Assembly (NCBI GenBank): GCA_949152475.1
Contig: OX424568.1
Coordinates: 21,055,667 to 21,119,666 of the forward strand
DNA: 64,000 nt
Direction: 5' to 3'
Source of the DNA: Terebella lapidaria
Lineage: Eukaryota > Annelida > Polychaeta > Terebellida > Terebellidae
Shown here: piece by piece, positions 1 through 64,000 of the stretch
How positions within the stretch are numbered: position 1 is the stretch's first letter
Layout of the letters: each line of letters begins with the position of its first letter
The notes under the pieces: generated by a model
Database searches by the model: none
Seen by the model: the letters and a program-made list of their open reading frames with translations, nothing else
What the model was told of the DNA's origin: nothing
Program-made: the position numbers and the translations under genes

Positions 1-513
1 AATTTGGTAATCTGCTACAGCGTTGATCGGAAACGGCTCCCTGGTCTGCTCGAACATGGTGAGGAACACCTCCTGGCTGCCCATCTGCATGGTCATTCGG
101 TCGAAATTTATGCCGGATATCCGGGAACGGATGAAATCCATTCCCAGTATTCCTTCGTCTTCACAGTCTGCAATCTCGAACGTCACGGTCTCAGCTACTC
201 CTGCGATGTTGAGTGGGAGTTCTTTCCGGCCATGTGTCCGTATGTTACTTCCGTCAACCATTGAAAGACGAATCGGCGACCGCTTCAGCTTCATTCCGGG
301 TTTCCGGATCCGTTCCCAGGTTTGTAGGTTGAGCATTGTGACAGTGCTGCCGGTGTCGATTATCAGCGTTACTGGCTCTCCGCATACTCTGGCTGTCACA
401 CACATGCCCACCTCGCCCCTGGGACCGGGTCCGTGAACCACCTGCCGGTTATGGGGGTGTCCTCTCTTCCGGGTCCCGGATTTCCCCTTTTCCGCGACCC
501 GCTCTAGTTTTCC
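1..513 (-). CDS. pol, aspartyl protease portion (partial, -1 frame to gag)
   Basis: The minus-strand frame whose codons begin at coordinates equal to 1 modulo 3 is open from inside the gag end to base 1. It contains the retropepsin active site LIIDTGSTVTML (about 330-366) and, further on, a GILGMDFI block (about 130-155), the usual flap-distal GxDF-type motif. Such proteases cut the Gag-Pol polyprotein during particle maturation. No ATG is placed to start this frame; it lies -1 relative to gag and overlaps the gag stop at 504-506, so expression by -1 frameshifting is the simplest reading. RT, RNase H and integrase are beyond the edge. Confidence 0.85.
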
Positions 514-1778
514 GGCTGCTGCTGCTGCTGTCGTGGCTGCTGCAGTTGTTGCTGCTGCTGCGGCTGCTGCTGCTGTTGTCGCGGCGACTGCTGCTGTTGT
601 GGTTGACGCCGCTGCTGCTGCTGCTTCGGCTGCCTACAGTCTCGGGCAAAATGCCCCTTCCGGCTACAGTTGAAGCATTCTAAATCTGCTCGGGAACTGC
701 GCTGCTGCTGCTGCCGGCTAACCGCTTCCTTGACCTGAGTCATCAGATCCGCCAACTGCTGCTGAGTCTGCTCGGCTTGCTTCCGCAATTCGTTCACCTG
801 CTGGCTCCACTCCGGCTCCGTGTTCAGCTGCCTCGTCCGGTGTCGCTCCGCTGGTCTGCTGTTGTCCGTTTTCATGATGCTCTCATACTCGGTAGCGAAA
901 GCCAGGGCCTGCGACAGCGTTTCCGGGTGGCTTTTCAATACCGACAACCGCATATCTCGGTTAGTCAGGCTGTTGCAGAAATGCATCTTCATGAGCACTT
1001 CTGTTGTTGCCGGATCTGCTTTTGGGTAAGCTAGCCGCGTCTTGCTCCGTATGTCTCTGGCCAGCTCGGACAGCTCCTCCTCCGGCTGCAATTTCCGTGT
1101 CTGCAATTCCGCCTGGAAAACAAATGTTTTCTCCCCCGGACAAAACTGCTGTTTTAATGCCGCCACAACCGTATCAAAGCTGCGTCTCTGCTCCGCGGAC
1201 AGATCCAGTAGTATGCTGCGGGCGTTACCTCTCAAACTGACACATAAGTTCAGCGCCTTTTCCTCTGCTGTCCAACGGTAGTACCGAGCGTATTCAAGGA
1301 GGTGAGCCTCATACTCCGGCCACGGATCAGTTCCGTCGTACGTCATTAATCTGGCTACTCCTGCCCTTGGTGCTGGTTGTTGTACTGCTTCTGCCTGCTG
1401 CTGCTTTCCGGTTACTGCCAGGTGCTGCTGAAACACCTCCATTTGGGTCGCCAATAATCTGGTCAGGTTGTCGACTAAATTCTCTCCGCCTTCCGGTTCC
1501 GCATCCGGTTCCCGATCGCCAGCCTGGTCCGGAAAGTTAATTTCCGCTTCTGCTAACTGCTCTGCAGGCTGTACTTCTTGAGGAACCCGAAGGGGCTCTT
1601 CTGCAACTGCTTTCTGCATTTCCGGCTGCAACACCTTTCGCTCGGCAGGACGAACTGCTTCCTTTTCCGCAACCGGCATCTGCAACGGCTCAGCTCCTAC
1701 TGCTCCTACAGGCTGCTCCGTGTCCGACACGGCTGCCTTCAGCTGCTGTTCCGCCAATTTGCCCCGTCTAGTAGTCAT
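504..1778 (-). CDS. gag: gag polyprotein of the Gypsy-like element
   Basis: A 424-codon ORF begins 11 bases downstream of the primer-binding site, so the leader is very short. The N-terminal 100 residues are Glu/Ala/Pro-rich. Residues about 140-300 have the composition of a retrotransposon capsid (for example EYEAHLLEYARYYRWT and FNTV-like helical segments), followed by a Gln-rich stretch and a CCHC zinc knuckle CFNCSRKGHFARDC (C-x2-C-x4-H-x4-C) near residue 375. The C-terminal 45 residues are almost pure Gln with Arg and Pro, encoded by CAG/CAA runs. It would package element RNA in cytoplasmic particles. No internal stop is present. Confidence 0.9.
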   Translation of the reverse strand: MTTRRGKLAEQQLKAAVSDTEQPVGAVGAEPLQMPVAEKEAVRPAERKVLQPEMQKAVAEEPLRVPQEVQPAEQLAEAEINFPDQAGDREPDAEPEGGENLVDNLTRLLATQMEVFQQHLAVTGKQQQAEAVQQPAPRAGVARLMTYDGTDPWPEYEAHLLEYARYYRWTAEEKALNLCVSLRGNARSILLDLSAEQRRSFDTVVAALKQQFCPGEKTFVFQAELQTRKLQPEEELSELARDIRSKTRLAYPKADPATTEVLMKMHFCNSLTNRDMRLSVLKSHPETLSQALAFATEYESIMKTDNSRPAERHRTRQLNTEPEWSQQVNELRKQAEQTQQQLADLMTQVKEAVSRQQQQRSSRADLECFNCSRKGHFARDCRQPKQQQQRRQPQQQQSPRQQQQQPQQQQQLQQPRQQQQQPEN

Positions 1779-1788
1779 ACTGCAGATG

Positions 1789-1806
1789 ATCCCACCGCTG
1801 CCACCA
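1789..1806 (-). other. Primer-binding site for tRNA-Leu
   Basis: On the minus strand the 18 bases TGGTGGCAGCGGTGGGAT are the exact complement of the conserved 3' end, including CCA, of animal tRNA-Leu with anticodon AAG/UAG. The site lies six bases inside the LTR boundary and just before the gag start, the normal place for minus-strand DNA priming. The tRNA identity comes from my knowledge of animal tRNA-Leu 3' sequences. Confidence 0.88.
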
Positions 1807-2567
1807 AAAAGTTGTAACGGGTTTGCACCCTTCTGTGACGTCTTGATGAACCGGTTTTCTAGGGAGGTGGGTGAGTTGTTGTTTAACCGGAGCTGAAACG
1901 GTAAAACTCCGGGAAACTGCTACTGCTGTACAGTTGAACTCCGGCTAGAAGTCTCTAAGGTTGGTAGCGTGGTCTGAAATGGACCTCTTAACCGTTGTCC
2001 GACTGCTAATCTGCAACTGCACCTGTAAAGTAAGGATCCGGAGGCGTTTCCGTCTCCGGGTACTGCAACTGCTCCGTCGGGAAACCGCTTTACTGCAACA
2101 GCTCCGTCGTTTTCCGTCTTACTGCAAACTGCGACTGCGCCTGGAATAAAGAATCCGGGAACGTTGCCGTTTCCGAATACTGCAACCGCTCTGCCAGGTT
2201 CCGCCGCACTGCAATCTGCTCCGGTTGGCTCCGCCTCACCGCAACCTGCGACTGCACCTGAAATGGAGTATCTCGGAAGTGTTCCCACTTCCGGTTACCG
2301 CAACCGCTCCGTCAGGTACTGCCTCTGCAACTCCGTCGTCCGGTACCGCCTCTGCAACTGCTTCGTCGTTCCCGTCTCTGCAACTGTTCCGTCCGATACC
2401 GCCTCCGTAGTTGCTCCGTCGAATTCCACCTCCGTCTCCGTCTCCGTCTTCTTCCTCGGTGATCTGGGTTCTTGGATCACCCTAAGATGTCTTTACAACT
2501 TGGTCTTAACCGACTGTGGTCTTATCTCCCTTCACTTCGTATTACTTTTCTTTTCCGGTGAACTAAC

Positions 2568-2573
2568 TTTATT
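2568..2573 (-). terminator. Possible LTR polyadenylation signal
   Basis: AATAAA on the minus strand, about 200 bases downstream of the TATA box, where the R region would be expected. A second AATAAA lies near 2628. Only one or neither may be used. Confidence 0.4.
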
Positions 2574-2775
2574 ATAAATTCCAGTTCCCTAACGAACACG
2601 GAAAAACAACTCGGTTGAAGTTTTCATGTTTATTTTCCAAGTGCACAGTCGGAAGACTTAACTGCTATCATCTGGATGACTCTATCCGGAACAAGGGAGT
2701 ACGCTGCTATGGGAGAAGGGGTCTGCACAGGTCGACGTCAGGACACCAACTCCGCCGTCCGCTGTGAAGCGGGGG

Positions 2776-2783
2776 CTTTTATA
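2776..2783 (-). promoter_or_regulatory. LTR TATA box
   Basis: TATAAAAG on the minus strand, roughly in the middle of the LTR and followed by GC-rich sequence. It would place transcription start near 2750, dividing U3 from R/U5. Confidence 0.6.
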
Positions 2784-3201
2784 GACCTGAGACCCACGTC
2801 ACGTGACCAACCTATTGTGACGTCATAGTCCGCCAAAACACTGATATTTTCCGGATTTCTAAAAACACTCTAGAACCAATCAGTGGCTGACACGTCACCT
2901 TTTAAACCGAAAACGAGGCTGATCACATGACCTTCCGGAAATAACGTCATTACGTTTTTGTACTCCATTGTTCCGGCTCCGTGTCCGGTTCCGTCTCCGG
3001 TTCCGGCTCCGTCTCCGGCTTTACCGACATCATAAATTACTAAGTTCCGAGACGGAAAACCTTTAAAACATTAACAATACGGAACCGTATGAACCTTTAA
3101 ACACATATACACCCTAATAAACGGTTATTTAACCATAATATCACAAAACACTAACAGAATTACCTAGGGGAAACCTTTGGGTACGCCCCAAAACCGTTAC
3201 A

Positions 3202-3293
3202 GTACTTATAGTACTCACATGTGGCTTTCTAAATGCACTTTGTGGTCATTTGTTCGCTTGTCCCCGGCCGGGAAGCTTCAAATATTTTATATC
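3202..3293 (+). repeat. DIRS split repeat A1
   Basis: Identical to 7353-7444 over 92 bases, beginning GTACTTATAGTACTC and ending ATATTTTATATC. Its left edge is the Gypsy LTR junction, so A1 probably continues on the far side of that insertion. The DNA before A2 (7179-7352) predicts the missing part. Confidence 0.9.
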
Positions 3294-3365
3294 GCAACCG
3301 TTAAAGTCTACGTGGAATATTTGATACAACAATTTGTTTCTTTGAATTCGGAGTAGCCTATCAAC

Positions 3366-4524
3366 ATGGCAGAATCACTGGAAGATTGGTTTAAAGAAGC
3401 AGAACTGTCGGCAGATACGGTTCACGCACTTGCAGAGCACGGCTTTGCTTCGAAGAAATCTTTGAAGAGACTCACACAGCCCGTGTTGCAGAAACACTTC
3501 GGGAAAATTCTCCCGCTCGGCCAACTCTTGCTGCTTGAAGGCGCCGTCGAGGGCTTACAGACGACGCAGCCGTCTACGACTCCGTCTACAACAGAAACGA
3601 CCAACGCGCCTTCGGGTTTTACCCCCGGAGACACTGGTGACCATGGCAACGCACCGCCCGAAAATCCGACATCAGCGCCTACCCCACCGGAGGACGGTAA
3701 TAACCTGGACTTTACCAAACTGTGTCAACTGCTCGGCGCGGGACACGTGGCGGGAGGCAACGCAGAGATCCAGGGCAACATCCAGACAGCAGGGGCGTTG
3801 TCGGCTGACGACGGTAAGCCGAGTGTCTTTGACCCATTCCAGTTCTATGCACGGCAGTCGCCTAATGACAAAAAGAAAGCTCGTGACGTGCGTGACTTTC
3901 GCAAATCAACACCGCAATCCAGACGACCAGACCTCGCACCCTGTTAAAATCGGCAACACCGTGATCGACATCACTCAGACTGATCATAAAGTGTCACTGG
4001 AGAGCATGACTCCGCTACAGTACGCAGAGGGAAGTCTTCGCATCCTGCGTGAAATGGTGCTGACTGACGGACTTACACTCCCGGGCGTGCTTGAGCACAT
4101 CGGTTACCTAACCAAAATCGTGTGCATGGCACAGGTATTTCCGTGGCACGGAGTACTCAGGTACGACACAGAATACCACAGACAACAGGCATGTATGGGC
4201 TTCCCCTGGGGCTCCGATAGTCCTTTCCTCATGCAGCTGCTGCTGGGTCAAGGCAAACAACCTAGCGGAGGGAGAGGACGGGACCCGGGGGCGTCGGCGC
4301 CACGTGGGAACACGCGGGAAAAGTATGACCCGACAACGGGGACGGCCATTTGTCAACGCTTCAATGGTCGTAACGGTTGTTCCCTCAGAAACTGTCGGTA
4401 TTCCCACGTCTGTGTTACCTGCTTCAGCAAAAGCCATGGCGATTTCAACCACATCCCGCGCATGCACAACCAGAACGCGGGGACCAGCAACGCCACACCA
4501 CCCACAAGTACCCCAAAAAACTGA
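3366..4524 (+). pseudogene. DIRS ORF1, gag-like protein with CCCH-type zinc motif (frameshifted)
   Basis: An ATG at 3366 opens a frame reading MAESLEDWFKEAEL, whose first 65 residues look like a SAM-type helical domain. The frame ends at 3947, but a plausible protein sequence (NQHRNPDDQTSHPVKIGN) continues in the next frame from about 3900 to 4524. One extra base near 3895-3905 explains this. The C-terminal part has a Cys/His cluster CQRFNGRNGCSLRNCRYSH (C-x8-C-x4-C-x3-H), followed by further Cys and His residues, the kind of nucleic-acid-binding finger found in ORF1 of tyrosine-recombinase retroelements. The frameshift could instead be programmed, but I see no slippery site. Confidence 0.75.
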
Positions 4525-4535
4525 GTGTGCCCACA

Positions 4536-6236
4536 ATGTCCCCGCTGACTGAGAAACTGGCATTGTGGGAACAGGAACTGCCCAGCGATGACCCTGATCG
4601 ATCATTTATATTGGACGGTATCAGGCACGGTTTTCTCATCACAGACAACATGTGCTCAGACAGTATTGCTGATGTCTACGTCAGAAACAGTACATCGGCC
4701 ACCGCAGCAGAGACACGTGACCTTGTCGAGGACCAGATCAAGGAGGAAGTGCTACTCGGACGCTATGTACCAGTGAACACCAAACCAGCCATCGTCAGCG
4801 CGATATCAGCAGTGCCCAAGAGCTCCGGTGGTATCCGGCTCATTCACGATATGAGCCGACCGGATGATGCCTGCCTCAACAACATGGCCACTAAAGAGCC
4901 TTTCCGAGCCGAGTCCGTGAACGACGCGATAGCCAAGATAGGCCCTGGATGGTTTATGGCCAAGGTAGACCTCCAGTCAGCCTACCGGATAGTGCCACTT
5001 CACCCCTCACAGTATCAGCTGACCGGACTTCAGTGGACATTTAAGACAGGCCGTTCCCAGTATATGTATGATGCCCGGCTGCCGTTTGGAGCACGCAAAA
5101 GCCCCCACTTATTCCACACACTAACGCAATCAGTGCGACGAATGATGGAAAGGAGAGGATTCAACGCCGTGACAGTGTTCCTTGACGACTTCCTGGTGGC
5201 CGGAGAAACTTTCACCCAGTGTCAGGCCGCTATGAACACTCTGATACACCTACTGAGAAGCCTGGGCTTCATGATAAACTGGAAAAAAGTGTGTGATCCA
5301 ACGCAGCGCATCGTGTTCCTCGGTGTGGTAATAGACTCCAAGGCAGGGACACTGTCACTGGAAGCCAGTAAAGTCCGTCAGCTACAGACTCTACTCGCAG
5401 ACCTACAGCTACGCAAGCGTATATCACGTCGACAGCTAGAGTCATTGGCGGGTAGACTCTCCTGGGCTGCCCACCTGATTCCGTGGGGCAGAACACACAT
5501 CAGGTCGATCTTCAACGTCATCCGATCTCTAAACCACCCCACCCACAAGGCCCCGCTGTCGACGCTCAGGGAGGACCTACAGTGGTGGCAGGTCTGGTTG
5601 GTTTACGGCAACAACACCAAGCGGATTTGGGATGACCGGGAGACGCGCCACGTATTCACCGACGCCAGTGTCCAAGCGGGCGGAGCATTCTGCCATGGGG
5701 ACTGGGTGTTTACGGCATGGCAGGCGGACTGGCCCGACATCGCTGGTGAACACATAAACGTTAAGGAACTCGCAGCTGTGTGTGTGTCTGCCCTCCGCTG
5801 GGGACCTGCGTGGGCGGGCCGCCGTGTCGTGGTCCACACAGACAGTCGTGTCGTCGAAGCTATGCTAAACAAGGGTTCATCAACAAACATAGTGTGTCTG
5901 ACAATTCTCAAGGCTTTTTCACTCATTGCATTGCATTATGACTTTAGCTTACATGCTGTCCATATTCCAGGATGTGACAATGTGATAGCGGACTCAGTAA
6001 GCAGACTGTATGCAAATGGCTATCTAAGCTTTCTGTTACATATATTGCATCCAATGTATGATAAAAGCAATGTACTGTTGTATGTAGCTCCACACATGAC
6101 ACCGATGTCCATGTTATCTGTTGACCCACAGATCTCGCAGCTCAGCAGCTCCGACAGGACCTGGACAGAGAGGCTGCGTACTGGCGGTCCAAGTGCCTGG
6201 CCGAGTCGACGAAGTCAGCCTACAGAGTCCATCTGA
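4536..6236 (+). CDS. DIRS ORF2, reverse transcriptase-RNase H
   Basis: The ORF is open from 4377, but the in-frame ATG at 4536, just after ORF1 ends, is the likelier start (MSPLTEKLALWEQ). RT blocks are in order: the IRLIHDMSRP finger block, the WFMAKVDLQSAYR block with a catalytic Asp, LPFGARKSPHLF, then the catalytic FLDDF box (about 5178-5192), a YxDD variant, and the thumb FLGVVID. RNase H follows with HVFTDASVQAGGAF, INVKELAAV, a DSRVVEAML block and a conserved C-terminal Asp in VIADSVSR. Its length of about 566 codons is normal for a DIRS RT-RH without methyltransferase. All catalytic carboxylates I can place are present. Confidence 0.9.
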   Translation: MSPLTEKLALWEQELPSDDPDRSFILDGIRHGFLITDNMCSDSIADVYVRNSTSATAAETRDLVEDQIKEEVLLGRYVPVNTKPAIVSAISAVPKSSGGIRLIHDMSRPDDACLNNMATKEPFRAESVNDAIAKIGPGWFMAKVDLQSAYRIVPLHPSQYQLTGLQWTFKTGRSQYMYDARLPFGARKSPHLFHTLTQSVRRMMERRGFNAVTVFLDDFLVAGETFTQCQAAMNTLIHLLRSLGFMINWKKVCDPTQRIVFLGVVIDSKAGTLSLEASKVRQLQTLLADLQLRKRISRRQLESLAGRLSWAAHLIPWGRTHIRSIFNVIRSLNHPTHKAPLSTLREDLQWWQVWLVYGNNTKRIWDDRETRHVFTDASVQAGGAFCHGDWVFTAWQADWPDIAGEHINVKELAAVCVSALRWGPAWAGRRVVVHTDSRVVEAMLNKGSSTNIVCLTILKAFSLIALHYDFSLHAVHIPGCDNVIADSVSRLYANGYLSFLLHILHPMYDKSNVLLYVAPHMTPMSMLSVDPQISQLSSSDRTWTERLRTGGPSAWPSRRSQPTESI

Positions 6237-7102
6237 AAACTTACCTGCAGTTCTGTGTCCAAACCAAGTGTCCGCCCTTACCAATCTCTACCGATAATGT
6301 ATGTAGATATGCTGCTTACTTGGCCCGTTCCAGGTCTCCTTCCACGGTTAGGCAGTACATTAATGTCCTTCGTCTTATCAGTCTTGAATTTGGTCTTCCC
6401 AATCCAGTAGAAACCTGGGAACTTGGATCACTAATCAAGGGTGTCCGTAGACAGAAAGGTAACAGTGCAAACCAAAAGGCCCCTATTTTGCCTGAACACC
6501 TCATCAGCTTTTCTCGTTGCCTCAACTTTTCAGATTTGTCAGACATGCAATTCTGGTCGGCCTGCCTGACAGGATTTTTTGGTTTGCTGAGAGTCAGTAA
6601 CTTCACGGTGTCATCGTCCACATCCAGTATGTCTGTCACTCGTCAGGATGTCTCGGTGAATAAACAGGGTGTTGTCCTTAAGGTTCGTGCCTCTAAAACA
6701 AACCAGTGTAAGTCTAGAGTCCACGAGGTAGTCCTCCCTTACACAAAACATCCCCTGTTGTGTCCCGCTACTCATGTTATCAGGTTCCTAGGTCTCACGC
6801 TCCAGGTTCCCCCCTCTGAACCATTGTTCACCATCCCCCGTAATGGCGTGTTCGTTCAGTTAACCCAGGCTCATTTCCGCCAGAGATTTTTGCAACTGTC
6901 ATCTGGGGTGGGTCTTTTGTCAGGAAAATACAACACACATAGTTTGCGGCGTGGCGGAGCCACTTGGTTGCTTTCTACAGGGACCCCCTTAGCTATGGTT
7001 AAGGCGATTGGAGATTGGTCGTCCGACGCTGTTTTCTCGTATCTAAAACCCACCACGGGCATGAAGTTTCATGCTCTACAAAATGCTTTCAAGGGTTTAT
7101 AA
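6125..7102 (+). CDS. DIRS ORF3, tyrosine recombinase
   Basis: The frame is open from 6125 to the stop at 7102. The first ATG is at 6320, yet residues before it (such as EAAYWRSKCLAESTKSAYRV) form the SAM-like N-terminal core-binding segment expected of phage-integrase-type recombinases. Without them the protein would lack part of that domain. Catalytic residues are visible: Arg in FGLLRVSNF, the box-II HSLRRGG (H-x-x-R), a Trp in IGDWSSD and the Tyr nucleophile in FSYLKP. It would join the circular cDNA to the genome. It overlaps ORF2 by 112 bases in the -1 frame, so read-through by frameshifting or a non-AUG start is likely. Confidence 0.87.
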   Translation, partial: PTDLAAQQLRQDLDREAAYWRSKCLAESTKSAYRVHLKTYLQFCVQTKCPPLPISTDNVCRYAAYLARSRSPSTVRQYINVLRLISLEFGLPNPVETWELGSLIKGVRRQKGNSANQKAPILPEHLISFSRCLNFSDLSDMQFWSACLTGFFGLLRVSNFTVSSSTSSMSVTRQDVSVNKQGVVLKVRASKTNQCKSRVHEVVLPYTKHPLLCPATHVIRFLGLTLQVPPSEPLFTIPRNGVFVQLTQAHFRQRFLQLSSGVGLLSGKYNTHSLRRGGATWLLSTGTPLAMVKAIGDWSSDAVFSYLKPTTGMKFHALQNAFKGL

Positions 7103-7135
7103 CTACTACTTGTAACTACTACTCCGTACTCTGGG

Positions 7136-7178
7136 TTGGGACCTCTGTTGTACCACAATTATTTTACATGTCGCTATG
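7136..7178 (+). repeat. DIRS split repeat B1
   Basis: 43 bases from TTGGGACCTCTGTTG to TCGCTATG, repeated exactly at 7491-7533. It lies 34 bases after the recombinase stop. Confidence 0.88.
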
Positions 7179-7352
7179 TTAATGTGTCTGTGTCATCAAA
7201 TCTATATACATAATATTATGTCATGTCAATAAATTTAGTAAGCCCACGTCTGTGTCTGTTTTAAGCTCTCGTGTTTTACTACACGGGGTTTAAAATAGAC
7301 TCAGACGTGGGTCCCTGCTTAGTGTACTAGTATTGCTCTACTCAGTTTTATT

Positions 7353-7444
7353 GTACTTATAGTACTCACATGTGGCTTTCTAAATGCACTTTGTGGTCAT
7401 TTGTTCGCTTGTCCCCGGCCGGGAAGCTTCAAATATTTTATATC
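7353..7444 (+). repeat. DIRS split repeat A2
   Basis: Second copy of the 92-base A repeat, placed between B1 and B2 as the split-repeat architecture requires. Confidence 0.9.
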
Positions 7445-7490
7445 CCACCCTCCCTCCCAAAAATAGCAAATTTTAGTATCCAGGGAGGAT

Positions 7491-7533
7491 TTGGGACCTC
7501 TGTTGTACCACAATTATTTTACATGTCGCTATG
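7491..7533 (+). repeat. DIRS split repeat B2 and likely right terminus
   Basis: Second copy of B. Similarity with B1 stops after ATG at 7533, so this is the probable right end of the element. Confidence 0.85.
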
Positions 7534-8290
7534 GTATTTGTATGTCTTTATCGTTTATTGATACTACAACACATTAAAAAGACATCGTTTATTTAAAAAT
7601 CACCATGTTAAATGCACCCCCAGGGTAAAAGATAGAGAGGCGTCTGGTGCTTATCACCAAGGCGAATAAATTCATTAGAATTTCTAATTGATCAGTACCT
7701 CCACTTTACAACCCTACAATTCGCGTATAAGCGCATGCGCCTAAGAGCGCATAAATACGGTATATGGCATTCTCTTAGTATCGTGGAAACATGCCAATCA
7801 CGACTATGTAACAACAAAGTAAATACTTGCGCTTACATGTGTCACGAAATGACAACCATACCACGGGTTCGGTTTTAAATTCATCTATGTACATTATTGT
7901 AATCAAATTGCTTCTTCGAAAGTGTTGGATTTGAAAACATGTCGATGAATAACAAAAAACTAAAAACAATTAAACCCGAGTATAATTAGTCTGTCACACC
8001 ACAAGAGGCATGTACATGAATACGCAATAAAGTAGAAAACTAGCTGACTAATAAAGTGGTAAACTAACTGACCAAGAGACCCATGTTGCCTGCAATGACT
8101 AGAATGAAAGACTAATGCCACTTTCGACTGGGATTTATATCAAATTCTTCTAGTTTACTTATCTATTCTAAACTCTTGTATGTTGTTTTATTTCATTGCA
8201 CTTCTGTGTACCTCTGTGTATGTCTGTACTGATATAATGTTCCATACATGATGAATGACTGGCCAAATGAGTGTATGTACTTTGCCCCCT
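7534..8290. other. Non-coding, nothing recognised
   Basis: AT-rich sequence between two retroelement remains. No convincing ORF, RNA gene or repeat was seen. Confidence 0.5.
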
Positions 8291-9410
8291 GCACCAAGAG
8301 GTTATTGACCAGAAGGTGTATAAGATGCTCCAGCTAGACATTTTCGAGCCCATTCTCAGCCTGGGGCCAGTCCTGTGGTTATGGTGAAGAAGAATGATAG
8401 TTCGTGGAGAATCTGCGTTGACTATCGGAATCTCAAAGATGTCACGCGGAAGGACTCCTATCCTCTCCCACACATCGAGGGCATGTTCAATGCCGTGGCC
8501 GAGACGCACTAATTCTGTGTGCTCGTTCTGGCCTCTGTTAATTGTACGTCCAGGTGAAGGAGATGAAAAAGCTAAAACAGCCTTTGTCACAAAAACGACC
8601 TTCACCAGTTTAAGGATTCGCCATTCGGGTTCTGCAATGCCCCTGCAACTTTTGAGTGCCTCACGGAAATGATGCTAAAAAGGTATCTTTGGAAGCGATG
8701 CATGGTATACATCAACGATTGTGTACGGCCGCTCCTTCGAAGAGACCTTGACCAATTTCCAGATGAATTCTCTGCCAAAGAGATTCTGTACTTGGGCGTC
8801 ATGGTAACTGAAACAGGCGTTCGTCTGGACCCCATAAAGCTAGATGCTGTGCGGAAGTGGTCTCGGCCTTGTAATGTGGGAGATGTGAGGTCCTTTTTGG
8901 AGTTTTTCCTAGCTACCACTACCACGTTATCCTGGGCCTCCGGGAAATCGTGCATCCCCTGACCGTTCTCACAGAAAAGTGACCTTATTTTGGGAAATGG
9001 TGCAGAATGTGGCTTTCGCTGACCTCCATGAGGCGTTGACGTCTGCTCCTGCACCCCCTTTTCGACTACGAGTTCACCTTGGACACAGACGCGAGTAGCA
9101 TTGCCCTCGGCGGTGTCCTGTCGAAGATCGTGGATGGCACAGAACAAGTAGTAGCCTATGTGAGTGTTGCTCCCAGCTGTTTGCAGATGAACTACTGCAC
9201 GACCCATTGCAAGCTCATCGCAGTGGTGACAATGACCAAACGTTTCCGACAATACTTGCTAGGATGGCACTTCCGGCTGCTGACTGATCACAGTTCGCTC
9301 CGATGGTTGTTGAACTACAGCAAAGCCGACAGCTTGGCATGCAGATTGAACATGCTGGTATGAACCATGGCAAAGCTGACGGCCTGTCATGTCATATGTG
9401 CAAGAACCCA
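8291..9410 (+). pseudogene. Decayed Ty3/Gypsy pol fragment (RT and RNase H)
   Basis: Read across several frames, the plus strand gives an RT block of the type SPVVMVKKNDSSWRICVDYR and KDSYPLPHIEGMF near 8360-8490, then PFGFCNAPATFECL near 8620-8650, and a degenerate catalytic box YIND (near 8711) where YxDD is expected. ILYLGVMVTETGV follows, and then an RNase H start LDTDASSIALGGVLS with the tether segment LLTDHSSLRWLL (to about 9320). Stops and frame changes are frequent, and the second Asp of the RT active site is missing. It is unrelated to the Gypsy-like element at the left edge, which is on the other strand and intact. Confidence 0.85.
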
Positions 9411-9804
9411 AATTATGCCGGTGCCTTCTTTGTCTGGTGCAATTTGGATTGTTCCTCAGATTCTCCCTTGGTCGATTTGTAGCTCGGCATGAACGGTGAT
9501 TTGCCAGCTAAATTTTTGTTTGTCGAGGACGTGAGTGGGCGAGGGCGCACGGCATCTCTGAGGTTTAGCAGGGCATACATGTTCGCCTTGTAATCGGAAA
9601 GTTATTCAGGTGTGGACAGTTGGTCAGGTGGAGTGATTTTTATTATCAACCCATATTTCATCTTTATTGTTCATGGGCGGATTATTATAAAACCATAAGG
9701 ATGTGGCAACTCCATTGATCCAGCAGCGCTGGTCATTTTTCCTTCGACATTGATCGAGACGGATTTTCGGGTCCAAGACTAACTGTCATTTTAAAGTGAT
9801 AAAT
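9411..9804. other. Non-coding, nothing recognised
   Basis: No ORF or repeat of note. It may be the decayed continuation of the preceding pol fragment. Confidence 0.4.
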
Positions 9805-10566
9805 ATGTCAGAACAGTCTGGTGGGAAAGGAAAGGAACACGATCATGAGGTTAGGTCCAGAGATGAGTCCCCTTCACACGATACCCTGTGATCGGGACAT
9901 CCCTCAAATGATTCCAGCTCGGAGTTGTCTGGGGATGAATCTACTGGAGGTGACTCCATTTCCGACAGCAATGTCGGCGATTTTCTGCCTCAAGGTGCTT
10001 AACAGGGCATTCTTGCAGGAACTCGCTGAGCAAGACGGGCCTGGCAATGATGCCAACATATACCTGCTTCATTCAGAGATGATGGACGTAGATGACGGGA
10101 GGCCCACAATTGTGTGGTTGCATCCTTCAGAAGAGATGTGTGTGTCTCTCAAAGGGTTGAAAACATTCTGTCTGCAGGGGCTCTGTCTGGCTCCGGCATG
10201 GTGGCAGCCCCGCTGGCGAAGGGTTTGAGTGACTCCGCCACTGTGGATACTGCTCCAGATGCAGAGGACCAATGCGCCAGTTGGCACAACTGGGTAGAGG
10301 CAGAAAACACCAAAACACAGTCTGCCGTCGGCACCCAGGAAGTGGTGTCCGCCTCCGCAACATACCGTGACGACTTCCAGATACTGGTAGACCATCACGA
10401 GTTGTGGAAGCTTAAGTTGCTGGTGAAGATCAGTCGGAGGTCGAGGCAAAAGCGTAGGCCTCCGCTGTGGGCGACAAGTTGTTTTATTTGTACATTTGTT
10501 GTTTGGATGAACGTTTGTTCTTGTTTCATGGTCAAGCACTTTCCAGTCATTCCTGCTAGAATGTGA
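9805..10566 (+). pseudogene. Broken ORF, possibly a retroelement gag-like N-terminus
   Basis: An ATG at 9805 starts a Ser/Asp/Glu-rich frame (MSEQSGGKGKEHDHEV) that hits a stop after 29 codons, continues with acidic low-complexity sequence, breaks again near 10000, and is open once more from 10114 to 10566 in the same frame. Between these, another frame reads FLQELAEQDGPGNDANIYLL. The composition resembles ORF1 of tyrosine-recombinase elements, but I recognise no domain. It could also be chance ORFs. Treat as an unidentified decayed coding region. Confidence 0.35.
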
Positions 10567-10656
10567 CATAATATAGATCAAATTAGCGTACACGTGGCTA
10601 CCCATGGTCATGGTGAGGATACGCTTCAGCGATGACAGTGAGTTACACACTGGATT

Positions 10657-10705
10657 GGCGGTGCCACAGCGGTGCTTGTACGACATAACCCGCTGTGGCA
10701 CCGCC
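10657..10705. repeat. Strong perfect hairpin
   Basis: GGCGGTGCCACAGCGG at 10657-10672 is repeated in exact inversion at 10690-10705, with a 17-base loop. It may be a transposon terminus. Confidence 0.7.
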
Positions 10706-11540
10706 ATGATTGCCTTGGTTCCTCAGTGATTCCCCATCTGACTGCTATAGCACTGCTGAGACTGTAACGCGAACCTTCATGGCAACACAACGGAGACTTT
10801 GAACATGTTCAAAAACTCCGCAGTCCCACCATGAGTGAGCCAATTCGCAATTCCATTTACCGCTGTTAAACCATACGAGGGCCTCATGCATCCTCAATGA
10901 GGCCGTGCAATCGCCAAAAAGTAGACAGGGAGGAATTCTAGGATGTGTTAGGCACATTGGTTGGGCATTTGTGGGATCTTAACGCTAAGCCCCAAGTAGG
11001 GCCTAGGCATATCACAAGGAACGTTGTACGCTGTTCACCGTAAGGTAGGTTTAACATGGGAGTGGATGTAACGGGAATTTGTGTAGTAGGCCTATGCCTT
11101 GTGAATGTAACGGTGGGCCGGAGGGCTATGTCTAGACGGGAAGGATAAAAATGTATATAGGCCTACAATGGTCAAACAATTGTAGAGTTCGGCGACCCCA
11201 CGATAAAGAGGTATACCCACTTACTGGAGTGTCACCGAATGTCTTATAAATCCGCCCACACTGCAGCATCATAACCGTGGTGTCATTACTCGCGCACATC
11301 ACGTCATAACGCTACACAATGATATGTATTGTCTGTAGGCTACAGTTTGAGGGTCCATCGTAGAAATTTGGTCTAATTCTGTGGAACGAGGGGAACCGGT
11401 CGGGTTATCAACAATATACTAGTATATAGTGCCTACACAAATCGGAGTACATAATTCGAGGATTTGGTGCAGAAGTGGACTGAGTGCAGTTTCTGGGTGA
11501 AAATGAGTTATATCCCAAATAGCACAGAGCTGTCGGACCG
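10706..11540. other. Non-coding, nothing recognised
   Basis: No coding or RNA signal seen. A few TAGGCCTA-type palindromes occur here, as elsewhere in the window. Confidence 0.4.
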
Positions 11541-12056
11541 ACGTTGGGCCAACAAATGTGCAGCTGTCGGGCCAACAGTGGCCAGCCATTGTTGGCCCAA
11601 CGGTCTTTTGTCCACCCGAACAACGTTGGCCCAACGCTGGACAGCCAACCATGCAGGGTTGGTTTGCTGGTGGCCCAACGGTGGGCCACAAGTGGATCTA
11701 TGTTGGCATGTCATGCATTATACTACGTTGGCCCAATATTGGCTAGCCAACCATTTGACATTTGCTCGACAGTGGGCCAATGGTGCGCAATAGGTGGACC
11801 AACATTGGGCCAACAGTGGACAGTCACTGTTGGCCCAACGGTGTTTTGTCCACCTGAACAATGTTGGCCCAACGCTGGACAGCCCGCCATGCAGGGTTGG
11901 CTTGCCGGTGGCTCAACGGTGGGCCACAAGTGGATCTTTGTTGGCATGTCATGCATTATACTACGTTGGCTTAACATTGGCTAGCCAACCATTTGACATT
12001 GGCTCTACAGTGGGCGAATGGTGCGCAATAGGTGGACCAACATTGGGCCAACAGAT
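11541..12056. repeat. Tandem pair of 238-bp units rich in GTTGGCCCAAC
   Basis: Two head-to-tail copies: landmarks such as CGGTSTTTTGTCCACC (11601, 11839) and GTGCGCAATAGGTGGACC (near 11783 and 12021) are exactly 238 bases apart. Each unit contains many variants of the palindrome GTTGGGCCAAC/GTTGGCCCAAC. The same motif continues sparsely to about 12410. Open frames on both strands here (WGPTxxxxWA peptides) follow from the repeat. Confidence 0.85.
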
Positions 12057-12814
12057 TTAGTACATTGTACTACATAGTAGTCATTGGGCCAACGTCAGCC
12101 TAACAATATGGAAAAAAAACCATCGTACCAATGTTGGTCCAATGTTGGCATAATGAAACATACAAATTCGAAATCGATTTCTCGTGCAAGCCTGATTGAT
12201 AAAAAAATCAAATGAAGGTCACTTTATCGTGTAACTTTGAGAAATACCTCCATATAATTGACGCCCCTTGTCAACTCTAACATTTCACCATAATATATTT
12301 TTATTTTACAAAATGGCGGCATTAGTTGGATCTTCGCTGTATTTTGACGTTGGCCCAACGTCGATGAACAACGTCGGTCCGACATCGACAACATAACGTT
12401 GGCCCTCCATTGGATTAACTTTGCATCACTGATATGTGCCTCTTTTTACAAGAACATTAGTAAATATTTGCATTAACTAGTTAGCTATTAATTAAAACGT
12501 GATGTGCTGTGAGTTTTGATGTAGAGATGGCCCGGTGTCAGTCGTTTAAAAATGTGCTAAATGGCACTTGGTACCTTTCTGCACAATGATACCTTGGGAA
12601 CACTGACACTTAGCACGGTATTGCTTATAGATGTACCATGACCGGTATGTTATAGTTCTTTAAATGATAAGGAACAGGACTGATCAAGATAGCAGATGGC
12701 GTGTATACACCCAGAGCACTACCTCTGCCTCAATGCTGCTGCATGCACAAAAAAATGACCTACTTTCCTGACACTGGCTGAGTGTTGTGCATTTCATAAA
12801 TCACACAATTCACA
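12057..12814. other. Degenerate GTTGGCCCAAC-containing flank, then plain non-coding DNA
   Basis: Scattered GTTGGCCCAAC-like motifs to about 12410 suggest a decayed extension of the 238-bp repeat family. Nothing is recognised from 12411 to 12814. Confidence 0.45.
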
Positions 12815-13458
12815 TATAGTCAGGAGGAATATTGAGCATATGGCACTCTGGGTGGAAATGTAGTACAGACTTTTTCTATCGATTGATATGGCTTCATAAT
12901 GGTCTAAGACAACCTTTTTCAGAGGGTGTGTAAAATTTTCTCCCGGGCTAACTTTTTTTATGGCCTTTTTCAAAATGGCCGACATCGAAAATTAGGTATT
13001 TTAGGGGAAAAAAAATTATCCTCCTGGCATGATGCTTTTGGTCTATTAAGGTGACATTTAGTTATATGGAGATATATTCTTCATAACAATACTAATAATA
13101 CCGATTCAAAAGTCCCGAAAATGGAAAAAATCCAAGATGGCCACCAAATTCTCGCCATTTTTACATGAATGCTCATAACTTCCTGCCAAATTGAGATAGG
13201 AAGCCAATTTTGGTGTCTAACTCTGGGTTTTGGGGTATGAGGATTCCAAATAAATAACCAGTTCCATGATTGGATGGTTCGAAGATGCTCAGAATCCAAG
13301 ATGGCTGCCAAACGATAACTCGATTTCGCAAATAAGCGCCAATAACCATCACATATTCAAAATAAGAAGGCAATTTTGGTGGCCATTCCTGGGGTTTGGG
13401 GTATGAGAGTGCTACCGGAAGAAATACTTTTGTGTGTAGATGGTGATTGGCCAGTTTA
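12815..13458. repeat. Left arm of a ~640-bp inverted repeat
   Basis: Aligns by eye along its whole length with the reverse complement of 16174-16811. Shared landmarks include CCGGGCTAACTTTTT, GGCCGACATCGAAAATT, a run spelling AATACCGATTCAAA, and GGCCACCAAA. Each arm also has an internal direct repeat around AATCCAAGATGGC. Confidence 0.88.
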
Positions 13459-13839
13459 AAGCTATCCAACTGTCCAAAAGCCAAGATAAGGACTAATTAA
13501 TAAAACACATGCAAACAAACCTGTTAATTAGCACTCACTCAAAATAAACAGTACCACTACCAGGCATATTTTTTTTCCGAGCAATCAAACCCAAGTATAT
13601 TATATCAGGCATATCAATACCAAGTATATTATATTAGGCATTTAAACCATATAACAGCTGCCAGAATGTTTGATCAGATAGTAAAAAAAACTCTTGAAAT
13701 TGATGATCACTTCACCATCAAATCAAATTGGCAAAGTCTGTGACTACTTTGTTTCAATTGAGTTTCTACGAGGAGATTGGCCTCACATTGGTACTTACAT
13801 TCACTGCCTTTTCTGAGTATAAAATCCTCCTAAGCTGGA

Positions 13840-16080
13840 CAAATAACTCGATGAGGAAGTTGTTGACGTTATTAACAAATATATCAACACAGAGGACGTT
13901 GATTAGAGAGATACAGCAAGTTACATGACATTATAAATGATGTTCAGCTTCATTTCAAGAATTATACAAAGTCATGCAAGAAGGGTAACAGGACCCACAG
14001 GTTCAGGTTATCCCGTCCACCTTCTTGTCAGACCTTTATGTGCCATCCCAGCAGACACTGATCCAGATGAGTGGAAAAACGCTGCTGAAGAACAAGCTTG
14101 GAACATTATAGCCTCCACGAAAATGGTTGTACATAAACATAAACACAAAGACTAATGGGTAAGTCAGTGCAAATCAAAACCCTTTGAAAGCCTGGAATCC
14201 TAATTTTGACTTACAATATGTTGTTGATGCATACGCCTGCATTCGATATATTGTGTCATATTATTGCAACAAGAAGCAGAGTGAAGATGGTCCGCTCCTT
14301 CATGAAGAACCATGCAGAGCACAATATGCTGGGATAAGACAGACGATAAGCTACAATGACTAGGCAAAACATACCTGACCAACAGGGAGATGAGTGTCAT
14401 GGAGGCTATTTACAAGGCCACAGGCATACCTCTCAAAAACTGTAGTCGGGATGTTGTTTGGATACTTGCAGATCCGACAAGTAACAGACTGACACTTCCA
14501 TTCTTACTGCTGGGCCACTGAGATTCAGGCATTGATTACGTGTGGCTACACTGTATATCTGTACTAGACAGGTACATGTACATGTACTATGCACGCCCTC
14601 CTGTAGATATTCTCAAAGACATGTCTGGTTGAAATTGTATCCCTCTTCAATGTTGATAGTAAACCAGGTAGAGATTATGAACCATCTGAAGAAAATTCTA
14701 CCCATAGCAACGACAACCGGTCCAATGTTCCATATGCTTCATCGAAGTTGGCTGGGAATAAATGATAGATCTGAAGACGGAAATCTTTCAGTAAAGCTTG
14801 CACATCTGTAGGGACAGTGAGAAACATTATCAGAATCTCATGGTTCTTTATCTTAACCACTTTGAAATGGATTTAAATGAGTGGGAGCATTTCCTACTAT
14901 GGCAAAAGGACAAGCATCAGCAACATTACTAGAGAAAAGCAAGCGCTATTTGGAAATAATATCAAAGAGGTTGAAGTAGCCATGAAGAGATCCGAGGAAA
15001 TCATCTTGCAGAAGATGCCTTGGCACACATTGCCCCAGCAAGTGGCGGCTGGACGCTTGGAAACAAAAGCCAACCTAGATGACGCTTACCTCGAGGACAT
15101 CAGTTTGGAAGACCTGCCAGATTGAGTGGCCTGCCTCGGAGCTCCAACACCAAGATGGGCTCAGTTGTCAAAAGAGCACAGCATCTTGGCAATCCCATAG
15201 AATCAGGCTCAAGTTCTCATGCAGTGCATGAACAATATGCATGGGAAAGTCTTCATTCATACTCGCTAGTGGTGCATCGATAAGATGAATGGAAAATGTC
15301 TGGGGACTTTCAATATATTGGTAAAGGAAAGTTTTATATCATCAAAGCTCTGATGTGTGGCTCCAACTGGCAAAGAAGCATTTACCATCAGTGGCGGAAC
15401 CATGCTTCCATGCAAAGGGGTGTGGGACAAAAGTATATACCAACTGCTGAAGAGCTCATCACTGCCCCCAAAGGTTAGGTATCAAAACCTCGAGCTGATA
15501 ATCATTGATGAGATTTCAGCAGAGGCTTGCTGAATTTCATCAGAGGTCGTCTGGATCAACCCATGAGAAACAAAAGTTCTTCATGATTCTGGCAGTCAGT
15601 GATTTTATCCACTGCTGCATGTAAGAGGACAAATACTGAGACCCAGCTGCACTTGCAGAGCCTTGGGCCGACTCCAAGGTTACTACTTTGACCGACATAA
15701 TGAGACAAAAAAATGACAAATCGTTTTCGGAGATGTTGAATCATAGAGCTCTGAAAATTAGGAGATGCTTAAGGTTCACAGATCCAAGCAGATGTACTTC
15801 CTGTGTTTCCTTTTAGAAAGTTGCTGCTGCAGACTGATTCTTTGAACAGACAGAAATCGAAGATTGTGGCTGTGAATGTTATCGAGAATATATCTGGCTT
15901 GAAGAAGAATACAACACCTGTACCCATTGAATGCAACCTTTCTGCTAATGTTACACTCTGTAAGGGCTCCATGGTGACTATGATGAGCAATCCCAATGTA
16001 GAGGATGGTCTGGTGAGAGTCTGGTCAGACTTCCCGAAGAGTTGGCTCAGAAATATTTTTTTTCTGTCTGATAGTGGTTG
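13840..16080 (+). pseudogene. Helitron-type Rep-helicase relic
   Basis: Read across frames, the plus strand holds blocks characteristic of Helitron proteins: RFRLSRPPSCQT-like sequence near 14000; DAYACIRYIVSYYCNKK at about 14225-14275 (the conserved DPYACxxYxxxY block); EMSVMEAIYKATGIPL with SRDVVW at about 14388-14460; a PIF1 helicase segment APTGKEAFTISGGTM near 15360-15405; the Walker B block LELIIIDEIS near 15490-15520; and a C-terminal helicase block SANVTLCKGSMVTMM...NVEDGLV at about 15940-16020. Stops and frame changes are many. The Walker A GKT loop and the Rep HUH motif are not recognisable. It lies between the arms of the long inverted repeat. Confidence 0.8.
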
Positions 16081-16173
16081 ATTCTGTTGATTTTGTGCGA
16101 GTGGGTGCTATTAGATGGGTTTGTTTACATGTTTCACATTAATTAATGGTTATTTTCGCCTTTGAACACCTAT

Positions 16174-16811
16174 AAATTGGCCAGTTACCATCTACACACA
16201 AGAGTATTTCTTCAAGTAGCACCCTCATACCCCAAAGCCCAGAACTGGCCACCAGAGTTGGCTTGTTATCTTGATATATATGACGGTCATTGGTGCTTAT
16301 TTGCGAAATCGGGCTAAAATTTGGCAGCCATCTTGGATTCTGAGCAGCTTCAAACCATCCAAACACAAAACTGGTTATATATTTGAAATCCTCATACCCC
16401 AAAACCCAGGGTTAGACACCAAAATTGGCTTCCCATCTCAATTTGGCAGGAAGTTATGAACATTTGTGTAAAAATGGCGAGATTTTGGTGGCCATCTTGG
16501 ATTTTTTCCATTTTCGGGGCGTTTGAATCGGTATTATTAGTATTGTTATGAAGAATATATCTCCATGTAACTAAATGTCACCTTAATAGACCAGGTGATA
16601 TCATGCCAGGAGGATATTTTTTTTTTTTTTCCTAAAATATCAAATTTTCGATGTCGGCCATTTTGAAAAAGGCCATGAAAAAGTTAGCCCGGGAGAAAAT
16701 TTTACACACCCTCTGAAAAAGGTTGTCTTAGACCATTATGAAGCCATATCAATCGACAGAAAAAGTCTGTACTACGTTCCCACCCTGTGTGAAATTTCCT
16801 CCTGACTAATA
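16174..16811. repeat. Right arm of the ~640-bp inverted repeat
   Basis: Reverse complement of 12815-13458. The outer ends are ATATAGTCAGGAGG at the left arm and CCTCCTGACTAATATAT here. No clear target duplication was found at the outer ends. Confidence 0.88.
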
Positions 16812-17832
16812 TATAGAAATGTAGAAATAATTTCGCAGATCAGGATCATCAGAAAGACGTCCAAAACTGGTGATAAATTATTTCATGTATAATAACCGTT
16901 CCTAAAAATCACTTTATTTTAATTTGCCTAATTCAATATACATGCATTAATGAGATAGCATAATGCTTTAATGCTGAACTTCTCAAAACAATGCCCGAGG
17001 CACTTAGCACACTTCTACACCAGACCCTCGAATATTTAGGCCTGATCAAAAAGAGAACATGAACGAGGAATAAACGAAGACGAACAATTGATAGCCTACC
17101 ACCAATGGTTGAATCCAGCACCATGCATAGAGTTGCAAATCCGGTTCTTTTAAGTGTTTGTTATCGCCAAATTCTCCTGCCAAAGACGTGATTATCGACA
17201 TCGGTACACATAGCCTACCAGTCATCAGTCTTATAATGAAACCGAACCCGTCAGAAAGGCCACTGGAACTCGGCACCGAATTCACTCATCAGAAAATAAA
17301 TCGTTAATGGCTTCATACATGAGGGAAACTGTACTTCCCGGTTCTACTTTCATCAGTTCATAGGGGAAACTGCGTCTGATTAGTCACCACAATATAAATC
17401 GGATAATTTAATATGGAATGATATAGACGTCTCGCATGAGTATAGTATATATGTATGATGGTTTAGATTTATCAATTGGCTCTCAATTATTGCGCGAGCA
17501 ATAATACCAATGACCGAGAAAGATATTGAATTACAGTTGCATATAACTCATTCCGCAGAGCTACATCTCTCTATCCCCGTCTCAGCGATATGTCTGCTGA
17601 ATCTAGAACAGTCAGGCATTTTTTTATAGGCCTATTGTCAGTTTGTATAGCCTGGTAAAAACGTACCGTAACTCATTTTAGACTAGGGCCAATATGCTGA
17701 ATATACCGTAGGTCTATTGAATTTAAAGACAACTTGCATGTTAAATGCTGTCGCTTACTGAGAGTAAGTGGTATCAAAAATATTACACTTGAGTGTAGTC
17801 TTTAGTGGTAGATCTATCTGGATAGTACGGAA
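16812..17832. other. Non-coding, nothing recognised
   Basis: No supported ORF, RNA or repeat. Short ORFs near 16933-17285 on the minus strand have no recognisable content. Confidence 0.4.
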
Positions 17833-18645
17833 GCTCATATTCGCCACATAGAGGAGCACAAATTTTTTTTAGAGCGTTATAACGCTCTAATTACAGTGTA
17901 ATAACGCTGTAATACAGCGTTATAACGCTCTAATTTACAGCGTTATAACGCTCTAATTTAGAGCGTTATTACGCTCTAAATTAAACCGTTCACCTTCCTA
18001 GCATATTTCCATTATCGTGATTTGTAATAAACATATCTAGATCAGAATAATTTTGAGATTTCCCTACAAATGATTGAGCTGATGAACTAGCAGGTCCGAT
18101 GATGTCTCTGGCAGTGTAAATTAGAGCGTTATAACGCTGTAATTTACAGCGTAATTACGCTCTAATTACAGCGTTATTACGCTGTAATAGAGCGTTATAA
18201 CGCTGTAAATTACAGCGTTATAACGCTCTAATTTACAGCGTAATTACACTCTAATTAGAGCGTTATTACGCTGTATTAGAGCGTTATAACGCTGTAATTA
18301 GAGCGTAATTACGCTGTAAATTAGAGCGTTATAACGCTGTAATTTACAGCGTAATAACGCCTAAATTACAGCGTAATAACGCTGTAATTAGAGCGTAATT
18401 ACGCTGTAAATTAAAGCGTAATTACGCTATAAATTAGAGCGTTATAACGCTGTAATAGAGCGTTATAACGCTGTATTAGAGCGTAATTACGCTGTAAATT
18501 AGAGCGTTATTACGCTGTAAATTAGAGCGTTATTACGCTGTAAATTAGAGCGTTATTACGCTGTATTACAGCGTTATAACGCTGTATTACAGCGTTATAA
18601 TGCTGTAAAGAAAAAAGTGCATTCCTCCATCTGGCGAATATGAGC
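17833..18645. mobile_element. MITE-like element made of AGCGTTATAACGCT palindromes
   Basis: The ends are inverted: GCTCATATTCGCCA at 17833 and its complement TGGCGAATATGAGC ending at 18645, followed inward by related GGAG/CTCC and T-/A-tracts. The interior has two blocks (about 17868-17985 and 18118-18606) of 20-22-bp units of the form TTASAGCGTWAWWACGCTSTAA, each a near-perfect palindrome, about thirty in all, separated by 130 bp of ordinary sequence. No coding potential. Confidence 0.8.
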
Positions 18646-19414
18646 CACCGTAGGTTAGACCTATCTGGAATCTAAGAAAAAAAATCATCATAGATCCAAC
18701 GTTAAAAAAGCAGATTTGCAATCTATTTGTGAAAACCATCATGAAAACATGGACATATAGATAGATATCTAGTGTAGTTTTTTTTTTATATCATATCGCA
18801 TACAGTTTTTTGCCTCTCATTGTCTCCCACAGGGGAGACATCTTAAGGGGTCTGAGAATCCCATGGGGGGAATAGACCTACTCTTCGACTGGGGAAAAAC
18901 CTAGTTTCGAAGAGAAAATACTTTGAACGTGTGTTTTACAGAGCTCGACGTAAATAATTCAGTTGATTAATATAATCTGACGAATATTTTCGTCGAAGGG
19001 AGCAATTTACGTGAACATTAAATTTTGCGTGTCGGCTGGATTTGAGAATACGCTGTGCATTTAGTCCACCGGGTATCACTTTTCTTCCTACAGCCGAGCC
19101 ATCGCTCACTTCTCACTCTTATACTTTATGTCAATGCCTAATTTTCCTTGTTCTGGAGCAGTAAAACTAACGCATTTGTTTCGTTCCATTCTCTGATTGC
19201 ATCTTTACGTTTTACTCGATCAGGGACTACTATTCATACGAACTACCAATTGTTTTCACATCGGTTCTGAGAACTCGACCCGGGGAACTCTTGATTACGC
19301 CCCTCCCGTCATCGGTCACATGACCGGTGAAAAAACAGTTTCTCCCTTGCCAAATAGAACTCACTGGGTCGTTCTGTGTCAGCGCAGAGTTCACATCGAA
19401 AACGAGCATGCAAA
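18646..19414. other. Upstream region of U2SURP
   Basis: No TATA box near the start codon. Sequence from about 19050 to 19414 should hold promoter and 5' UTR, but I cannot place a transcription start. No other feature seen. Confidence 0.4.
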
Positions 19415-29159
<9,745 letters not shown>

Positions 29160-29492
29160 CACGGCTTTTGTTGCATCTATCCATTTTCAATCACTTCATC
29201 CATCATTGTAATGTATCATACCCATCGTTATTTTGTCATTTCTGCCTTTGTTATTCTTTGAAATCGTAGACACTTATAGAATTGTGAACTGAAATGAACT
29301 GCTAACAACAGTACAATGAATGGAATATTATTATACAGTATGAATGGTTTATTGGAAGGAGTATTAAAACTTGTGGACTGTGCATGTGAAATGTTGTAAA
29401 TTTTGCTGCTGAACTTCCAGTATAAATGTCAGAACAGATAATGCGAGTTTGGGAGCTTTTGTGAGTTTTATGCATCAGCGAAGTGACTTGTG

Positions 29493-29507
29493 AATAAACA
29501 CAATAAA
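29493..29507 (+). terminator. U2SURP polyadenylation signals
   Basis: Two AATAAA hexamers, at 29493 and 29502, about 335 bases after the U2SURP stop. This gives a 3' UTR of ordinary length. Confidence 0.65.
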
Positions 29508-30286
29508 TCATGTATGATTTGTATTCGTTATTGCAGAACACATTAGAAGATTTAGGTCTTCTTGTAATAATACATGTATAAACAAACCAAAGGTCTGGTA
29601 CCCTAAATGTTGCTGAATAGAATGATCCATTTCCTCGGCATATGATCATGAACTTTCAGTCATATTCTAGTGCCAAATTTCGCCATTTCATTCAATGAAG
29701 CAGAAACTATTCCTTATTGGGTCAAAGTCGCCATAAGTTGCACAATATATCCATCCTGTGCTCCTATCACGAATCTGAGCTCCCTTCAAGCATTGTCAGG
29801 TCTAGACCAGAAGAGAGGTCAAAGGTCATATAATGTTAGGTCAGCATTCGGCTAAGATCCATCGTATGAATTCCTAACTATTCATAATGCGAACCGATGC
29901 TCGATCTTGGCAAAGTTTATGGTGACCATGTAGATGCATTCTACATATATTTTCTATATGCTCGCAAAGCTGTTTCATAAGTGTCCTCAAACCCATACAT
30001 AATCAAGTAGCGAATGCCGATTCACTTAGTTTTGTGTACCTATTCATCATGGCACTTCATGGTCCGAGTATTCTATACATAACTAAATAGCATTATGCAC
30101 GGATGCCCTAACATTTTGTTGGAGGCATTTCCCAGGTTAAATTTATTTCCTATTTATTTCCTATTTAGTTTTCCAAAATTAGCCTCTAAAACACCGAAAA
30201 ACAGCCCCCGAAGCAACATGTTGGTCTAACTGATATTTAGTTTGTCCCAAACATTGAACAACACTGGGCGTTTTACAAAACATACG
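29508..30286. other. Convergent intergenic spacer
   Basis: Lies between the 3' ends of U2SURP and MCM7. No ORF or repeat recognised. Confidence 0.5.
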
Positions 30287-30292
30287 TTTATT
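30287..30292 (-). terminator. MCM7 polyadenylation signal
   Basis: AATAAA on the minus strand, 276 bases beyond the MCM7 stop codon. Confidence 0.6.
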
Positions 30293-30567
30293 GTAAACTT
30301 TAAAAGTTATATACATCTATGCACTCGTTATGCTGAACACCAGATTTATAAATGCCTTCGCTCATCAAAATTCATCTCGCCATCCAAACGATCAACATAA
30401 AATGTACATAGCTACCATTTAAAAGTGCACAGATATTTTTCTCGATTTTCGCCAGAACCGGTAAGTTGCAGATATTGTTCGAAACCGCTAAAACTGTTTG
30501 ACGCATGATCACTTGTAACAATCATTACCAAAAAATGAATAATTTAGACGAATAAAAGTCAATCGGC

Positions 30568-36559
<5,992 letters not shown>

Positions 36560-36962
36560 GTTGACAATAATACTTGATCAATCACGAAATTTATCAAAAT
36601 CTTGGTTTCCTTCTGTGTAATAATTAAAGTTCTGAGTGGCGCTTTAAACTTTTGTGTATTGTTTTGCAAACCAAGATATGGCGGGAAAAAACCACGTGAT
36701 TAGTTGGTGATGTTTAATCTCAAATCTGTCATGGACTAAGAGGAAAAATGTTTTTGCAACTGCCATTACATAATCAGATATTTCACACATTTATAAATTA
36801 TTGTTTATTCTAATTTCATCCAAGAAACTTGAATCGAATGGCCAGTTCTGATAACTAAATGATGCTAAATTTGTAGGTTTTGAGATTAAGTAATTTCGTA
36901 CGCATGCGCAGTTGACCAGCTGTCAATTATAAATTACTTCCGGTCGATTGGAAGATTGTAAA
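36560..36962. promoter_or_regulatory. Bidirectional MCM7 / DCUN1D promoter
   Basis: 403 bases separate the two divergent start codons, and no TATA box is evident for either. MCM-proximal: GGCGGGAAA at 36680-36688 (E2F consensus) and CACGTG at 36693-36698 (E-box). DCUN1D-proximal: CGCATGCGCA at 36901-36910 (NRF1-like) and ACTTCCGGT at 36936-36944 (ETS/GABP-like). MCM genes are established E2F targets. That these sites act here is inference. Confidence 0.7.
36680..36688. promoter_or_regulatory. E2F-type site upstream of MCM7
   Basis: GGCGGGAAA (TTTCCCGCC on the MCM7 strand), 121 bases before the MCM7 ATG and four bases from a CACGTG E-box. It matches the E2F consensus that drives S-phase transcription of MCM genes in other animals. 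Confidence 0.65.
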
Positions 36963-39900
36963 ATGGTAAAAGTCACAAAAGAAGTAGAAATTCCTTTTAA
37001 AATGTGTCTTCCATCGGTGACTGAGCTCTGAACGAGCCAGTGCAAGCTTCAGTAAAATGGGCCCGACAAATATCAGATATGAATTGCCTTTTTTACTGTT
37101 TCAACAGTCCTGTATTCATGTTGACAGTAACATCTTTTCAGTTTCTGCTTTCTCAGTTTTTACTGGATTTCATTATTCTTGAGACGTTGAACAGCTGTTG
37201 AACTGTTGAATCAGAAGTCACAGTGGCATTATCTCGGGCAGAAGCATGTCCAGGTTCACCTCAATTCATGCAATGAATAATGTTATAACTTTACTCTTGA
37301 GTATATCTAGAGCTTAGTGATACTCTGTCTATATATTTTTGCACTGACGTTTGCTTTGCTTGTTGACGTTCGTTGACTATACCCTGATTTTTCTAACTTG
37401 TTTACACCGGTTTTTGACGATATCTTTGCCGTGCTAAATCGTATCGATCTATAACTTAGCATAACTCACCTGGCAGTCAAACGGCAATTTTCTACCAAAT
37501 TTCAGACTTCTATCGCAATAATTGTAGGAGTTGGCAATCTACCCCAATGTTAAATTTCAGCCAAAAACGGGATCTCTAGAACACAATGAAACGTTCCATT
37601 GAATTTACCTATCTCTTGCCACAGTGTTAAGAGATAGCATGCTGTCAAATCGCCAATTTTCAAAGTGTGATAAAGCTACTTCAAATTTCTTCTCAATGGA
37701 TGTGATATTTTTTTATCGTTCCCTGAGGGGATTTTCTTTGCTTTGGCAGTGATTACAGATGGTTCCTCAGTGCTGTTGAGCCGGCCGCGAGGAAGTTTCT
37801 TCATTCAATGGGGAGGATAGGAAACGTTTCATTGTGTAGAATCTGAGCATATTCGAGGATTTGATCCTGTTTACATCCATCAGGAATCCATGTATTGTTG
37901 TAATTTTAGACCAGAAGACACATTGGGGTGTATTCTACACAAACACGTTGATTTCAAAAGATTGCACCACTACAAAACCGAGCAAATGCACAAAATTGTG
38001 TGCGGACCCAGAAATTAAATGACAGGGCTAAATTCAACATTGGTGTAGATTGCCAACTTTTTCAATTTTTGCGATAGATGTCTGAAATTTTGTAGAAAAT
38101 TGCCGTTCGTCTTCCAGGTGAAGTATGCCAAGTTATAGACTGATGCAAGTTAGCATCGCAAAAATATCAGCGAAAAACAGTGTAAACGAGTTAGAAAAAT
38201 CAGAGTATAGTCGATTTGGCACAGTCTAACGTTTTCTCATACGTCCCATCACATTATCTATCATTCTATGCCCTACCAATAGCATTGAGGCACCATACAT
38301 AAAAAACACTAACAAAAAAAAATAGTCTCGGGCATCCATAAAAATTTACTCGCTATCATCGACAAAATTATGAAAAATATTTATATATGGGCAGGTCAAA
38401 ATTCAGAAACTCAGCTGTAGTCCTGACACTCCCATAACAACCTTTGAGCCAAGAGTTGGGACATTTCATAGTGTTTGGAGGCGCGCTACTCACTTACATG
38501 CTCGTGTACATTATTTGAGAAATGTCCACCTACATGTAACCGTGATCATTCCAAACGAAGGTACATCTTCTGAAGGGAACACACGTAGGGTAATGTCTAG
38601 CACTATTCATGGGCAGTTATTGTTATTAGGCTGAAGTAGGTAATGTCTGAACTAGTTAATGTCTGAACTAGGTAATGTCCCAGTGGTCCCACTATTAGCA
38701 ATTATGGGCACAACCGATCAGCACCTCCCTTACCTCATGAGACCAGTTTTCAATCAATCACAGCTGTTATCTGATTTATAAGAGCTGCCAAGAAATGATG
38801 CGCATGGATCAACTCCTCTGGATTAGAAGACCTGACTTGCGCATTCAAATATGTTCATGCACTGGCAGATAATCCATTCATATTACAGAATTTGACACAA
38901 GCTACCAATTTTGGCGGTCTGACCATAAAATCAATATTACTCCACTGTACTAGTAGTATATAAACTCCATTGTACATATACTAGTAGATGATTTAATTAT
39001 ACTGCATTTTGTTCCGCAGCACAAACTGAAATCCTCGCAGCGGGATAAGGTGAGACAGTTCATCACCTTCACGCAGTCCACCGAGAAAACGGCCATCAAC
39101 TGCCTAGGTCACCATGAGTGGAAGTTAGACATCGCCGTAGACATGTTTTTCCAGTGTCCGGATCGTTACATCAAAGATCCTAAAAGCGCACTCGATCGAA
39201 AACGGGTGGAACAGCTTTTCAACAAATACAAAGGTGGGTTTGACTGGAACCATACATTCGAATGTCATAAGGTACTATTGTTTAACTTGTGTTTTATAAA
39301 AAATACGATCCATTGGAAGACTGTCTGATATTTAGGACATTAAACTCATGATGTGTTCGTGTGGGTGATCTTTGAATCAAACTTTTATCGTATTATCCTG
39401 TACTATTCCATCAGATCCACATGAAGAGGACAAGATAACGGCAGATGGGATGGTGCGTTTTTTGAGCGACCTGTCTTTGTCACCAGAAAGCCGAGTCGTT
39501 CTGATTCTTGCCTGGAAGCTCAAGGCCGCTGTACAGTGCGAGTTCACTCGAGAAGAATTTGTGTCTGGTCTCCTTGACCTTGGGTGAGCCTGATCAGAAT
39601 TTCCGTAAACTTTGCACGAATCCAAAGATACTAGTAACACAAAATACAATGTATTTAAGTTAAAATATGTTGCCATATTTGACTCGAGGTCTTGAAACTT
39701 TGGTAGTATTCTTGCAATATCAATAAAATGAGTATGTTGGTGTTGATTCAGTTCAGTTTATGGAAAAAATGTGTTCGATTTTTCAGAGTTGACTCCATTG
39801 AGAAGTTGAAAGGAAGATGTGCAAGTTTAGAACAAGAAATCCGAGACCCAAATAGATTCAAAGACTTCTATCAATTCACTTTCAATTATGCGAAGAACCC

Positions 39901-42608
39901 TGGGCAAAAAGGACTTGGTATGTAATAGTGATTCAATTTACCTGTACAATGGAAATTTTTCCAATAGTTTATATCCACATGCTTATAAAGATATTTTATA
40001 TATTTCTTTCAGACTTAGAAATGGCCGTAGCGTATTGGAAAATAGTTTTGCATGACAGATTCAAGTTCTTAGATCTTTGGTGTCAATTCCTTTTGGTGGG
40101 TACACATTAAAGTTTGTTATTTTCAAGACGTACGTGTCCTGTAGCTGCACAGTCAAAGCTTCATTAAATACTGCAATGAATTCTGATGAGAAATTCATGT
40201 CTTCAATACTAAGAATTGTGGTGTAAAATTTCATCTGGGATCATATTTGTGAACTCGTATCATGATTCCTGTCATTTCGATTGTAGAGCATAATGTTTTA
40301 TCAAAACAGGAGCACCACAAGCGGTCAATCCCGAAGGACACGTGGAATCTGCTTCTGGACTTCAGCAATATGATATCTGAAGATATGACCAACTATGACG
40401 AAGATGGTATGATATTTATGGCTGGAGATTTTGAAAGTTGTGTAGCTTGAATGCTATGCACATTTACATGAAAGAGAACCAAGTTATGTGAAGAAATATT
40501 CGAATAAATTAATTTCGTTGGAGTATACTGGGTTCATGATTGATTCGAGAGGTTGGCAATCATATCACCTCTTCACATGTTTCATCTCAATCTAAGATTA
40601 TATTCACTTGTGGCATCTCAAGTTTGCCAGTTTCCTAATTAGGGCGAAATGCCCTTATGGTTTTGTCTGGTTTTTTTTTTTTTTTTTTTTTTCTTCTTTT
40701 TTTTTACTTTCCGTCGTTTTGGTTTCCGATCAATAACTCGGGAACGCCTGAACGGATCTTGTCCAAATTTACACCACTGGTCAGAAATATTACATGGAAG
40801 ACCCCTATTGTTTTGGAGGCCGCTCCGGGGTCCGTGAGGTCCGTGAGGATGAAATCAAGGTTGATTTTGAGACTTGGTTTCCGATCGATAACTCAAAAAG
40901 TATTCATGCAATGGCAAGTATTCTCTGCATGGGAGTTCATATACCACCAAGGAAGAACCCTATTGATTTTGGGATCACTCCGTCGAACGACCTTTGACCT
41001 AGAGCTCGGAAGAATTTTTGCTGATTCATCCTTGAGGCTTTCTTGCATATCTCGGAAACGGTATGTCGTAGAGCGAAACGGAGCTCAATTTCGGCCTCCT
41101 GGCACTAGACAAACTAGTCTAGTGTGTATCTTGGGTCAAAACGACCCCTGGTGTCGATTTTTTTTTTCGCCGACTCGGCACTTCCTGTTTGGCCATATCT
41201 CGGAAACGGTATGTCGTAGAGCGAAACGGAGCTCAATTTCGGCCTCCTGGCACTAGACAAACTAGTCTAGGGGGTATCTTGGGTCGAAACGACCCCTGGT
41301 GTCGATTTTTTTTTTCGCCGACTCGGCACTTCCTGTTTGGCCGTATCTCGGAAACGGTGCGTCGTAGAGCGAAACGGAGCTCAATTTCGGCCTCCTGGAA
41401 CTAGACAAACTAGTCTAGTGTGTATCTTCGGTCGAGACAACCCCTGGTGTCGAATTTTTTTTTCGCCGACTCGGCACTTCCTGTTTGGCCGTATCTCGGA
41501 AACGGTGCGTCGTAGAGCGAAACGGAGCTCAATTTCGGCCTTTTGGCCCTAGACAAACTAGTCTGGTGTGTATCTGGGGTCGAGACGACCCCTGGTGTCG
41601 AATTTTTTTTTCGCCGACTCGGCACTTCCTGTTTGGCCGTATCTCGGAAACGGTGCGTCGTAGAGAGAAACGGAGCTCAATTTCGGCCTCCTGGCACTAG
41701 ACAAACTAGTCTAGGGGGTATCTTGGGTCGAAACGACCCCTGGTGTCGATTTTTTTTTTCGCCGACTCGGCACTTCCCGTTTGGCCGTATCTCGGAAACG
41801 GTGCGTCGTAGAGCGAAACGGAGCTCAATTTCGGCCTCCTGGCACTAGACAAACTAGTCTAGTGTGTATCTTCGGTCGAGACGACCCCTGGTGTCGAATT
41901 TTTTTTCGCCGACTCGGCACTTCCTGTTTGGCCGTATCTCGGAAACGGTGCGTCGTAGAGCGAAACGGAGCTCAATTTCGGCTTTTTGGCCCTAGACAAA
42001 CTAGTGTGGTGTGTATCTTGGGTCGAGACGACCCCTGGTGTCGAATTTTTGTTTCGCCGACTTGGCACTTCCTGTTTGGCCGTATCTCGGAAATGGTGCG
42101 TCGTAGAGCGAAACGGAGCTCAATTCCGGCCTCCTGGCACTAGACTAACTAGTCTAGAGGGTATCTTGCGTCGAGACGACTTCTGGTGTCGAATTTTTTT
42201 TTGCCGACTCAGCACTTCCTGTTTGCCATATCTCAGAAACGGTCCGTCGTAGAGCGAAACGCAAAAATGCGTAAGGACGGGGTATGTCACTTAAACTTTG
42301 ACCATGGACAGATTCAGAGTCATTATGGTTCTACGCGGTCTCTCAGGTAAATGTTAGGTAGGAATAGAACTCACAGGAAATGCCCCAAGGCATCTTCAGG
42401 CCTTGACGTCTAGTTTTAAATGAACATTTTCATGTACGCAAGTGTGACAAAATTGACCAAATTTTTTGCACCGTTTACAATATTCTTGTGACATTGGAAA
42501 CAAAAATAACAATTGTATAATGTTTTGACAGGTGCTTGGCCCGTGTTGTTGGACGATTTCGTGGAATTCGCTAGGCCAATGATACAAGCTCGGAGTACCG
42601 TTGTATAG
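36963..42608 (+). CDS. DCUN1D1: DCN1-like protein (DCUN1D1/2 type), 7 coding exons
   Basis: Cofactor that helps load NEDD8 onto cullins (with UBE2M and RBX1), mainly nuclear and cytosolic. Coding exons: 36963-36965 (ATG only), 39020-39233, 39415-39583, 39787-39917, 40013-40095, 40310-40406, 42532-42608, joining in phase to 257 aa (vertebrate DCUN1D1 about 259). The N-terminus [15 protein letters not shown] is exactly the family start, and a UBA-like domain covers residues 8-45. The PONY/DCUN1 domain follows with [55 protein letters not shown] and the C-terminal [15 protein letters not shown], whose acidic patch contacts the cullin. It lacks the long N-terminal extensions of DCUN1D3-5. The last intron (40407-42531) hosts a repeat-bearing element. 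Assignment to DCUN1D1 rather than 2 is not possible; it may be their single ancestor. Confidence 0.92.
37376..38211. mobile_element. TIR element (MITE) copy 1, in DCUN1D intron 1
   Basis: Starts ACTATACCCTGATTTTTC and ends GAAAAATCAGAGTATAGT. The inverted arms continue for about 200 bases with good similarity (for example AACGGCAATTTTCTACC and its complement). A second copy lies at 43888-44461 in the opposite orientation. This copy contains a further insertion at 37581-37836. Confidence 0.85.
37581..37836. mobile_element. Small MITE nested in copy 1
   Basis: Begins ACACAATGAAACGTT and ends AACGTTTCATTGTG, flanked by TAGA at 37577-37580 and 37837-37840. The sister copy at 43888-44461 (reverse-complemented) has one CGAGA-type site here and no insert. 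Confidence 0.82.
38638..38683. repeat. Short tandem repeat TAATGTCTGAACTAGG
   Basis: About three imperfect copies of a 16-17-bp unit within DCUN1D intron 1. Confidence 0.7.
40641..42413 (+). mobile_element. Tandem-core element, family 1, copy 1 (in DCUN1D intron 6)
   Basis: Head: AGGGCGAAATGCCCTTATGG (hairpin GGGC...GCCC), then TTTTGTC and a 30-base T-rich tract. A core of 148-bp repeats fills about 41040-42262. The tail AAGGCATCTTCAGGCCTTGA leads to GTCTAG at 42413. Head and tail match copies at 47635-48892 and 61322-61828, and the head also matches 58459. Tandem-repeat cores, a 3' hairpin and a CTAG end resemble Helentron-associated INE / DINE-1 / bivalve pearl elements. That link is inference. 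Confidence 0.8.
41040..42262. repeat. 148-bp tandem array, about 8 units
   Basis: The phrase TATCTCGGAAACGGTGCGTC recurs every 147-148 bases from about 41048 to 42232. Each unit has a small palindrome CTAGAC-AAACTA-GTCTAG and a T-tract followed by CGCCGACTCGGCACTTCC. Because 148 is not a multiple of three, overlapping frames of about 71 codons appear in every unit; they are not genes. Confidence 0.92.
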
Positions 42609-43512
42609 CACAAGTAAAAACCTGTTAGAGACACTAATGTGCGCTTGTGACAATACACTGGAATATTACCATGGTTACCAGTTTGTGCACAGCAGCATGG
42701 GATTACCCCCCTGGATGTGGTTACTCGTGGTTGCCATGGCAACTGTGTGAAGGGGTGTGTTTGGGGAGATCAGCAGGGATACATTAGAAACCAGCGGGTG
42801 CGTCGTCGTGCTGCCATCTTGTGGGCATTGACAGAACTACATGGATATAACCTCAGCGTGATCGATCGTCGTACGACTCAACAGGAAAATATTGTTGTTT
42901 TTCGTGAAGGTGATATTTTTCGTAATGTGGGTTCATGACATCACACCTACAGGATGTGTGCCAATGTTTTCAATGATAAAATTCGGATGTTTTCAGTGTC
43001 AGTTTGAAATTCTCTCCAATATTTATACAATGTGTAATAATTCAAGCACATCGAAGATCTGGTCCAAGAAATGATTACCTGGGATTGTAGAATTTGTTTT
43101 TATTGGTATAGGGTTTTTTTTGGAAATATCCTTTGCTCGTCAGATGAAGAATGTAATACCCTCGGAGTTATGCCTTGTTAGTGTTCACAGTTTATCATTT
43201 GTCAAATTCCTGATATCTCTTCACTCGACCAACATATAAAATCTCATTTGAATTGTCGTATTTACTCGAATTTCAATTCTACAAACAATTTTTGATATCC
43301 TTTCCTTCTTTTGCTCAGTCTGTTGGTGTAAAGCCATTTTGAATATCGAGTGCTGTTTAGCTATTCATAATTGTTTAACTGAACGAATTTCTGCTGGTTT
43401 TCCCCCGAAAAAAAAAAGGTAGCCCAATTTGTAAAACTTGTATATAAACATGTACATATGATGTTTTTTGGATTGTGTATATTGATATACAGTACAATGT
43501 AACTTTAATAAA
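42609..43512 (+). other. Probable DCUN1D 3' UTR
   Basis: No coding signal. AATAAA at 43507-43512 is the first good polyadenylation hexamer with an AT-rich context after the stop, giving a 3' UTR of about 0.9 kb. An earlier end is possible. Confidence 0.5.
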
Positions 43513-43887
43513 AGAATGATTTCTCGACTGAAATTTCAGTTCATTCGTGAAAATGTTTCTTTGGTTTACTCAACCACATATTTACAACTACTTTTAGGGA
43601 CCTCTAAGTAGGAATTTGTTGGCACATACTTTTGTTCAGTCTTTTGCCATGAAGTAATCCATATAGTTCTACCAACTTCTCTCAAGCGATGTGTTCCTAT
43701 GTTATACCATGTTATTCTATTGTATCATGTCATATTAAGGTCCATAGATATGAACTGAGGAGACTGGCTTAGATCAAAGGCAAATTCTGCAAGGAATGAT
43801 TTCCTTTATCCAAACATATGACTTGCTATATACTGCATACCATAAACTCAAGTTTGTTTCCCCCTTTCCTATATCAAACCAATGATG
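43513..43887. other. Non-coding, nothing recognised
   Basis: Spacer between the DCUN1D 3' end and the following MITE. Confidence 0.4.
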
Positions 43888-44461
43888 CTATATTCTGATT
43901 TTTCTAACTGGTTTCACTGTTTTTCGCTGATACTTTTGCGATGCTGAATGTTATCGTTCTATAACTTGGCATACTTCACCTGGGAGTCAAACGGCAATTA
44001 TTTACCGAATTTCAGACTTCTACCACGAAAATTAAAAAAGTTGGCAATCTACCCCAATGTTAAATTTAGCCCTATCATTTAATCTCTGGGTCCGCACACA
44101 ATTTTGTGCTTTTGCTCGGTTATGTAGTGGTGCAATCTTTTGAAATCATTATGTTTGTGTAGAATGCACCCCAATGTGTCATCTGGTCTAAAATTACAAT
44201 AAAACATCGATTCCTGATGGATGTAATTAGGATCAAATCCTCGAATATGCTCAAATTCTCGAGATCCCGTTTTTGGCTGAAATTTAACATTGGGGCAGAT
44301 TGCCAACTTCTTTAATTACTGCGATAGAAGTCTGAAATTCGGTAGGAAATTGCCGTTTGACTCCCAGGTGAGGTATGCCACGTTATAGAACAATACGATT
44401 CAGCACCGCAAAGATATCGTCAAAAACCGGTGTAAACAAGTTAGAAAAATCAGAGTATAGT
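43888..44461. mobile_element. TIR element (MITE) copy 2
   Basis: Starts CTATATTCTGATTTTTCTAA and ends AGAAAAATCAGAGTATAGT, with inverted arms of about 200 bases. It is the same family as 37376-38211 but inverted: its middle (TTTGCTCGGTTATGTAGTGG) is the complement of the middle of copy 1. It lacks the nested insert. Confidence 0.85.
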
Positions 44462-46639
44462 CATAGTGAAGCTGTGCCACATGCTGCATGCCACCCCAGA
44501 CTCGGGGGCCATGATGATTTGAGGAGATCTTTAATCAATTCTTGGATAGACCATAGTTCCACAAGCTGCCCCAGACATTGTGAATATGATCATTTTGGTC
44601 GAAGACTACCAATACCTGTTACGATGTAGGGCACCTTGAGTTATTGTGGTATGCCATTGCAATACTTAACAGTGTATGTAGGTATTAACCACACTAAAAC
44701 TACAAAATTGTCTGTTGAAAAAATGTTCTCAGAGTTTGCTCATGGTGTAAGTATCCATGGTACAATAGCCCCTACACTACAGTGTGCAGTTCACCCGAGT
44801 TCAATTAGGTCAACTCCATCCAAGTGCCTCAGAGGTACTTTGCATTTGGCAACCATCGATACAACAGGGAATTCGTGGCAGGGAAGTTTCTCTAGATTTT
44901 TTTTGAGATAGATAAATCTCCTCACTACATCATGAAACGTGTTCATTTCCACTTTGTGCCTGATGTGGAACTGCACGATTGTTTCCTTAGCTGCAGAGCT
45001 GTGCCTTGCGCTGTAGATCGAGGAGTAGGGCTAATACTGCTGATCGAGGAGTAAGGTTTCTCGTGATTCTGAGAAGACAAACTGAAAGCACCATTTTTCA
45101 GATGTGAGATCTACTGATTCTTCGGATCGAGAATAGATTCACTGATTGACAGGTGTCCTTTCTTCAGACTAGTGTTGCACACAGATTTGTCGCAACAAGC
45201 ATTGTCTGCTTGTGAGCTCATGGGTCCCTCTATTGTCATCCCCATTGCAGCTCCTATCGCAAACATTAAGTCGCATTAGAAGGACGTGTCTGTTGGTGAA
45301 AAGCAACGTGGGGAAATCAGGTTACCGTCTGACAACCTAGACTGGATCTACCAGACTACCATACATATATATCCTAGGCTCCAGTGGATGACTACCGTAG
45401 CTGCGAAGTGAACCAAGTTCATCTTTGTCAGTCTACTGTCCAGGGTGACCATGACCATGACTCCCGTGATTGTGATCTAGACCACGGACCCCCAGCGCTT
45501 TTCATCTCAGAGTTAGGCTGTATTTACCTTGGGGACTGGGACAACTCTATATACCATGAGGACCATATAAGTCGTAATGACCACGGTAACTGTGACGAAG
45601 ATGGCCATTGTGGTGACAGAGCCCCTATCAGAGGTGAACAAAGCAATTATTTGATCGTAGTGACCGAACTAGTTGGTTAGACTGAAGCGTGGATTCAGTC
45701 TATTAACCTCAAGCTGATGTCTTTGACTGCTCAAAATAGAAATTGCGAACAGTCCGTCTAGAGTCAGGGGAGCTTCCACTGACAAAGCATCATTATGTGG
45801 CTAGCCCTACGGATGCACTAAATTCAGGATAAGAAAAGGCTGAATCCCAAACCGACGCTGAGTCCTCTGAAGTTCGAATATGTGTGCAGAGTTTTTTTTT
45901 CAGACCTCAACCCCAAGCCTTTGGTCAAGGAGCACTAGGCCTACTACATTTCTTGTGGATGAAATCTTATCTTTGCAGCATTCCCTCGTCCATCCGAGGG
46001 CATCACCAGTTTCCTTACCTTAGTGGAGAATATCACTCCATCCAGCAAGGACCCGTTAGTCTGGGGATGTTGTTCTATCCTTCCAAGGGGCTGTGCTCCA
46101 CTACCACTTATAAGATCAGACTAACGCTGTGGAGTCAGTGATGAACATAGAAATCTGGTCTAACATCCATAGACTCCAACTCGTGACATTACTGTTTTTC
46201 TGGGCTGGTACCCTTTTCGTGCCGAAATGTTCACCAATATCCGCAATGGACGCTGCAACTTAATGATAAGGTTTCACACTACTCTCAGAAGGTCGCAAAG
46301 AGCGGCATACAGTTTCCAGTTGCTGGCCTCATTAAGTTATGATAAGTCTGTAAGTCAGATACTGAAATGGAGAGGGCCAACGTATTTCACTTCGTCAGGC
46401 ACCATCATAAGAGAAGTCCATTCTTAGCATGCAGAGGCATTGCAGTCCAAGCCGATATCCACCTCTGTCCTTGGTGTCAACTATGACCCAGAGGTGTGAG
46501 CAGACTTTTTGTTTCTTTTGAATTACACAGCCTCATCAGTTTGAGCAGCCAAAGGAGAACCATCAGAACAGTCCATTAGTCGAGGTGGGTACTTCCAACC
46601 CAAACCCCCAGTGCTAATGCAGCAACCAAAGTTCAGCTC
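44462..46639. other. Probably decayed repetitive DNA, unidentified
   Basis: Several short open stretches, including a His/Asp-rich one (45384-45680), show no recognisable domain. The part next to the RT relic may be the upstream portion of the same dead retroelement. Confidence 0.3.
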
Positions 46640-47030
46640 TTGGAGAGGCAGCATTGGGCCGTGGTTCCTCCCTCAGCACCAAGGAGACCTGTCACTCTTT
46701 TGATATTGATCCTATGCAGGGGTTACAGGCTCCTGTTACGACAGATGCTTTTCTTCTTCTTTGCTCTAATAGATTTCACATCCTAGTGCATTCCAGCATC
46801 CGAGAAATGCCATGTTGTCGATCACCGTATCTCCAATGGATTGGAGGAAGAAGCCACCAAGTAGGCCCCACAATTGTCTTCTGGTTATGGCAGGTATCTC
46901 AACCATTTTGTGGTTCACAAACTCTTCTTTGCGAAGGCAGCTGGATGACGAAAATAGATATCAAGGATGTAAACCTGAGCATGGACATAGACAAAGTGTT
47001 GTTTCTGGTTTGTCCCAAAGTGGCCGGTTG
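46640..47030 (+). pseudogene. Decayed reverse transcriptase fragment, DIRS-like
   Basis: Across two frames the plus strand reads RYLNHFVVHKLFFAK and then GSWMTKIDIKDVNLSMDIDKVLFLV (about 46880-47010). This parallels the LNxFVxxxxF...GDWMxKIDLKDAY block of DIRS-type RTs, with the Ala-Tyr after KD lost. Flanking frames are broken. It is too short for certain placement. Confidence 0.5.
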
Positions 47031-47159
47031 ACAATGTTCACATGGATTGCTACAGTGTTTCCCTGTCAGAGTCCTAGTGTTAACCCTGCAGATCCTGCAT
47101 CCCCTGAATCGCATGATGTCACCCAAAAAGATTGTTCCAGGTTCCTGAACAGGAACCCA

Positions 47160-47312
47160 CTTGGGTGAGAAGTTTCTCACCGAAGTGAAAAAGTTCTACA
47201 TGTACCTTACTAAGAAAGTTCTCACCAAGATGAAAAGTTTCCACCGGGTGAAAATGTTCTCTCCAGGGTGAGAAAGTTCTCATCCAGGCGAAAATTCCTA
47301 CCGAGGTGAAAA
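47160..47312. repeat. Short degenerate GTGAGAAAGTTCTCACC repeats
   Basis: About six imperfect, partly self-complementary units of 20-27 bp. Confidence 0.6.
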
Positions 47313-47634
47313 CTGAATGGGGTTTAAAGCAAACATGATGGTGGGTTCTCTCCTCAGGAGCAGTCCTGTTTCAATGGATTGGTCACTGAAATGTTAGGCT
47401 TACTGCCAAGGGTTGCGCTTATTGGGCCAGCCGCATTTCAACCTCTTTCTGACCTTCCAGAATCATGCATGAGTGGTCCATGCCCTCATCCTTGAGTCGG
47501 GCAAAACCACAGTGAAGCAGTTGTCTACCGGACAAGCTTTTGTGCAGAATTTTTGCAGCCGCATTACTTGTGTATTCCTTCAATGAGCACCTCATTTTCT
47601 TTGCCATTTCCTTTGCATAATGTGGTCCTAATTC

Positions 47635-48892
47635 AGGCATTTCAGCAGAAATGCCTTTATGGTTTTGTCCCAAAAAAATTTTTATTTATTTTTTTTATTT
47701 TTTTTTTCACTTTTTGGTTTCCGCACAATAACTTCAGTTTGCTTCGATGTATCTTCGCCAAATTTTCGGCATTTTTCGTTTTCGTCCATATCTCGGAAAC
47801 GGTGCGTCGTAGAGCGAAACGGACGTAATTTTCGGACTCGTGGCCCTAGACAAACATGTCTTATGGGTATTAGGGATGACCTTCGACCTTGACCTTAATT
47901 TTTTTTCGCTGAGTCGGCATTTTTCGCTTTCGTCAATATCTCGGAAACGGTGCATCATAGAGCGAAGCGGACATTATTTTAGAACTCGTGGCCCTAGACA
48001 AACATGTCTTATGGGTATTAGGGATGACCTTTGACCTTGACCTGAAATTTCTTCGCCAAGTCGGCATTTTTCGTTTTCGTCCATATCTCGGAAACGGTGC
48101 GTCGTAGAGCGAAACGGACGATATTTTTGGACTTGTCACTCTAGACAAACATGTCTAGGGGGTATTATGGATGACCTTTGACCTCGACCTTAAATTTCTT
48201 TGCTGAGTCGGCATTTTTCGTTTTCGTCGATATCTCGGAAGCGGTACATCGTAGAGCGAAAAGAACATTATTTTCTAACTCGTGGCCCTAGACAAACATG
48301 TCTTATGGGTATTAGGGATGACCTTTGACCTGGCCCTGAAATTTCTTCGCTGAGTCGACATTTTTCGTTTTCGGTGATATCTCTGAAATGGTGAGTCGTA
48401 GAGCGAAACGGACGTTTTTTTCGGACTCGTCATCCTAGACAAACATGTCTAAGGGGTATTGTGGATGATCTTTGACCTTAACCTTAAATTTTTTCGCTGA
48501 GTCAGCATTTTTCGTTTTCATCCATACCTCGGAAACGGTGCGTCGTAGAGCGAAACGGACGTTATTTTCGGACTTGTGGTCCTAGACAAACATGTCTTAA
48601 GGGTATTAGGGATGACCTTTGACCTTGACTTTAATTTTTTTCCCTGAGTCGGCATTTTTCGCTTTCATCAATATCTTGGAAACGGTGTATTATAGAGCGA
48701 AACGAACATTATTTTCGAACTCGTGGCCCTAGACAAACATGTCTTAGGGGTATTATGGATGACCTTTGACCTTGACCTGGAATTTCTTCGCTGAGTCTGC
48801 ATTTTTCGTTTTCGTCGATGTCTTTTTGCTGAGTCAGCATTTTTGTTTTTTTCATGCTTCACCCTGGAATGCCTTCAGGCCTTGACGTCTAG
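47635..48892 (+). mobile_element. Tandem-core element, family 1, copy 2
   Basis: Head hairpin GGCATTTC-AGCA-GAAATGCC, then TTTATGGTTTTGTC and a T-rich tract. The core of about 148-bp units runs from about 47770 to 48830. The tail GGAATGCCTTCAGGCCTTGA leads to GTCTAG at 48892. The units share ATATCTCGGAAACGGTGCGT with copy 1 but differ elsewhere, and also contain TGACCTTTGACCTTGACC. Confidence 0.82.
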
Positions 48893-49210
48893 TTTATTTT
48901 GTGATTCGTTGGGGGTGTACATGAAGCGACAGTGACTTCGCAGTTTAAGTTAATCACCAAATCTAATTTTGATGTGCATTATTGATGACTTATTTCAACT
49001 TTATCATTCAACCATCTCACTGACTCTATGTGAAGCATATTTTGTGCTGACTATCCAGACCTTCCCTTCTTTCTCCTATCTCCTCACTCTGACCTCAATG
49101 GTATGTACAAATTGATGTGCCGAATGGAACTCTCTTCCTCCGTCCGTGTGGTGCCCACATGTACGTCACAACCACTTGTGCCATTCATCTTCAGTACATC
49201 TTCAGTACTT
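48893..49210. other. Non-coding, nothing recognised
   Basis: Unique-looking spacer between a family 1 element and a SINE. Confidence 0.4.
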
Positions 49211-49575
49211 GTGGGGGCAGTTGGCGCAGTCAGTTAAGGCGCTTGTCTCGTGACCAGTAGATTGCTGGTTCGAGCCGCGGCGCTGGCGCTGCAGTGTTGG
49301 CTGTCTAACACCCTTGGGCAAGGTGTATACCACAGTGTGTCTCGGTTCACTCAGTCGTATAACTGAGTACCCGATTGGCAGTGTTGGAAATTGTATGTGT
49401 GTCCTAGTCACCTTGCGCCAATATGGCAGCAAAAAGTCTCTGACAAATAGGTGATTGTCTATGGATCCCAGCCAGTCATAAAGTGGTTCCTGGCCATATA
49501 TCGGGGGGTAATAATTGTAAAGCGCTTTGAGCAGGTTCCTGGAAAAGCGCTATATAAAAAACTTCACATTACATT
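49211..49575 (+). mobile_element. tRNA-derived SINE
   Basis: The head has a pol III A-box-like TGGCGCAGTCAGTTAAGG (about 49222) and B box GGTTCGAGCC (about 49268) in tRNA-like spacing. There is an unrelated body, and a tail GCGCTTTGAGCAGG...GAAAAGCGCTATATAAAA of the kind shared with L2-clade LINEs, which would supply the retrotransposition machinery. It is too long and its acceptor stem too poor to be a tRNA gene. Confidence 0.78.
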
Positions 49576-50699
49576 ATGTAGAATATTTATGACAGTTATC
49601 GGCCCGAAACCCCTCCCTTACACATTCTCCCACTCGACATACATGACACAGACTCATCACATGACTTCATACTTACCTTACGTCACCAGCACACACCGTC
49701 CTAGCACCGCACCTCATGTAAACAACTCCACTCACGATGACACACCCCTCATTCCCTCCAATCACCACATTTCCAGACACTTAACCACGCCCACCCAGAC
49801 ATTACATCACATTCAACGAATCACATGAACTCCTGTCCCACGACGCGGGAAAATTACAGACACTCACCACATGGCCCGCGCTTTTCCCAGTTTCTGGTTA
49901 GAAAACTTAGAAAAGAGAAGAGAGAAGGAAGAAATCTAATAGAGAGGTACAAGAATTAATAAGAAGAGTATTGTGAATTTACAAGAAGTTGAACTATATC
50001 GGACTATATTATACTTCGGACTATCTTGTGGGATTACGTATGAGTGAGTGGCCGTGATCTACATCGAACTAAATCATCCCAATAAACTCGGATTATTGTT
50101 GAAAGATACGTCGGACTCCTGTCTTGTGTGAACGCACGACATACATCGTACTATACGAAATTTCACGCCTGTTTACTTCGTCTCAGTGGTGCAAATATGT
50201 GCGCTAATTAGTCGCTTCTCAATTCGTCTTCCAGGTGGTCATCATGTCAAGTCACATGCTGTAGATGATCTTCATCCACCCCACGTTGCTCCATTCCCTC
50301 ATCTTCATCTCACTTCCTCATTGTTGTCACTGATCTCTGCTTTTTGATGAGCTGTGGCTCACAAGACGAATTTTGATCCTCTTGTTTCTCCTCAAGGTCT
50401 AAGCTGAATTCAGCAGCAAGGGGCACACATCAACAATTGACAATTAAGCTTGGTCAAGGTGGCTGAATGAAACGTCAAGGACATTGATGAGATATATACT
50501 TCTCCATTTATGTGTTGAAATTAAATGAATTACTTATATTCTAATAACTTGCCCCACAGGCTGATTCTCTCTTTTTTTGCTGTCTTGTGGTGCCAACACA
50601 CGACACGATTTCTTCACTTCGTGTGTGTTCTCCTGCATACCCAGGGATAGTGGTGCAGCGAATTCATCTTCTAGTTGAGTATTTGATATGAACTCACTT
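49576..50699. other. Non-coding, nothing recognised
   Basis: Pyrimidine/CA-rich sequence to about 49830. A segment with AATAAACTCGG near 50090 could be an old LTR, but I cannot find boundaries. Confidence 0.3.
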
Positions 50700-50790
50700 T
50701 ACCCAAACGTCCGATAACCTTTTGTCGGGGCGATGCGTCCGTCAACCGTCCGCCGTCCATCGGGAAATTCGGGAAATCGGTAGGTGAATA
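50700..50790 (+). repeat. Family 2 head fragment
   Basis: GTCCGATAACCTTTTGTCGG followed by GCGATGCGTCCGTC and CCGTCCGCCGTCC resembles the first 70 bases of the elements at 53828 and 58963. Confidence 0.55.
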
Positions 50791-50928
50791 AAAATCGGAA
50801 AACGTGAAAAAAGGAGGTAATTTGGAGAAATTGTGATCAAAATGACTTCAGCAATAATCCACGAGGCCGCAGGGTTATAAATGTAATATCTCTGTACATC
50901 AAAATCGTCTATATATTTTGAATGGAAG

Positions 50929-51406
50929 CAGGGTATGCCAAAGTGGGAAAAAAATTACTGGTCCATTGGACCAGTAAACATTTCGATATTACCAGCCCAG
51001 AGCAATTTTTACTGGCCCAGAATTCATAAGTCACACCAAACAAAATAGTGGAATTGAGATATGCATGGCGATATGTAGATACGTTGTAGTATATTAAGCA
51101 AATAAATTGACATTGTCAGCTTGAATTGTGCATATATCATTTATTTCCAATCAGCCGTCTTACTTCCCCCCAGCCTCAAGCTGAGGCGTATCATTCTCAT
51201 GATTTGAAGATCCAAGATCTGGTTGAATAATATATTACTGACAAATGAAATATTTTACTATATTAAGAATTTATTTTACTAGAGATATGATATTTTTGCT
51301 GATGAAAACTTTCCGGCCACCTGGGCCAGTGAAACTGTTATTATTACCAGCCCAGGATGTTTTTTACCAGTCTTGGGCTGTGGGCTGGTGACTTTGGCAT
51401 ACCCTG
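50929..51406. mobile_element. hAT-type MITE with 8-bp target duplication
   Basis: Ends CAGGGTATGCCAAAGT and ACTTTGGCATACCCTG are perfectly inverted and flanked by direct repeats AATGGAAG at 50921-50928 and 51407-51414. An 8-bp duplication and CAGGG ends fit the hAT superfamily. The interior (478 bp) contains several ACTGGYCCA/GGACCAGT and CCAGCCCA motifs and no transposase. Confidence 0.9.
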
Positions 51407-51414
51407 AATGGAAG

Positions 51415-52289
51415 TTTCAACGAGATTCTTTTACTGGCATCATACGGCTTGAAACTCTTTGTTGCATGCTTCATGATGCGTTGACACTAAAAAAATGTAT
51501 CAACAACAATACGTGGATTCCGAAGCGGAGGTTGTCTAAAGGCGATGTGCAGGGATTGCAACCAGAATCATATTTTTTTTGTGCCTCAAGTTCAAGGTTC
51601 AAGGGTGTCAGACCCAGGGGATTAGATTGGGGTGGTGGGGGTGGGGTGGGTTGGGGGTGGTGCAGCCTCCTCCCCATTTTTTTCCTAAAAATCCCTGATT
51701 CAGAAATCCATCAAGTTGTAGTACTATACTGCATTACATAAATTGTAACATGCATAGGTCAGTGATCGTGATATTTATATTTCACAGATATTGGAATGAT
51801 CGGTGTGTGCAAACGTGTGTGGTGACAATTGAGTATCATTATCCTTTAATTATGTTACATGTATGTGAAATGAAATACTAGTACCGGGTATGTACAGTTA
51901 CATGCTGTATAGTTTCGAGATACATATACTTATATACCAACATGAATTGATAATTGTATGCTTGTGGGGAATGGAAATCAGAGCCAGAGGAAGAGCTCAG
52001 AATCAATCGTAGAGCATGAAAAACGTTCTGGCTTCTGGGGCCATTCGCAGGGCCCCGGACCACACGCCGTATAGGCTGCTCCTTTGCTTTTCAGGGAATC
52101 GATAATTGATAGAAACTTATGTTCGCTATTGTACCTTCTACATAACTGTGCAGAAATAATTGAGAGCACATAATATACATCACACCATGATATATCACAA
52201 TATTACGTATCACAATATATCCATATTCGGAAATTTCGAAAGTCCCCCCCCCCCCCCGGAGAAAAAATCAGGTACGCCACTGTTCATTT
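51415..52289. other. Non-coding, with a G-rich run and a C-run
   Basis: Contains a G-tract cluster at 51629-51660 (several runs of 3-5 G) and a homopolymer C run near 52241-52257. No gene seen. Confidence 0.5.
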
Positions 52290-52560
52290 TCCAAATGGCG
52301 GCCATTATTGACGAAAAATGACCAATTTTGGAGTTTGACGAGCATTTTCTCAAAAACTGCCTGATCAATTTTGAGATTTTTATTTCAAAAGATTCCCCTC
52401 ATGTACCTTTATGGTGTGTATATAAGTTTAGTTGTCCTTGAAATGCCGGTCTGCACATGGCGGCCATTTTGATTTTTTGACGGGTCGGTAAATTTTTGTT
52501 GTTGCCCCAAATTACATTAGGCCACACCAATTTATAAAGTTGGTCTATGGATTTTTGTCC
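52290..52560. repeat. Family 2-related fragment
   Basis: ATGGCGGCCAT..GACGAAAAATGACCAATTTTGGA, TTTTCTCAAAAACTG and TGACGGGTCGG are shared with 62700-62905 and in part with 54030-54110. The ACACCAATTTATAAAGTTGG segment is the complement of one just after 57060. Confidence 0.7.
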
Positions 52561-53827
52561 GAAAAAAATCGTACGTGGGAGCGAAATTTTTTTACATTTA
52601 ATATTAAATTTTCTGTCTTTGGAATATTTCACTTCGAAGATGGTACGAGCGATATATTTTTTTTTACTAATAATTTCTGTCTTTGGAATTTAAATTGCCA
52701 AAATTCGTGCGAGTTTTTTTTTATTTTAAATGATAACTTATGTATTTGCTGCTTATTTTGATATTACATTCGACCGTCATGGCCTTAAAAAATTGGCCAG
52801 TTTGGAGGGAAGATAGGATAATTTAAACCAATTATAACCTGCTCTTTTCTCTGTTAACCCGTCTATATATCTAGGTCGTATGGGTAATTTTTGGTAGATA
52901 AACAATTCAATATGTATTTTGTGCCATTTTTCACAGTAAAGCCGTCTTGTATTAAGAATTTGTTTAGCGTCCACCAGTTATCAGGCAGCACAGAATATTA
53001 ACACACAGATTTCACCACAAACCAATTATATTATACAACACACGACTCATAAATTCGTGTGGAAACCTATTCTGTCGACGCTAGAACAAAAGGAGAAAAA
53101 CCCTGCACAATATATTAGAAAGAAAATATCGTTTTATTGCTCGTTAATTATCCTACATTGAAGTCAAGAGAATTTTGAAGAACAACTACTGGAAAATATC
53201 GTTAAATGGCCAAGATTTCCTCTGTGTGTTGGTGCCAAATTTCGTGGAAAAGCTGCCAGCACACGGACCCAAACAAACTCTTAACACAACGCAGCCTAAA
53301 TAGTTTGGAACTTTGTGAACGTTTTTCAATGTGCCATGTTAAATTACATGTCATGTCATGTTTATATCATGCTGCAATTTGATTTTGTCTGAAATAACGC
53401 AAATTATTGCAGTATGTTGAGTAAATATACAAAGTGTCCTGTTGTATTAAGATATTTATAGGTAGATATATAGTTCTATAAGTTACACAAGAATTATCTA
53501 TCGCAATGTACTATTGGTTGAGCTCTGAACTGTTTTTGGTACCGAGATATATTCCGTTAAAATCATGTATCAACATTTCACGCCAGGAAGACCGGCCCCG
53601 AGCTGTGCAATTAACGGCCCAATATGTTGATATTTTCCGCTCACATGTGATCCTGTGTAGTGTTGGCACACAATGATTCAAACAATTCCTCGGGAAGACA
53701 TCAATACTGGCTCCTTAAATGCGGTTTTTGACAACCATTTGGGTGAATATAGACTGTGATTTTAATTTGAGTCAAAAACTGTATTGTCGATGGATTTTAT
53801 TACCTAAAAATAGGTGCGGCGATTTTT
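52561..53827. other. Non-coding, nothing recognised
   Basis: AT-rich sequence with no supported ORF or repeat. Confidence 0.4.
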
Positions 53828-56800
53828 AGGTTACCGGACCTATGGTCCGATAACCTATTGGCATGGCGTTGCGTCCGTCGTCCGTCGTCCGTCGTCGTCC
53901 GTCGTCGTCGTCCACATTTTTATCTTTTTTGTTTCCGGGCGAATTTTTCTGAAATTTTGCAGAAAAATACTTAAAAGTAATTCAAGAAGGAGGTATTTTT
54001 TAGTTTTTTGATTTTCGCTTTTTCTTCAAAATGGCGGCCGTTTTCGACGAAAAAGGCCTGATTTTGGACTTTGGCGGCCATTTTCTCAAAATCTGTTCAG
54101 TAACTTTTTTTCTCTTTGATACATAAGACTCCTCATATGTACTTCTATGATGTCTATAAATTTCGTTGCGCTTGAATCGCTCGAAGTGGGCCATTTTGGC
54201 CCAAACTCGGCCCAAATGGGACTTTCCCATGTTAAATTCTCCTATGCTTTATAATGGGACACATTAAAGCCTGATATCTCACTTAATATTGAGATTAGAG
54301 ACTAGGAATCAATTGTGGACATATAGGAAATGATATATGCTGAATATTGTCGTGACCTTGAATTTGACCTCTGACCTTGGTTTCAAGGTCAGAGCGGCCG
54401 TTTTCGTCGAAAAATGGCCAATTTTGGACTTCGACGGTCGTTTTCTCAAAATCTGTTCAGTAACTTTTTTTCTTATTAATGCATGACACTCCTCCTATGT
54501 ACCCCTGTGACACGTATAAATTTCGTTGCCCTTGAATCGCTCGAAGTGGGCCATTTTGGGCCCTAACTCAGCCCAAATGGGACTTTCCCATGTTAAATTC
54601 TCCTATGCTTTATAATGGGACAAATTAAGCCTAATATCTCACTTAATATTGAAATTAGAGACTAGGAATGAATTGTGGACATATAGGAAATGATATATGC
54701 TGAATATTCTCGTGACCTTGAATTTGACTTTTGACCTCATTTTCAAGGTCACAGGACAAAATGGCTAATATCTCGCTTATTATCGACTTTACAGCTTAGG
54801 AATCAGTTGTGAACATATAGGAAATGATATATGCTGAATATTCTTGTGACCTTGAATTTGACCTTTGACCTCATTTTCAAGGTCACATGACAAAATGGCT
54901 AATATCTCGCTTATTATCGACTTTACAGTTTAGGAATCAATTGTGAACATATAGGAAATGATATATGCTGAATATTTTCGTGACCTTGAATTTGACCTTT
55001 GACCTCATTTCCAAGGTCGCAGGACAAAATTGCTAATATCTCGCTTATTATCGACTTTACAGCTTAGGAATCAATTGTGAACATATAGGAAATGATATAT
55101 GCTGAATATTCTTGTGGCCTTGAATTTGAGCTTTGAAATCATTTTCAAGGTCACAGGACAAAATGGCCAATATCTTGCTTATTAGCGACTTTACAGCTTA
55201 GGAATCGATTGTGAACATATAGGAAATGATATATGCTGAAAATTCTCGTGACCTTGAATTTGACCTCTGACCTCATTTCCAAGGTCACAGGACAAAATGG
55301 CTAATATCTCGCTTATTATCGACTTTACAGCTTAGGAATCAATTGTGAACATATAGGAAATGATATATGCTGAATATTCTCGTGACCTTGAATTTGACCT
55401 TTGACCTCATTTTCAAGGTCACATGACAAAATGACTAATATCTCGCTTATTATCGACTTTACAGTTTAGGAATCAATTGTGAACATATAGGAAATGATAT
55501 ATGCTGAATATTTTCATGACCTTGAATTTGACCCTGACCTCATTTCCAAGGTCACAGGACAAAATTGCTAATATCTCGCTTATTATCGACTTTACAGCTT
55601 AGGAATCAATTGTGAACATATAGGAAATGATATATGCTGAATATTCTCATGACCTTGAATTTGACCTTTGACCTCATTTTCAAGGTCACAGGACAAATTG
55701 GCCAATATCTTGCTTATTAGCGACTTTACAGCTTAGGAATCAATTGTGAACATATAGGAAATGATATATGCTGAAAATTCTCGTGACCTTGAATTTGACC
55801 TTTGACCTCATTTTCAAGGTCACAGGACAAAATGGCCAATATCTTGCTTATCAGCGACTTAACAGCTTAGAAATCAATTGTGAACATATAGGAAATGATA
55901 TATGCTGAAAATTCTCATGACCTTGAATTTGACCTTTGACCTCATTTTGAAGGTCACATGACAAAATGGCTAAGATCTCGCTTATTATCGACTTTACAGC
56001 TTAGGAATCACCTGTGAACATATAGGAAATGATATAAGCACAATATTCTCATGACCTTGAATTTGACCTTTGACCTCATTTCCAAGGTCACAGGACAAAA
56101 TTGCTGATATCTCGCTTATTATCGACTTTACAGCTTAGGAATCAATTGTGAACATATGGGAAATGATATATGCTGAATATTCTCGTGACCTTGAATTTGA
56201 CCTTTGACCTCATTTTCAAGGTCACAGGACAAAATGGCAAATATCTTGCTTATTAGCGACTTTACAGCTTAGGAATCAATTGTGAACATATAGGAAATGA
56301 TATATGCTGAAAATGCTCGTGACCTTGAATTTGACCTTTGACCTATTTTCAAGGTCACAGGACAAAATGGCCAATATCTTGCTTATTAGCGACTTTACAG
56401 CTTAGGAATCAATTGTGAACATATAGGAAATGATATATGCTGAAAATGCTCGTGACCTTGAATTTGACCTTTGACCTATTTTCAAGGTCACAGGACAAAA
56501 TGGCCAATATCTTGCTTATTAGCGACTTTACAGCTTAGGATTTAATTGTGAACATATAGGAAATGATATATGCTGAAAATTCTCATGACCTTGAATTTGA
56601 CCTTTGACCTCATTTTCAAGGTCAACAGGACAAAATGGCTAATATCTTGCTTATTATCGACTTTACAGCTTAGGAATCAATTGTGAACATATAGGAAATG
56701 ATATATTCTGAATATTTTAATGATATTGAATTTGACCTTTGACCTAAATTTCAAGGTCAGTCATTTTATTTTCAAAGTCAGATTACAAAATGGCTTATAT

Positions 56801-56995
56801 CTCGCTTATCATCAAATTTACAGCTTAGGGGTCCATAGTGAACATATAGGAAATGATGTATGTTGAATAGTTTGGTGATCTAGAATTTAACCTTTGATCC
56901 CATTTTCATGGTTAGAGATATGGCGATTTCAGTGGTCACCTTGAATTTGACTTTCAACTTTCTCGGCTTAACTCTGTATATTTCTCCGGTAACCT
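53828..56995 (+). mobile_element. Tandem-core element, family 2, copy A
   Basis: The head is a hairpin AGGTTACCGGACC-TAT-GGTCCGATAACCT (53828-53856), followed by GTCCGTCGTC repeats. The far end TCCGGTAACCT (56985-56995) is the inverse of the first 11 bases and is followed by a tail hairpin TAGCCCATTGGGCTA (56999-57013). Between are a GGCGGCCATTTT-containing lead (to about 54720) and a long array of 134-bp units. No protein-coding capacity. Confidence 0.83.
54728..56900. repeat. 134-bp tandem array with nuclear-receptor-type sites, about 16 units
   Basis: GAACATATAGGAAATGATAT recurs at 54811, 54945, 55079 and 55213 and onward, a period of 134. Each unit contains GTGACCTTGAA, then TTTGACCTTTGACCT, then TTCAAGGTCAC. 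The middle is a perfect DR1 (AGGTCA-A-AGGTCA on the other strand) and the flanks are inverted TCAAGGTCA half-sites. Units differ by few substitutions, most outside these motifs. Confidence 0.92.
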
Positions 56996-57013
56996 TACTA
57001 GCCCATTGGGCTA

Positions 57014-58102
57014 ATTTTTTTACCGAAATATTGAGAATGAATTTTCAGGGGCGGCGATTCCATCGACCAACTCTATATATTGGTGTGGCCTTACTGTCCA
57101 TTTTGGGCCATTTCTAGGCTCTTTCATCCTTCGAAAAAAAATTTAGACTTAGGATTTTTTTGGGTCCTTTTTTCTTTCATAATGGGAGTTGCCACCACTG
57201 TACTCATAGAACGCCTTAAGATAGAGATATATTTCCTTAAGATATATTGGCACTTTCAAATAAGAAGTCATATATGGCGATTTGTGTTGTGACCTTGAAT
57301 TTGACCTTCGATGACTTGAAAGGTCAAACGGCCATTTTTTGGTCGAATAATGCCCATATTTGACTCTACATATGGAAATACTATGGAATACTTTGTTGTA
57401 CTGTCGATCTTGTCGATTGCACTACCAAAATACTGAGATGATAGCACAGGTTGATTATGATATAGCATCGGGATTTTTTCACATACCTTGTTGAAAAAAT
57501 TCTTACCGTCTGCTGATAATTAAAAACAGCAACATATTTTTTCATATCAAAAACATGCACACCAGTCCGTTGATGAATAAACTAAATTTCAGAAAAAAAT
57601 CTGTTTCGTGCCAGTTCAACCGCGAAACTCAACTTGCCTTCACACTTCTATTCCGAAGCAAAAAAAGATATGGAGAGTTGGAGACCCAAAACGGGAACCT
57701 CAAGGACAACCATCATTATGACATTATGCATCCGAGAACAGAAAATTTTGATGAAATATCTCCCACAATGAATCTTCCCACTTCAATTTCGTGAACCAAA
57801 ATGACAGTCGGTGTGGCCTAATTGGCTCTTTGAAAGTTCGGGAGTTTTGATATCGAGCATGATAAAAAGATGCAATGTTGTCGCCGATAGCAACAGAACG
57901 TCTGGTTATCATAACGCGGCCAACATTATTTTGTATGTCGCTTTTGCTTGCCCCTCAGGCGTTCCATGCAAACAAACGATCGATATCGCGAGCGCACGTG
58001 ACTGTGATGCACTTCTTCAGACTTGGTCACATGACTTGACGCGACCGCGATATAAAAACAGAGGCAGACGCGAAAACTTGTTTACAAACTAACAACACAA
58101 GC
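57014..58102. other. Upstream region of the scramblase gene
   Basis: To about 57420 there is sequence related to family 2 repeats. The remainder is unique-looking and should include the scramblase promoter. No separate gene recognised. Confidence 0.45.
58051..58058 (+). promoter_or_regulatory. TATA box of the scramblase gene
   Basis: TATAAAAA lies 45-52 bases before the start codon in GC-richer context. A start of transcription near 58081 would give a very short 5' UTR. Confidence 0.65.
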
Positions 58103-61100
58103 ATGGAGGACAAGAGACAAGTTGCACCCGGTGGACAGACACAGGAATTGCCTGCAAAAGGCGGTTATTCAAACCCACCGGCGTATTCTGATGGAACTGG
58201 GGGTTCAGCATTTCCAGCGGGGGGTGCAGTTGTCACCCAGCCTGTAGCTATGGCGCCCCTCGGGACTCATCCCAATGCGCCACCCGGGTTGGAATATTTG
58301 GCGCAAATGGACCGCGTGCAAATTCACCAAGTTCTACACATTGAAGAAGGTCTGAATAATGGACACCGTAGTCATACAATCTGCACTGCAATTTTAATAA
58401 ATATAGAGATGTTTATGTTAGATCTAATTATGTTAATAATGGAGGGTTATCAGAATTAAGGCATTTCGGCAGAAACATAGACATAGAAGAGAGATGGACC
58501 GCCAACTCGACCTCAGTGACCTTGAGCTTGTGACCAGAGGAACATGGGTACTTTATTTCCGGTTTGAAGTTTCATGGGAAAATTGAATTGTCAAAATACA
58601 TCGAATACCGTACGTGACGTCAACACGCTGGGGATCGTCAGGAATGAACAATGACAATAGGACGTTTTACGTTGACAACAGAAGTGTAACTACCATCTTC
58701 CTCTGACCTTTTGTGACCTCGAGCTCATGCAATGACTAGAAACAGAGAGATTGATATCGGAGTTGGCAGTCCATCTCTCTTCTATGTCTATGGGCAGAAA
58801 TGCCTTTATGGTTTTATCAGAATTCTTTTTTAGCTTACCGGCCCTTTGGGCCGATAAGCTATTGTCCGTCGTCCGTCCGGGTCTGTAACTTTTTTTTGAC
58901 ACGATGAATTTCCCCATAAATTTGTCAGAACATACCTTGGGCCAGTATCTAAAGACGTTTTTAGGTTACCGGACCTTTGGTCCGATAACCTATTGCCATG
59001 GCGTTGCGTCCGTCGTCGTTGTCGTCCATCGTCATCCGTCTACATTTTTATCATTAAAGTTTACAATCGTTCGAATCTTTCTGAAATTTTGAACAAAAAT
59101 GCCCAAAAATATTTCGAGAGGGAGATATTTTTTATTTTTTTATTTTCGCAATTTTTTTTCAAAATGGCGGCCTTTTTTGACGAAAAATGACCAATTTTGG
59201 ACTTTGACGGTGGTTTTCTCAAAATCTGTTCAGTAACTTTTTTTCTTATTGATGCATAACACTCCTCATACACACGTGCTCTCGTTAATCCTCACTAGTT
59301 TTGCGAGCGTCAGCTGGCTAAAACTGGCTGAAGCTAGTTGACTGGAGCCGGCCACAATAAACCCGCCTCCAAATTTTACCTAACTCGTTTTATAAATGCT
59401 CGCGTAAACCCGTTTGCAATTATGTCCGCGCGTTTTTGCTAGCCAACATTTTCAAAGCTCGTTTTCGCTAGCATGAAATCTGTCGGCGAGCGTAAGTGCG
59501 CCGAAGCCAGTTTGCAAAACCACGTCTTCATGATTCAGTCTTTTGACCATCGATAAATAGGATTCTTCATTCTGTTTTAGTCATATTAGTTTCAACTGTT
59601 TTTATTGAGAAAACTTCTTGTGACCAGTCAGTCCATGACATCAAGCAAACTCGAAACCGGAAGTGACGTATTTCACAGCCTAATTGAAGGTCAAGGCCAT
59701 TTATATGCGCATAAAACAGACTGGTGTCTTGCGGGAAATTCAGAGCCCAAATGCTTTTCTTCGAGTCAAACGCGCTTACAAATGTGTCACTTTATAAAAA
59801 CGGGCCGAAGAGAGTTTTGAAATCACTGGCGAGTTTAAGCTCGCTGGCCTGTGAGTCCGCGGGTTTGTGCGCGTTATGACTTCACCAAGAAATATCTAGC
59901 GAGCGGGAGCGCGCCGACTCCATTGTCAGCCAGCTTTTGCTAGCCGACGAAAAAACGCAAAATTGATTAGCGAGCCGGCTGGTGAGGATTAACGAGAGCA
60001 CGTGTGTATGTATCCCTGTGACGCGTATAAGTTCCGTTGCCCTTGAATCGCTCGAAGCCGGCCATTTTGGGCCCAACTCAGCCCAAATGGGACTTTCCCA
60101 TGTTAAATTCTCCTATGCTTTATAATGGGACGCATTTTGCCTAATATCTCAATTAATATTGAGATTAGAGATTAGGAATCAATTGTGGACATATAGGAAA
60201 TGATATATGTTGAAAATTCTCGTGAGCTTGAATTTGACCTCTGACCTCAGTTTCAAGGTCACAGGACAAAATGGCTAACATCTCGCTTGTTATCGACTTT
60301 ACAGCTTAGGAATTAATTGTGGACATATAGGAAATGATGTAGTCTGATGACCTTGAATTTGATCTTTGACCTAATTTTCAAGGTCATAGCACAAAATGGC
60401 TAATATCTCGCTTATTATCGACTTTACAGCTTAGGAATCAATGGTGAACATATAGAAAATGTTATATGCTGAATATTGCCATGACCTTGAATTCGACCTT
60501 TGACCTAATTTTCAAGGTCAAAGGACAAAATGGCTATTATCTTGCTTCTCTATTGAATTTATAGCTTGGGAACCAATTGTGCTTATTGTCGACTTTACAG
60601 CTTAGGAATCAATTGTAAACATATAGCAAATGATATATATATACTGAATATATTCATAACGTTGAATTTGACCTATGACCTCATTTTCAAGGTCACAGGA
60701 CAAAATGGCTATTATCTTGCTTTTCTATTGAATTTATAGCTTGGGAACCGATTGTGGACATATGGAAAATGATATACACTGAATATTTTGAGGACCTTGA
60801 ATTTGACCTTGACCATATTCTCAAGGTCAGAGCACAAAATAGCTTATATCTCGCTTATAATTGACTTTACAGCTTAGGAATCATAATGAACATATAAAAA
60901 AATAATATATACTGAATATTTTGGTGACCTTGAATTTGACCTTTTACCTCATTTTCAGGGCCAGAGAACAAAATGGCTAATATCTCGCTTATTATCGACT
61001 TTACAGCATAGGAATCAATTGCGAACATAGAGGAAATGAGATATGCTGAATAATCTCATGACCTTGAAGTTGACCTTTGACCTCATTTTCAAGGTCACAT

Positions 61101-64000
61101 CCAGTGTTCAAAACTAACAAAAAATTCAACCAGACCACAGGGCTGGTAAGTCTTAAAAGTTACCAGCCCTGCCCAAAAGTTACCAGCCTGATTTTGAAAG
61201 TTAAGTTAGGCCTATATATAGTGACCTTTTACAATTACAGAGCATCAGCAATTAATGTCATCTTATCTATTTGCGTCCTGGAAGGCACGCCTTTTCTAGC
61301 TGTCAATGATTGACCATTATTAGGCATCCCGATTGAAAATCGGGAGGCCTTATGTTTTTGTCTGTTTTTTTTTTTTTTTTTTTTCTTGGTTATATAATGA
61401 TGACCCAAACTGAAGATAACAGCTTTGAAGGTCTGCCTGGGCCTTGCTTGCCGGTCAATTGTTCATTGTATTCAGTTAAAACAGCACTGTGTTTATCTGG
61501 ATGAAACTACATGCATTGTTTTGTTTTCTAGCTGTATTTCACATGCAGTGACCAAATTATCATTGTTTTACTTAGTCAGAACCCAGAATAATTTCCTTTT
61601 TGCTTGTATTATGAATGTCTGTCATGTCTGTACATTTAATACCTATTGAGATTAAAACAAATATCTGATGGACATTTGTCTAGTGAGCAACTGCTATAAT
61701 TTGAACTCTCACTCCCACCTGTGTTCAATAATCCTGGTATATGTATTATAATAACAGTCAAGTTTCACCATTAGAAAAGAAAAGAAAAATTGGGGGATGC
61801 CACAAAGCCTATAGGCTTTTATGTCTAGTTAGTCCTATTTTAGAGTACCCTAGATCTGGTAACTTCTGCACATTTTACATCGACGATCATTTCTGTTTTC
61901 ATTAATGACGAGCCAAGTTTCACATTCATACTTTCATAAAGTGCTAGATCTATATTACGCTTTTTTGTAGTATCATACACTTCGTTGGCGGCTTTGCTGT
62001 CAACTTTTTCTCTTTTTTTCGAGGCCAAGAAATTTCCGCATTCGCGTTTTGCTATTGCTATAGAGAATCGTTTTTGCCTGCTATCTAGTCTGTGATTGGC
62101 TGATGAAATGACGTTGCTCCACATTTGAACCAATGAGATAGCACGATGTGTTTTAGCATTGGAATGATGGCGTGGTTTTACCAACAACGGGATTTTTTCG
62201 GTTTTGCTGTTTTCGGACAGAAACTAGACGTACATTTTTTATGTTTATAGCTCTACTTCTGAATTAAACAAAAAGAATCATAGTGCAGGCTTAATTACTA
62301 CGAGACGACAAGTCTATCTAAGAAAAAACCCCACTATTTACAAGCATTTCGTAAATATCACTGGAAAATTCAACCGGACCATCGGGCAGGAAAGTCGGCA
62401 AAGTTACCCGCCCGTCAAAATAGTTACCCGTCTCGGGCGTGCGGGCGGGTGGTATTTCGAACACTGGTCACATCACAAAATAGCTAATATCTGACTTATT
62501 ATCGACTTTACAGCTTTGGAATCATTTGAGGACATACTAGAAATGATATACTAGTATGCTGAATATTCTCATGACCTTGAATTGACCAATGACCTTATTT
62601 CCGAGGTCATGAGACAAAAGGATAATATCTAAAATGTATATTGTCCGGTAACCTTTCTTAACCCTTGGGCTAATTTTTTTTAACTTTTTTGATTGAATCG
62701 TTTTTGCCGATTTGGCGGCCATTTTTGACGAAAAATTGCCAATTTTGGACTTTGGTGGCCATTTTCTCAAAAACTGTCTGATCAGTTTCGAGATTTTTGT
62801 TTCAAAACATTCCTTTCATGTACCTCTACGACGTGTATAAGTTTCATTGCCCTTGAATCGCCGGTTTCGCGTGTGGCGACCATTTGGATTTTTTGACGGG
62901 TCGGAGGAAAAATTTTTTTTTGTCCCAGATCGAGTCACTATTCGTTTTGAGCCATTTCCAGCAAAAAAAAAAGTCCAAAAAAAACATGTGCGTGCGTGCA
63001 CATGTGCTAACCGAAAGATATATTTAGTGCGACACGCCGACACTCATATTTATAAGTAATATATATAGCCTGGAATCTGGATTGAATTCATAGTTATGTC
63101 AAATTGTAGGCCTACTGTATGAATGAATGAACGTGCTCAAGTGATGTACAGTCACGATATATCCCATTCCATGATTTCACAGCTATGATAATTCTATTAA
63201 AACCATTAAGTTGATTAAGTTGAATTGTTTTAACATGCAATTCACTTCTTTTCACATAGGCCGAGGCCTACAGGTATTTAAAAATAGCAAGAAAAATCTG
63301 TAATGCTCACAAAAAACCTATAAATCACATTCTATGTGTCATAACTGCATTTGATTTACGAAGGTATCATTCCGATAGTTTAAAATACCAGATATTGTAA
63401 ATATTTCAGAGTGTCATTTCATTGGAGTTGTAGCCTTAGCCTAATTTGGCACATAGGCACACAAAACTTGAGAGTTCCCATTCGATATCGGAAGTGAACC
63501 AGCAGTTGCAGACAATTTTGCCATGTTTTATTTATTGCAAGAAGCCTACACTAGGTGATAACATTAGGCCTGAACATACAGAGCATTGACTATATACATG
63601 TCTGCTATTATTATAATGACAATTCTCGAGTGTAGTGTCAGGTTCTATTGCTATTTTCCTTGATATTCGCCTGATCGTGAAACCGACAAAGCACAGATAG
63701 TCCTGGCACGCCACATTTACCTGTAGAAACATCCCCTCCGGCGAATAAAATAGTTCAGATGCTCATACGCACACCTATTGTCGGATAATGAGATATCAAT
63801 TTAGATTCCATTCAGTGTCCGTTACAGAGACCCCGCTAGATGGCGTTTACGTCATTATGTCGCAATACGTTATAATGTGAGTTGGCTATCTTGGTATGGA
63901 AAATCTTTGGTATAATGTCAACAACAACATACAGTCATAACTATATATATAATATAATTGACTTAACTTTTTTTTCCAGTGCTCATTGGATTTGAGCGGA
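58103..64000 (+). CDS. PLSCR: Phospholipid scramblase, first coding exon and start of the second (partial)
   Basis: Exon 1 is 58103-58349 (82 codons plus one base). Exon 2 starts at 63980 after TTTTTTTTTCCAG and leaves the window 21 bases later. Joining them in phase gives HQVLHIEE-VLIGFER, matching the scramblase signature around HQxxELLEVLxGFE. The N-terminal half of exon 1 is Pro/Gly-rich with a PPAY motif (residues 25-28), as in other family members. PGLEYLAQMDRVQIHQ (residues 61-76) is the start of the conserved domain. The family are palmitoylated, Ca2+-responsive plasma-membrane proteins with additional nuclear roles; which paralogue this is cannot be told. The 5.6-kb intron (58350-63979) is largely transposon sequence. 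Confidence 0.87.
58459..58831 (+). mobile_element. Family 1 head fragment, split by a MITE
   Basis: AAGGCATTTCGGCAGAA (58459-58474) and TGCCTTTATGGTTTTATC (58801-58818) together form the family 1 head hairpin. They are separated by the insertion at 58475-58793 and its duplicated target. No core or tail follows; a family 2 head starts at 58832. Confidence 0.8.
58475..58793. mobile_element. MITE with ~7-bp target duplication
   Basis: CATAGACATAGAAGAGAG at the left is exactly inverted at the right end (CTCTCTTCTATGTCTATG). GGCAGAA flanks it at 58468-58474 and 58794-58800. The intact target can be seen at 47635-47660. Possibly hAT-related (7-8 bp duplication). Confidence 0.87.
58832..58962 (+). 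repeat. Family 2 head fragment with variant hairpin
   Basis: AGCTTACCGGCCC-TTT-GGGCCGATAAGCT (58832-58860), followed by GTCCGTCGTCCGTCC. It is truncated where copy B begins. Confidence 0.78.
59271..60006. mobile_element. TA-target MITE with long perfect TIRs
   Basis: The first 25 bases, starting CACACGTGCTCTCGTTAATC, are exactly inverted at the right end. TA is duplicated at 59269-59270 and 60007-60008. Removing it restores CTCATATGTATCCC, as in sister units. TA duplication suggests a Tc1/mariner-type transposase. The interior has repeated GCTAGC/GAGCGNGC-type motifs and no ORF. Confidence 0.87.
61102..62466. mobile_element. hAT-like element inserted in the 134-bp array
   Basis: Begins CAGTGTTC and ends GAACACTG, flanked by GTCACATC at 61094-61101 and 62467-62474 (8-bp duplication). 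Subterminal regions carry AAATTCAACCRGACCA and GTTACCAGCC / GTTACCCGCC motifs. A family 1-type insert occupies 61322-61828. The 115-codon minus-strand ORF at 61840-62187 has no recognisable transposase motif. Confidence 0.85.
61322..61828 (+). mobile_element. Family 1-type element, copy 4 (no tandem core)
   Basis: Head AGGCATCCCGATT-GAA-AATCGGGAGGCC, then TTATGTTTTTGTCTG and a T-tract. The tail AAAGCCTATAGGCTTTTATG leads to GTCTAG at 61828. Same ends as the array-bearing copies but with about 400 bp of unrelated interior. Confidence 0.72.
62655..63979. other. Rest of scramblase intron 1
   Basis: 62670-62950 repeats the GGCGGCCATTTTTGACG / TGACGGGTCGG segment seen at 52290-52560. The remainder to the exon 2 acceptor shows nothing recognisable. 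Confidence 0.5.

Follow-up and report, generated by a model that had tools for sequence, protein, structure and literature searches.

A non-autonomous Helentron with a satellite-like core of nuclear-receptor-like half-sites in Terebella lapidaria

Two kinds of mobile repeat bear on the locus described here, the non-autonomous Helentrons (HINEs) and Alu, the latter being an RNA-copied SINE. In the sections of the source drawn on here, the parts of a DINE-1/HINE are subterminal repeats, a 5′ inverted repeat, a microsatellite and a 3′ palindrome (PMC4067079). Units of Cg_HINE from the Pacific oyster are, in the main-text parts of its description, mostly of 140-180 bp, in arrays that mostly have up to 5 of them and at the longest ~29 (PMC7492417). 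The human DR2 motifs reported number 108,582, with 90% of them in Alu (PMC1785376), and HNF4 sequences in Alu have been described as well (PMC3252374). For a complex receptor element of birds, an origin from transposable elements was excluded in a 2024 study (PMC10995137); for these three papers also, it is the portions cited that are meant.

The 64,000-nucleotide stretch of Terebella lapidaria DNA analysed (the window) contains a HINE, element 1, with a central array of 134-bp units. It is highly probable that this array is the central satellite-like block of the HINE, and that the half-sites in it have spread as passengers with at most their core being kept by the element lineage.

Architecture of the element and its neighbors

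53828-57014, + strand: element 1, non-autonomous Helentron (HINE) between T-runs, its ends set by copies elsewhere
53828-53838, + strand: 5′ subterminal inverted repeat AGGTTACCGGA, 11 bp, whose reverse complement is the 3′ subterminal repeat
53829-53855, + strand: 5′ inverted repeat GGTTACCGGACC-TAT-GGTCCGATAACC, its 5′ side nested in the subterminal repeat
53872-53909, + strand: CGTC-type microsatellite
54034-54751, + strand: two copies of a 360-bp segment, each consisting of left arm and one unit
54271-54398 (also given as 54271-54394), + strand: diverged first unit
54631-56759, + strand: central array of 134-bp units (Tandem Repeats Finder: period 134, 15.9 copies, 93% matches), each unit with TGACCTTGAA-TT-TGACCT-T-TGACCT-CATT-TTCAAGGTCA or a variant
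54859-54871, + strand: first exact DR1 of the array
56794-56919 (also given as 56794-56912), + strand: diverged last unit
56985-56995, + strand: 3′ subterminal inverted repeat TCCGGTAACCT, complement of the 5′ one
57000-57014, + strand: 3′ palindrome AGCCCATTGGGCT plus AA, then the T-run (AATTTT)

The structural features by which a HINE is recognized are present. Subterminal inverted repeats of at least 11 bp are common to both ends, as they are in element 2 (below), the 5′ inverted repeat is nested in the subterminal one, and the short palindrome near the 3′ end is followed by AATTTT. Insertion is T-rich and without target duplication, with T on both sides in 13 of 13 elements and TT as the minimum. 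The microsatellite and the central repeats make up a non-coding interior, with no stop-to-stop frame of at least 150 codons in 53828-57014. That the array lies inside a mobile element, as the original prediction had it, is borne out by these ends and by copies elsewhere; the arms of 13 copies of the family are 97.9-99.2% identical.

The units match an AGGTCA direct repeat with a one-base spacer, and TCAAGGTCA; these are matches of sequence, to what are known as DR1 and ERR/SF-1/FTZ-F1 sites. About 16 units of 134 bp had been predicted and are there, in an array slightly wider than first placed once the diverged outer units are added. A perfect DR1 with both flanking sites had been ascribed to every unit, which proved too generous: an exact DR1 is present in 12 of the 16 core units, TGACCTTGA in 14, TCAAGGTCA in 11, and all three together in 8. 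The four half-sites foreseen per unit are true of the consensus, whose four exact TGACCT/AGGTCA half-sites were matched by none of 20,000 dinucleotide-shuffled versions (largest 2, mean 0.06), and the 'some sixty' anticipated for the array come to 57 exact ones in the 16 core units. This high number reflects a single unit multiplied, and the 45 occurrences of TCAAGGTCA in the window (shuffle mean 0.83) are mostly a single motif copied in tandem, not independent events. In the 56,654 bases outside masked tandem arrays there is no clear enrichment of TGACCT, with 38 occurrences against 28.8 from a dinucleotide and 36.9 from a pentamer model. On average the most similar units in the array are those at lag 4 (difference 0.057 as against 0.066 for neighbors), and so the array has also grown by blocks of about four units. 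GACCTTTGACCT was not found in the main texts of the papers searched, which were ranked by other terms; of four longer unit strings one is listed for a single paper, on a synthetic decoy, and a scan of viral contigs for three patterns found none.

Further downstream is a second, more diverged element of the same kind.

58963-62673, + strand: element 2, interrupted copy of the element 1 kind, its units more diverged and its 3′ end a different variant
60141-61101, + strand: element 2 array, part 1, diverged 134-bp units
62475-62630, + strand: element 2 array, part 2, separated from part 1 by a hAT-like insert

Mean pairwise unit difference is 18% in element 2 versus 7% in element 1, and only one of its eight units, both array parts taken together, has an exact DR1. 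Two inserts interrupt it. The hAT-like one (61094-62474) has ends CAGTGTTC and GAACACTG and is flanked by an 8-bp target duplication, GTCACATC; the other, in the left arm (59271-60006), has long inverted ends, ACACACGTGCTCTCGTTAATCCTCAC and its complement. Between the two elements, 1.1 kb downstream of element 1, ~58103-58350 resembles the start of a phospholipid scramblase, though its 83 residues have no Pfam match. A fragment at 58480-58800 with inverted ends CATAGACATAGAAG seemingly interrupts a 5′ inverted repeat of AGGCATTTC..GAAATGCCT type, and there are TGACC sites within the fragment. Elsewhere in the window are a Gag-like frame with one zinc knuckle (504-1919, − strand), a DIRS-like element with a reverse transcriptase frame and a tyrosine-recombinase-like frame (3357-7102), and arrays whose 22-23-bp units, AATTAGAGCGTTATAACGCTGT for example, are palindromic (17868-18608).

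The family and its receptor-like sites across the genome

The genome searched, in which the window lies, comprises 761.6 Mb in 438 contigs; pattern counts are for all of it and the DNA and family searches give lower bounds. Scanning it for the family, as had been proposed, reveals great abundance: the 5′ inverted repeat, one base being left free, occurs 11,274 times and the 3′ end pattern 10,499 times, with zero for the reversed control of the former and for the control of the latter. The best 40 of 175 first-look candidates were scored, and all of them, on 14 contigs with the window's own included, match the 134-bp unit at 98-100%. Twenty array loci were fetched from these 40 best matches to one unit, and so favor young copies; all 20 have a recognizable end (5′ in 19, 3′ in 20). 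Flanks vary between loci and meet the element at T-runs, several elements are head to tail or nested in each other, and no target duplication was seen at the element ends compared between fetched loci. Among the sequences compared, uninterrupted relatives of the target are present for three of 13 insertions: for the one at L019 in the 147-bp arrays of L021, L023, L025 and others (77-85%), for that at L017 in L019 (82%), and for element 2 in L023 (96% over 158 bp). For a fourth, at L025, the target matches the window at 70% only.

Eleven copies of the array were compared unit by unit with element 1 as the reference. The unit-spacing series is identical in three (L009, L016 and L017), a few bases off in three more (L011, L013 and L014) and one unit shorter in four (L019, L021, L025 and L026), while that of L010, with 20 units, is unlike it. 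From 16 to 18 of 18 units were matched per copy, with a mean difference of 0.6-1.0% over the units that pass a 4% filter. The array travels as a block whose unit order is largely intact elsewhere, and this multi-unit block has been copied to other chromosomes.

The perfect DR1 TGACCTTTGACCT occurs 59,461 times in the genome and its reversed pattern 49 times. In the context of the 134-bp unit, GAATTTGACCTTTGACCT, there are 37,125 (62%), and in 4,580 cases the next bases are TGACC, the continuation found in the 147-bp unit considered below; the control for each is 0. Context places ~70% of perfect DR1s in two repeat units and leaves ~17,800 unassigned. ATCAAGGTCA, which is absent from the 134-bp consensus, occurs 14,498 times against 1,170 for its reversed control, a 12-fold excess. 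On one contig (C1) the first 30 5′ ends listed were taken, all with the exact 5′ repeat, some overlapping and none dropped. In 29 of these 30 the next 1.5 kb has four or more half-sites and one or more of the extended kind, in 15 it has an exact DR1, and the mean is 15.8 half-sites per 1.5 kb against 0.73 expected in random sequence. The suggestion that the family scatters clusters of receptor-like sites is upheld by these counts: the HINE family has spread tens of thousands of putative nuclear-receptor docking sequences through the genome and accounts for most of its perfect DR1s. With such numbers the receptors of the organism would face many potential sites or decoys. Any mapping of HNF4, COUP-TF, RXR or ERR binding here would meet the repeats first, whether as targets, decoys or mapping artefacts, and the family offers a clear case for asking, more generally, whether such sites in mobile repeats are of use to the host, are of use to the element or are simply carried along.

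In the favored explanation the HINE would be moved by a rolling-circle process, with an autonomous Helentron as the source of the replication enzymes. The units multiplied within the element, some segments by about four units at a time, and then travelled in one piece. The half-sites would have been part of the ancestral unit and spread as passengers. Inserted copies would not be kept by the host for their half-sites, which would drift like the rest, and at most the element lineage itself would keep the extended half-site core. Helitron Rep-domain genes are present: of 234 candidate matches 150 were scored, and many have open frames of ~2,000-2,600 codons. Counting against the explanation, no autonomous partner with the same ends was found, the one 5′ stretch read (L059, 2.8 kb, which may stop short of the true end) being without the repeat.

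Constraint on the half-sites and rival readings

The most durable alternative agrees that the element is a HINE and differs from the favored explanation only on the half-site core. In the germ line the core would recruit a host nuclear receptor that binds as a monomer (ERR or FTZ-F1/NR5A type), which would open or transcribe the element and aid its movement, and selection would be on mobile lineages, not resident copies. We think this unlikely.

The original prediction proposed comparing the rate of change in the receptor motifs with that in the rest of the unit, and in inserted copies the motifs change as fast: private changes are found in 19 of 4,907 half-site cells and 57 of 20,743 other non-CpG cells (Fisher P 0.19; 10 of 1,236 at CpG), in matched units from 12 young copies, where power for weak selection is low. 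Because such changes are as frequent in half-sites as elsewhere, the inserted copies are without visible constraint, and purifying selection at resident sites is not detected by this comparison. A comparison by whole-element alignment (half-sites 0.0099 against 0.0266) was set aside, as the alignment slips between units and the half-sites were defined by one copy.

Within the 134-bp unit the deficit in half-site variation is mild. Over 319 distinct units it is 0.041 in half-sites against 0.059 at other non-CpG sites, a value equally low in 11% of random site sets and 3% of circular shifts, and in the 52 of these units with identity below 88% variation in the DR1 is on a par with that elsewhere (ratio 1.03). 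Loci L029-L058, which partly overlap, yielded 125 distinct units, identical unit strings being counted once; in these the four half-site windows are at the 6th to 29th percentile of variation and the 19-mer GTGACCTTGAATTTGACCT at the 3rd. That the half-sites are no outliers in these units, the 13-mer varying least in element 1 being ACATATAGGAAAT and not a receptor motif, counts against recruitment. Between the consensus sequences of 16 loci with 134-bp units, six overlapping loci having been dropped, none of 384 half-site cells differs versus 25 of 1,646 others (P 0.008); by column the figures are 0 of 24 and 5 of 104 (P 0.58). Since half-sites vary less between lineages, a pure passenger status is not fully satisfying, and selection acting on the element is weakly suggested.

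HINEs at L033, L050 and L055, a related subfamily, have the same 5′ end and another central unit, of ~455 bp (449-455), which is similar to the 134-bp unit in the part around GTGACCTTGAATTTGACC. A motif-free probe collected 28 modules of this unit from 15 loci, and these were counted over columns 10-317, CpG and homopolymers excluded, after a wider stretch showed a badly aligned far end; an earlier probe, with 32 modules, gave the same outcome. GTGACCTTGAATTTGACCT is here the joint least variable of 221 windows of 19 columns. Recruitment would fit the minor bases, which are in 9 of 663 half-site cells versus 273 of 5,674 others, the cells not being independent, and the private changes, 7 of 663 versus 89 of 5,674 (P 0.40). 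Against it, the signal by column is weak, with 1 of 24 half-site columns versus 33 of 215 (P 0.22), 0 of 19 in the 19-bp core (P 0.08), and P 0.04 when the 134-bp and 455-bp families are pooled. Across four diverged module types TGACCTTGAA is invariant and TTGACCT nearly so, other columns being ~53% alike, a pattern that favors recruitment but comes from a biased comparison, the motif itself having served to find the modules; neither the second DR1 half-site (50%) nor the right arm (36%) is retained. The extended half-sites of the C1 elements and the excess of ATCAAGGTCA also speak for recruitment. An independent recurrence of TCAAGGTCA was considered and rejected: a first count placed it second of 4,057 words, and in a stricter one it has 8 distinct contexts, near the 7 for ordinary words of the 134-bp unit, so that convergence is not claimed and recruitment loses a further argument.

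The DR1 as such fares no better in a second HINE-like family.

47635-48892, + strand: HINE-like element with an array of 147-bp units (47766-48823), its 3′ end seen in a single copy only

The 147-bp and 134-bp units have only the DR1 13-mer in common (score 26, which none of 300 shuffles reached); once the motif is left out, the score is equalled in 21% of 500 shuffles. An exact DR1 is present in 10 of 33 distinct 147-bp units, where the 13-mer is more variable than the remaining positions (0.079 vs 0.053, with 98 of 135 windows varying no more), which again is at odds with recruitment. The common DR1 looks like an independent gain or an exchange. A 148-bp array at 41048-42261 has part of its unit in common with the 147-bp array (the TATCTCGGAAACGG stretch) and other sequence in place of the DR1 stretch. 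Overall, the variation data hint that the element keeps the extended half-site, and show no constraint on the host side and none on the DR1 as such. A broader conjecture, and an improbable one, is that a Helentron superfamily kept the extended core (TGACCTTGAA and the second TGACCT) in otherwise rewritten central repeats because its propagation is aided by a host orphan receptor of the germ line, and that the second HINE-like family, with unrelated units, gained its own DR1. On that view selection would show between mobile lineages and not in resident copies.

That the host has co-opted the clusters as regulatory modules is very improbable. The number and perfection of the sites might suggest it, as might the Alu precedents of DR2 and HNF4 sites, as far as the portions cited go (PMC1785376, PMC3252374), but the inserted copies change in their half-sites as elsewhere, and several are inside other repeats or inside each other.

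Even less credence can be given to conservation of the inverted arms GTGACCTTGAA...TTCAAGGTCAC as a hairpin with a role in, for example, rolling-circle replication or array growth, which was the structural option in the original prediction. A single unit does fold somewhat better than its shuffles (z −2.3 as DNA, −1.8 as RNA), but both 11-bp arms are perfect in just 7 of 16 core units of element 1 and in none of the eight of element 2, and paired cells and double changes in 26 units are within the range of shuffles of whole arms (0.29 and 0.24 of shuffles reach them). With the loss of the right arm in related modules as well, the hairpin was rejected as a conserved feature. An ordinary satellite that grew in place, unconnected with the element around it, could draw on the tandem structure with higher-order blocks; it has a negligible probability and is refuted by the 11-copy comparison, in which a near-identical block lies between the same ends at other places.

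Comparison with known systems

As a HINE, element 1 is like Cg_HINE of the Pacific oyster and pearl-type elements in being a non-autonomous Helentron with subterminal repeats, a 5′ inverted repeat, a microsatellite, a satellite-like array, a 3′ palindrome and T-run insertion (PMC7492417, main-text parts). It differs from Cg_HINE in its unit of 134 bp in ~16 copies, and the main-text parts of that description, the unit sequences being in figures and supplements, mention no receptor motif. With the DINE-1/HINEs of Drosophila and mites it has in common the end architecture and the T-rich insertion without target-site change; for these, autonomous partners are known and receptor-site arrays go unmentioned in the sections drawn on (PMC4067079).

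The likeness to the Alu DR2 case is that most sites of one nuclear-receptor class in the genome come from a mobile family (PMC1785376, in the portion cited). For some Alu copies receptor binding has been measured, according to the same portions (PMC1785376, PMC3252374), whereas here the sites are putative, in tandem clusters and in an element of Helentron type. ISX of Drosophila miranda, of Helitron type, is another element that scattered binding sites, there for a host complex; in the cited part of its description binding and selection on resident copies are reported, in contrast to the resident copies here, which look unconstrained (PMC4384637). The Terebella case joins two known kinds, the HINE with a satellite-like core and the mobile family that dominates one class of receptor site.
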